44,210 nt of DNA from IMG/VR virus record IMGVR_UViG_3300021437_000032, positions 1 through 44,210 of that record. One strand, written 5' to 3'. The position numbers and the translations under genes are program-made. This DNA comes from a virus. The notes below the pieces were generated by a model. It made no database searches and was not told where the DNA came from. It worked only from the letters and a program-made list of their open reading frames with translations. Shown in pieces: positions 1 to 44,210 of the stretch. Position 1 is the first letter of the stretch. Every line of letters starts with the position of its first letter.

Positions 1-3
1 TGC

Positions 4-339
4 CTATTCACCGATGATGTCTTGCGGGCAGCTTGCGCGCTTTCTTAAAAACTCATTGTAATATCTTAAATTAGCCTGCACTTCGCTCGTTTCAAAACAA
101 ACATACCCATTCATTTTATCAATCGGAACTGTTTGCCCAGAATATATAAACTCATAGTTAGGATCACCGCACTGCTTAGGCTGTACGCTCTGAGCTTGAT
201 ACTTGCGAGCATAGCCTTTTTGAGTGTCTAAAAATAAAGGGTGGTTTTGTTTTATGTCGTAATTTGCGCAGCAACTAAGGCTTGCCATTAAGAATAGACT
301 GCTCGTCATTAATAAGAGTTGATTCAGGCGTTGTGGCAT
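4..339 (-). CDS. Small secreted or lipoprotein-like protein, possible outer-membrane spanin
   Basis: A 111-residue protein with a hydrophobic N-terminal segment (about residues 7-22) ending in a double cysteine (SLSCCAN), so it is probably exported. The lipobox is atypical: the residue at -3 is serine rather than leucine, so lipidation is uncertain. The mature part has three more cysteines. Its first 65 bases overlap the end of the upstream TM plus coiled-coil gene in another frame, which is the classic Rz/Rz1 arrangement. I infer an o-spanin-like role at the outer membrane in lysis. It could instead be an unrelated exported protein. The stop codon lies just inside the window edge. Confidence 0.5.
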   Translation of the reverse strand: MPQRLNQLLLMTSSLFLMASLSCCANYDIKQNHPLFLDTQKGYARKYQAQSVQPKQCGDPNYEFIYSGQTVPIDKMNGYVCFETSEVQANLRYYNEFLRKRASCPQDIIGE

Positions 340-583
340 TGGCTTGATCCTTTTTGTATTTATTTAAAAGTTCTTCGTCTTTTTTCTTTTGATCGGCCAA
401 GCGAGCTGCTGAGTCTGCCGCTGCGATGAGGGCCTTTGATTCTTTTGTGATCACAAAATTTATGACCCAATAAATGAAGCCGCCAGAAATACCGACGGCC
501 TTCATTATTATTTGAACGATATACTTTTTAAGATCCTCAAGTAAAAACTTTGAAAACGCCTTAGATATATCGGACCAGTTCAT
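275..583 (-). CDS. TM plus coiled-coil protein, possible inner-membrane spanin
   Basis: 102 residues. There is one hydrophobic segment (about residues 24-47, containing VGISGGFIYWVINFV), then a long charged alanine/lysine-rich helix (about 50-82) likely to be a coiled coil, then a polar tail. This topology matches Rz-type inner-membrane spanins, and the 3-prime end overlaps the next, exported protein in a different frame. The ATG follows the previous stop directly and has only a weak ribosome binding site, suggesting coupled translation. No sequence family was recognised; the assignment rests on topology and context. Confidence 0.5.
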   Translation of the reverse strand: MNWSDISKAFSKFLLEDLKKYIVQIIMKAVGISGGFIYWVINFVITKESKALIAAADSAARLADQKKKDEELLNKYKKDQANATTPESTLINDEQSILNGKP

Positions 584-584
584 A

Positions 585-812
585 TTAAACTGACTTTACG
601 CCGTCGATCTTGTCTTCAGTAGCAAGAGCGATTGATTCTAATTGTTCCAATACAGGAACTGCAATCGCCAATAAAGGTTGCTTAGAAGCGCCCTCAATAC
701 AGCTTTGCTTTGCCCATGCAAAGATTGTTTTTGTTAAAACTTTAACATCAGCCTCGATCATCGGTAAACCAGCAGCCTTAAGATCCTCGATAAGTTTTTG
801 TGTATCAAACAT
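585..812 (-). CDS. Hypothetical phage protein, lysis-region
   Basis: 75 residues, no family recognised. It starts at an ATG behind a strong ribosome binding site (AAAGGAGA). It is predicted to be largely helical with a hydrophobic stretch near LLAIAVPVLEQL, but is too charged overall for a confident membrane segment. It sits between a small membrane-type protein and the spanin-like pair, so a part in lysis or virion release is possible but unproven. Confidence 0.6.
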   Translation of the reverse strand: MFDTQKLIEDLKAAGLPMIEADVKVLTKTIFAWAKQSCIEGASKQPLLAIAVPVLEQLESIALATEDKIDGVKSV

Positions 813-993
813 TTTTGTCTCCTTTTAGTTTGCGGACGACCATCGCCCACAACATTTTAATGGCGTATATAATATCAGTTGTCAATAATTCCAAAAGTGA
901 GTTCGACCGAACAACGCTTGTCTTACCAAGCCATGACTCTAGAATCATATATAAAACGAACCCAATAAGCTTGTATTTCTCTTCACTGCTCAT
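805..993 (-). CDS. Small conserved-type phage protein, possible membrane association
   Basis: 62 residues. The N-terminal part contains a moderately hydrophobic segment followed by ESWLGKT and SNSLLELL, a pattern I associate with short phage proteins of unknown function encoded near lysis genes. A second hydrophobic helix (IIYAIKMLWAMVV) precedes a basic C-terminus. This could make it holin-like with two helices, but no holin family is recognised. Its start is overlapped by the end of the upstream gene, with GGAAG ahead of the ATG. Confidence 0.55.
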   Translation of the reverse strand: MSSEEKYKLIGFVLYMILESWLGKTSVVRSNSLLELLTTDIIYAIKMLWAMVVRKLKGDKNV

Positions 994-1225
994 TCAAACT
1001 TCCCTGCGACAAACGTCCTTCAATTCTAGAAAGTGATTTTTCAATTTCTAGGAGGCGCTTCATAACCTCTGAATCCAAAGAGTCGTGCTTAGTTTTCAGC
1101 TCTGCAATCAGAGACTCGCTATGCCTGACTTTGCCCTCGAGTCGAACAAGCCAAACTACAAACCCAATGAAAACAGCAAACGCACTTAGTATAAAGTCGT
1201 AACTGAGTTGCACTTTATTTTCCAA
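983..1225 (-). CDS. TM plus coiled-coil membrane protein, spanin or holin-accessory candidate
   Basis: 80 residues with one membrane segment (about residues 10-28, FILSAFAVFIGFVVWLV) followed by a heptad-rich helix of about 45 residues. The listed start is a TTG at 1225. A GTG at 1213 is an alternative; both lie at the end of the upstream lipoprotein gene, so translation is probably coupled. The lipoprotein-then-TM/coiled-coil pair could be a second spanin-like pair. No family was recognised. Confidence 0.5.
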   Translation of the reverse strand: MENKVQLSYDFILSAFAVFIGFVVWLVRLEGKVRHSESLIAELKTKHDSLDSEVMKRLLEIEKSLSRIEGRLSQGSLNEQ

Positions 1226-1340
1226 GCCCGTTCAGAGAATCGCAAACTGAATACTCCGTGTCTCCGGCTCTTACGCAGTTCTTAGAAATCGTTTTCATTG
1301 AGCAACCTGATAATAATAAAAGCAACAATAAATATTTCAT
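1215..1340 (-). CDS. 41-residue lipoprotein
   Basis: A very short gene: Met-Lys, then seven leucines with one tyrosine, then the lipobox LSGC with the lipidated cysteine at about residue 13. The mature peptide is only about 29 residues. This is a textbook signal peptidase II site and the size of Rz1-type o-spanins or entericidin-like peptides. The start is the ATG at 1340 behind AAGGAGAA. The stop overlaps the start of the next gene. It probably inserts in the inner leaflet of the outer membrane. Its role in lysis is inferred from size, lipobox and neighbours. Confidence 0.7.
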   Translation of the reverse strand: MKYLLLLLLLSGCSMKTISKNCVRAGDTEYSVCDSLNGLGK

Positions 1341-1354
1341 AAATTCTCCTTTGG

Positions 1355-3049
1355 TTATCTAGGGCCGATACAAATAATTTCAACCCTTGCATCAATATTA
1401 GCAAGCGTACTTGGCGTTTGGACTGTTATACCGGCAGAGGTTGTTGTAAAAGCGATAGATTCTGAAAAGGCAACAGTAGTGGCACCATTTGCGCCAGAAT
1501 AAGTACAGCTTGGAATATCAGAAAATGTGCCAGCTAAGAAATTTATCAAATAATTACCTGTTGAAGATCTTGTGACTGACGATATTGCACCAGTATTTTT
1601 ATAAAGCGTACATGGACTTGTTGTACAATTTGTCTGATCTGTAGCACCTGCAATTCTAACTTTTTCAATTCTTAAATTATTTAATCCACTCGTCACCGTG
1701 CTAGCCAAAAACCCTTGAATTGTTTGCTTGGCTTTGAAGTCGGATCCTGTTTTTCTGCAAGAGATGTTAAATGATTGATTTGAAGCAACACCACCATTTC
1801 CAGTAACAACACCTACTCCCGTGAAAGAAATTGGGACAGCATTTACGTTTTGAGAATAAGTTACCGTTGAAGTTGGACTCGCTATGCAATATGGCTGCTG
1901 AGTAAATATTCCAGTATTGAAAGCAATATTATACTGACCTGCAGAGGGATTTACAAAGTTTCCATTTAGCCAATCCAAATTTTCTCCAGAAACAACACCT
2001 GTCGACGAAACCTCTGCTGTAAATTCATTTGTACACGCAATATCATTCGGACATTTTGAGTTGATAGAATTTTCCAGAGCGCTCCATCCTAAAATTGGAA
2101 CTTTAAATCTGAATTGAAATATGTCTCCGACTCCAGCAAGGCCAGTAGCTAGGGCTGTTGGAAATGTAAAGTCAGTCGAATTTGTGGAAACCGATAATAA
2201 AATATTAGATGGATTGTCAACTTGAGTTGTTATTACAAAAGGACCATATCCAACGGATGGAATTGAGTTTGCAACAGCAGATGCCTTAAAGAACCTTCCA
2301 ATATCACTTCTTGGTGTCGTTACGAGTTTAGAAAAATCAATTGAAACCTGACTTCCAGAAACCGTTGGAAGTGATATTTTAGCCGAAACGGCTGTAGGAA
2401 CTCCAGAGGTAAAAGTACCCCAAACCTCAAGCATATCTTTGTCTCGAGAGTAAAAAGCCTGAACTGCTGTTGGTGTTCCAAACCCTGTAAAAGTGGGTGT
2501 GTATGGCGTTGCTGAAATTGAATTGTTAGCACCGTTAAAATCTGCCTCGCCTAAAAAAGCTCTGTCAGCTATCAAAGCCGCTGATGCTGCGCTTGAAATG
2601 ACTTTCAAAGAAATTGAACCGCTTGATGGACAAGTAAAATAAAGTTTCGCAGTTTTTTGTCCCGAGGTAGAATTTAAAATTAAACTGTTCGCAATCGGAA
2701 CAACTTGAGCGTTTGCCCCATCCACAACTGTCAGAGTTAAGTTCGCATCTCCTCCGCTATAAATAAACGAGGCCATGCAATCTTTGCCCTGCATACCCGT
2801 TGGGACTGCAATCGGAGAGCTTAAAAGATATTGAGAGGTCGCCGCAGCTGTGAACGATGCCGACTTATTACCTTGAAGCGCAGACGAAGTGATCGTAAAA
2901 GTACCGCCAGAGTTTGACCAGCTTGCCTTTCCGTTTTCAAATCCCGCATTTAAAAGCAAGTTCTGAAAGTTACCCTGCTGTGATTGCGTCAAAGGAATCT
3001 GCTGCGCAAACCCAATCGTTGAAAATAAAAGTAATAAAATAAACTTCAT
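1355..3049 (-). CDS. Secreted-type fibre or adhesin protein with N-terminal carbohydrate-binding-like module
   Basis: 564 residues. It starts with a Sec signal peptide (MKFILLLLFSTIGFA, cleavage after the alanine). Residues about 30-170 look like a jelly-roll carbohydrate-binding module (NAGFENGKASW followed by beta-rich sequence). The C-terminal third holds two similar beta repeats of the form TG-Y-I-F-G-F-P-C, with paired cysteines. It lies in a run of fibre genes downstream of the baseplate genes, so a tail-fibre, spike or host-adhesion role is likely. Phage fibres normally lack signal peptides, so export to the periplasm or surface is the odd point. The start has AGGGGA eight bases upstream. 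Confidence 0.65.
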   Translation of the reverse strand: MKFILLLLFSTIGFAQQIPLTQSQQGNFQNLLLNAGFENGKASWSNSGGTFTITSSALQGNKSASFTAAATSQYLLSSPIAVPTGMQGKDCMASFIYSGGDANLTLTVVDGANAQVVPIANSLILNSTSGQKTAKLYFTCPSSGSISLKVISSAASAALIADRAFLGEADFNGANNSISATPYTPTFTGFGTPTAVQAFYSRDKDMLEVWGTFTSGVPTAVSAKISLPTVSGSQVSIDFSKLVTTPRSDIGRFFKASAVANSIPSVGYGPFVITTQVDNPSNILLSVSTNSTDFTFPTALATGLAGVGDIFQFRFKVPILGWSALENSINSKCPNDIACTNEFTAEVSSTGVVSGENLDWLNGNFVNPSAGQYNIAFNTGIFTQQPYCIASPTSTVTYSQNVNAVPISFTGVGVVTGNGGVASNQSFNISCRKTGSDFKAKQTIQGFLASTVTSGLNNLRIEKVRIAGATDQTNCTTSPCTLYKNTGAISSVTRSSTGNYLINFLAGTFSDIPSCTYSGANGATTVAFSESIAFTTTSAGITVQTPSTLANIDARVEIICIGPR

Positions 3050-3057
3050 AAAATCCC

Positions 3058-3741
3058 CTATCTAAGTAAAAGTTCTGACCCTTGAGTTAAAACTCTAAGA
3101 TCCGAAGTGGCTGTGTCTGTACCCCTTTGCAGGGTTACTAAAATAATGTCATTTGCTGCGACAGAAACACCATTGATTTGACCCGTTGTCGAAGTCAGAT
3201 CAAGAGTAACAGCAGAGGGAACGTTTGCCGTCGTTAAGGTAACAGCCGCATTTGTCGATGTTCTTTGATTTGTAACTGAGGTGATCGCATCAACGCCGTT
3301 TTTAATTAGAGTTGAAACTGACTGAACAAGGGCCGTACCAGTTACATCAGGTGAGTAAAACGGAATTATAATCTTGATCTGTTGACCACCGCCATAAGTG
3401 TTCGGCACCTTAATGGCAACAACTAGAGTCTGTCCCAATCCCGAACCAAATAAATAAACTCTGTTATTTACAGCATCGTAAGTTTGAATCGGGGCAAGTA
3501 AGCCATCTGACCACTGCAAAGACGATCCACCGCCACCGCCGATTAGACCTGTTGATATGGCCGTACTGAGCTGAGTATTTAACCCCGATGCGGTTACATA
3601 GATTTTTGAATCGTTAATAAGTTGAGCAGCTCCACCGCCAGCGGCAGTTAGCTCGGCCAATGATTTAACATCGGCATCTTGAATTTTTCCTGCTGCAAAT
3701 AAATTCACTGCAAAAAAAGTTAGAAGTAAAAATAATTTCAT
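3058..3741 (-). CDS. Secreted-type tail fibre-like protein
   Basis: 227 residues with an N-terminal signal peptide (MKLFLLLTFFAVNLFAA). The next part (IQDADV, then LINDSKIYV and LNTQLSTAI, then a poly-glycine linker GGGGGSS) resembles the N-terminal attachment segment of phage tail fibres. The rest is predicted to be beta-rich. The start has a strong ribosome binding site (AAAGGAGA). It lies in a cluster with three more fibre-type genes. Receptor binding is inferred from context and composition; no enzymatic domain is seen. Confidence 0.6.
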   Translation of the reverse strand: MKLFLLLTFFAVNLFAAGKIQDADVKSLAELTAAGGGAAQLINDSKIYVTASGLNTQLSTAISTGLIGGGGGSSLQWSDGLLAPIQTYDAVNNRVYLFGSGLGQTLVVAIKVPNTYGGGQQIKIIIPFYSPDVTGTALVQSVSTLIKNGVDAITSVTNQRTSTNAAVTLTTANVPSAVTLDLTSTTGQINGVSVAANDIILVTLQRGTDTATSDLRVLTQGSELLLR

Positions 3742-3754
3742 TCTCGCTCTCCTT

Positions 3755-4195
3755 TTAATATTTTGGGTAAACGGCTCGAAGCACTTGACCTAAAGCCGGA
3801 GCTGTAATCATCGTAATTGTTGCGCCGCTGATTGTATAGTCTAAACCTGCGCCCTGATTTAACAACAACCCGTCTAAAAATAAACGAACAGATATAGACG
3901 CAACAGGCGTAAACGCAAGCGTAAATGCTGTGTTTGTACCGTTAATTGTTCCTGACGGTATTTCTTGAAGACTATTTATTGCGACCGGAACTTGAACAAA
4001 CGTATTCGACGCGCCACTTAAAGTCTTATTTATAAGAGTATCAGAACTAGACCTTCCGACTAAAGTATCAGTCGCAGAAGGCAAGGAATATGTTTTTGTC
4101 TTATCTGGACTCGTTATTGAGTCAGCGTCAATTGATCGAGTTGAGGCCGCAAAGGCCCCAGTCGAAAAAAAGAGAATGGCAATAATAAATTTCAT
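3755..4195 (-). CDS. Secreted-type fibre protein with shared modules A and B
   Basis: 146 residues. Signal peptide MKFIIAILFFSTGAFA, then a module (TRSIDAD, SLPS, TLVG, LINKTLSGASNT) that is also present in the next upstream gene, then a C-terminal beta module (GTINGTNTAFTL, LFLDGLLL, APALGQV) that occurs twice in the large fibre protein at 4912-6312. It is therefore a short mosaic of the fibre set. The start has GGGAG. It is probably a minor fibre or fibre-tip protein; why it is exported is unknown. Confidence 0.6.
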   Translation of the reverse strand: MKFIIAILFFSTGAFAASTRSIDADSITSPDKTKTYSLPSATDTLVGRSSSDTLINKTLSGASNTFVQVPVAINSLQEIPSGTINGTNTAFTLAFTPVASISVRLFLDGLLLNQGAGLDYTISGATITMITAPALGQVLRAVYPKY

Positions 4196-4214
4196 ACATT
4201 CTCCCTAAAAAAAC

Positions 4215-4910
4215 TTATCGACGACTTAACTCAGACCAAGAAGCACCAGTCCAAACTAGAGTGATTGAGCTGTCAAGACCCAAAACAATAGGACCGTTTA
4301 AAGACAAGCCAGAACCGTCAGAAAGTGTAACTGTGTTTGTCGCAGACTTTCCAATAAGAACAAATCTTTGACCAACATTCGTACCAGCCGCGATTTGAGG
4401 GTTCGCCGTGATAACTTGTGGTGCCGCAGAGCCAGCAACAAAGGCATAGTTCTCATAAGCTGTTCCTGTAAAAGCAATCCCAACGGCTGCTAAAACTAAA
4501 GTCGGTGAAGCATTTGTTCCTGTAACCGAAGGCGCAGACGAAGGAATAGCAGCCCAAGACGCAACAGTACCGTTCGATGTTAAGAACTGACCATTTGCTG
4601 CAGTTTGCGATGGAGCAAGGGCCGTGAACGCCGCACTAGCCGTAGCTTGTCCAGTACCACCATTTGCAATCGCAATCGTACCCGAAGCAATCGCAGACGC
4701 AGGAACGTTTGAAATTGTATTCGTCGCGCCAGAAATCGTCTTATTTGTTAAAGTCGCGGTGGTATCAATACCGTCTAACGTTGTTGTGACAGACGGCAAA
4801 CTAAGAACAGCAGCGCCGTTTGTGATTTGTTGACCATCAAGAATTCGAGTGGCCGAAGCCATTGAAACCGATGTTGCTAATAAAATTAGCGTTGATAAAA
4901 ACTTCTTCAT
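4215..4910 (-). CDS. Secreted-type tail fibre protein with shared modules A and C
   Basis: 231 residues. Signal peptide of about 20 residues ending in SMASA, followed by a module homologous to the one in the next gene (TRILDG, SLPS, LTNKTISGATNT). The middle has IANGGTGQATASAAFTAL, a motif common in phage tail fibres. The last 70 residues (VTANPQI, LIG, LSDG-GLSLNG, W-ELSRR) match the C-terminus of the fibre protein at 4912-6312. The ribosome binding site is AAGGAG. A structural or adhesive fibre role is likely. Confidence 0.65.
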   Translation of the reverse strand: MKKFLSTLILLATSVSMASATRILDGQQITNGAAVLSLPSVTTTLDGIDTTATLTNKTISGATNTISNVPASAIASGTIAIANGGTGQATASAAFTALAPSQTAANGQFLTSNGTVASWAAIPSSAPSVTGTNASPTLVLAAVGIAFTGTAYENYAFVAGSAAPQVITANPQIAAGTNVGQRFVLIGKSATNTVTLSDGSGLSLNGPIVLGLDSSITLVWTGASWSELSRR

Positions 4911-4911
4911 A

Positions 4912-6312
4912 TTATCTCCTTGAAATTTCGTTCCACGTTGTCCCGTCCCATACGAGCCAAACAGTGGTATTTTGTTTTAAATTTAAAAGTCCATTCAGCG
5001 ATAGACCTGCGCCATCACTCAATTGAGAGTAGTTCGCGTTTGATGTTCCGATCAAGACCAGTTCTTGACCTATAGTTGTGCCAGATTGAATTTGAGGGTT
5101 CGCCGTAACAATTTCAAAACCACCACTAGACCGAACCCAAATGGCTTGTCTTTGGTTTGATGTGATTCCTATGCCAGCGGCCGGGTTTATTATTTGAGGC
5201 GCTCCAGGTGAGCCAACAGGAATAAGTCCGGTACCTCCACCGCCGCCACCAACGACCGCACCAGTTCCAACAGAGGCAGGATTTATAAAATAAAATACAT
5301 AAACGTCTTGTCCTGCGACTGGCACAGATCCGGGTTTGAATTTGATTTGATAATTTGGTGTGGTTTGAATTAAAGAGTATTCAGCCGATGTTAAAAGAAC
5401 TCTATCTAAAAAGACTAAACATGAGCCAAGGTTTGCTGGTTTTCCAGTCAAAGAAAAAGTGTCATTCACCCCATCAACAACGCCAAGAGGTACCTCTTGA
5501 AAACCAGAAAGTGGATTGGTTGAGGTCTGCGAGAGAGCTATATAAAAAACTGAAACAGACTGACCCAACACAGGCGCATCAACAAGGGTAATTACATTTA
5601 TTGCCCGAGCGTATTCAGTCTTTTTTAAAACAATACCGTTTACTAAAACTATGATCGAGTTTGAGTCCATCGGCTGTTGTGACAACGTAAATATTTTATT
5701 TGCTCCATCAATAGAACCAACTGGGTTCTCCTGAACAAATTGAGATTGCTCAGAGAAGTTAATTCGACAAAGCTCACGAACACCCATATCAATAATGATT
5801 TGAGTTCCTAATGTAGCTCCCGCAGGAATCTGAAGCCCTGCGAGAATAATATCACCCGCTGTTTTTATTGGGTAGCCAGCATTAGTTCCAACTCGAACAA
5901 CAAGTTCAAAATCATCAACTAGGTTTAAGTTAACAGATAAAATTGGATCTGACGGCTTAGGTACTGGGGTATCGCCAGATTCTTTATATCTCAAACAAAG
6001 AAGGTCATAACGAGTTAAGCCCGGAAGTGCAGGGGTCACAATAAAAGATTTTGAAGTTAAAGACGCTGTGTCGATTCTTGTTAAAACACCATCATCATTA
6101 AAAGCAATTCCGTTTCCAACCGAGCCACCCAGAGCAATTAAGGACTGTGTGATCGGGAAAGGTGTCGGGTAAAATGTTGTCGGAAGAACTCCTGTACCCC
6201 AAAATCCGTGAGCATATTGACCTAGAATACTCTGATAATTGTCGCTCGTATATTTCATGTCGAAGCGGTCAACCAGTTTTCGACTTAGATCGCCCCAATT
6301 CCTTTTGTTCAT
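4912..6312 (-). CDS. Main tail fibre or baseplate-proximal fibre protein
   Basis: 466 residues, without a signal peptide, unlike the neighbouring fibre proteins. Residues about 1-190 form a baseplate-attachment-like beta region. Two tandem copies of a roughly 70-residue module follow (VGSIDGANKIFTL and LGVVDGVNDTFSL, each ending in GQ-V-VFY), then a glycine-rich linker (GGGGGGTG), then a C-terminal module ending WNEISRR that is shared with the 4215-4910 protein. It directly follows the gp48-type baseplate gene with a 4-base overlap, the usual place for the first fibre gene. GGAGC precedes the ATG. Confidence 0.7.
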   Translation of the reverse strand: MNKRNWGDLSRKLVDRFDMKYTSDNYQSILGQYAHGFWGTGVLPTTFYPTPFPITQSLIALGGSVGNGIAFNDDGVLTRIDTASLTSKSFIVTPALPGLTRYDLLCLRYKESGDTPVPKPSDPILSVNLNLVDDFELVVRVGTNAGYPIKTAGDIILAGLQIPAGATLGTQIIIDMGVRELCRINFSEQSQFVQENPVGSIDGANKIFTLSQQPMDSNSIIVLVNGIVLKKTEYARAINVITLVDAPVLGQSVSVFYIALSQTSTNPLSGFQEVPLGVVDGVNDTFSLTGKPANLGSCLVFLDRVLLTSAEYSLIQTTPNYQIKFKPGSVPVAGQDVYVFYFINPASVGTGAVVGGGGGGTGLIPVGSPGAPQIINPAAGIGITSNQRQAIWVRSSGGFEIVTANPQIQSGTTIGQELVLIGTSNANYSQLSDGAGLSLNGLLNLKQNTTVWLVWDGTTWNEISRR

Positions 6313-7043
6313 AAAATAGCTCCAATCGCATTGTTCCGTATCACATGGGTACTTCGTGCAGGCTCTAAAGCCGTCAACTGTTTATCAATTAAATTTAAAG
6401 TCACAGTGCTAGCGTTTCCAAAAATTCTGACCTCATAAGTATATGCGGTCTGCTGAATTTCGATCATCTCTTGTTGCGTTAATCCTGCCGCCACATAATC
6501 CAAATTGCAATCTAATGCCGTATGATTTAATTGTGCGCCAATCAGTGGATCCAAAAAAGATAGAAACGTATCAAGGTCTAGTTGTGATTGTTCAAATATC
6601 CAACCTCCATAAATAGAGCCGTTAAATTGACCAGAGTACGGTAATATATCAAACGACAATCCAAGTGGGGTTAGTATAGCTGATAAAATATCTCTAATTG
6701 CCGGCAAAGAAATACCGCCGTTTGCTCTGATCTTTGCTATCAAGTTTTGCTTTCTAGATTGAAAACTCAGAGATGAGTCTTGTGCCTCAATAAAAAAGTC
6801 CTTCTCCCAAAGAGAAATCCCTTCGAGAGTAACCGTTTGAGCTGACTTATCTGCGTTTATTTTAGACAAATTAAAATACATATCTGAAAATATCTGTGCC
6901 GCTGTTCTTAGTTCCGACGAAGAGTAACTTCTTTTTTCAAAATCAGGGTCATCGGCACGGTCCATAGCATAGACGCCAGTTGGAAGCTCCGATTGTATTA
7001 TATCGAGCAACTCCTCGACCGATGGGAAGTATTGATTCGACAT
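6309..7043 (-). CDS. Baseplate protein of the Mu gp48 / YmfQ (DUF2313) type
   Basis: 244 residues. The N-terminus (YFPSVEELLDIIQSELPTG) and the following region on elements that precede the fibre (LWEKDFFI, then R-NLIAKIRANGGIS) match the layout of the YmfQ/DUF2313 family, which caps the baseplate wedge and holds tail fibres in Mu-like phages. It follows the J-type wedge gene and precedes the main fibre gene, the conserved order gp47-gp48-fibre. The ribosome binding site is weak. Family assignment is from motif feel and synteny. Confidence 0.7.
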   Translation of the reverse strand: MSNQYFPSVEELLDIIQSELPTGVYAMDRADDPDFEKRSYSSSELRTAAQIFSDMYFNLSKINADKSAQTVTLEGISLWEKDFFIEAQDSSLSFQSRKQNLIAKIRANGGISLPAIRDILSAILTPLGLSFDILPYSGQFNGSIYGGWIFEQSQLDLDTFLSFLDPLIGAQLNHTALDCNLDYVAAGLTQQEMIEIQQTAYTYEVRIFGNASTVTLNLIDKQLTALEPARSTHVIRNNAIGAIL

Positions 7044-7045
7044 TC

Positions 7046-8275
7046 TTATATGCCCAAGGTCACAGTGACCACGTTAGGTTTTGCTAATTCATTTTGGCCG
7101 ATAGCTTTGTTTATGTTCAAACCATCAAGCGGCTGGCACTGCCGATCTGCTAGTATTGGAATTTTTCCAACTGGAAGACCTGTTGTTTGATTTTTTACAG
7201 CAGAGAGCCACTCATCTAAACCAGCCTCTATGTCTGAGGCCGTTATAAAACCATTCAATGAACCCGGCAGAATTCGACCACCAACTGGCAATTTATAAAG
7301 AACCCTACCAACCTCTCTCTGAATAAGCTGTAGGCAAGTTAGGCCCAAAGGATTATAAACTGATGATGGAACCGAAGTTAATATAAGGCCAAAAGCAAGA
7401 ACAACTTTGACAGAGACATTTTCTAAAATCTCAACTGGCGCATAGACTCTTGGGCAGTCTGTTAGTGGAACATGAGCATTATAAAAATCTTGAACTGCAC
7501 TTAAAACTATAGAGCTTGGTATTCTATTTATTGCTAAACCATTGGTGATTGCAGTATCAACGTCAGTCGTTCCTGTCGTGATATAAATATCAACTGTTCC
7601 AAGCCCTCTGCCGAACCTTCTAACGAAAGCGGACCGAACAGACGTGTTGGCCTCAAATGCGAAGTTAGGATAATCAGTTGAGTTTCCACCAGCAGGAGGT
7701 TGTTGCTGTCGGCTTAAAATTCTAGCCCTCAACGAGTCAATAGTTTCTATGTCTGAACCATCAGCCAGCGATTGAATCAAGTTTGCAACTTGTGAAACGC
7801 CAGCCGGAGGAGACACTAAATTTAAAGTATCTGGCGCAATTACGTTTCCGATCTGACCCGTAGCCTGAGACCTAATGACGACATCTAAAATGCCACCAGC
7901 AATTATTCCACCCGTTAAATTTATGTAAAGTATGTTTGTTGCAGAATATATTAAAGTAAGGTCTCCGGGACTGATAACAGTTCCGTTAACGCCAGAGATG
8001 CGAACCTGTACAGACTCGGCCTGCGTAGCTGGCTGTCTAGATATTCCAAGATCAAGACCCTTTAGGATCAATGCCTCTGGTCTTGCTGATGAAACAAACG
8101 TGTCATTATTAACCTTCTGTTGGTCCCCGTAGATACCAGACGAGAGTCCAGATAAAACTTTACCTCGAATCACGAAGTCAGAGTTTGAGTCGTTTATGTT
8201 TATTGAAGGCTTGATAGATTTTAAAATCTGAAAATATTGTGCTTCGATTTGGTCTGGTGTTGGAAAACTACTCAT
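7046..8275 (-). CDS. Baseplate wedge protein, J-like (Mu gp47 type)
   Basis: 409 residues, normal for the Baseplate_J family. Typical features are the N-terminal FPTPDQIEAQYFQILKS, the central beta domain (GVNGTVISPGD, ATGQIGNV) and ETIDSLRARILSR, a hallmark of J-like proteins. It forms baseplate wedges and triggers sheath contraction. It sits between the gp46-like and gp48-like genes as in Mu. The ATG has GGGAG seven bases upstream. Confidence 0.9.
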   Translation of the reverse strand: MSSFPTPDQIEAQYFQILKSIKPSININDSNSDFVIRGKVLSGLSSGIYGDQQKVNNDTFVSSARPEALILKGLDLGISRQPATQAESVQVRISGVNGTVISPGDLTLIYSATNILYINLTGGIIAGGILDVVIRSQATGQIGNVIAPDTLNLVSPPAGVSQVANLIQSLADGSDIETIDSLRARILSRQQQPPAGGNSTDYPNFAFEANTSVRSAFVRRFGRGLGTVDIYITTGTTDVDTAITNGLAINRIPSSIVLSAVQDFYNAHVPLTDCPRVYAPVEILENVSVKVVLAFGLILTSVPSSVYNPLGLTCLQLIQREVGRVLYKLPVGGRILPGSLNGFITASDIEAGLDEWLSAVKNQTTGLPVGKIPILADRQCQPLDGLNINKAIGQNELAKPNVVTVTLGI

Positions 8276-8277
8276 CT

Positions 8278-8652
8278 CTAAACTCCCACGAATCCAAGTT
8301 GATTTGAAATGGATTGTTCATTTGGAACTGAATCAATGTTATTGAAACTTCCAAACTTTGTATTTAAAACATTTGTCACATCGACAGACTTGGCTTTGCC
8401 CGTATTAATAACTTGATTCGTAACTGCCAACTTAACAAGAGATGAGAGTTGTTGCTCAAACCCTGATGTTCTTTTTTTATTTTCAAGAGTGTAAACGAGT
8501 GAACCTTGATTGTCAGACCCATAAAGCCAGTTATCTTTTGGTATTAAAATAGAATAATAAATTGCCTCATGTACTCGATCAGACCCAACGGGTGAGCCGT
8601 TAACAAATACATAGTCTTTTTTTTTAGGATCTAAAGTCAAATTCTGAGCCAT
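8278..8652 (-). CDS. Probable gp46-type baseplate wedge protein
   Basis: 124 residues. It occupies the place of Mu gp46 / gpW-gp25 between the spike gene and the J gene. Sequence features consistent with that family are an N-terminal strand (DYVFVNGSPV), a helix-rich segment (VHEAIYYSILIP, DNWLYGSD) and a C-terminal helix. Proteins of this family join wedge and hub in the baseplate. The similarity is weak by eye, so position carries most of the weight. Confidence 0.55.
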   Translation of the reverse strand: MAQNLTLDPKKKDYVFVNGSPVGSDRVHEAIYYSILIPKDNWLYGSDNQGSLVYTLENKKRTSGFEQQLSSLVKLAVTNQVINTGKAKSVDVTNVLNTKFGSFNNIDSVPNEQSISNQLGFVGV

Positions 8653-8684
8653 GATTTCACCCTATCAACCCTTTTTATAAACGT

Positions 8685-8927
8685 CTATGAAAGAGTACCG
8701 ACCGAAGTCGTAGCACCAACACCAGTCCCGATATTTACGAGAACAGGAATCCCAACAACAACCTCTCCGTTGTCTCTAACATATTGTGCAGCCTTTGCTA
8801 TGCAGGTTGCAAGTTTAAGCCTATAGTTTTCAATCAGAGCAGAGTCTAGTCCAGCCGGAACAGGGCCAAACTCTGAATCAATGATTGCTTTGCACGCCGC
8901 GATAAGTGGAGCATCTACGATTGCCAT
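8685..8927 (-). CDS. Small hypothetical protein in the baseplate operon
   Basis: 80 residues from the ATG at 8927, chosen over the GTG at 8936 because GAGAGAGG lies eight bases ahead of it. It is mostly helical in the first 60 residues (IAACKAIIDSEFGPV, LATCIAKAAQYVRDNGEV), then has a glycine/threonine tail. No family recognised. It lies between the spike gene and the gp46-like gene, so it may be a small baseplate component or assembly factor. Confidence 0.6.
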   Translation of the reverse strand: MAIVDAPLIAACKAIIDSEFGPVPAGLDSALIENYRLKLATCIAKAAQYVRDNGEVVVGIPVLVNIGTGVGATTSVGTLS

Positions 8928-8928
8928 A

Positions 8929-9513
8929 TTAAGCACCTCTCTCTACAAAGTTCTTTTGCCCTAAAATATTAGTTGCAGCCGTTTCGACATACTCTGTTTT
9001 TTGCTGAGTCATATCTGCTTTAATTGTTGGAGAAATAAATACAGGTAACCCCATTGCATCGTATCCTAATGGGTTTGAGTTTATGAAATCATCTAGGAAT
9101 TTTTCAAGGAAAGTTTTTAAAACATCACCAAGAACGACAGGAGCTGCGGCAGCTTTTGAACCCTGATGAATTGTTCCTCCGCTTTTAAAATGAATGAGTT
9201 GCCCATCGGCCCCGTACAATACCGTTTCGCCGTCCTGTATTTGAGGTCTGTTTTGATCATAGTGACCAGTAATCATAATATTTGTTGGGTCGTGATTGAT
9301 TGGAGTCATCACGCAAGGGGTTCCCTTTGTTGCCCGACTATGAAAACCGAAAGGACTTATTGATCTTAAGTTGCTTAAGTTTGCGTCTGTTGCAAATCTC
9401 TGAGCCGAAGTTCTCAGATCAGTTTCGTTTGAAGTCACACTAGCCATCATTATAGTGCAGATTTCTTGCTTTATAAGACTCCGAACATATGTTTTCATTT
9501 CATATTCATTCAC
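8929..9513 (-). CDS. Baseplate assembly / spike protein of the Mu gp45 (gpV) type
   Basis: 194 residues. It contains the OB-fold-like region (FGFHSRATKGTPCVMTPINHDP, written here to show GTP and PINHD) and GETVLYGADGQLIHFKSGGTI, typical of Mu gp45 and gpV spikes. This protein forms the membrane-piercing tip under the hub. The reading frame begins at a GTG overlapping the stop of the hub gene (GTGA); an ATG five codons in is an alternative. Location after the gp44-like hub gene agrees with Mu order. Confidence 0.85.
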   Translation of the reverse strand: MNEYEMKTYVRSLIKQEICTIMMASVTSNETDLRTSAQRFATDANLSNLRSISPFGFHSRATKGTPCVMTPINHDPTNIMITGHYDQNRPQIQDGETVLYGADGQLIHFKSGGTIHQGSKAAAAPVVLGDVLKTFLEKFLDDFINSNPLGYDAMGLPVFISPTIKADMTQQKTEYVETAATNILGQKNFVERGA

Positions 9514-10685
9514 AGGGCACCATTGTTTTTTGTATATTTTGATATTTGTGCCGCCGACGCAACGATAGTTCCAAGTTTACAAAGTTGAAGTCTAGTCATC
9601 ATTCCGTGTTGCATGGTTAACTCGTAAGAGCAGGCGTAAACATACATATCCTCGTTAATATCCTCATCATCAATGAACACGCTATAGATTTGATCAATAT
9701 TGTAGGGTTGCCCCTCAGAGTTCAAGTGTCCTTCAACAGCAATATCAACATTTAGAACCTTTGTATTCTCACGCGCAATCGTTCTTAAGGCGTACTCATT
9801 TCCAATGCTCGTAAAATTTCCAGACTGATCGCCGACTAATAAAAGTTGATTAGCTGCCTCGTGACCAGCACCGTAAGAGAATGTTTCATAAATCGAACGG
9901 CCAACCCGAGCGCCAGAAAGGTCTCTGACTTCCTTCATATTGTTTTGAATCGTATAGCCAGCAGCATCGACAAGATTCAACTCTTGTAACTGAACAATAA
10001 TCTGTCTTACTGATTGGTTGACGTTTCTTTTTACTCGTGCCTCAATGCAGTTATTCATGGATGGAGATGTCGAAGAGATAGTAAGGTTGCCAGATTTTTT
10101 CTGCGAGAAGTCCGGCTTTCCAACCACAGCTCGCCCGTCTGGATGTGACCAAATTAAACAATTCGACATCTCCAAATATCTTTGTAAAGAATTTATTTTT
10201 GTCTCACCTGGATTAGTTTGAAATAAAATATTCTTATTCGGCAAACCCCGATCAATGAACCCAGACGGTATTCTTGTATTTTTTAAAATGGACTCAACAA
10301 AAGACCTCATGTTGGCATCTTTAAGAATGATCACAATGTTCTTATCATCAACGGCCGCGTTATCAACAAGCTGCCCAATCGTATCTCGTCCAGAAATAGA
10401 GTAATCAAGATTTGTTGCGTTTATGTGCGTGTCGGTCTCATCAATAAACCCAGTAGCAAGTTGAACGTCTCTATCCTCTGAGTTTTTAGCAACTAGATAA
10501 ACAGTATCACCACTTCTTATTTGTAGGCGATCTTGCTTGTCAACACCAGGAGCAATGAATCTAAACGCGGCCGCAGGTGTAAATATATTTCTATCAAAAG
10601 TGTATGACGAAAATGTATTTAAAGGCGTTGGATTCTGCCGCCCCTGTTTTATTGCTGGTGAAAAATATAACTGAATAGGCTTCAT
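9510..10685 (-). CDS. Baseplate hub protein of the Mu gp44 / P2 gpD type
   Basis: 391 residues, typical for the family. It has the beta-rich early region (RSGDTVYLVAKN, TGFIDETDTHIN, SGRDTIGQLVDNA) and the later motif region of gpD-like hubs (INSLQRYLEMSNCLIWSHPDG). These proteins form the trimeric hub at the tail tip. It overlaps its upstream neighbour by four bases (ATGA), as expected for coupled translation, and is followed by the spike gene. Confidence 0.9.
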   Translation of the reverse strand: MKPIQLYFSPAIKQGRQNPTPLNTFSSYTFDRNIFTPAAAFRFIAPGVDKQDRLQIRSGDTVYLVAKNSEDRDVQLATGFIDETDTHINATNLDYSISGRDTIGQLVDNAAVDDKNIVIILKDANMRSFVESILKNTRIPSGFIDRGLPNKNILFQTNPGETKINSLQRYLEMSNCLIWSHPDGRAVVGKPDFSQKKSGNLTISSTSPSMNNCIEARVKRNVNQSVRQIIVQLQELNLVDAAGYTIQNNMKEVRDLSGARVGRSIYETFSYGAGHEAANQLLLVGDQSGNFTSIGNEYALRTIARENTKVLNVDIAVEGHLNSEGQPYNIDQIYSVFIDDEDINEDMYVYACSYELTMQHGMMTRLQLCKLGTIVASAAQISKYTKNNGAL

Positions 10686-11923
10686 GCGGCTGGCACCGTC
10701 AACACAGTTCCAGCCTCAATGTAATTGATTGAGGACAAATAAGGGTTCAAACTCTCAATTTCATTTTGTCTTTTGTAAGAAATATTATTTTTCTGAGCAA
10801 CCATTCTTAAGCTCATCGTCGTTGGCACAACGTAGAGTTTTATTTTACTGCTCTGAATGCTTATGGCAGCTTCGATCATCTCTTGAATTGAAATAGCAAT
10901 GGCCCTGTAGTTTAAATTTATTTGATATCCAAAGTTTCCAAATACGGAAGTTATCTCAGCGATGGCAGATTTTATTTCTGCTCTTGCAGCATTGCTTGAA
11001 TAAATAGCCTGCTGAGATGTTATTTTGTTTGATGAAATAAATGTTGCTGTCTGTGCATTTATAGAAGCTTGCGTTTTAGTATCGAATCCAACTTGAAAAA
11101 TAGGTGGCAATGTAGACTGAACCGTTCCACCAACAGATACCGTGCCACTATTTATTTTAGAAAGTGACCCCGAACTATTCAAAGAAGTTTGAGCAAGGAT
11201 TTGCTGTGTGTTTGAGTTTGACGAGTATGTAGCTGAAACCTGACCTATGAGCCTAGTTACACTTCCACTGATTGAATCTAGTTTTAATTTTAGACCATCA
11301 ATAACAGATTGTGGTTTTAACAGCGTTGTTGAAATATCATCAATGCTTGCAGATATTGACGCCTGATTATCAACTAGATCTTGAATCATATTTCTAATTT
11401 TAGCGTCAGGCGTAGTCTGAGTTAAGGAAAACAAGTTTATAGATTTTGTGTTGTCCTCTTCAAACGTGATTTTAATTGTGACAGCACTCCACTCGTCATG
11501 ACGGTGAACGAACTCCCAATCTGTAGGTCGAACATCAAATGCGCCTTGAATTGGGTGAACTATCGTTCCAATCTCATTGCTGTCGCAAACGATTTCAATG
11601 AACTGTTTAAATAGGTTCTGATAATCAAGACCAAAAAACTTAATATTAAAAGTAAACTTCTGACCTTTTTTACCTAGATCTTTTAATTTCTGACCGTCCT
11701 GATATGGATATTCGTATTTCGCAATACGGCGGCCACCTGAATCAGACAATTGATCCATTGCAGTTTTTGAGTTTGGGTTTGGATCTTTTACTTCATAAAA
11801 AAACACTACACCCGAAGGATATGATTTTGTTTTATAAACACCTGTAGCTAAATTCCATTGTTTAGCCGCATTGCTACCGAATGGGTTTAAGCTTTCAACG
11901 CCAATGTCTTTTAATATTCCCAT
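10682..11923 (-). CDS. Mu gpN-like tail protein (DNA circulation N-terminal domain) with C-terminal LysM
   Basis: 413 residues. The N-terminal 150 residues match the DNA-circulation domain of Mu gpN (YPSGVVFFYEVKD, GGRRIAKYEYPYQDG, FNIKFFGLDY, VHPIQGAFDV, WSAVTIKITFEEDN). The middle is low complexity and coiled. The last 48 residues form a LysM-like domain (TMSLRMVAQKN, EIESLNPYL, AGTVLTVPA) that may grip the tail tip or peptidoglycan. In Mu, N sits between the tape measure and hub genes, as here. It probably helps initiate tail assembly at the baseplate. Confidence 0.88.
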   Translation of the reverse strand: MGILKDIGVESLNPFGSNAAKQWNLATGVYKTKSYPSGVVFFYEVKDPNPNSKTAMDQLSDSGGRRIAKYEYPYQDGQKLKDLGKKGQKFTFNIKFFGLDYQNLFKQFIEIVCDSNEIGTIVHPIQGAFDVRPTDWEFVHRHDEWSAVTIKITFEEDNTKSINLFSLTQTTPDAKIRNMIQDLVDNQASISASIDDISTTLLKPQSVIDGLKLKLDSISGSVTRLIGQVSATYSSNSNTQQILAQTSLNSSGSLSKINSGTVSVGGTVQSTLPPIFQVGFDTKTQASINAQTATFISSNKITSQQAIYSSNAARAEIKSAIAEITSVFGNFGYQINLNYRAIAISIQEMIEAAISIQSSKIKLYVVPTTMSLRMVAQKNNISYKRQNEIESLNPYLSSINYIEAGTVLTVPAA

Positions 11924-13731
11924 TACTGCCGCCCTTTGATATCAGATGGATTTAGATATTGAGGTTTGTTTCCAAGCCTCTCAGCCTTAAGTGCCTTCAA
12001 TGTACCATTTTCAACAGCAGCAGCATATTCATCCATTGATATTTTTCCAGAATCAGTATTGTTATTTTTTAAAAATGCTCCATAAGCGCCTTTTTTTCCA
12101 GACGCCTCGCCCTTATCTGTTGCTTCCATATTGTCAAAATATCTCAAAGCGTCTCCAATTTTATCACCAATGGATTGTGCAAAATCTGTTTCGCCTAAAC
12201 TTTTACCAATATAGGATCCAAGTCCAACCGCAGCCGCTACGCCAATAGCGCTTCCTACTGTAGAAAATAATGCTGTCATTCCAAGTGACTCAACAGAACC
12301 CATGCCACCGCTGGACATATTAGTAACAAAAACCTTTTGTACTCCTGCAGCCTCAGCAGCAGCTCCTCCGACAACACTAGAAACAGCTCCTCCGACTCCA
12401 GGAATTTTTCCAAGAAGATTATTCATAGCACCGCCAGCGAGCAACGCTACAGCAGCAGTGGCAGCAAACCCAGCAGCAACCTCAGTCTTGTTTTCATTTA
12501 GATCAGTCCCGGATTTAGAAAGATCTACACCAGCGCCTTTAAAATCACCATTCATAGCTTTATATGCCGCACTCGTTAAATCACCGCCAACATTTGCAGC
12601 TGTTGATTTTAGAGTTGCCTTAAATTTATCATACTTTGCGGCCCAGTTATCAGTTGCGACTTCAAATTGTTTTGCTGTTTCATTTGTTCCGTTTACGACG
12701 CTATCGAAGCTAGAAATACTTTCCTTAAACCCATCAACCATTCTAGCAAGGTCAGCTTGATCTGCACCAAGAGCACCGCCCATTATTTGTTGCGAGTATG
12801 CTCCGAACCTCTTTGTATCAACCTTGCCAAGAGCATTTTGATTAAACTTTCCATCTACAAAAACATTTTGCCCTAAAATACTATTTACTTTTGATTTCAT
12901 TCCTGGGTCTGTCGATAATAGAGATTTTAAAACCTCTGTACCCTGCTCTCCTGATTTAGACGCAACGGCGGCAAGTCCACCCATTTTTCTAGTATCCAAA
13001 CCAAGATCTTTCATCTGTTCTTTTGTTAAGCCTTTTGTTAAGTTCTGAATTGCAGAAGAAGCCTCTCCTGCCGTTTTAAACCCAGAGTTTACTCTCGATC
13101 CTTGTATTGCATCAATCGTAGATTTAAATGAATCCGCCGTAACCTTAATTCCCTGATGTTTTAAGATTTCTATTGCTGAATCAGAAAGTGATCCAACATC
13201 CTCACCCGTTGATGCCTTAACCTTTCCTAATATCTCTGCTATATTAGAAAGTTGATTTGTATCCGCAATTCCACCACGAGATGCTGCTGATTCAACGCCT
13301 GGAAGTATGTCTTCGGTCTTTTGACCAGTGAGTGCGATTTTACTATTAACAGCTCTTTTAAAATCATTTAGCTTGTCAGCACTTAAGCCAAGTCTTGTAT
13401 TTAATTTTGAAAATGCGCGTTCCATTTCAAGAACTTGTTTTGCACCCTCTTGCATATCTTTTGCAAACTTTGCACCCTCTAGAACTGCCGAAGTATCAAA
13501 GGCCGTCTTTAAGTCTTCTTTGACTCTTTGACCTAGGTTACTAAAAAATTTCTGTATTTTATTTGTGCCAGTCTCGGACTTGTGCTCAAGCTTATCAATT
13601 GAATCAACGGCCTTTTTTCCAAGGGCTTTATCAATGTCCTCGGCTAACTTCTTAACAGAAGACGTGAGCTCACCTAAAGAGGCTAGAACTTTGTCTGGGT
13701 TTAAATCTAATTCAAGTTGTGTATCAGACAC
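11923..13731 (-). CDS. Tape measure protein
   Basis: 602 residues, short for a tape measure and so suggesting a short tail. The N-terminal half is helical and heptad-rich, ending at about residue 400. Two glycine/alanine-rich hydrophobic segments follow (about 415-465 and 485-515, for example LLAGGAMNNLLG and GVAAAVGLGSYIG), as in tape measures that enter the host membrane. The start is a GTG at 13731, behind AAAGGAG eight bases upstream that lies in the end of the frameshifted chaperone. It lies right after the tail chaperone pair, the conserved position. Confidence 0.88.
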   Translation of the reverse strand: MSDTQLELDLNPDKVLASLGELTSSVKKLAEDIDKALGKKAVDSIDKLEHKSETGTNKIQKFFSNLGQRVKEDLKTAFDTSAVLEGAKFAKDMQEGAKQVLEMERAFSKLNTRLGLSADKLNDFKRAVNSKIALTGQKTEDILPGVESAASRGGIADTNQLSNIAEILGKVKASTGEDVGSLSDSAIEILKHQGIKVTADSFKSTIDAIQGSRVNSGFKTAGEASSAIQNLTKGLTKEQMKDLGLDTRKMGGLAAVASKSGEQGTEVLKSLLSTDPGMKSKVNSILGQNVFVDGKFNQNALGKVDTKRFGAYSQQIMGGALGADQADLARMVDGFKESISSFDSVVNGTNETAKQFEVATDNWAAKYDKFKATLKSTAANVGGDLTSAAYKAMNGDFKGAGVDLSKSGTDLNENKTEVAAGFAATAAVALLAGGAMNNLLGKIPGVGGAVSSVVGGAAAEAAGVQKVFVTNMSSGGMGSVESLGMTALFSTVGSAIGVAAAVGLGSYIGKSLGETDFAQSIGDKIGDALRYFDNMEATDKGEASGKKGAYGAFLKNNNTDSGKISMDEYAAAVENGTLKALKAERLGNKPQYLNPSDIKGRQ

Positions 13732-13734
13732 GCG

Positions 13735-14333
13735 CTATTCTCCTTTGCGAGCCTGTTCTCTGGCTATTTCGTTTTCAGCAACCCTTAAGACTGTCCACCA
13801 GACAAACTGTCCGTGTGTAAGGTTTGAGTCTCCAGTCTCTCGATTAGATCCTGATAGGCTGTAAATATCGCCCGAAGTTGATGCAAAGAACAGTCTTTCG
13901 ATGACACACTCTTTTTTTTTACAGCGTCAACCAACGCTCTAAACTGTTCAGGCTTGATTCGCTCAAGCATTGGATTTATGTCATCTTGAATTTTTGTGTA
14001 CTCAGAATATAAAAAGTTAATCTCATCGACCGACATAATGCTGAGAAGTTTATCAGAGAGAATTGGCCCACCGTGAACGGTTGAAGCCATTTTCAGAACT
14101 GTCTTCTCGATAAAAATATTTTTCTCAGCATCGTCACCACCCATGATTGAAGCGTGCTTGATAGCCTCGCGTCGTATCTGTGTGAGTTCATCAATTGATA
14201 AAATACGAACTGGAATCGTGAGGTCTCTCATTTTAATTAAGAAGTCCTCTTTAATTCCGGCTCTCATTTTACGAAGTAAGTCTTCCGCGCTGACGATGTT
14301 AGGAGGCGTGGCCTCCATCCTATTCATCGACAT
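13735..14333 (-). CDS. Tail assembly chaperone, long form made by -1 frameshift
   Basis: The chaperone zero frame is open through the slippery AAG at 13911-13913. In the -1 frame there is no stop from that point to TAG at 13735-13737. The fused product would be 141 + 58 = 199 residues. The added part ends FVWWTVLRVAENEIAREQ and ARKGE, the aromatic-then-charged-helix form seen in GT and P2 E-prime extensions. Long-form chaperones bind the tape measure during tail assembly. This is a join, not a simple ORF. The frame arithmetic was checked by hand; use of the shift in vivo is inferred. Confidence 0.8.
13785..14333 (-). CDS. Tail assembly chaperone, short form
   Basis: 182 residues, helical and charged, matching the position and size of the gene upstream of the tape measure in Mu and P2 (gp41 or E/G type). 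The N-terminus has AEDLLRKMRAGIKEDF and VRILSIDELTQI; the second half has FRALVDAVKKKS, in which the lysine run encodes the slippery site. In this class the short form is made in excess over the frameshifted form. No family score is available, so the assignment rests on synteny, size and the frameshift architecture. Confidence 0.8.
   Translation of the reverse strand: MSMNRMEATPPNIVSAEDLLRKMRAGIKEDFLIKMRDLTIPVRILSIDELTQIRREAIKHASIMGGDDAEKNIFIEKTVLKMASTVHGGPILSDKLLSIMSVDEINFLYSEYTKIQDDINPMLERIKPEQFRALVDAVKKKSVSSKDCSLHQLRAIFTAYQDLIERLETQTLHTDSLSGGQS
13911..13917 (-). promoter_or_regulatory. Slippery heptamer A AAA AAG for -1 frameshifting
   Basis: The minus strand reads nine adenines then G. 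In the chaperone frame the codons are AAA AAA AAG, giving the canonical bacterial -1 slippery heptamer A AAA AAG. The -1 frame then stays open for 58 codons. I see no obvious pseudoknot, and stimulatory structure was not computed. Confidence 0.8.
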
Positions 14334-14337
14334 AAGA

Positions 14338-14766
14338 CTAACTCAAACCTGGAAGTGCTGTTGGAAACAACGCCGAGTTACCGACCTGATCTAAACAATC
14401 CATTGCCAACATATTAAATGATTTCTTGCCCTCAGAACCAACACCCGAAGACGATTGCTCTGTATCAACAAAGTCTAACCCAACGCAAGTGTATCGGTCA
14501 GCTCCGTGCTCAAACGTGAGCGCAGCATTGCCTTTCTCGAAATCAATGTTCTCAATCTTTGGGGTTCCTAATTTGTTTTGAACCGCAACAGAGAACGATA
14601 CATTGATATCTCGATTGCCCTTTACAGTTCCCTTGTTTCGACGGTTTCGAGTCATCGTTGGAACGTATTTTGTTCCATCGCCTTGCTTAACTGTAATTGA
14701 TTCAACATCGAGAACCTCGATGCCATTGATAGAAATAAAACCACGATCACTAAATAAAACACCCAT
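14338..14766 (-). CDS. Tail tube protein
   Basis: 142 residues, beta-rich and with a size normal for the tail tube of Mu/P2-like phages. Typical features are the first strand (SDRGFISINGIEVLDVESI) and the charged hairpin (TMTRNRRNKGTVKGNRD). It lies just after the sheath gene and before the chaperone pair, the standard order. The ATG is preceded by AGAGGAG. It forms the inner rigid tube through which DNA passes. Confidence 0.85.
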   Translation of the reverse strand: MGVLFSDRGFISINGIEVLDVESITVKQGDGTKYVPTMTRNRRNKGTVKGNRDINVSFSVAVQNKLGTPKIENIDFEKGNAALTFEHGADRYTCVGLDFVDTEQSSSGVGSEGKKSFNMLAMDCLDQVGNSALFPTALPGLS

Positions 14767-14781
14767 AAATTACTCCTCTTT

Positions 14782-16197
14782 TTAAACTGTGAAGTTTGTT
14801 GCGTCTGAGATTGCCTGAATATTTCCAGCGATAACATATAAACCAGGGATCACATCGACAGGGATCTTAAAGTCAAATCGACCTCGAGATGTTGTGCTGA
14901 TTGAAACCTGAAATGATTTTGCTAATAATTTAACATTTTGAAACGCGCCAAGTTCCTCAAACAACTGAGCCTCTCTTAAGACCTCGTCTTTTAACTTAGC
15001 CGCAACTTGAACAGAGGCTTTCGTTCCACCCGGATTATTATTAAATGGTGGAAGTTGTGTGATCTGATAACAAACCTCTCTAAAATCATTCAAAGCAACT
15101 AATTGTTGCCAATCAAAATAATCGTTAACCGCAGTTACACCGTCAGGCAATAATACATAAGTCGTTCGAGTTCTAATGAACCCAACAATGTTACCCGGCT
15201 GAACAGTCAACGGAGAAAGTCCACCGATCAAAGCTTGCTCAGATGCACCTTGAGGATCTATCAGAATCCACTCACTGCGTTTCTTTGGAGGAATCAACCC
15301 ACCAATAGCAACACCCTGTAATGGATTATATGGAAACGCTGACGCCATTTGTGCTGCCGCATGAGCTGCCGCTACAATCTCAACATCGTTTGAAACATGA
15401 TTCTGAATTGTTAAAGCACTCCCAGCAAACGTTCCAGTATTTGGAAGACTGACCTGTACTTTGTCAGACATTACTTTAATTACTTTCGCACCAACAGCAA
15501 TGCCCAAACCAGAGATTGAAGCCCCTTCATAAATTCCAACAGTGCTTGCGATTGCAAAAACAATATCTTGTCCTGCTGTTGTATCTCCAAGCTCACCAAC
15601 AACAGCGGCTGAATTTGTATCTTGCAAGTAAGCAACCTGAGCATAACGAGAGTTGATATTATAAAGAAGTGCAGCAGATAAAACATCTAAAGAGCCAACC
15701 GTAAAGAATGAACCAAACTGCCCATTCAAATCACGGTCTGGACCAGAGATTAGAGCACAAAGATTTTTTAATTTCAAATTTGCAGCCGCATTTGAGGCTG
15801 GGTAACAAGACACGAACATATCAGAACGTAATGTTTTAGCCGTAATGATTGCCTCATCAGCAGGACCAAAATCAGTCACCGCAAAAGGTAAGCAAATAAT
15901 TCTAAACGCTGGAAAATTTGAACGACCAACAAAAGCATTTGCCGCAACAAACGCATAGGCCATTTTACCAGCCTGTGATCCAGCACCAAACTCTAAATCA
16001 ACTTCGGCTTGAGCCTTCACGGGGTCGCCAACATTCACAACCATATATGCTTCATAATCTAAACCAGCTCCACCAACCAATGCTCTATGAGCGAAGAGTG
16101 TTGTGATCTTACGACCTTGAGCTACTGGTTGTGCGCCGAATGTAATTTCAATCGGTGCACTCGGTGTTAGTCTGTCAGAGATACTTGTTAAAGCCAT
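14782..16197 (-). CDS. Tail sheath protein
   Basis: 471 residues, about the usual length for Mu gpL-type sheaths. Family marks are the N-terminal LTPSAPIEITFGAQPVAQGRK-like handshake strand, GAGSQAGKMAYAF, and the late RTRTTYVLLPDG and LNDFREVCYQI region. It is the contractile outer layer of the tail. The ATG has a very strong ribosome binding site (AGGAGGAA), as expected for a high-copy structural protein. Confidence 0.9.
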   Translation of the reverse strand: MALTSISDRLTPSAPIEITFGAQPVAQGRKITTLFAHRALVGGAGLDYEAYMVVNVGDPVKAQAEVDLEFGAGSQAGKMAYAFVAANAFVGRSNFPAFRIICLPFAVTDFGPADEAIITAKTLRSDMFVSCYPASNAAANLKLKNLCALISGPDRDLNGQFGSFFTVGSLDVLSAALLYNINSRYAQVAYLQDTNSAAVVGELGDTTAGQDIVFAIASTVGIYEGASISGLGIAVGAKVIKVMSDKVQVSLPNTGTFAGSALTIQNHVSNDVEIVAAAHAAAQMASAFPYNPLQGVAIGGLIPPKKRSEWILIDPQGASEQALIGGLSPLTVQPGNIVGFIRTRTTYVLLPDGVTAVNDYFDWQQLVALNDFREVCYQITQLPPFNNNPGGTKASVQVAAKLKDEVLREAQLFEELGAFQNVKLLAKSFQVSISTTSRGRFDFKIPVDVIPGLYVIAGNIQAISDATNFTV

Positions 16198-16206
16198 TGA
16201 TTCCTC

Positions 16207-16923
16207 CTAGGGATTATTTAATAAAATTCTACTTTCAATTTCAACCCACACCGGAGTTGCGTCGGTATTATCTACACCTTGAAACAAAAAGTCTGTCATT
16301 GCAAGCGGATCTAGTGTCTGAGCAAATGGAATTTCTTTTGTTCTTCCCATGTACTCAAGTGCCCGGTACCAAGCTCGCAAATCTATTCTGTAGGGCACTT
16401 CTAATATAGTGACAGGAACCATCTCGGAGTCAATAACACCCTCGACGTTTGGCGACCATGAAGCAGACTTTCCAATTTCATTTAAACCAAAAACCTTTGC
16501 CGGCCTCTGAATAAAATAAAGCTCATCAAGCATATCCGTTGCGTAAATGCTTGTGAAAAAAGCCAACAACGCCCCACGAAATGCCACAGGTATTCTAGTC
16601 AAATCACTTCGACGAAAACTCGCTGGCCAATAAACCTGAATTGAAATGTTACCTGTTAAATAAGCATTGTCAGATTGTTTTGACTCCACCTGAGACTCAA
16701 AAACATTTATAGCCGGGAGTTGGCGCATAGACCAATCCATGCGGTTGTAATCTGCCCAGCGTTGTTGATCTGAATTTTTTAGACCAGTATCATCTGATTT
16801 GTAAGGTCCGAATAAATCGGTAAACCCTTTAATCTTTGACATCTGCATCATGAGCTTTGGAACTAAGTCCTCGCCCACAGTCGATAAAAATAATTGATCA
16901 ATAGTTTTCTTATTAATCTGCAT
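16207..16923 (-). CDS. Neck or tail terminator protein (Mu gp37-like position)
   Basis: 238 residues. No motif is decisive. The sequence has a helical start (TIDQLFLSTVGEDLVPKLMM) and a mixed beta core (TGNISIQVYWPAS, RIPVAFRGALLAFF). It lies between the S-type completion gene and the sheath gene, the place of the tail terminator in Mu-like phages, so it probably caps the tail at the neck. It overlaps the preceding gene by one base. Assignment by synteny. Confidence 0.55.
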   Translation of the reverse strand: MQINKKTIDQLFLSTVGEDLVPKLMMQMSKIKGFTDLFGPYKSDDTGLKNSDQQRWADYNRMDWSMRQLPAINVFESQVESKQSDNAYLTGNISIQVYWPASFRRSDLTRIPVAFRGALLAFFTSIYATDMLDELYFIQRPAKVFGLNEIGKSASWSPNVEGVIDSEMVPVTILEVPYRIDLRAWYRALEYMGRTKEIPFAQTLDPLAMTDFLFQGVDNTDATPVWVEIESRILLNNP

Positions 16924-17534
16924 TATCTAAACCCACCATTAATTGCTTTTTTTAAGAGCGATGTGACTTTGCTCGCAAGGTACTCGTTAATTTGAGCCAT
17001 GTACTCTTCTCGAACTTTTAAAAATGGTCGAGCAGGTATATTTCTTTTTGGATTCCCATTCTGATGAGTGCCTGCGTAAACAAGATCAGTTCCCCAGATT
17101 AAATTTGTTCCCTCTACTTTATAAACATTCGTAGCAACATGAGCAGTCTTTGATTTCTTGTCGTAAGACATTCCACTGAAATTAGGAACCGTGACAGATT
17201 TTTTAAGCAGTCCAGTTTTCTGTAAGATCATTCTGTTCGGAGCTTCTCCACGCTTGTTTAGATTCTTTTCAAGACGAACGAGTTGCTTATTTGTAAGCTC
17301 TGATAATTTCTTGCGTAGCTTTTTTGAAACACTCGAACGAATTGTCTGCGCTTTCAGAGGTGCCCACCCCGGACCCTGTTTATTAAAGTTGTCTGCGATC
17401 GCTTGAATAACAAGAGCAATCAAACCCTTACTGCGCAGAACATTTTGATACTCAGATTTAAACTCAGTTGATGAGCTTATTCTTTTTGCTAATTCTTTTA
17501 ATTTATCAATTTTAACAGTAAAAGAGGCAGACAC
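16923..17534 (-). CDS. Tail completion / virion morphogenesis protein (Phage_tail_S type)
   Basis: 203 residues. It contains the characteristic run of the Mu gpG / P2 gpS family: FNKQGPGWAPL, ILQKTGLLKKSV, GTDLVYAGTHQNG and IPARPFLKV. These proteins finish the tail or neck so that head and tail can join. It starts with a GTG behind GGGGGT, overlapping the previous stop. Placement between the DUF1320-type connector and the terminator matches Mu. Confidence 0.88.
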   Translation of the reverse strand: MSASFTVKIDKLKELAKRISSSTEFKSEYQNVLRSKGLIALVIQAIADNFNKQGPGWAPLKAQTIRSSVSKKLRKKLSELTNKQLVRLEKNLNKRGEAPNRMILQKTGLLKKSVTVPNFSGMSYDKKSKTAHVATNVYKVEGTNLIWGTDLVYAGTHQNGNPKRNIPARPFLKVREEYMAQINEYLASKVTSLLKKAINGGFR

Positions 17535-18139
17535 TAGCTACCCCCAGTGATTCCGATTTGACGTTTAGAAATATAAGTCTGACCCGGATTATTAATCTGA
17601 TCACCAGCGTAGGTCTCAATTCCAACCTGTGAACCATCTGTGTTTATGATTCGACCTTTAAAACCGTCGTCAGCTTCTCGATTAGAAAATGCTAAAGACA
17701 ATCCATCTAATGGTGGAGAGAATCGAAAGCGGTCGTGCTTATCTCCTGCGCCCTCTTTGTCTCTGCCCATGAGTCTATCAATATATTTGTTATAATGTTT
17801 TTCTGTCGGATCAGAATAATCCTCAGAGTTGATGTGACTTCCGCGACCAAAATCAGTCTCCATGATTTTCATTACGGCCATCATATCCACAGCAACTCTC
17901 AGGGCTCTCTTCGTATGATCTGGCAACGCTGAATAGGTGCCATCAGAGATTGACTGAAACGGTATCTGATAACGACCCCTAAGGTCCTGCTCGACTTCCG
18001 TTTCAGCGTCCTCAATTAGTTGACAAAGTAATTCATTCGACAACTCTCCATCGGCAACAATAGTCGGATCGGCTTGAAATTGAACTTTGTTCACCAAGCG
18101 GATTTTAACAGATTGTAGCGTCGTGTAGAGTATCGACAC
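17534..18139 (-). CDS. Head-tail connector protein (Mu gp36 / DUF1320 type)
   Basis: 201 residues. The N-terminal half fits the family (LCQLIEDAETEVEQDLRGRY, then PFQ and LRVAVDMMAVMKIME), a helical protein with an N-terminal helical bundle that forms the connector ring below the portal. It starts with GTG at 18139. The C-terminal 60 residues are an extension rich in glycine and asparagine. Location between the gp35-like gene and the completion protein supports it. Confidence 0.85.
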   Translation of the reverse strand: MSILYTTLQSVKIRLVNKVQFQADPTIVADGELSNELLCQLIEDAETEVEQDLRGRYQIPFQSISDGTYSALPDHTKRALRVAVDMMAVMKIMETDFGRGSHINSEDYSDPTEKHYNKYIDRLMGRDKEGAGDKHDRFRFSPPLDGLSLAFSNREADDGFKGRIINTDGSQVGIETYAGDQINNPGQTYISKRQIGITGGS

Positions 18140-18142
18140 CGA

Positions 18143-18544
18143 TTAACCCAACAAAGCCTTGGCCGCAGCCTCGCCCTTTTGTTTTTTCTCAGCTTTTGTA
18201 TCGACAATCTCAGAAGCAACTTCTTCTTTAGCTGCCCTGATTACGCCAATACTTTTTAAATAGTCTTCTTGTTTTTTCTTTTCATCCACCGGAACGTGAA
18301 CGATATTCTTAGCACCGATTGCAGTCATATCAGCAGCCGTCATTGTTTCAATATCAATTGGCGCAGATTCCAACTTCTCAGCATCCTCTAAGAGAATAGC
18401 ATTTTTAAATGGAACTTGTTTTTCGCCGTCCCAAACAGATTTCTCAGCACATAAATGAACCGCTAATTCCTTCTCGACTTCGGCGATTTGTCCGGGAACA
18501 AACTCACCAACATATTTTAAAATCTTAACCTTAACTAAAGCCAT
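18143..18544 (-). CDS. Mu gp35-like small head protein
   Basis: 133 residues. The first 40 residues form an SH3-like strand set (VKVKILKYVGEFVPGQIAEV) found in small proteins encoded after the major capsid in Mu-like phages; the rest is lysine/glutamate/alanine-rich and helical (KKKQEDYLKSIGV, EKKQKGEAAAKALLG). Function unknown; possibly a capsid-associated or tail-joining factor. The ATG is preceded by AAGGAT. Confidence 0.6.
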   Translation of the reverse strand: MALVKVKILKYVGEFVPGQIAEVEKELAVHLCAEKSVWDGEKQVPFKNAILLEDAEKLESAPIDIETMTAADMTAIGAKNIVHVPVDEKKKQEDYLKSIGVIRAAKEEVASEIVDTKAEKKQKGEAAAKALLG

Positions 18545-18567
18545 GTGGCGATCCTTTCAGAAAATGG

Positions 18568-18616
18568 TGGGTGTGATGAGCATAACTCAATCCAAGGCTC
18601 ATAAGGCCGCCACCCA
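18568..18616 (-). other. Nested inverted repeats in the gap after the capsid gene
   Basis: Two nested pairs are seen in the intergenic RNA: TGGGTG pairing with CACCCA (outer) and ATGAGC pairing with GCTCAT (inner). No U-run follows, so it is not a typical terminator. It could be an RNA stability or processing element that keeps capsid message abundant. The structure was inferred by eye only. Confidence 0.4.
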
Positions 18617-18625
18617 TTCACATAA

Positions 18626-19705
18626 TTAAATAACAGTTGCAGTCAAACAGTCGAACGCACGTTTTAAACGTGGACCACCGTAGAAACCACCCAACACGTC
18701 GATGTAAGGGTTTCCTGGACGATCCTCGATGTGCTCATCAACTAAGATAAACTTTCCTGCCGTCGGAGAATCAACTGAACCATTTGATAAGTTCAGAGTC
18801 ATAACAACGTCACCAACTTTATTTCCGTCTGGCAATTTTACTTCGAAAAATAACTTACCATCTGGAATAAAGAACTGAGCATCGCCAACAGAGATTAAAC
18901 CAGTCGTAGGATCTACAGACTCAGGCTGATACCAACCTTTGTAGATTTCGATTGGCGGCATTCCAGGAATCAAGAAACCAGCAACCGCATTGATGTCGTG
19001 CATTTTGTAGCTCTCGCTAGCAAAACGATTTTGAATCAATGATTGAACTGCTGGGTTATCTAAGAATACGCGCTCAGTGTTCGCAGACATAATGATCTTA
19101 GTGATCTTATATTTACGAAACTTAGAGTAACCGCCCATAATCCAGTAACGTAAATCCTGAATTGGATTTGCTGCCGGATTAGTTGCTGTGAAAACTCCAC
19201 CAGCCGATAAACCCCAAGGCACTGTCGGAGCAACGTCATTGTAAGCTGGCTTTCCGAAATCAACAGTCTTGCCATCATAGATGTAAGTCCCGTTGAAAAT
19301 CGCCTGCCAACGTAACAGCTCCATGCGAGCTTCGATTCGGTTATTTAAAACCAAAGCGTTCTCGTTTAAGTGCTGACGAATACCGCGCTTAGATTGATCG
19401 TTCGCGCCTAATTCACGAAGACGCAAAATATCAGCCTCATTGAAGCGCATAAACTCTTTATATGCTCCAGGAGAATATTGTTGTGTTCTGAATTGACGAC
19501 GAGGTGCTGATTGTGGGTCAGTGCCTAGCGTGTGTTCTTTAATTAAACCACCGCGAGCTTCTAACACGTCAACAAACACTGATGATGTTGGCATGTCTAC
19601 AGACGGCATGTACTGAGCACCTTTGTACTCGGTAACGTCTGTTTCTACTTCACGGATAACCTCTTGTAAAACTCTTGTGTGCTCTGCTGCAAATACTTTA
19701 CTCAT
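18626..19705 (-). CDS. Major capsid protein, lambda gpE family
   Basis: 359 residues, about the size of lambda gpE. Motifs consistent with the family are the early strand to helix region (LEARGGLIKEHTLGTDPQSAP), RIEARMELLRWQAIFNG followed by VDFG, KIIMSANTERVFLDNP, and FIPDGKLFF. It forms the HK97-fold shell. A very strong ribosome binding site (GGAGGAAA) and the decoration gene just upstream match the lambda D-E order. This is unusual among otherwise Mu-like neighbours, whose usual capsid is gpT. Confidence 0.88.
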   Translation of the reverse strand: MSKVFAAEHTRVLQEVIREVETDVTEYKGAQYMPSVDMPTSSVFVDVLEARGGLIKEHTLGTDPQSAPRRQFRTQQYSPGAYKEFMRFNEADILRLRELGANDQSKRGIRQHLNENALVLNNRIEARMELLRWQAIFNGTYIYDGKTVDFGKPAYNDVAPTVPWGLSAGGVFTATNPAANPIQDLRYWIMGGYSKFRKYKITKIIMSANTERVFLDNPAVQSLIQNRFASESYKMHDINAVAGFLIPGMPPIEIYKGWYQPESVDPTTGLISVGDAQFFIPDGKLFFEVKLPDGNKVGDVVMTLNLSNGSVDSPTAGKFILVDEHIEDRPGNPYIDVLGGFYGGPRLKRAFDCLTATVI

Positions 19706-19715
19706 GGTTTCCTCC

Positions 19716-20135
19716 TTAGAAACTTACCAAGTTAGTTCCGTGCTCAACAGACTCATGTGCGCCTAACGCAGCCTTAGCCGTAGCATCGTAACCGATTAAA
19801 ACATCTTTAAATAAGACACCCTTTTTGATAACCGCAGCCTCAGAGCCGTTTCCGAACTCATCAGTCAATACGTCCTCAGAGAGGATTCCAACCGCAACCT
19901 GTGAACCGTCTACGTTTGCAGAGTTGTAGGGTTTATAAAACCCAGCGTCAGCACCAGATGATGCGTAGCCAACAACTAAACCAGCGTAATAAAGCGCAGT
20001 CAGACCAGCGGCAGCATATTTCATGCGACCTCCGTCGAACTGTGCTAAGTCACTTCTTTTTGCGATAACTTGTTTAAAGTTCGCTCTGTAGTCTGATGGG
20101 ATGAACATTGCATCCCTAACTTCTTGTGATGCCAT
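19716..20135 (-). CDS. Head decoration protein, lambda gpD type
   Basis: 139 residues, beta-rich. It has the AVGILSEDVLTDE element and IKKGVLFKDVLIG late strand seen in gpD-type trimers that cement the shell at three-fold sites. It lies between the scaffold and capsid genes, as in lambda (C/Nu3-D-E). The ribosome binding site is AAAGGAG. Confidence 0.8.
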   Translation of the reverse strand: MASQEVRDAMFIPSDYRANFKQVIAKRSDLAQFDGGRMKYAAAGLTALYYAGLVVGYASSGADAGFYKPYNSANVDGSQVAVGILSEDVLTDEFGNGSEAAVIKKGVLFKDVLIGYDATAKAALGAHESVEHGTNLVSF

Positions 20136-20176
20136 AAAAAAGACTCCTTTCGTCTCTTGTTTGGTCGGTTAGGGCT

Positions 20177-21052
20177 TTACGCCTGTTCACCGTGTTTTTG
20201 TTTTTTAATTTCTTCAGCTAACTTTTTCTTTTTGGCTTCGTCAGATTCTTCCTCTGACATTTCAGTCTCAAGATCATGGCCTTCTTCCTCTTCTTGCTTA
20301 GCCATTTCACCCAATAAACCAGCCATGCGAGCAAGTTGAGTTTTAATCTCGTCTACTTCGCCCGAAAGTTCTTCCATAGATTTGCCAACGTGCTCAGTAT
20401 TTTCTTGAGCAAAACCATCTGACATTTCTTTTTTGCCTTCGTCTTCTTTTTCAATAGCAGCTAAACAACTCTTAGCCATTTCAACATCGCCACCTTCGAG
20501 ATGCTTTTTAAGCTCCTCTAAGTGTTTTGATTTCATTTGTTTTTCGTCAGCAGCTTGACCAGAAACAGCGTGCTCGTCCTTCGCCATTTTCTTTTCAATC
20601 TTTTTTTCCTCATTCATCTCAACTTCCTCATCATCAACCTTAGCGCCCATTCGTCGCATATCTTTTTTGATTTCAGCTTTTAAGTTTGTGAGCTGACGTT
20701 TCTCTACGTTCTTACGCAAGTCAGATGCTGGAACTGCCGAAGCTGAACCAACTTGCTCACCACCTAAGAATGTAGGGTTTTTCTCAAGCGTTGCTAAAAC
20801 TAAATCAATCGCATCTTTCGGCATAGCTGCTAATTTCTTAACATCCATTTCTTTTAAAGCGGCTGGCGTTAGTTTTCCTTTTTTAAGTAAAGCCGATAAA
20901 CGAGAAGTAACTTCGCCCTGCGCTTTAGTTAAAGTTAATTTAGCCGATGCGCCATCAAGCTTAGAGCTTAATTTTGTCAAAGACTCTTGAATAGACGAAA
21001 GCTTTGAGAGCCTTGTCTTGTGCGACTCAAGTCGTTTTTTATTATTAGTCAT
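20177..21052 (-). CDS. Scaffold protein from an internal start
   Basis: An in-frame ATG at codon 178 of the protease gene has a strong ribosome binding site (AAAAAAAGGAG) five bases upstream. It would give a 291-residue, highly charged helical protein, the scaffold portion alone. This mirrors lambda C/Nu3 and Mu I/Z, where scaffold is produced in excess of protease. The site is seen directly; use in vivo is inferred. Confidence 0.75.
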   Translation of the reverse strand: MTNNKKRLESHKTRLSKLSSIQESLTKLSSKLDGASAKLTLTKAQGEVTSRLSALLKKGKLTPAALKEMDVKKLAAMPKDAIDLVLATLEKNPTFLGGEQVGSASAVPASDLRKNVEKRQLTNLKAEIKKDMRRMGAKVDDEEVEMNEEKKIEKKMAKDEHAVSGQAADEKQMKSKHLEELKKHLEGGDVEMAKSCLAAIEKEDEGKKEMSDGFAQENTEHVGKSMEELSGEVDEIKTQLARMAGLLGEMAKQEEEEGHDLETEMSEEESDEAKKKKLAEEIKKQKHGEQA

Positions 21053-21583
21053 GTTGACTCCTTTTTTTAAAAGCATAGCTCCTGGCGCGGCTGGTTCAAT
21101 AACTGCCGAAGTTTCACCAAGTGTGTCTGTTGATTCATCAATACCAATTGATAAGTGATAAATTCTACCGTCCTTAACTCTTTTTACAGAGTCCTCGCCT
21201 AAGAAAGTAATATCGGCGCAGGCGCAAGGAATGTTTTTCCCAACCCCTGGAACATCACGAGTCTCAAATCTTAACAAAGAGGCAAGTCGTCCGATAATTC
21301 TATCGTTAGAATCATTCTCGTGTTGATCTAAAATGGGAGGGAATGCGCCAACGGGCATCTTATCTAAACCGCCATAGCTCTCGGCCAAGGCGTTAATTTT
21401 TGAGTTGTGATTTTCAACTAAGTTCTTAATGCGTTTTTCGTCGAATGCAATCGCGCCATCACCAGACATGAAATCGCCAGCGTGAACCAAAATAGCAGGA
21501 CGAACAAGCTTCTCTGAGCTGTCCTCTGCAAGAGATTTATTTTCAGACAAAGAGCCAGAAGGTTGGCTCAGTTTTTTAAACAT
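20177..21583 (-). CDS. Prohead protease fused to scaffold (Mu gpI-like)
   Basis: 468 residues. The N-terminal part (about 1-170) looks like a Mu I or prohead-type serine protease: His88 in ILDQHEND and Ser145 in YHLSIGID are the likely catalytic pair. The remaining 290 residues are charged, helical and coiled, as in scaffolds, with long acidic and lysine runs near the end. After assembly the protease would cut scaffold from the shell. The ATG follows GGAGA and overlaps the stop of the F-like gene. An internal start makes a scaffold-only form. Confidence 0.85.
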   Translation of the reverse strand: MFKKLSQPSGSLSENKSLAEDSSEKLVRPAILVHAGDFMSGDGAIAFDEKRIKNLVENHNSKINALAESYGGLDKMPVGAFPPILDQHENDSNDRIIGRLASLLRFETRDVPGVGKNIPCACADITFLGEDSVKRVKDGRIYHLSIGIDESTDTLGETSAVIEPAAPGAMLLKKGVNMTNNKKRLESHKTRLSKLSSIQESLTKLSSKLDGASAKLTLTKAQGEVTSRLSALLKKGKLTPAALKEMDVKKLAAMPKDAIDLVLATLEKNPTFLGGEQVGSASAVPASDLRKNVEKRQLTNLKAEIKKDMRRMGAKVDDEEVEMNEEKKIEKKMAKDEHAVSGQAADEKQMKSKHLEELKKHLEGGDVEMAKSCLAAIEKEDEGKKEMSDGFAQENTEHVGKSMEELSGEVDEIKTQLARMAGLLGEMAKQEEEEGHDLETEMSEEESDEAKKKKLAEEIKKQKHGEQA

Positions 21584-22426
21584 CTATTTTCTCCAGCCTT
21601 TCGGCAATGGTGGCACAGACTTTTTCGACGGGTCTCGTGATGGGTCTGATAACAGCTTACGATTTTGTACAGTATTTGCAATAGGAATTAAGTGCGATCG
21701 ACAGTTGTAGTGAAGTGCCGGAGAATTTTCTTTTAATAACTTGGTCTTTGGTCTGTATATCAAACCATGTCGAGCACGACAAATCGAGGTATTACTCGAA
21801 TCTCGGACGGCATCGAACATGAATCCAATAATATCCTCATCATCCTCAAAGAAAGCCGTCTGTGTTTTTGTGAAGTAGTTTGTTGTCTCGGTGCGAAATA
21901 TTGTTTCCACACGAGGTTTTGTTGCCTTTAGAACATCCTTCATCTTATCTTTTGCCTGCTTTGGCGTCACGTCTCCTCTTAACAATAAAGGAACAATCAC
22001 GTTAAATTGCTTCTTTAGTTTTCCAAAGTATTCCTTGCGAAGTTTATCTGTCAGTATTTTTGAGCGCCGAATTATCTTTGGCCAGTAACGCGTATCTCTA
22101 AATATTTGATCAATGTTTGTAACGACCTTAGGAATACCGACGGGCAGTTTTGAGAGTCTTTTTTTTCCATCTTGTAATTTTAAAGTGTACTGCGACGATT
22201 CAACCGCGCTGATAATTACTTGCCTGTAGAACTCCTCAGTGACATTGAACATTTTATTACCACTGGGCAAAGCAAAGTGATTCGTCTTCTCGTAATGTTC
22301 CCAGACAGAATCAACTATGGACTCCATGACTAGAGCAAGCTCTCTAGAGAATCGACTCACTACTCGGTTCTGTCGTCTCTCTACGGACTTTACTTGGCGC
22401 TGACGCCACTTACTCATGTGAATCAT
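21584..22426 (-). CDS. Head morphogenesis protein of the Mu gpF (MuF) family
   Basis: About 280 residues from ATG 22426 (the frame stays open to a GTG at 22480, but that lies inside the tRNA-like element). The family signature is near the C-terminal end: FRTETTNYF, SICRARHGLIY and LHYNCRSHLIPI, the cysteine/histidine set of the MuF domain. MuF proteins join the portal to the capsid and may be packaged in virions. No toxin-like C-terminal extension is present. No clear ribosome binding site lies before 22426 or 22417, so the start is uncertain. Confidence 0.85.
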   Translation of the reverse strand: MIHMSKWRQRQVKSVERRQNRVVSRFSRELALVMESIVDSVWEHYEKTNHFALPSGNKMFNVTEEFYRQVIISAVESSQYTLKLQDGKKRLSKLPVGIPKVVTNIDQIFRDTRYWPKIIRRSKILTDKLRKEYFGKLKKQFNVIVPLLLRGDVTPKQAKDKMKDVLKATKPRVETIFRTETTNYFTKTQTAFFEDDEDIIGFMFDAVRDSSNTSICRARHGLIYRPKTKLLKENSPALHYNCRSHLIPIANTVQNRKLLSDPSRDPSKKSVPPLPKGWRK

Positions 22427-22435
22427 TTTTAGTGA

Positions 22436-22516
22436 TGACCCTCGGTGGGCTTTGAACCCACGCCTTCCGATGCGCCACACACCGAACGCTCTAAACCAGT
22501 TAAGCTACAGAGGTCA
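22436..22516 (-). tRNA. tRNA-like element, anticodon uncertain
   Basis: The gap between portal and MuF can fold as a cloverleaf. There is a perfect T-arm GTGGG-TTCAAAG-CCCAC (22461-22445), a D-arm GCTT-AACTGGTTTA-GAGC, and an acceptor with TGACC pairing GGTCA plus an imperfect lower stem (one C-A mismatch). An anticodon-like stem (TTCGGTG with CATCGGAA, one G-U, one U-G) encloses a 7-base loop TGTGGCG. Reading the loop by position gives anticodon UGG (Pro), but U33 is replaced by G, and no CCA is encoded. It may be a degenerate tRNA or a tRNA-mimic. Confidence 0.6.
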
Positions 22517-22522
22517 TTTTTT

Positions 22523-24082
22523 TTAAATATCATCAACATCGGAACTGTCTTTAACTCCGCCATCATTGCCAATGATGGCTCCCTCAGCCTCATCCAATGG
22601 ATCTATCAAAGAGCCCATCGGTTCTGGAGCTTTGCGTTTTGGTAGATTCATCTTTTGTCGAACAGCATCGAAGTCTGCTTGATCCGATTCAGACATGTAA
22701 CCTTTATCGCTCAATGTAGAGTATATGTTTGCGAGCTTCTCCATGATTTCAGGATCAAACTCCTCAACAACAAAATCACCAAGCCCATGTTGAGACCAAA
22801 GTTTCTCTGGAAAGTTGTAAGAAATAATTTCTTTGATAAACCCATCTAGAATTGCTTGCTTGTATGGTTTAAGCTTTCCATCAACGCATTGTCTAAACAC
22901 CTTATGATGCTCAGAACCCAGCGCATAGGAACCTCCACCATCACCGCCCGACATAACTAGAGGTGGAATTAAAAGACCACGCATGATTGCCTTATTAAAA
23001 TAATCAACAGCGTCTTTAAAAACATTCATATCACCTTGAACCTGAATGGCCTCGATGTCGTATGTCTCGCCTTTTTTACCAGGAAGAACAATAAATGATG
23101 AGTTGTGAATTGTTTTAAAGACGTTCGCCATTGCAGCGTCTGCTCGGTTTCCTTGAACATTTGAACCTTGAGTTGTTTGAACGTCCGATTGAACTGTGTC
23201 ATTCGGCGCAGCATAACCAACCACAAGAGGAGTTCCCTTTCTATCTGCGGCAATCAACCACATTTTTAGAAAGGCATCCTTCATTACCCAATTTTTGTAG
23301 ATTCGGCGTAAAATAGAACGGCCATAAGGATTATCAAACTTACCTGTAGAGCTAGAACGCAGATGAATAATTTTGTCCTTTGGGATCTTAACGGTGAGAT
23401 AAGAAAGATCGGCAGCAATTCTAACGGGGTAAGGATAGTCACCAATAGAAGCATATAAGTCAGGTCTGAACCCATTTATTTCTCCTCGTCTAATTCCGTA
23501 GCCGAACTGGTTAAAAAACGTATTGTGATATCTTTGATATTGATAGATTCCATCTTTTAAAACTTCACCATGTCGATCAACCGCAAAAACAATCGTCAGT
23601 GGATTATATGTAACAAGCTTCTTTGGAAGGAACGCTGGAGCTCCGTCGAAATCCTCAACGAACTTCCAAACTTTTTCAGTCGTTGAAAAACCAGACCACT
23701 CGGCCGAAAACATCTCATCAAGATTCCCATGCCAACTACCTTCCATTTGATTCAGGGCCTTGCGTACAAATGCCTGAACCTGTGGTAATGGGTGAGTATA
23801 ATCTCCGAACCGAGCTATCATAGCCAAGTTCATAAAATCAATTCCCGACCCTAAAGTCTCATCCGTATCGAGCATTCGTTTATAAGTCTCAACCGAAACC
23901 GTCGATGGATTTGCTACGAACTTAGAAAGTGATCCGTACAATTGAGGTATTGAAGTACCGAGTTGAACCTGAGCCTGTTGTAAACCCGAGAGCTCTTCAA
24001 ATCTATTTTCAAGTTCATTGGCAACGCTCTGTGGGGCGTCTTCTAACCAATCAATAAAGTTACGATCAGGCATTTGTGGCAT
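22523..24082 (-). CDS. Portal protein (Mu gp29 / DUF935 type)
   Basis: 519 residues, normal for the family. Characteristic segments are the N-terminal VSVETYKRMLDTDETLGSGIDFM, the WSGFSTTEKVWKF region, and the KDKIIHLRSSS and NPYGRSILRRIYKNW set, the hallmark of DUF935 portals, with the late VMSGGDGGGSYALGSEHHKVF. It forms the dodecameric ring through which DNA enters. It stands before the MuF gene as in Mu. GGGAG precedes the start. Confidence 0.92.
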   Translation of the reverse strand: MPQMPDRNFIDWLEDAPQSVANELENRFEELSGLQQAQVQLGTSIPQLYGSLSKFVANPSTVSVETYKRMLDTDETLGSGIDFMNLAMIARFGDYTHPLPQVQAFVRKALNQMEGSWHGNLDEMFSAEWSGFSTTEKVWKFVEDFDGAPAFLPKKLVTYNPLTIVFAVDRHGEVLKDGIYQYQRYHNTFFNQFGYGIRRGEINGFRPDLYASIGDYPYPVRIAADLSYLTVKIPKDKIIHLRSSSTGKFDNPYGRSILRRIYKNWVMKDAFLKMWLIAADRKGTPLVVGYAAPNDTVQSDVQTTQGSNVQGNRADAAMANVFKTIHNSSFIVLPGKKGETYDIEAIQVQGDMNVFKDAVDYFNKAIMRGLLIPPLVMSGGDGGGSYALGSEHHKVFRQCVDGKLKPYKQAILDGFIKEIISYNFPEKLWSQHGLGDFVVEEFDPEIMEKLANIYSTLSDKGYMSESDQADFDAVRQKMNLPKRKAPEPMGSLIDPLDEAEGAIIGNDGGVKDSSDVDDI

Positions 24083-24097
24083 TTAAAAAACTCCCTA

Positions 24098-24490
24098 TTA
24101 GCAACCGACTGGGTAAAGTGATGAAACAATTTTGACAACGTTCTTTAATTGAATGTATGTCATCTTGCCAGCTATAACGACGCGAAGCTCAATGTTTGAG
24201 TTTGCCGTTAAAGGTGAGACCGCAAGCAGAGCAGAGTCTGCGGCGGTCAATAAGATTTGTAATGATCCAGCAAGAGCATTTAAAATAATAATCTGAGCAA
24301 GGCTTAGTTTCTTATGTAGACAGGTGCCATCAGTTTTTAAAAAGATAGCCTCAATCTCCGTTGCCCCAGTTAGGTCAAAAGGATAACCATTTGTCGGCCC
24401 ATTTATTTTCTGGGTCAATTTAACAGTGACCGTTTTGTCTTCACCCTGAACTATAACTGGAACAATGATTTGTTGTGGGTCTAAACTCAT
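24098..24490 (-). CDS. Beta-sandwich protein of unknown role (BppU-N-like)
   Basis: 130 residues. The pattern QGEDKTVTVKL, PFDLTGATEIEAIF and NSNIELRVVIAGKMTYIQL resembles the Ig-like N-terminal domain of phage baseplate or fibre proteins (BppU-like). It lies outside the tail cluster, between portal and terminase, with a strong ribosome binding site (GGAGGATAT). It could attach a small fibre or decorate the head. Fold similarity is by eye. Confidence 0.55.
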   Translation of the reverse strand: MSLDPQQIIVPVIVQGEDKTVTVKLTQKINGPTNGYPFDLTGATEIEAIFLKTDGTCLHKKLSLAQIIILNALAGSLQILLTAADSALLAVSPLTANSNIELRVVIAGKMTYIQLKNVVKIVSSLYPVGC

Positions 24491-24927
24491 ATAATATCCT
24501 CCACGAAAACTTCACCAATAATTTCTCCACCCACACTGACTGATGACTCAATGTTAGCTGCCGGGTTTACGGCCGATGTTATGACAGATGATAAGCTTGT
24601 TAAAATAGATTGAATCGAACTAAGCGTCGCAGTTAGAGAAGTGTCTACCGTGAAAACTCTTGATGATGGATAGTACCCTGCCTGTGGGGTTGTATATGTG
24701 TTGTCTGTGTAAACCATCAACTCAACCATGAAGGAATCATTCGATAGTGGCGCGAACATTCCAACATAGGTGTTATTGATCCCAGCAAGCAGAGCAGGAA
24801 CGGCAGCGCCGACCTGTATCCAATTCCCTAAAACTAATTTATATGACTTCAAAGCAACGAATAAATTTGCGGCGTCATAAGTGACCTCGCAAGCGACCGG
24901 AGTAAGTGAGTTTAGAATAGTCGTCAT
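24487..24927 (-). CDS. Hypothetical virion-type protein
   Basis: 146 residues. The first two thirds are beta-rich (EVTYDAANLFVALKSYKLVLG, YPSSRVFTVDT), the last third contains a serine/threonine/leucine helix (ATLSSIQSILTSLSSVI). This is fibre-like in composition. It overlaps both neighbours by four bases, so the trio is one translational unit. No family recognised. Confidence 0.6.
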   Translation of the reverse strand: MTTILNSLTPVACEVTYDAANLFVALKSYKLVLGNWIQVGAAVPALLAGINNTYVGMFAPLSNDSFMVELMVYTDNTYTTPQAGYYPSSRVFTVDTSLTATLSSIQSILTSLSSVITSAVNPAANIESSVSVGGEIIGEVFVEDII

Positions 24928-25475
24928 TTATTAAATATATCCCATACTATTTTTAAGCTATCAGATTGAAAACCCTCTGTCATATTCTTATATGACAGAG
25001 AACGCGTCTCTCTAAGAGAGTACATTTCTGGACTTTGATCAAGTTCATAATTACAAGCCGAGCTAATAAATAAAGCTGTCTCCTCGGTGCAGATCAAACC
25101 ATTCTGCCCGTTTACTTTTAAGTTAGATAATATTTTTCCAATTGATTTTAAACTTATCTTGATTCCAACTAGACCCATTTGAAGGAATGAGTATTTAACT
25201 CCGATGAGTTTTGTCAGAAGCTCTCTAGGGTTTTCAGATTTAATATTCAACTCAATGATTTCTTTTAACTCATAATCAGTAGCAACATCATATATTGACG
25301 CAGCTCTAGAGCCTGAGAAAGTAACACCGTATGATTTAGCATTGGCATAGTCATCGTTAGTAACCTCTAGTATTTCAACATGATTGAACTCTAGGCACTC
25401 AATGAATCTAATTAAAGAAGCAAGCGGCTTGAATGATCCTTTGTTCTTTAAAAAGATAGAATAATACTTAATCAT
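24924..25475 (-). CDS. Permuted NlpC/P60 (papain-like) hydrolase, YiiX-like
   Basis: 183 residues from the ATG at 25475, which overlaps the previous stop (ATGA); a TTG at 25529 is an alternative. Catalytic order is that of permuted papain folds: a histidine near the start (NHVEIL, about residue 34) and a cysteine much later (LICTEETALF). Also seen is the GVKYSFLQMGLVGIK linker typical of YiiX-type enzymes before the cysteine. Such enzymes cleave peptide or amide bonds in cell-wall or lipid substrates. Its place between a secreted protein and portal genes is unusual. Activity is inferred. Confidence 0.65.
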   Translation of the reverse strand: MIKYYSIFLKNKGSFKPLASLIRFIECLEFNHVEILEVTNDDYANAKSYGVTFSGSRAASIYDVATDYELKEIIELNIKSENPRELLTKLIGVKYSFLQMGLVGIKISLKSIGKILSNLKVNGQNGLICTEETALFISSACNYELDQSPEMYSLRETRSLSYKNMTEGFQSDSLKIVWDIFNK

Positions 25476-25948
25476 AAAAGCACTTTGTGCAGGTGAAAGT
25501 TCACTCTGGCTTTCACAGAAGTTGCGCAAGTGTTTGTGTATAACGCTCTCAGAGTTAGACCAGATGAAATTTTAGATGGATATGTTAGTTGTGTATCCAT
25601 GTCGGCTGCGTACCAGTTTATAAACTCACTTAGAACGGGATATTTTGGAAACGCCACTCTGTAGGGCACAGGTATTTGGCCTGCGGTGTCCACAACTTGA
25701 AGCTTGATTTTATCATCAGAGCAGCCATTTGTAATAATAAGCTTTGCACCTGTCAGCAAGTTATCATCAGTCATTGGCAAATCTATGACGTAATCTGCTG
25801 TGTTAGCCGGAACTGTCCCTGCTATTCCAAGTCCATTGAAAACAACTTTCGTCTTATCGAAGTCCGCAACAGTCTTTGGATCAAATGAGGTGCCGCTTGC
25901 TGAAAATACGTTTAACGAAAATAGAACAAGTAAAATAAAATACTTCAT
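25472..25948 (-). CDS. Small secreted protein of unknown function
   Basis: 158 residues with a Sec signal peptide (MKYFILLVLFSLNVFSA). The mature part is beta-rich and holds two cysteines far apart (NGCSDDKIKL and TNTCATS), which may form a disulfide in the periplasm. It ends VNFHLHKVLL. GAGGAAT precedes the start. It follows the giant secreted protein by 4 bases and may be its partner. Confidence 0.6.
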   Translation of the reverse strand: MKYFILLVLFSLNVFSASGTSFDPKTVADFDKTKVVFNGLGIAGTVPANTADYVIDLPMTDDNLLTGAKLIITNGCSDDKIKLQVVDTAGQIPVPYRVAFPKYPVLSEFINWYAADMDTQLTYPSKISSGLTLRALYTNTCATSVKARVNFHLHKVLL

Positions 25949-25952
25949 ATAG

Positions 25953-28900
25953 TTATTCCTCTGTATAGATCACGTTTATGGCCATTAAGTTACCAATTAT
26001 CGTAGATGAATTGAAATTGATTGCGACCTGCTCCGTTGCGCTCGATAAGGTCATATCTTTTAAAGATCCATTTGTTGTGTCGAATTCAACAGGGGTTTGC
26101 GTAGAGCCAGCGACGTTGATGCGAAGTAACTTCGTGCTGAAAGTTCCAATCGCTGTTCCAAGTGTTGGGTTCGCTGTGTACGCCCTAACTGTCGCAGCAG
26201 ATGCGGCTTGTGCTGGATCAGATGCGACAGGTGTGATTGTTGTCGATGTTCCAGCCGTATCCAGAGTTGATCGTTTAATTAAAGATACTCTGATAGTTCC
26301 AGATGTTGTTTGCTCGCCGTCTACATACACATATTTAATTCTGATTTTTTTTCCAGCAGCGCCGGCGATAGTAAAGACATCGGTCGGTGTTGTTGCCGTC
26401 ACTGCACCTTGAAACGAAGCATGATAAGTGTTTTGAATGTTCGGCTTGATATCAACTGGCACCGCATTTGTAGTGGTGGTGGTGGTTAAATTGTTAACCA
26501 AACTTAAATCGTTTCCGGCCCGATCACCGAGCTTTATATATTCTTGCGCTGGAATTTTTCTAGATCCTGAGCTTAAAAACAAAGATGTCGTTGCAGATGC
26601 ACCGTTATTTGTTAACTTAACTCTCCAATATCTTGTCGGGATGTATTGTGTCTCTTGAAACCGCGTAGATGCAGGCGTTAATAATGTGTCCATCACATTT
26701 ATGTTTGTCTGATCTGGACTGATTTCAAAAGAGTATGTCGTTGGTTGATCTGCAATGTAATATAAGTTTGCACCAGCTCCATAAAAGTTTGTATCAAACC
26801 ACGGTGAAGTATAAGTCGCACCCGCTGCTAAGTTCGTAGAACTAAAATCTAAAACTTGTGACTCATCATCAACTTTAATACCAACCGATGTAGTTTGATC
26901 CGACGCTATTGTCACAGGCAAACTCAGAGCCTTTGTCGTCTGACCCAAAGAGAACGAAGTACCATTCACTTCATCCAAAGACGTTGGCGCATTACCCTTT
27001 GCTGTCGCGCTTGGTATTGTTCCATAAGCCGTATTTAAATTAAGTGTTGTCGTTGCAGAGGCACCCGTGTTTTGAAAAGTTACATTGATATAGTTCCCAT
27101 TTATTGGAAACGATTTTGAAAACTGAGCGTTTGCAATGATTGGAATTACTATTGGAGGAACCTTTCTAGTTCCTGCCAAATCAATATACTGATTGACTGT
27201 TAAAGTTCCGTTTTGATCCGATGTTAAAAGTAATGATATTGATTGTTGATTCTGAGCAGTTTCAATTGTTCCCGTGAACGTTGCTCCAGCCGCAAGTTGT
27301 ACTGTTGTTGAATTCAGAGTTGAAAACACGAAACCAGTCGACGAAATAGCAACCTCTAAAGCCTTACCACCATTACCGTCTGTCAAAGATGATATAGCGT
27401 TACCAGTTCCATCACTAAGCCAAGCGGCAGTTGAATCAGTTGATGCGAGTGAGTTCCAAGTTCTTGATGTTGGGATTGCACTTTGGTTTGATGCAATCAC
27501 CACAGGCTTTGAGTTTGCCATTGTAGCTTGACCGACAACTGTTGTCTTTGAATCAATCGAAGCTAGTGAAGTATTCGCTGTGGTTTGTAAAGTTGAGGTA
27601 GAGGCTGTGGCCGGCAAAGGTAAACTTGCTGCTGAAATTGGAATAGTATTGTTGGGGCTCACAGCCACAACTAAAGCTTGATCTGTTGCAAGTGCCGCAG
27701 TGGATGCAGCCTTCACGGTGAGACCCGTTGGGATCTTGCTATTCATCGCAGATTGCGTCGTCTCAAGATTTAAAGCTGACGTGTTTAAATTAGTCCCTGC
27801 GTTTGCAGTTATAGAACCAGAGTCAACAACAGTGTGCAAGTTTGTGCCTGTGGCTTGTGTAACAGTAGTGTTCGCAGTGTTCGTAGCTATCGTACTTAGC
27901 GTTGCAAGCTCTGTTGTTTGATTTGCTGAACTTGCTGCACCATTTGGTAAAGGAAGAGATGTCGTTGAACTAGCATCAACCTTTAAAGCGTTGGCCTGAT
28001 TTGCTGCTGTGTCGGCCTTTACCGTAACTGTGTTTGTGATCGAAGTCACAGCGGCTAATGTTGATGCAGGTTTAAGTAAAGTGTTAACTGATGAATCTAA
28101 AGCGAGACCGCCCGTGGTACCGATATTTGAAGTCACAGTCCCAGCCACGTTTTGAGTTGCTGGAAAGTTGCTCACCGAAACTGTCGGTGTTCCTGAAATA
28201 GAAACTGATCCTGAGACGGGTTGAGTTACTGCTGACCCATCAACCTTCAAGCCGTTTGCTGTTGTTGTAAGTTTTCCATTAATTGCAGCAGTTGATGTGT
28301 CCGTGCTTGCCGCATGACCAGATTCTAAAGCTAGGCCGCCTGTTGTTCCAATGTTTGATGTAACTGTTCCCGAAACAGTTTGAGTATCTGCTGGCTTTGT
28401 TCTTGTCGAAAGCGCAACATCAATATTATCTGTCTTTGCTTTTATCAGTGCCAACGTAGAATCCATTGATGCCAAGTGACCAGCCTCAAGCGCCAAGCCT
28501 GCTGTCGAAGTTGGGTTTGCGATTGTTACAACATCCGATGAGGTTAACGCACGAATAGACCTAGCATCATAAAATGCGGTGCCATCTGATAGTCTATTTG
28601 AATAAGGCGCCGCCGCAGTTGTCCTATCAACAAAAGCACCAGTTCCAATATTAAAAGTCGGCGTCGTAGCAAATGCTGGGAGTAAACCAGAAATGCCAAA
28701 AGAAGAATTTGCGATAGATCCAATGACATTACTCCCGGTTGAAAGTCCAACATTCCAAACCCCAGATTGAGTTGAGCCGAAAACTGTATTCGTGATCGAA
28801 CCCAAAGCATTGGTTCCGGCAGGCAGTGATCCACTGATTCCAAAGCTTGAATTTGAAACTGCAACGGTTCCACCAATTGTTAAAGGACTAGTCAACTTTG

Positions 28901-29909
28901 AATCAATCGAAGCTAAACTTGTATTCGCCGCTGACTGCAACGCACTTGTTGATGCTCCACTCGGCAAAGGTAGTGCTAAAGCTGAAACCGGTTGCGTTGA
29001 CGGTAGGTTTGAAACAGCGACTGAACCATTTACAGTTTGAGAACTTGGAAAGTTATTCACACCAACCGAAGTCAATGGAGTTAAGGCATTTAATTGAGCT
29101 GCTGGTAGAACGACAGGAACCGAAGCGGCCGATAGTGCTTGGCCCAGTGCAGGTGTCTTTGAATCAATACTTGATGCGCTTGTTTGAATTGTCGAGAGAC
29201 TAGAGTTACCTGCTGTCTGCAATGCCGATGTTGAAACGTTGGTTGGAAAGTTTGAAACGCTTACTGTTCCTGTGACTGGCATGCTTGAGTTTGTAAAAGT
29301 TGTTTGAAGAGTTCCATCTGCGGCAACTTTTAAGGCCTGTAATTTAGTGCCATCAAAACCACCAACCATTGTCGCTTGGGGAGGAGCGATTGCGTTAGGT
29401 GTTCCGTTAGCACTATTTGTTGTTGTGATTGAACCCGAAATAGGTATCGGCGTTTGATCCGTAGCCAATACCACCGCCATAGAACCACTGGCTGTTTTTT
29501 GACCCAGCGTTGGAAGTTTTTGATCTATATTATTCAAATAAGTATTTGCAGTTGTTTGAAGTGTCGAAGTCGATGCGTTAGTTGGCAATGCAATAGACCA
29601 AGGCGCCCCACCCTGAAAGGCAGTGATTTGATCCGACGTGCTCAGCGTCCAGTTTCTATTTCTAGGATCAATTATTGTATTAGAAAAAACCTCTGAAACA
29701 TACAATGGTAGCAGTGGGCTAGAAGTCACATTTGCGTTCACCGCACCAGAAGCCAAGTTCACGTCTATCGCTTGCTTTGGCCCAACTGTTGTGCTCGTAA
29801 TCTTTGCGCCATTGCCGTCTAAGGTTTTAGAGTTCACTTGTCCCAGTGGTGGGGTATCGGCTAAAATTGCAATGCTAAATAAAAATGTAAGTATTAATAA
29901 AATTCTCAT
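25953..29909 (-). CDS. Giant secreted repeat protein, fibre or adhesin-like
   Basis: 1318 residues, the largest gene. It has a signal peptide (MRILLILTFLFSIAILA) and then about 800 residues of degenerate repeats such as ASTSALQTAANTSLASIDSK, VSGTVSVSNFP and GLALESGHAAS, a composition common in very large phage or viral fibre-type proteins. The last 450 residues are less repetitive (FNSTTV, FYGAGANLYYIAD, VFTIAGAAGKKIRIKYVYVDG) and probably form globular beta domains. It lies between terminase and portal rather than with the tail fibres. Adhesion or receptor binding is likely. The ATG has AGAGGAG. Confidence 0.65.
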   Translation of the reverse strand: MRILLILTFLFSIAILADTPPLGQVNSKTLDGNGAKITSTTVGPKQAIDVNLASGAVNANVTSSPLLPLYVSEVFSNTIIDPRNRNWTLSTSDQITAFQGGAPWSIALPTNASTSTLQTTANTYLNNIDQKLPTLGQKTASGSMAVVLATDQTPIPISGSITTTNSANGTPNAIAPPQATMVGGFDGTKLQALKVAADGTLQTTFTNSSMPVTGTVSVSNFPTNVSTSALQTAGNSSLSTIQTSASSIDSKTPALGQALSAASVPVVLPAAQLNALTPLTSVGVNNFPSSQTVNGSVAVSNLPSTQPVSALALPLPSGASTSALQSAANTSLASIDSKLTSPLTIGGTVAVSNSSFGISGSLPAGTNALGSITNTVFGSTQSGVWNVGLSTGSNVIGSIANSSFGISGLLPAFATTPTFNIGTGAFVDRTTAAAPYSNRLSDGTAFYDARSIRALTSSDVVTIANPTSTAGLALEAGHLASMDSTLALIKAKTDNIDVALSTRTKPADTQTVSGTVTSNIGTTGGLALESGHAASTDTSTAAINGKLTTTANGLKVDGSAVTQPVSGSVSISGTPTVSVSNFPATQNVAGTVTSNIGTTGGLALDSSVNTLLKPASTLAAVTSITNTVTVKADTAANQANALKVDASSTTSLPLPNGAASSANQTTELATLSTIATNTANTTVTQATGTNLHTVVDSGSITANAGTNLNTSALNLETTQSAMNSKIPTGLTVKAASTAALATDQALVVAVSPNNTIPISAASLPLPATASTSTLQTTANTSLASIDSKTTVVGQATMANSKPVVIASNQSAIPTSRTWNSLASTDSTAAWLSDGTGNAISSLTDGNGGKALEVAISSTGFVFSTLNSTTVQLAAGATFTGTIETAQNQQSISLLLTSDQNGTLTVNQYIDLAGTRKVPPIVIPIIANAQFSKSFPINGNYINVTFQNTGASATTTLNLNTAYGTIPSATAKGNAPTSLDEVNGTSFSLGQTTKALSLPVTIASDQTTSVGIKVDDESQVLDFSSTNLAAGATYTSPWFDTNFYGAGANLYYIADQPTTYSFEISPDQTNINVMDTLLTPASTRFQETQYIPTRYWRVKLTNNGASATTSLFLSSGSRKIPAQEYIKLGDRAGNDLSLVNNLTTTTTTNAVPVDIKPNIQNTYHASFQGAVTATTPTDVFTIAGAAGKKIRIKYVYVDGEQTTSGTIRVSLIKRSTLDTAGTSTTITPVASDPAQAASAATVRAYTANPTLGTAIGTFSTKLLRINVAGSTQTPVEFDTTNGSLKDMTLSSATEQVAINFNSSTIIGNLMAINVIYTEE

Positions 29910-29918
29910 GTGGCTCCT

Positions 29919-30032
29919 CTATATAATACAACACTGATAGATTTGTTTTAGAGAATCAAGCAAAAGCAGACCGTCATCATCCGTAATGACAGAATCATCC
30001 GTAACTAGGTCTAGCTTTTTTAATTGAATCAA
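29919..30032 (-). other. Gap with possible 37-codon ORF and direct repeat
   Basis: The 139 bases between TerL and the giant gene hold a frame starting at TTG 30032 that contains a repeated coding unit (ATCATCCGTAA twice on the plus strand, at 29976-29986 and 29994-30004, 18 bases apart). It ends in TAG at 29919. There is no ATG or GTG start and no ribosome binding site, so translation is doubtful. A 12-base palindrome TTAAGATCTTAA sits at the TerL side. Confidence 0.3.
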
Positions 30033-30048
30033 ATTTAAGATCTTAAGT

Positions 30049-31530
30049 CTACTCGTTTAATCCGTGCCCTGATATTGGCGCTCTTATAGGTCCAGTGTGA
30101 CGAAGGTAATCTAATGCCTGCGAAGTTGTATCCACAATGTCATCATTTGTTCCAAACGGAAATGAAAGGTGCTCATCAATCCAAACATTTATCCACGGTG
30201 CGATTGATTCATCAGGAACCCAAACATGACCAGATTCGAACATTGGAGCCACAGCATTTAGTCTAGCTACCTTATCACCGCGCGGTTCGATCATTACAAT
30301 ACCCTGCATTGAATTGCGTAAAGTCTGCTCAACGGCTGGACCATTGGCCTTTGCCTCGAATAGTTTTTTATAAGCCTTCGGGAACTCATTTGAAACGTCT
30401 ATTACTTTTTGAACTGAAACTGGAAAACTAAATCGACCCCTGACCATAGCAAGCAAGTATCGGTTCATTCCGATTCTGCCCCAAACCGTACCAACAACGT
30501 AATCGGAGTTTGATTTGTCCTTTGATGCGAAATCCCAAGATTGAATAACCTCATCGAACTTGTCAGGTAGAACTTTATAGAACCTCATGTGCTCTTGCTT
30601 TATTATATTACCGCCGTCAATTCTTGGAGTCTGTTGATAAAGCGCTGCCCATTCTCGAGTACCGACCGATGCTTTAGTTGCTAGCATATTCTTTAAACTA
30701 AATTTAGATGGCCATAGTGGCTCACCAATCATGCGGTGATCGTCAGGGTGTCCCTCTTCCTCTTTGATTGCTGGCAAACTAAGAACTACCCATTGATCAG
30801 ATTCAGGATCAGACTTTGCCAGTTGAAGTAATTTTCCAGAAAGGTCAGACTCATGCCATCGCGTTTGTGTGATTAGAATTGAACCCTCGCCCTCAAGCCG
30901 AGTTCTGATTGTTGATGCGTAGAATTTAAACATCATTTCACGATAACTTGCGCTATCTGCGTCCTGTCTGTTCTTAACTGGGTCATCAATAAAACAAGCG
31001 TTAGCACCTTTTCCAGTAAATGAACCACCGACACCTGCTGATTTATATGAGCCAGTGTACCAAGTGTAGAGTTTGTCTGGGTGTTGGAATGGCATAATCT
31101 CATGCTCATTTGCATTTCTTGAATAGCCAGTTTTAGAACCATTGGGTGGAATTTTGACCATTGGGAAAATACGCTTGTAAGCGTCCGTGTCCATTATTCT
31201 TTGAACATCTTTTGTCATGTCAGACGCTAAGTTGTTATTATAAGACACCGCCATCAACTCATCGTTTGGGTAGAGTCCATGCCAAAGGGCTGGAAGTCTG
31301 CGCGAAGTCAGCTCACTCTTACCGTGGCGCGGGGGTACGAATACCATTAGCCTTCTAATCTTTTTCTGAATGAATGCGTTTAAATAATTAAAAAAGATTT
31401 CATGATGCCAATTGATTTCATATTCTGGAAAGGTTGCCTTCGTGAAAGCTCGCAAGTCTCCGGCGCGAGCCTTCTTATCAAGCAACTCTCTTTTAGCTAA
31501 GGCCAATTGTTGAAGTTTGTTTATGTCCAC
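30049..31530 (-). CDS. terL: Terminase large subunit
   Basis: 493 residues. The ATPase has a Walker A (PPRHGKSE, about 66-73), a Walker B-like strand (ACFIDDP, about 178-184) and a motif III (TQTRWHESDLSG, 221-232). The C-terminal RNase H-like nuclease shows the acidic triad candidates: Asp333 in SWDFASK, and Asp463/464/467 in TNDDIVDTTSQ. It pumps and cuts DNA at the portal. It starts with GTG at 31530, overlapping TerS by one base. Which packaging type (cos, pac or headful) cannot be told. Confidence 0.95.
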   Translation of the reverse strand: MDINKLQQLALAKRELLDKKARAGDLRAFTKATFPEYEINWHHEIFFNYLNAFIQKKIRRLMVFVPPRHGKSELTSRRLPALWHGLYPNDELMAVSYNNNLASDMTKDVQRIMDTDAYKRIFPMVKIPPNGSKTGYSRNANEHEIMPFQHPDKLYTWYTGSYKSAGVGGSFTGKGANACFIDDPVKNRQDADSASYREMMFKFYASTIRTRLEGEGSILITQTRWHESDLSGKLLQLAKSDPESDQWVVLSLPAIKEEEGHPDDHRMIGEPLWPSKFSLKNMLATKASVGTREWAALYQQTPRIDGGNIIKQEHMRFYKVLPDKFDEVIQSWDFASKDKSNSDYVVGTVWGRIGMNRYLLAMVRGRFSFPVSVQKVIDVSNEFPKAYKKLFEAKANGPAVEQTLRNSMQGIVMIEPRGDKVARLNAVAPMFESGHVWVPDESIAPWINVWIDEHLSFPFGTNDDIVDTTSQALDYLRHTGPIRAPISGHGLNE

Positions 31531-32006
31531 TACTCGCTCAGCTTCTTAATCTCTTCCTCAAGCTCATCCGCAGTCATCTTTGAATAGCTCACGGCTATCG
31601 GGTCACCATTCAACCCCGTGTGCTCAATCCTATCCGTTCGGGTAAACCCCATCTTTGTAGATAAGTAGAACTCAAGCAAACGCTCGCTCGGTTTCGCAGG
31701 TCTCTTTATGAGCTTTTTCTCGCGCTTAATCTCTTTTCCACTTTCATCAACTGTTATAATGCTTTCCTGAATCCCAACCTCTTCGCGAGTAATTTGTTTA
31801 AATAAAGAGTTTAAAACCACTGTATGCGCGTTGGTCTTTCCTTTTGTTAAAACTTCACGCAATCTGTCAGTGGTCATGATCATTCTCTGAAACGTGTCGA
31901 GAGATACTCCGATCATGCAAGCCATTCCCTCTTGAGTTAATCCAAGATAAGCAAACTTCTCAAGGTTCGCGTAATCCTCTTCAGTTAATTTCTTTTTATG
32001 TGTCAT
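31530..32006 (-). CDS. terS: Terminase small subunit (HTH)
   Basis: 158 residues. The N-terminal HTH fits small terminases (YANLEKFAYLGLTQEGMACMIG, then TFQRMI), followed by a helical central oligomerisation part (LFKQITREEV) and a C-terminal tail (KMTADELEEEIKKLSE). It recognises the packaging site and hands DNA to TerL, its immediate neighbour. GAGGAAC precedes the ATG. The early-late divide falls just upstream. Confidence 0.85.
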   Translation of the reverse strand: MTHKKKLTEEDYANLEKFAYLGLTQEGMACMIGVSLDTFQRMIMTTDRLREVLTKGKTNAHTVVLNSLFKQITREEVGIQESIITVDESGKEIKREKKLIKRPAKPSERLLEFYLSTKMGFTRTDRIEHTGLNGDPIAVSYSKMTADELEEEIKKLSE

Positions 32007-32058
32007 CTGTTCCTCATGGCGTTTTGATAAATATACTAATTATGTTTTCCCGTGTTTT

Positions 32059-32077
32059 TCGACACTTTTTATGTCGA
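32059..32077 (-). promoter_or_regulatory. Inverted repeat between early and late genes
   Basis: TCGACA and TGTCGA form a perfect 6-base inverted repeat with a 7-base spacer in the gap between rusA and terS. No T-run follows, so it is not a standard terminator. Its place at the start of the late gene block suggests an operator or activator site, perhaps for the Fis-type HTH protein at 32533-32730. No confident sigma70 promoter is seen beside it. This is inference. Confidence 0.4.
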
Positions 32078-32095
32078 GTTCAATTATATGGGAGT

Positions 32096-32551
32096 TCATG
32101 CGTCTTGATCTGTGGTATGGTTTCTGATTTTTATGGCTTTGAACCTTATATCGACGTACTCGCCTAAAGATATGTGTGGGCTGGGGTTCTTTTTAAACTT
32201 ACCGTCCCAGAAATAACTATCATCTATGCCGAGCATCTTTGAGAGTATGTCGTCTAGGGCTTTAATTCTATTTGAGGTATCATTCTTTAGGGGAGTTCCC
32301 TTTGAGCTTATTATTCGATCAGATCTGAAATAGAAGTCCCTCTCAACCGATAGAACCTCTCCGTGCTTAAGTGATTTGATTTGTTCTTGTGCAGTTATTA
32401 GTTGATGGCCGTTTTTATATATCCAGATTTGAGCCTGAGTTTCGTATTGTTTGTACTTGGCCGTTTTGAACCTTCCACCTTGTGGTGAGTTTGCGTAAAG
32501 TACATTAGCAGATGGAGGCATCGGGAAGCCCTTTATTTCAAACGGAAGCAT
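32096..32551 (-). CDS. rusA: RusA-type Holliday junction resolvase
   Basis: 151 residues. The family signature is plain: NDTSNRIKALDDILSKMLGIDDSYFW, cited here as SNRIKALDD then GIDDSYFW with the catalytic aspartates, and an N-terminal PPSANVLY. RusA dimers cut four-way junctions and would resolve recombination or replication intermediates before packaging. It is the last early gene, next to the terminase. The start overlaps the HTH gene by 19 bases. Confidence 0.9.
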   Translation of the reverse strand: MLPFEIKGFPMPPSANVLYANSPQGGRFKTAKYKQYETQAQIWIYKNGHQLITAQEQIKSLKHGEVLSVERDFYFRSDRIISSKGTPLKNDTSNRIKALDDILSKMLGIDDSYFWDGKFKKNPSPHISLGEYVDIRFKAIKIRNHTTDQDA

Positions 32552-32730
32552 TTTATATCCAAACCATGCACACTTATTAAGCGATACATTGTTGCTCTTG
32601 CTATTTTTGAAACCTTGCAGGCTGCTGTTATGTCGCCTTTGAATTCTTTTAGAATAATCTCAATGTATTCTTTTTGAACTTCTCTTAGGGTTTGGTACTG
32701 TTTTATTTGTTTTGGCAACGTATATTCCAT
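32533..32730 (-). CDS. Fis-type helix-turn-helix protein
   Basis: 65 residues, essentially a single HTH: EYIEIILKEFKGDITAACKV then KIARATMYRLIS, the Fis / NtrC C-terminal type, with a leading helix. Such stand-alone HTH proteins bind inverted repeats and could activate the late genes, whose first promoter region lies just downstream. It has no AAA+ domain, so it cannot drive sigma54 by itself. A DNA-binding role is likely, the target is inferred. Confidence 0.75.
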   Translation of the reverse strand: MEYTLPKQIKQYQTLREVQKEYIEIILKEFKGDITAACKVSKIARATMYRLISVHGLDIKCFRLK

Positions 32731-32740
32731 AAATAATACA

Positions 32741-32935
32741 CTAAGCCGATTCGGACTTCGAGCGCAAGTATATTTTCATCGACTCGATTTGTGTTTGTTT
32801 CTCGCCTATTGATTGAGCAATGTAAAAAGCTGTTTGCCCTTTGTCGGAGAGTTCCTCGTATTTATCAGACAGCTCTTCAACCTCTGATTCGAGGGATTTA
32901 AGAATGCGCTCAATTTTTGATGCGACTTCTTCCAT
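32741..32935 (-). CDS. Small coiled-coil protein
   Basis: 64 residues, almost entirely heptad-type helix (IERILKSLESEVEELSDKYEELSD). Such short phage proteins are often accessory to replication or inhibit host factors, but no family is recognised. No clear ribosome binding site precedes the ATG. Confidence 0.5.
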   Translation of the reverse strand: MEEVASKIERILKSLESEVEELSDKYEELSDKGQTAFYIAQSIGEKQTQIESMKIYLRSKSESA

Positions 32936-32976
32936 ATAAATATTTTAACCATGATGCTAAATGCGATGCAATATTA

Positions 32977-33210
32977 TTATTTCGATTTTAAACGTTTTGA
33001 GAATAGAAGGTGTTTGCAATCTGGGCAGTTAGTGAGCCAATCAGACGTTGTTGCCTTCTTTTTTCCCCAGTCATTTTGACCAGCACAATGATGACTGAAA
33101 CAATAATAAGCATATATTATTTTTGTTTTGCTCGAACTTATAACTCCAAGATCCTCGGTCGATTGATTCGTTAACCCAGAACTCTGAAGGTATGCCACGA
33201 TTCTAGACAT
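32977..33210 (-). CDS. Zinc-ribbon-like small protein
   Basis: 77 residues. Two cysteine pairs (CFSHHC and CPDC, about 35 residues apart) suggest a zinc ribbon. The pattern C-F-S-x-x-C-x-G then CPDCK-L-L also occurs in the protein at 37518-37763, so they look like paralogs. The N-terminal half is unremarkable. Nucleic-acid binding is a reasonable guess. The start follows the histone gene stop directly. Confidence 0.6.
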   Translation of the reverse strand: MSRIVAYLQSSGLTNQSTEDLGVISSSKTKIIYAYYCFSHHCAGQNDWGKKKATTSDWLTNCPDCKHLLFSKRLKSK

Positions 33211-33212
33211 TT

Positions 33213-33386
33213 TTAAATATCACGGGCCATTACTGTTTTTCGCTGAGCCATCTTTGCGTTTATGGCAGCTCTTTTTAAAATCTCTTTTACAATAAGGTCT
33301 AGCTCTTTTATAACAAGACCCGAATTTTGAAGACCCTCTGCCTTTAAAATAGCACGAACTTTGTTTGCTGTGATCGTGTTGACCAT
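33213..33386 (-). CDS. Bacterial-type histone-fold protein
   Basis: 57 residues from the ATG at 33386, chosen for AAGGGG eight bases upstream rather than the longer ORF at 33479. The sequence reads as a minimal histone fold: helix 1 (TANKVRAILKAEG), a loop with the conserved Ser-Gly (NSGL), a long helix 2 (about residues 24-46), then a loop and short helix 3 RKTVMARDI at the very end. RKT then a hydrophobic, then a short DI matches archaeal and bacterial histones; the truncated helix 3 matches the bacterial type described from Bdellovibrio. It would bind phage or host DNA as a dimer. Function is inferred. Confidence 0.75.
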   Translation of the reverse strand: MVNTITANKVRAILKAEGLQNSGLVIKELDLIVKEILKRAAINAKMAQRKTVMARDI

Positions 33387-33500
33387 AACCCATACCCCTT
33401 TATGATTTAGTCTAGTTTTATAAAACATGAAGTCAAATATAAAAGCCGATGTAAAGGCCAGCTCGGCAAACACTGTCAAACGGGTGGATAATTCCCTGCC

Positions 33501-34061
33501 TTAAATTAAACTCTTAATCTTATTTATCATCGCTGCTGAAACCGTTGGCTCATCTCTCCAGCCATTCCAATATTCATTTATAGAATCTTGCCACTGTTTA
33601 TTTTTTGATGTCCAGTATTTTAAATACTTTTTATCAGGGTGAACCAGCATCATGCAAACCAATTGATTTGGCTCTGTAAGCGGCTTCACATGACAATTAA
33701 ATAAAACATCTAGCCAAAGCCAAGCATCCTGGAACCAGCTCGCCTCAAGCCCAGCACAGCGCCTAAAGTGACCCCTGACAGATGGGCTTACAATATCGCC
33801 CTCTGTTTTATAATTTGGGTCTACTAAAATTGATAGTTTTTGAGAGTTTAAACCCGCAAATAGGCAGATTGATTGGTCTCTTGAAAACGAATACTTGGAT
33901 TCTTGTGGGTGTCTAACGTACTTCCCTATATGAAGTACGTATAAATTAAGTGCAAACTTTGGAAACATCCCTATTATTGCCGCCACACCAGCTAGCCTTG
34001 CACTATCTTGTTTATCGCTTGCACCGTTGTCTCTCGGAAGCCCAATCTTATCTATTATCAT
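33501..34061 (-). CDS. Hypothetical protein, possibly conserved phage
   Basis: 186 residues from the ATG at 34061, which overlaps the stop of the previous gene (ATGA) and has TGGAGG five bases upstream. Composition is mixed with many aromatics (YVLHIGKYVRHP, EYWNGWRDEP). No motif or family recognised. A C-terminal helix follows. Position in the early block suggests takeover or replication support, but this is open. Confidence 0.6.
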   Translation of the reverse strand: MIIDKIGLPRDNGASDKQDSARLAGVAAIIGMFPKFALNLYVLHIGKYVRHPQESKYSFSRDQSICLFAGLNSQKLSILVDPNYKTEGDIVSPSVRGHFRRCAGLEASWFQDAWLWLDVLFNCHVKPLTEPNQLVCMMLVHPDKKYLKYWTSKNKQWQDSINEYWNGWRDEPTVSAAMINKIKSLI

Positions 34062-34222
34062 TTTTTCCTCCACCAATTTTTCTCTTCTGAAACGTACAAT
34101 TCAAGCATCTTAATTACCCTTTCCATTTCCTCAACGGCAAGTTGATCTTTGAAAATAGATGTAATTGATTCATAAATTGTTGCTACAACAATCTCTCTGA
34201 CTGGTTTTATATGTTCATTCAT
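34058..34222 (-). CDS. Small early protein
   Basis: 54 residues including the start Met, mostly helical (REIVVATIYESITSIFKDQL and MERVIKMLEL). The start at 34222 overlaps the previous stop and its stop overlaps the next start (ATGA), which supports it as a real gene although it is short. No family recognised. Confidence 0.55.
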   Translation of the reverse strand: MNEHIKPVREIVVATIYESITSIFKDQLAVEEMERVIKMLELYVSEEKNWWRKK

Positions 34223-34452
34223 AAATCACCAGCCTCAAAAGATTCTTTAAGTGCGTTATTAAATGCAACATTATTAAACTGAACATAAGCCCTGTTAAAA
34301 ATCCGATTGATCACAAGCCACTTTTCATTATCAGACAAATCAGGAAACTCTTTTTTTGTTCGCTCAACTGCAATATTATAAATATCAACAAATGTTTTGT
34401 GAACGTGTTTGCAGACAACTTTTTGATAGTCTTCCATTTCATCTTTGTTCAT
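34219..34452 (-). CDS. Small helical early protein
   Basis: 77 residues, helical (KVVCKHVHKTFVDIYNIAVERT, then DLSDNEKWLVINRIF). No family recognised. It belongs to a run of small, closely packed early genes. Its stop overlaps the next start. Confidence 0.6.
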   Translation of the reverse strand: MNKDEMEDYQKVVCKHVHKTFVDIYNIAVERTKKEFPDLSDNEKWLVINRIFNRAYVQFNNVAFNNALKESFEAGDL

Positions 34453-34454
34453 AC

Positions 34455-34679
34455 CTACACCCCATCCAGGAATTTATTAAATTTTTCTAGCGCATCAATA
34501 GCGTCTTCGCTTGCATCATAATTTACATTATCTTTGGTGTGTTTTTCTAATGCGACAACCAATTCTAAAACAATAGGAACCAGAGAATCGAATCCAGCCA
34601 TGTAATCATCTTCATGACAAGAGTTTTTAAATGCTCCATCATCCCTCTTTTTATTCAATCGCTCTTGTAAATTAGTCAT
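34455..34679 (-). CDS. Small early protein
   Basis: 74 residues from the ATG at 34679, which lies just before the upstream stop and gives a better-coupled start than the longer frame. A charged helix (TNLQERLNKKRDDG), then SLVPIVLELVVALEKH, which may be a hydrophobic helix. No family recognised. Confidence 0.5.
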   Translation of the reverse strand: MTNLQERLNKKRDDGAFKNSCHEDDYMAGFDSLVPIVLELVVALEKHTKDNVNYDASEDAIDALEKFNKFLDGV

Positions 34680-34977
34680 TTTTAATAACCGCTGCTTTAT
34701 AGTCATTAAAATCTGCAATAGGAAAATATGCTTTATCTATTTTAGATATAATTAATTCAAGGTCTTGTTTTACTCGCTCTTTTATTTCATGAGCTTGTTT
34801 CAATTCATATAGTGAATCTGTAAATTTTATTAAGTCAATTTCTTTACCTGCTGCTTTTGTATAAGAGATTCCACCGTTTCCATAATAATCCCCTATTTTA
34901 ATATTAGCAACTCTTTCAAGCTCTCTTGTTTTCATCGAAACAATTACTTCGTCTGGACCACAAGCTATAATTTTCAT
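34672..34977 (-). CDS. Small early protein
   Basis: 101 residues from the ATG at 34977; the open frame reaches 35049 but begins inside the neighbour. N-terminal strand pattern (KIIACGPDEVIVSM), then YYGNGGISY, then a long helix (LKQAHEIKERVKQDLELI). No family recognised. Confidence 0.5.
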   Translation of the reverse strand: MKIIACGPDEVIVSMKTRELERVANIKIGDYYGNGGISYTKAAGKEIDLIKFTDSLYELKQAHEIKERVKQDLELIISKIDKAYFPIADFNDYKAAVIKND

Positions 34978-34979
34978 CC

Positions 34980-35309
34980 TTACACCCCATTCATTAACAG
35001 TTTTAATTTTAATTCTGTTTGAATAACTGCGTTGTCCGCAAAATAACAATAACCTTCGTCTGTCTCAATACTTTCGCCCTCATAAATTCTTAACGCTTCA
35101 TTTTGTGTTTCAATCACATCTAAAAGCTCTGAAATTATCTTGACATTTGAATTGCGACCATGAATAGCCATATCTACAAACAGTTTGTGATACGCTTCTG
35201 TGACACTGTCAGTTTCAAAAATAGCCTCAACAAGTTTATTCATTTTGATTCGTAATTGTTTTTTGTCTGGGTTACACAGCTTCAATTTTAGTTTTGCGAA
35301 GTTAATCAT
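34980..35309 (-). CDS. Small early protein
   Basis: 109 residues, helical (NKLVEAIFETDSVTEAYHKLF, shown for its charged helix). It overlaps its upstream neighbour by four bases. No family recognised. Confidence 0.55.
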   Translation of the reverse strand: MINFAKLKLKLCNPDKKQLRIKMNKLVEAIFETDSVTEAYHKLFVDMAIHGRNSNVKIISELLDVIETQNEALRIYEGESIETDEGYCYFADNAVIQTELKLKLLMNGV

Positions 35310-35614
35310 TTAATCCACCAACTTCCATAAGTTCCGTCTTCATGTTTAATTTTACATGCGGGTTTTTGAATAATTGATATGTCATGTTTTTCAAATCGAA
35401 ATCCTTGAGACATTTTTTCATCCCAATAAGAATCATAGGTTGCGGCTTGTGCGATTGCTTTCAGTCTGCCTGCCAAAACCATTGCATTTTTGTAGGTTCT
35501 GTTTTCATTAAATTCATCAACCAAAGTAAAAACTCGCTCAGACAAACCGTCGCGGCCTAACCGCGCACCTTGATTTTTTAATTCTTTCCAGTCTTTTAAC
35601 GATTGAATGCTCAT
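35306..35614 (-). CDS. Small early protein
   Basis: 102 residues. N-terminal helices (SIQSLKDWKELKNQGARLG), a stretch rich in aromatics and Trp near the end (GTYGSWWIK). It might bind nucleotide or nucleic acid, but nothing specific is seen. It overlaps both neighbours by four bases. Confidence 0.55.
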   Translation of the reverse strand: MSIQSLKDWKELKNQGARLGRDGLSERVFTLVDEFNENRTYKNAMVLAGRLKAIAQAATYDSYWDEKMSQGFRFEKHDISIIQKPACKIKHEDGTYGSWWIK

Positions 35615-35937
35615 CCCTCAACCCCTACTTTTTTAAGTGCTTCCTCAGATTCCTCGACTATGCAAAAAGCCCCATCACATATTTCGCAAATATCTTTATT
35701 TCGTTTCAACGCCTCAATTAAAATTGCGTTTTGTTCTTTGAGTTTATTATTTTCTGCTGACAATTTTAAATAATCATAGTCGTTAGATGCTTTGTCTTTT
35801 TCAAGCTGTTCGTATTCTGAATATTCGATGACGTGAGTTATCTTGTGTTGATGTGGTTCTTTTGTTAGCCACTCAGGATACTCCTCGTGAAACCACTGAG
35901 TCGTTTCATCAATCCAAAATTCTCTTGTTTTATCCAT
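35611..35937 (-). CDS. Coiled-coil early protein with cysteines
   Basis: 108 residues. N-terminal WFHEEYPEWL, a central coiled coil, then a cysteine cluster (CEICDGAFC) before a short tail. The coil-then-cysteine layout resembles the neighbour at 35930-36400. No family recognised. Confidence 0.55.
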   Translation of the reverse strand: MDKTREFWIDETTQWFHEEYPEWLTKEPHQHKITHVIEYSEYEQLEKDKASNDYDYLKLSAENNKLKEQNAILIEALKRNKDICEICDGAFCIVEESEEALKKVGVEG

Positions 35938-36400
35938 TCATTCTCCCCTTTATTAGAGCTAAAACTTCTTTTGCATTACATGGATTTTGCTCTGCACATC
36001 TGTTGCCACATTCAAACTCTAAAGCCTCAACCAGCTCTTTATTCACTTCTTTTATCTTGGTAATTTCAACAGACAGTTTTCGATTGACCTCTCTCTGCAT
36101 TTCAATACCTGTTTTAATAACTATATCTAATTCTTTTTTCAGCGCGTCATTTTCAAGAGTAAGATTTAAAACTTGCTCACCTAGTGGTCTTTGTTTTGAA
36201 TCAAGCTCGAACGTCATTTCATTTATTTTACTCTGCATCTCAACCAATACATTCTGATGCTTTGCTAAGTCGATACCATGCTGGTATTTAGCACCTTCTA
36301 AAAACGAAATCATATCACCCGCATACTCCACTGTTTCATCAAACTCATTAAACTCTTCACGAGCTTCTGATTCGTTGAATTCAAGATTTATTTTATTCAC
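35930..36400 (-). CDS. Coiled-coil early protein
   Basis: 156 residues from a GTG at 36400 near the end of the neighbouring gene; a TTG at 36427 is an alternative. Long charged coiled coil (about 50-130), then a cysteine cluster (CGNRCAEQNPC) and a short C-terminal helix. It resembles the gene at 35611-35937 in layout. No family recognised. Confidence 0.5.
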   Translation of the reverse strand: MNKINLEFNESEAREEFNEFDETVEYAGDMISFLEGAKYQHGIDLAKHQNVLVEMQSKINEMTFELDSKQRPLGEQVLNLTLENDALKKELDIVIKTGIEMQREVNRKLSVEITKIKEVNKELVEALEFECGNRCAEQNPCNAKEVLALIKGRMNG

Positions 36401-36740
36401 AATCAAATTCCGTTTCTGACCAATCAAGGCGTTTAAAAAAATCCATTTTAGTATGATTTGTTAATATTTTAAAATCATCATCATCGCAATAAAATTGAAC
36501 TGAAATATGAGTTATTTTTGAATGATTATATCTATACGCCCACAAATATTTCTTAACTTTTTTCTTTGGCTCTATGTAGAGGGTTAGATCACTCTCATCA
36601 ACCCAATACTCTGGAGTTGAGTGTCCATATTCAACATTGTCTTTTGAAGTTAAAATTTGACGAATCTCAAAAACAGTTTCAGCTCCGCCAACTCCTGAAA
36701 TATAACTCACTTTATCGCCGAGTTTAAATTTATTTTTCAT
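36393..36740 (-). CDS. Small early protein with SH3-like start
   Basis: 115 residues from the ATG at 36740, which overlaps the TGA of the previous small gene (ATGA). The N-terminus (KFKLGDKVSYISGVGG) is SH3- or KOW-like, then WVDESDL and acidic DDDD near FYC. No family recognised. Confidence 0.5.
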   Translation of the reverse strand: MKNKFKLGDKVSYISGVGGAETVFEIRQILTSKDNVEYGHSTPEYWVDESDLTLYIEPKKKVKKYLWAYRYNHSKITHISVQFYCDDDDFKILTNHTKMDFFKRLDWSETEFDCE

Positions 36741-36904
36741 TGTGTCACCCACTTCTTATTCCAATCATCCCAAAAAATCTTTTTTTCAATCTCAAGCTGC
36801 AACATGATATTTTTTAAATTCTGATCGTTTGGGTATTTTGTTAAGAATATCCAAGGTATTTTATTTAATTTATCGCACAAGTAAACGCGCTGTTGATAGT
36901 TCAT
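36737..36904 (-). CDS. Small early protein
   Basis: 55 residues, not in any frame of useful length otherwise. GGAG lies eight bases ahead of the ATG at 36904, and its stop overlaps the next start. Aromatic-rich (IPWIFLTKYP, IFWDDWNKKW). No family recognised. Confidence 0.55.
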   Translation of the reverse strand: MNYQQRVYLCDKLNKIPWIFLTKYPNDQNLKNIMLQLEIEKKIFWDDWNKKWVTQ

Positions 36905-36926
36905 TTTAAAAACTCCATTTTGCTAC

Positions 36927-37028
36927 TCATACTCTATCCAATAATAAAATCCATAATATGCAAAACACAACTAGTGCGGCAAAGAACTTGTCAGCACTTA
37001 AGCTATCTAAATAATCTAGAATAATCAT
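36927..37028 (-). CDS. 33-residue membrane peptide
   Basis: A single hydrophobic helix (FFAALVVFCILWILLL) with a short charged tail. The ATG overlaps the stop of the YiiX-like gene (ATGA), so it is probably made with that enzyme and could be a pinholin- or regulator-type peptide. Function inferred only from size and neighbour. Confidence 0.45.
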   Translation of the reverse strand: MIILDYLDSLSADKFFAALVVFCILWILLLDRV

Positions 37029-37585
37029 TTTAACCTCGACGAGTATATTGTTTCATAAAACAAATCCATATTTGAAAGTTCATCAGGTGTAACAATATCA
37101 TCAATAGGAACGTCCGTTGCGTCTGCCGCAAGCTCTGAGCAGTAAAACTTCTTTTTATCTTTACTGAACTCATAGTCATATTCGGCACCGATTTGTTTCG
37201 CTGCCCAAGCACCAAATTCTATTCTCTCGTATTTATTTTTATTTCGTCGTCTTAATATGGCTACTTCTTTTTTTGCAAATAACCACTCGAGAAGTTCTAC
37301 TTCTCTAACACCAGTCCCAACGGCCTCAACAACAAACTTATCTTTTAACTCATGAGATAAAATATCCTTGTCGTTAAATATTGAGGCGTGAGTCCAGAAC
37401 CCAGGAATGAATAAGCTTGTAAAGTGCCACTTCTCATAAGAAAGCAACACGTCACCACCCTCTGTTTTTTCTATTATGTTTTTAGCTTTTTCCCAAGTCA
37501 TTCCAGATTCGGGTGCCTTAATAATCTGCATAACTTTTTGAATCGGAGTCGTTATCAGAAATAAAAAATGCTTCATTTTGTTCAT
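37025..37585 (-). CDS. YiiX-type permuted NlpC/P60 hydrolase
   Basis: 186 residues with a clear YiiX layout: GDVLLSYEKW, then a histidine in FWTHASIF, then FVVEAVGTGVREVEL, then AEYDYEFSKDKKKFYCSEL with the catalytic cysteine. Such enzymes act on amide or ester bonds, for example in cell wall or lipids. The hydrophobic N-terminus (FLFLITTPIQKV) may anchor it in the membrane. It is encoded with a 33-residue membrane peptide and lies in the early block, not beside the lysis genes. AAGGAT precedes the start. Confidence 0.8.
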   Translation of the reverse strand: MNKMKHFLFLITTPIQKVMQIIKAPESGMTWEKAKNIIEKTEGGDVLLSYEKWHFTSLFIPGFWTHASIFNDKDILSHELKDKFVVEAVGTGVREVELLEWLFAKKEVAILRRRNKNKYERIEFGAWAAKQIGAEYDYEFSKDKKKFYCSELAADATDVPIDDIVTPDELSNMDLFYETIYSSRLK

Positions 37586-37763
37586 GTATTAAATCCTTTT
37601 TTTTAGGTCGTTTTATTTTCCAAACTAATATGCTCTTACACTTCGGGCAGAACATTGTTCCCCGTGGAACATCAAATAAAATACTCGTCGAGTGATTTGG
37701 CGCGTACTTGCCAGTGCAGCTCATCGAGTAACAATATGCCTTAGGTTGATTTGTTGAGTTCAT
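37518..37763 (-). CDS. Zinc-ribbon-like protein
   Basis: 81 residues. A cysteine pair CYSMSC near residue 12 and CPKCK near residue 41 suggest a zinc ribbon; the pattern matches the protein at 32977-33210. The C-terminal half is charged. It may bind DNA or regulate an early enzyme, possibly the adjacent RecT. It overlaps both neighbours. Confidence 0.6.
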   Translation of the reverse strand: MNSTNQPKAYCYSMSCTGKYAPNHSTSILFDVPRGTMFCPKCKSILVWKIKRPKKKDLIHEQNEAFFISDNDSDSKSYADY

Positions 37764-38436
37764 CGGCTAACTCTTGTGCTGGTGATACGTCTTTTAATTC
37801 CTCAGTAGCTGTCGTCTCGCTATCCCACTCGGCAATTCCAACTCCGTTCATTTTATCCGCAAACAAAGATTTAATTCCAAGAGCACGAGCCTTATATCTT
37901 AACATGGCCTTTGTATATTTTGACCACGGCATTGATGAGCTCTTAGCTGGGTACAAATCAGATTTTCTAGCGTCGTCGAGAGTGTACGCAAACGATTGAG
38001 TCTCTGATTTATTTCGAGCCATAAAACAAACCGCTCCGTAAACCTCTGCGTGTAAGTTTTTATTTTCAAAGCAAATTATATTGTAATCTTTATCAAATAG
38101 CTGCTCTTTTAAAAAACTTAACTCACCAGATGATTGAGCCAGAGCCAACGGCAGGTCTCCGTATATTTGTGGCACTCCGTGAACGACTGCTGTTTGTCTA
38201 ATCGAAACGTCTGGTAGTCCTAGGGCTCGAACAAACATCAACGCCCCAAAGAGCTTTTGGGGCGTGTTGAATTGCTTTGGCACCATCTCTGACTGAACAA
38301 GAGCGTTACAGTATCTAAGTAGTTCCCCGTTATTTTTAGCAAGCACACGTCCCTTTTCGTCAAGAGCTATGGCCGCAGGCGCTTGATTCATTGGTCGGTG
38401 ATCGTCTTTTTGTTCCTCGTTTATCTGTTCTTCCAT
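37741..38436 (-). CDS. RecT-like single-strand annealing protein
   Basis: 231 residues. The RecT/Beta-like core shows in KLFGALMFVRALGLPDVSIR and VPQIYGDLPLALA, then ESETQSFAYTLDDARK-like beta elements and PWSKYTKAMLRYKAR. These proteins anneal ssDNA and work with a 5-prime exonuclease, which is encoded just upstream. AAGGGAT precedes the ATG. Together with RusA this forms a complete recombination set. Confidence 0.85.
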   Translation of the reverse strand: MEEQINEEQKDDHRPMNQAPAAIALDEKGRVLAKNNGELLRYCNALVQSEMVPKQFNTPQKLFGALMFVRALGLPDVSIRQTAVVHGVPQIYGDLPLALAQSSGELSFLKEQLFDKDYNIICFENKNLHAEVYGAVCFMARNKSETQSFAYTLDDARKSDLYPAKSSSMPWSKYTKAMLRYKARALGIKSLFADKMNGVGIAEWDSETTATEELKDVSPAQELADELNKST

Positions 38437-38438
38437 TT

Positions 38439-39425
38439 TTATATCCCTTCGTTTAGTTTTTTTGCTTCTCTGTTTTCAATCTCTGATAATTTATATGGTG
38501 GAAAATCTATAGTTCCTATTTTTTCAAAACCTGTTGGGTACTTTCCAGCGGCGTGACACTCTTTGAACGTGTATATGTTCTTAGTATAATCGGCCCTGCC
38601 GCACTCCATTGTTGCGCCGCCAAGAATGCTCATCATGGTTGTGTACGGCGGCGTTGTTTCTACCGCAAACACTGCGAACGCTGTCGGTAGCTTTGTTAAA
38701 AACTCTAAAGCGTCTGCGTAAAAAGCGCCCTGAATATGTGTGTCGTCTTTTGAAATAAAGTTTTGAAGGTCTCGCTCAGTCGTTAAGCTATTGGTCGTTT
38801 TTAAGTCAATCGCAAATTGCTTAAACCCTGCTATGTTTTTATCAAGTGATTTAAAATAGTCTACTCGAAAGCTTATAATTACGCCACATTCATGAATAAC
38901 CCAACCCAGTTTTTCAGCCTCGCCATCTTTTAACAACAAATCAACCGAAGGAATGTCCTTTATTCTTTCGAGGATTCGTTTGGCTGCGCGATATTCTTTT
39001 TTTTTCATAATCTCACGGCCCGAACAATATCGCTCAATGTACTCGTCATACGTTTCAAATACAGAACCATGATCCCTAAGCCTGCTCACAAGATCGGATT
39101 TCGTTCCTGAAACTTTTAGCCCTTCATTTAAGCACCACTCTTTTAAATCATCCAAAGTGTGTAAAACATTTATTGGAAGTTCAGAATCGTCAGGTTCCTC
39201 AACGAACATCATTTCGAATTTTTCAGGCTCAAGAATCGCATAATGCAAGCGAGTTCCCAAAGTCATCGCCTTTGCACTCTCAAGCTCTTTTAAAATATAT
39301 GCAGATTCAAAATAAGCCGGACTCGTGTTGAAAGCCTTAAGTCCTGTTACATTTATTTTTGGATATATGGCAAGAATCTCATCTGGAACCAAACCCCAGC
39401 CTCCATGTGTGAATTGAGTTTTCAT
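38439..39425 (-). CDS. RecE/YqaJ-type exonuclease with inserted SAP domain
   Basis: 328 residues. Nuclease marks are TLGTRLHYAIL (about 55-65), Asp189 in FRVDYF, Asp207-x-Lys209 in IDLKT, and a QxxxY motif QGAFY (232-236), which fits PD-(D/E)XK exonucleases such as RecE or YqaJ. Between the first two parts (about 87-120) lies a SAP-like DNA-binding helix set: LHTLDDLKEWCLNEGLKVSG, then KSDLVSRLRDHG. The protein would make 3-prime ssDNA for RecT. The SAP insertion probably tethers it to DNA. Confidence 0.85.
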   Translation of the reverse strand: MKTQFTHGGWGLVPDEILAIYPKINVTGLKAFNTSPAYFESAYILKELESAKAMTLGTRLHYAILEPEKFEMMFVEEPDDSELPINVLHTLDDLKEWCLNEGLKVSGTKSDLVSRLRDHGSVFETYDEYIERYCSGREIMKKKEYRAAKRILERIKDIPSVDLLLKDGEAEKLGWVIHECGVIISFRVDYFKSLDKNIAGFKQFAIDLKTTNSLTTERDLQNFISKDDTHIQGAFYADALEFLTKLPTAFAVFAVETTPPYTTMMSILGGATMECGRADYTKNIYTFKECHAAGKYPTGFEKIGTIDFPPYKLSEIENREAKKLNEGI

Positions 39426-39610
39426 TTATTCACCAGCTTATCCAAAAGATCTGCAAGTGTCTCGCTAACAACAATATATTTTATTTTAATATCATCGCGC
39501 TCGCGAAGTCTGAAACTACAGGTCTCTTTTAGTTTTAAAATTTCAATCTCTAAATTTTTTATCTTTTCGGATTGCTCCGAAATAACCTTCTCTTGCATAT
39601 CCATTTTCAA
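39422..39610 (-). CDS. Small coiled-coil protein
   Basis: 62 residues, mostly one heptad helix (EKVISEQSEKIKNLEIEILK) and a short tail. GGAG lies eight bases upstream of the ATG. It overlaps both the antirepressor and the nuclease gene, so it may partner one of them. No family recognised. Confidence 0.55.
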   Translation of the reverse strand: MKMDMQEKVISEQSEKIKNLEIEILKLKETCSFRLRERDDIKIKYIVVSETLADLLDKLVNK

Positions 39611-40302
39611 TGCTCCTTCAATAAGAACGTAGGTACTTCAAAGTTGCGAACGATGTTTCTTGCCTGTTCAAAACCTGATCTTGGGATCTCCTTAAATGTA
39701 AAGCTTGCAGGATTTTCAAAAAATGCAGCTTTAACTTGCTTTTTAATATAACCTAGAATTTTAAAGTTTTTAATACCGACCTCTTTAAATTTGGCATTTA
39801 TTTCAGAATCTAGCTGAGTTGCTTGATCGTGTGTTAAACTGTCATTCTCTTGTTTAGCTTCGATTGCTATTTGGTCAAGACTTGCATTTAAAGCAACAAT
39901 CTCAGCTTGCTGGCGCTCCATTGCTGTAAGGTGAAGCCTTAACTGAACAAGCGGGTCTAGTTCTTTGACTGGCAAAACTGAATATGAACCAGTTTTCCTA
40001 ATGCTTGGTAAAACTTCTTTTGTCACCCATCTTTGAAACGGTCTTGCGCTTGGTTTGTTTGATTGCATAACAAGATCATAAAGTCCTGATTCTGACACAG
40101 TAGCATATTTCTGAAAACCAGATGGGGACTGTAGTTCAACTTCACCCCCTTGGTCAGCGTCTAACTTTCTAAGAGCGTGAGCTTGACTCTTAATGCCTAA
40201 AATTTCCATAACGTCTTTGGCTACAAACCAAACTTCGCCACTTGAATCTAGATGATGCCTTAAATCTTTACCCTCAAACTGTTTTAAAATTAACTCGTTC
40301 AT
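39607..40302 (-). CDS. BRO-N antirepressor-type protein
   Basis: 231 residues. N-terminal BRO-N domain (DSSGEVWFVAKDVMEILG, VSESGLYDLVMQSNKP, FQRWVTKEVLPSIRKTGSY) and a C-terminal ORF6C-like helical part (LTHDQATQLDSEIN, then KQVKAAFF). Such proteins often oppose a phage repressor or act in early regulation. No repressor gene is present in this window. The ATG has AAAAGGAG. Confidence 0.9.
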   Translation of the reverse strand: MNELILKQFEGKDLRHHLDSSGEVWFVAKDVMEILGIKSQAHALRKLDADQGGEVELQSPSGFQKYATVSESGLYDLVMQSNKPSARPFQRWVTKEVLPSIRKTGSYSVLPVKELDPLVQLRLHLTAMERQQAEIVALNASLDQIAIEAKQENDSLTHDQATQLDSEINAKFKEVGIKNFKILGYIKKQVKAAFFENPASFTFKEIPRSGFEQARNIVRNFEVPTFLLKEH

Positions 40303-40313
40303 TTTATCTCCTT

Positions 40314-40913
40314 TTATTTTTTTATGTTTTTTAATGATTTTAAATTATCTGACAATCTTAAGATTTCATTTCTCTTTTTATCGTTTAAAAAAATGTCAGG
40401 GTCTCTGTGAGCTATTTGAATCGGACCGTCTTCTATACCCATTTTTGCTTTGTAAATTATTGATTTTGAAATTTCTCGAATCTGAGCTTGAAAACTTGTA
40501 ATCTGAATTTCTTTACCTAAGTTTTCGCAAATATAAATCCATCCGCCATACTTGTTTACTGCAAGCCATCCCAAATCGCCAATAAAGGCTCTTGCTGCTG
40601 TTTGATTTGAATAACCGATGTCAGACACGGCTTGAAAGACTCTGGATGCCACATCGACTGCAAGCTGATCGTCCGATTGTTCAGGTAAAACATATTGTCT
40701 CAAGGCTGCCACGCTTGGAAAAAATTTATTTTTAAAATCTGAAATGTATAAATCAATAGCTCTAATGTATTCCATCGTAGTTTTGTTAAAGTTTTCTTCC
40801 AAAATGTTTATGTAAAATGTTGTCTGCTCTTTAGTTAAATCAAACTTTCCGTAATACACAGCAGTAGAGGTTATTTTCTTTGCTAAAATATTTCTTTCGT
40901 CTGTGGTCAACAT
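40314..40913 (-). CDS. Probable helicase-loader or replication accessory protein
   Basis: 199 residues. The N-terminal 60 residues (DLTKEQTTFYINILEENFN, FKNKFFPSVAALRQYVLP) fit the pattern of G39P/lambda P-type helicase loaders; the rest is mixed. It follows the replication protein and overlaps it by one base, which supports a replication role. The ATG is preceded by GGAGA. Confidence 0.65.
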   Translation of the reverse strand: MLTTDERNILAKKITSTAVYYGKFDLTKEQTTFYINILEENFNKTTMEYIRAIDLYISDFKNKFFPSVAALRQYVLPEQSDDQLAVDVASRVFQAVSDIGYSNQTAARAFIGDLGWLAVNKYGGWIYICENLGKEIQITSFQAQIREISKSIIYKAKMGIEDGPIQIAHRDPDIFLNDKKRNEILRLSDNLKSLKNIKK

Positions 40914-41776
40914 TAAAAATTTTCTCCGTTTTCTATGGCCTTTAAAACCGATACTGCATTCTGAGTTTTCTCAAAGTTGCGCACGTCATTTGAGGTTATC
41001 GACTTCCCGCGAACCATCTGAGTTCTTAAACTTTCAGCATCTTTTAGGCACAGACCTATGGCATGTAAATTTTTTAAATAATAACCATCGTTATGCAAAA
41101 CAAAAAATTTGATAACTTGAATTGCCTCATCACCCAATCGCTTGCCGATTTGGGATATTTTTCCATTAACCTGTTGGTTTCTAACAGGCAATACTTTATA
41201 GCGCAAGAAATAGGCATCAGAGTAAGATTCCCAGATCTTTCGGTTGAGTTCGATATTGGTCTTTTCGATTTTATTTTTATGTTTTGGTAAGAGTTCTTTA
41301 TTTCCATCTTTGTCTTTGTATTTGTCTTCATCTTTGTCTTCATCTTTGTCTTTATCTAGGATGGTTTTTTGCGCGCTGAATGCGCGTGTTATGCGCGCCT
41401 TTTTGGAATCTCTATCTAATAAATTCAATAAGATAGGCATTTTTATTTCAACTGTCTTTTCGGAAAACTTGAATGTGAGTAGACCAACCTCAGCGCAAAC
41501 TCCCAGAAGTCTCAGCAGATTTGCGCCACTAACGCGCAGGTTTTGTCTGACTACTCTATGGTGGAAGTGGAAGGTTGTGCTACGTTCCTCCAGACTTTCA
41601 GCGCAACCTTCCAGACTTTCAGCGCAACCTTCCAGACTTTCAGAACTCTTACCCATCTTTTCAGCGCACATTTCTTGCAACAAAAAGAAGCAAAGGCCTG
41701 TGTGACCTAGGCGATCAAGTAGCTCATTTATTGAGCGACCTTTGTGCATATCTGAATAATGTTTAAACCATTTCAT
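40913..41776 (-). CDS. Replication initiation-type protein (Lin1244/DnaD-like)
   Basis: 287 residues from the ATG at 41776; the frame extends to a GTG at 41788, but GGAG fits the ATG. The first 45 residues (WFKHYSDMHKGRSINELLD) have the phage replication-protein form. Residues about 45-65 are a 7-residue tandem repeat (ESLEGCA), the middle is a DKDKDEDK low-complexity linker, and the C-terminal part is helical. The repeat-encoding DNA is iteron-like (see 41589-41645), as in lambda O. Role inferred. Confidence 0.7.
   Translation of the reverse strand: MKWFKHYSDMHKGRSINELLDRLGHTGLCFFLLQEMCAEKMGKSSESLEGCAESLEGCAESLEERSTTFHFHHRVVRQNLRVSGANLLRLLGVCAEVGLLTFKFSEKTVEIKMPILLNLLDRDSKKARITRAFSAQKTILDKDKDEDKDEDKYKDKDGNKELLPKHKNKIEKTNIELNRKIWESYSDAYFLRYKVLPVRNQQVNGKISQIGKRLGDEAIQVIKFFVLHNDGYYLKNLHAIGLCLKDAESLRTQMVRGKSITSNDVRNFEKTQNAVSVLKAIENGENF
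41589..41645 (-). repeat. 21-bp tandem repeat, iteron-like, inside the replication gene
   Basis: The unit TCCAGACTTTCAGCGCAACCT occurs twice exactly at 41589-41609 and 41610-41630 (21 bases, given here as two parts TCCAGACTTT and CAGCGCAACCT) and a third, partial copy starts at 41631. Degenerate versions of the CAGCGCAA core appear nearby at about 41490 and 41661, and GCGCTGA on the other strand at about 41373. This is the place of the origin in lambda-type phages. Confidence 0.7.
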
Positions 41777-41993
41777 TTTTGGCTCCACTTGAAATCACAC
41801 TATCAGATAGGTCATATCCATTTTGAATAGCGATATCTTGAAGGATAGAAAACTGTTTTTCTGATAATGATTTGTATTTTGATGCGAAAGCAAAGTAGTT
41901 CCTAACCAAAACAGCCTTTGATGGTCGCATATTTTCATTTTCTTTAAGGAGTTTGCATTTATAAAAAAATTCTTCTGTAGTAAAATAAACCAC
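41763..41993 (-). CDS. Small protein, first gene of the early operon
   Basis: 76 residues from the GTG at 41993, supported by GGAGA five bases upstream. Helical (RPSKAVLVRNYFAFASKY, LSEKQFSILQDIAIQ); the second part looks like the short ssDNA- or host-interaction modules of early phage proteins, but no family is recognised. It is the first gene after the promoter at 42042-42071. Confidence 0.6.
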   Translation of the reverse strand: MVYFTTEEFFYKCKLLKENENMRPSKAVLVRNYFAFASKYKSLSEKQFSILQDIAIQNGYDLSDSVISSGAKNEMV

Positions 41994-42041
41994 TTAATTC
42001 TCCAAGCATTAAATTAATGATTGAACTTGAAGTGATATACT

Positions 42042-42071
42042 TATATAAGAAGCGTATCGATTCTAATTCAA
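42042..42071 (-). promoter_or_regulatory. Promoter P2 of the early operon
   Basis: On the minus strand TTGAAT (42071-42066), 18 bases, then TATATA (42047-42042) about 40 bases before the first early gene. The -10 region contains the 10-base palindrome CTTATATAAG, a possible operator. Sigma70 type, unconfirmed. Confidence 0.5.
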
Positions 42072-42083
42072 TCGGTGGGTCTT

Positions 42084-42124
42084 AAAAAACCCTTGAGGCC
42101 CTTTTGCGAGGGCTTTTCTTTTTT
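42084..42124. terminator. Bidirectional terminator-like element
   Basis: GCCC (42098-42101), loop TTTTGCGA, GGGC (42110-42113), then TTTTCTTTTTT on the plus strand. On the minus strand the same region is GC-rich and ends in GGG then six Ts (42089-42084). The plus-strand form is the better terminator. It sits between two promoters, so it may terminate a short leader RNA. Confidence 0.55.
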
Positions 42125-42162
42125 AATTTATATATTATTTAAAGTAAACCTTTTTTTAAATC

Positions 42163-42190
42163 ATTATAAATATGACAAAATTATAATCAA
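42163..42190 (-). promoter_or_regulatory. Promoter P1, near-consensus sigma70
   Basis: On the minus strand TTGATT (42190-42185), 16 bases, then TATAAT (42168-42163), in a very A+T-rich stretch. Transcription would begin near 42156, pass no gene, and meet the terminator-like element about 40 to 70 bases later. It could drive a short RNA or read through into the early operon. Confidence 0.55.
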
Positions 42191-42251
42191 AAAATAGACA
42201 TTTGTTCCAAAGTTAAACTATATTTTAAATAGATTCAGCTGATGCCTTTTA

Positions 42252-42272
42252 CCCCCCCCATAAAGGGGGGGG
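42252..42272. other. C8/G8 hairpin
   Basis: Eight C, ATAAA, eight G on the plus strand (the reverse on the minus strand), a perfect 8-base G-C stem with a 5-base loop. It lies 19 bases past the end of the glycosyltransferase gene. No T-run follows in either direction, so it is not a normal terminator. It may stop transcription, protect the RNA end, or form a G-rich structure. Confidence 0.5.
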
Positions 42273-42290
42273 CGTAGTTTATAAAAAACT

Positions 42291-43151
42291 TTATTTTTTA
42301 TATTTTTGATCTAGTATTTTAGGAACCGCAAAATTCCATTTAATACTATGATGAAGTCTTTTATTTATTCGACCCATTAAACCAATTTTACAACAACTAG
42401 GTTCTGCGATTACGGAATAAAAAGATTTTGTATATGTTCCGTATTTTTTATATGAATCAGTGTTTCCTCCAGCGCTACTTTGAGTCAACACAGGAACAAT
42501 TGATACGTCAACAATTTGAAAAAATAATTTTCCTATTTTCCCCTGAGTTAAATAAGTATTAACATCATCGTTCATTCTTCCAATAAATATAAGATCGTCT
42601 TTAGGATTCTTATTCACTTTAAAAACAAAAGAATTCATTGCTTTTCTTTTGTAAGCATTATTAAAAAATGATCCTATTCCACCAATAAAATCACCCGCCT
42701 GAGCGAATGCTATTGTGCACGATTTAGTGTCATTCAGGCACTCTATCATGGCGTTTAATATTCTATCTAAATTTTTTGCATCAAAACTTCTAAGTATAGT
42801 ACCTTCTGTTTTTCTATAGCAAATTTCACGATAATCATCTTCATATTCAAAAAAATAATCTAACCCAAGTGATCTAGCTATTTCATAGCAAGCATTACGA
42901 GCATAAACTATGACCTTGTTTCCTGAAAAATTATCCATTTTATCAAACTTTCCTTCATAGCTTGATTTACTAAAAACAATTACTTCTTGACCATATTTTT
43001 GTTTATATTCAGATAGTGTTTTATCTTCATCATCGCAAATGATAAATATTTTTCCTGTATAACCAAAATTTCTTAATGTTTTATATGTAATTACATTGTC
43101 TGGCCTGCCGTGTGATAAAATAAAAACTGCAAAGTTAAATTTTTTGTCCAT
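42291..43151 (-). CDS. TET-associated glycosyltransferase (TAGT)-like
   Basis: 286 residues from the ATG at 43151, which has AAGGG seven bases upstream (an earlier ATG at 43175 is worse). N-terminal FAVFILSHGRPDN, then GKIFIICDDEDK, then an EDD triad at about 104-106 (FEYEDDYREI), which is the metal and nucleotide-binding site expected of GT-A-like enzymes. The SHGRPDN start and EDD are the signature of the TAGT/GREB1-like family, which glycosylates hydroxymethyl bases in phage DNA. It follows a sugar- or polyol-activating enzyme and ParB. DNA is the likely target; lipid or protein glycosylation is possible. Confidence 0.75.
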   Translation of the reverse strand: MDKKFNFAVFILSHGRPDNVITYKTLRNFGYTGKIFIICDDEDKTLSEYKQKYGQEVIVFSKSSYEGKFDKMDNFSGNKVIVYARNACYEIARSLGLDYFFEYEDDYREICYRKTEGTILRSFDAKNLDRILNAMIECLNDTKSCTIAFAQAGDFIGGIGSFFNNAYKRKAMNSFVFKVNKNPKDDLIFIGRMNDDVNTYLTQGKIGKLFFQIVDVSIVPVLTQSSAGGNTDSYKKYGTYTKSFYSVIAEPSCCKIGLMGRINKRLHHSIKWNFAVPKILDQKYKK

Positions 43152-43548
43152 TTTTTTCCCTTGTTTTTGCTTCATTTTTTATTTTTGTGCTGCTGTAATC
43201 ATGGTTTCTATCAAGGTAAAATATTTCTTTTTTCATTTTTTCAATTTCTTCCTTCATTTCCCATTGATGATTTTTATGATCTGAACCAAGAAAATAAATA
43301 TTATAATGAAGTGAAAAAAACATATTTCTATCGCGATCAATGTTTTCATACGGTATTACTTCATCGACCCATTTAACTGCTCTTAGCTGAATAAATCTTT
43401 CATAAATTGATTGTTGTGGGTTTTTGTAAAGAGGATTGCAATGAAGTCCAACAATAAGGTGGTCACAATTTTTTTTTGCCTGCTCTAGTGACAAAACATG
43501 GCCACTATGTAAAATATCAGCAACCATTGGAAAAAAACCTATTTTCAT
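43135..43548 (-). CDS. TagD-like cytidylyl/nucleotidyltransferase
   Basis: 137 residues. The family motif HxGH is present (HSGH, residues 14-17), RAVKWVDEVIP follows, and the late SSTKIKN (119-125) matches the signature ISSTxI(K/R). These enzymes join CTP (or ATP) to a polyol or sugar phosphate, for example glycerol-3-phosphate. Here it probably makes the activated donor for the neighbouring glycosyltransferase. GAGGTG lies ten bases ahead of the ATG. Confidence 0.85.
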   Translation of the reverse strand: MKIGFFPMVADILHSGHVLSLEQAKKNCDHLIVGLHCNPLYKNPQQSIYERFIQLRAVKWVDEVIPYENIDRDRNMFFSLHYNIYFLGSDHKNHQWEMKEEIEKMKKEIFYLDRNHDYSSTKIKNEAKTREKNGQKI

Positions 43549-43562
43549 TTTAGTAACACCTC

Positions 43563-44210
43563 TTAACTCTGCTCATCAGCTTCGTTATTTATATAACTTT
43601 CATTCATTTCTTTTGAAAGTTTTACAAAACCATTTTCTATGGCTTTATTGAAATCAATAATTACTAAAGCTGAGTTCTCAAATAATTCCTGTAATGATTT
43701 TATTGAATGAGCATAATAATTTGCTATTTTTTCATAATGAAAAACAATGTGCCTACTTGCTGAAAATATCAGAAACTCTTTTTCTTCGTTACTTAAATTA
43801 CTCTGCTTTATCTCGCTACATAAAGATTTATATTTATTAAGATCTACCAAATCATTTAAGTTAGGTTTCTCTCCGCTTGGCTCATAAATAGGAGTTTCTA
43901 TTTTGTCAGAATAAATGTTTTCATTTTCAACAACAGGTAAAATTTCAGACTCTTGTTGAGAAACTTTATTGTTAATTTCTTTAAAATCATTTGCAAAATC
44001 TGTTTGATCAAGTTCTTTCATTAGTTGATCAAGCTCAAGAGGTTGAACACCAAGTGATGCTAAGTTAAACTCTTGTAATTTCAAAGTTCCGATGTCGAAT
44101 TTCAAAGCATCAAGATTATACTCGTTAGATGATGTTTTGTTGTCTGCTATTCTTGCAGCTTTTACCCGATACTCATCAAGATCGTCAGCAATAACAATTG
44201 GCATTGTTTT
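43563..44210 (-). CDS. ParB-like protein, 5-prime end cut by the window
   Basis: At least 213 residues are visible; the frame continues beyond the window edge, so the ParB nuclease-type N-terminus is mostly missing. The visible start (DEYRVKAARIADNKTSSNEY) is the C-terminal part of the ParB fold, in the form used by phage ParB proteins that sit with DNA modification enzymes. The C-terminal part has RHIVFHYEKIANYYAHSI and ENSALVIIDFNKAIENGFVKL, which I associate with this phage subgroup. No methylase domain follows. It is not likely a partition gene. Confidence 0.75.
   Translation of the reverse strand, partial: KTMPIVIADDLDEYRVKAARIADNKTSSNEYNLDALKFDIGTLKLQEFNLASLGVQPLELDQLMKELDQTDFANDFKEINNKVSQQESEILPVVENENIYSDKIETPIYEPSGEKPNLNDLVDLNKYKSLCSEIKQSNLSNEEKEFLIFSASRHIVFHYEKIANYYAHSIKSLQELFENSALVIIDFNKAIENGFVKLSKEMNESYINNEADEQS

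Follow-up and report, generated by a model that had tools for sequence, protein, structure and literature searches.

A phage-encoded histone of the bacterial dimer type in a contractile-tailed phage genome

A small gene in a tailed-phage genome encodes what its sequence indicates to be a real histone, with the features of the bacterial dimers typified by HBb. The window analyzed here, i.e., the whole stretch of DNA under study, is an entire virus record of 44,210 bases. We estimate the probability at roughly two in three that the gene product is an HBb-like alpha3 histone, accessory to a contractile-tailed phage, which acts as a DNA-bending dimer on phage DNA and possibly on host DNA.

Alpha3 histones have been split into five categories (Schwab et al. 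2024; PMC11390915). In that scheme, “phage histones” carry a tetramerisation domain at the C-terminus and lack the RxTxxxD motif, and “bacterial dimers” are said to occur in bacteria only. The type member of the bacterial dimer alpha3 histones is HBb (Bd0055) of Bdellovibrio bacteriovorus (PDB 8CMP, 8FVX, 9EZZ and 9F0E).

The histone gene and its identity

A 57-residue ORF had been pointed out in a preliminary description that named no strand. It is present on the minus strand, running from an ATG at 33386 to the last codon at 33216-33218 and a TAA at 33213-33215, and its full product is MVNTITANKVRAILKAEGLQNSGLVIKELDLIVKEILKRAAINAKMAQRKTVMARDI. The gene has a good ribosome-binding site. Promoter-like sites such as the one listed below show no excess over chance in the surrounding region.

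33213..33386, minus strand: histone gene, alpha3 (bacterial-dimer type), 57 codons and TAA; from sequence, profile and PDB/Pfam searches, and predicted fold
33395..33401, minus strand: ribosome-binding site AAAGGGG, 8 bases upstream of the histone ATG
33409..33436, minus strand: candidate promoter-like site TTGACT-16-TAGACT (9/12 match), just upstream of the histone gene
33216..33242, minus strand: RKTVMARDI, containing the L2 loop KT motif, the RD clamp (R49-D56) and a one-turn helix 3; identical in HBb

The histone claim is carried by sequence evidence, with the fold evidence being supportive. A profile was built from cellular histones at 36 loci (mostly Bdellovibrionota, with a few Myxococcota, Spirochaetota and unplaced proteobacteria), excluding the window protein, and was run against the 669 stop-to-stop segments of the window. 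The window protein scored 42.1 bits (about 42-44) with E = 2.8e-12, a value that is somewhat flattering because the cellular histones were chosen by their resemblance to this very protein, whereas the next best segment reached 4.8 bits (E = 1.2). Among 5000 letter shuffles of the window histone, the top score was 12.1 bits, and the histone with RKTVMARDI removed still scored 16.1 bits. A chance ORF is ruled out by this test. The PDB and Pfam searches are free of the collection bias and agree with the profile at lower strength. When phmmer was run against all PDB sequences, the HBb entries came out on top (E = 0.0028 and 0.0031, residues 5-57 aligned), and the Pfam family CBFD_NFYB_HMF matched with E = 0.0065 at 17.2 bits, under the Pfam cut-off of 21.4. 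A PHROGs search returned no family. The preliminary description was to be abandoned if the protein aligned to no histone family, bacterial ones included; such alignments were found, both to HBb by phmmer and to the cellular-histone profile. Among cellular sequences, those nearest to it are Bdellovibrionota bacterial dimers, and in a histone tree of 64 columns the window protein sits on a very long branch.

Predicted structure

The AlphaFold2 monomer, predicted from an alignment of 38 histones, has a mean pLDDT of 91 and shows a helix at 7-16, a long helix at 22-46, and a three-residue (one-turn) last helix. The layout read earlier from the letters alone, namely helix 1, a Ser-Gly loop, long helix 2, an RKTV loop, and a very short helix 3, matches this prediction, and no fold other than a histone fold was seen by AlphaFold2, Foldseek, or VIA-align. 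Helix 3 is truncated to within the 3-4 residues of alpha3 histones. Helix 2 has no insertion relative to HBb, in agreement with an alpha3 helix 2 that is 4-5 residues shorter than in nucleosomal histones; the HBb helix 2 is one turn shorter than that of HMfB (PMC11317129). In the Foldseek comparison with PDB, the best 50 rows were histones or histone-containing complexes, none of them at E = 0.001 or better. VIA-align placed HBb first (Z 4.5), followed by the Leptospira histone HLp (Z 4.4), and a BFVD fold search gave weak matches, several of which are giant-virus histones. Modest absolute scores of this kind would be expected for the chain of an obligate dimer folded singly.

Residue conservation and class assignment

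The window histone is about 36% identical to HBb and shares with it the fold, the length, RKTVMARDI, the truncated helix 3, the RD clamp, and the lack of tetramer residues. On the other hand, the window histone is phage-encoded, ends at helix 3, and is more basic. With a net charge of +6 and a pI of 10.4, it is the most basic of the 38 compared, the other phage histones having a pI of about 9.7-9.9 and most cellular ones 7.8-9.1.

In simulations of HBb, the top ten DNA-contact residues were N22, R57, S9, T53, T8, S24, K10, K12, K52, and K16 (PMC11317129). Seven of these (K10, K16, N22, S24, K52, T53, and R57) are identical in the aligned window histone, and the other three are changed (in HBb numbering, K12 to Arg, S9 to Asn, and T8 to Ala). 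Given the changes at T8 and S9 and a loop 1 that has one residue fewer, part of the DNA contact differs from that of HBb. The RD clamp (HBb R51-D58) is retained, but D49, which assists the clamp, is changed. The dimer-interface residues named for HBb (V11, L31, I35, L38, and I59) correspond to V, L, V, I, and I, all hydrophobic. By analogy with HBb, the phage protein probably dimerises and binds and bends DNA.

The helix 1 lysines of bacterial dimers (profile positions 11, 13, and 17) appear as K9, R11 (Lys to Arg), and K15, and the RKTxxxD motif appears as RKTVMARD, which is invariant through D56 in the alignment of 38 sequences. The residues of face-to-face tetramers, R48 and N52, are absent, the window histone having Asn43 and Ala47 there (counted from RKT). 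The face-to-face alpha3 histone HLp of Leptospira perolatii (PDB 9QT0-9QT2) shares the fold, the truncated helix 3, and the RKT loop, but its tetramer residues R49 and N53 correspond to the same Asn43 and Ala47 (counted from the common RKT; PMC12701072). The phage histones of Schwab et al., e.g., A0A2E7QIQ9, are likewise alpha3 histone folds in tailed-phage genomes (PMC11390915), yet the window histone is their opposite in both defining traits. It stops one residue past Asp56, with no C-terminal alpha-helical tetramerisation domain, and it has the RxTxxxD motif. As far as its residues tell, the window protein has the tested features of bacterial dimers and falls outside the tested definition of phage histones.

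Phage-borne histones as such are already known, since another subfamily has been published (Schwab et al. 2024; PMC11390915). For HBb-type histones in phages, no report was found in the largely open-access literature searched, and the present case seems new. Protein p6 of phage phi29 possibly shares a role as a phage-encoded architectural DNA-binding protein; it wraps DNA as a multimer, unlike the model proposed here, and no similarity between the two proteins appeared in any search made.

The carrier phage and the gene neighborhood

PHROGs searches identified terminase, portal, major capsid, contractile sheath, and baseplate genes in the window, and the carrier is a contractile-tailed phage. 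Its main genes are all on the minus strand, and those found with Pfam include a BRO-N protein and a TET-associated glycosyltransferase. The histone gene has phage genes on either side in this tailed-phage record, as expected if it is phage-encoded. Its main neighbors are as follows.

37741..39425, minus strand: RecT-like annealing protein and PDDEXK exonuclease carrying a SAP domain, both encoded upstream of the histone gene (Pfam, PHROGs)
32977..33210, minus strand: 77-residue gene with a CPDC pair and an HHC cluster (zinc-ribbon-like, from sequence), starting 2 bases past the histone stop
32533..32730, minus strand: 65-residue Fis-family HTH_8 protein, nucleoid-protein-like, downstream of the histone (Pfam E = 4.4e-7)
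32096..32551, minus strand: RusA-like endodeoxyribonuclease (Pfam E = 2.9e-4, just under the cut-off; homologue in the same place in the relative L056)
30049..32006, minus strand: both terminase subunits (small and large), where the packaging/head block begins (PHROGs)

In transcription order, the recombination genes are followed by the histone, the Fis-like protein, RusA, and the terminase. The gene had been assigned to a phage early block. The phage setting holds, but “early” is imprecise, as the histone lies between RecT/exonuclease and RusA/TerS/TerL, a middle rather than a clearly early position.

The histone and the 77-residue downstream gene are probably in the same operon, and the 77-residue protein has no family in Pfam or PHROGs searches. 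A histone fold without a bulk DNA-binding role, acting as a partner or regulator, e.g., together with this linked zinc-ribbon-like protein, would fit the 2-base gap to a small cysteine/histidine-bearing gene and the existence of ZZ histones, in which a zinc finger is fused to a histone (PMC11390915). Nevertheless, the neighbor lacks a family match, the DNA-contact residues of the histone are kept, and no such neighbor was seen beside the other phage histones described below (L002/L003, L004). We regard this explanation as improbable.

Several other regions of the window were recorded. Six minus-strand proteins start with Sec-like signal peptides, which is odd for structural or fiber-like phage proteins (e.g., MKFILLLLFSTIGFAQQ, MKLFLLLTFFAVNLFAAG, and MRILLILTFLFSIAILAD). 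Their genes lie in the tail-end and post-terminase regions (1355-3049, 3058-3741, 3755-4195, 4215-4910, 25472-25948, and 25953-29909). In the minus-strand region 42291-44204, the TET-associated glycosyltransferase (Pfam TAGT, E = 1.2e-31) is adjacent to a cytidylyltransferase-like protein and to a gene truncated at the window end, a grouping that hints at glycosylated phage DNA. Homologues of the glycosyltransferase and the window-end gene are side by side in the relative L065. A YiiX-like permuted papain-fold amidase (37025-37585, minus strand; Pfam Peptidase_C92, E = 2.8e-16) is encoded by one of the small genes lying upstream of the histone gene, with a homologue near the tail genes in L056.

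Phage relatives, other histone-bearing phages and the host

Searches with the portal and capsid proteins found related phages at 48-83% identity, most above 64%, having the same head and tail gene order (RusA-TerS-TerL-portal-capsid-sheath). This shared surrounding order argues against a non-phage origin, in which the histone gene would be part of a cellular contig or the product of a chimeric assembly. In favor of such an origin, the record was assembled from a metagenome and carries no completeness estimate; against it stand also the single strand of the main genes, the phage genes on both sides, and the 2-base spacing to the neighboring gene, and we consider it extremely unlikely. No histone was detectable in the portal/capsid relatives, including three records of 45-49 kb, part of which were also covered by a local profile search. 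The histone is thus an accessory gene in the carrier lineage and is dispensable for the basic life cycle, since the relatives do without it.

Two other phage types in IMG/VR have the same kind of histone. L002 and L003, two nearly identical contigs (41% GC), represent one phage type with head protease, head, and head-morphogenesis genes; L004 (60% GC) has a phage DNA polymerase, a UvsX-like recombinase, and QueC and other queuosine-type genes. They surfaced only through an alignment with HBb, as IMG/VR searched with the window histone as a single sequence gave no match. A wider IMG/VR scan for R/S-KTVM-x-RD revealed no further phage histones: none of four additional contigs encodes a histone, and in L084 the motif is in a frame without other histone similarity. 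When three such histones were compared by tblastn with 50,697 deposited phage genomes, no convincing match emerged, in line with the initial impression that phages do not normally carry histones; a hit to Rhodobacter phage RcTitan in INPHARED (E = 6) was taken as chance. Between the window proteins and the stretches around the L002/L003/L004 histones, nothing matched besides the histone itself, and more than one uptake of a histone by phages is therefore likely.

Some details of these loci were also noted. A small Fis-family HTH_8 protein, like that at 32533-32730 of the window, is encoded at L002:2119-2463 (Pfam E = 5.7e-6), and the phage histone of L002 comes immediately after a BCS1-like AAA ATPase gene (L002:6645-8144). 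The L004 histone has a 35-residue C-terminal tail; its gene sits within a set of queuosine-type genes (radical SAM protein, QueC; L004:6123-8986), beside an SbcC-like gene block. Among cellular loci, a Bacteriovoracaceae MAG encodes a doublet of two HBb-type histone folds in one chain (L032:7437-7829; RKTVMARDF, RKTVMDRDF).

The host is possibly a member of Bdellovibrionota, from which the nearest cellular histones come. This is a guess, as none of the Bdellovibrionota genomes searched (up to 369) yielded a related prophage. Of 291 such genomes, 8 have terminase relatives, with an identity of 26-43% that is no higher than that seen with other phages, and searches without a positive control found no portal or capsid relatives in 291 and 369 genomes.

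Proposed function

In the mechanism we propose, the histone would be expressed from the region between the recombination genes and RusA/terminase. Two chains would pair via their long second helices, and the dimer would grip the DNA backbone without sequence preference, contacting it through the L1-L2 edges and the beginning of helix 1, and would bend DNA with no wrapping. In this way the histone could bend or coat phage DNA, and possibly the host chromosome, substituting for host nucleoid proteins. As gauged from the gene position, the target may be phage DNA (during replication, recombination, or the change to late expression) or the host nucleoid; a general architectural role is favored.

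The main rival to this architectural role is an attack on the host, in which the phage histone would pair with or displace the host histone, so that the nucleoid is disorganised or host transcription is shut down. HBb is abundant and not deletable from B. bacteriovorus (PMC10627809), the positions of its dimer interface are kept in the more basic phage protein, and the closest cellular relatives are from histone-bearing Bdellovibrionota. However, a histone in the actual host is only presumed, no prophage relative was found in Bdellovibrionota, identity to host histones is just 32-42%, and the gene position is middle, not clearly early. An attack on the host is accordingly judged unlikely. A broader conjecture, which we hold tentatively and rate only slightly higher, is that tailed phages of histone-bearing bacteria acquired a host chromatin protein on more than one occasion and employ it during infection by entering or replacing host histone chromatin.

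Significance

It was only in 2023-2025 that bacterial histones were established as major chromatin proteins (PMC10627809, PMC11317129, PMC12701072). The window histone is small and directly comparable with HBb, for which structures and assays exist. If phages carry HBb-type histones, bacterial histone chromatin could serve them as a target or a tool during infection, and uptake of host chromatin proteins, if true, would be a bacterial counterpart of viral chromatin hijacking. Phages would also provide a route for moving histones from one bacterial lineage to another, a point relevant to the question of why the distribution of histones in bacteria is so sparse.
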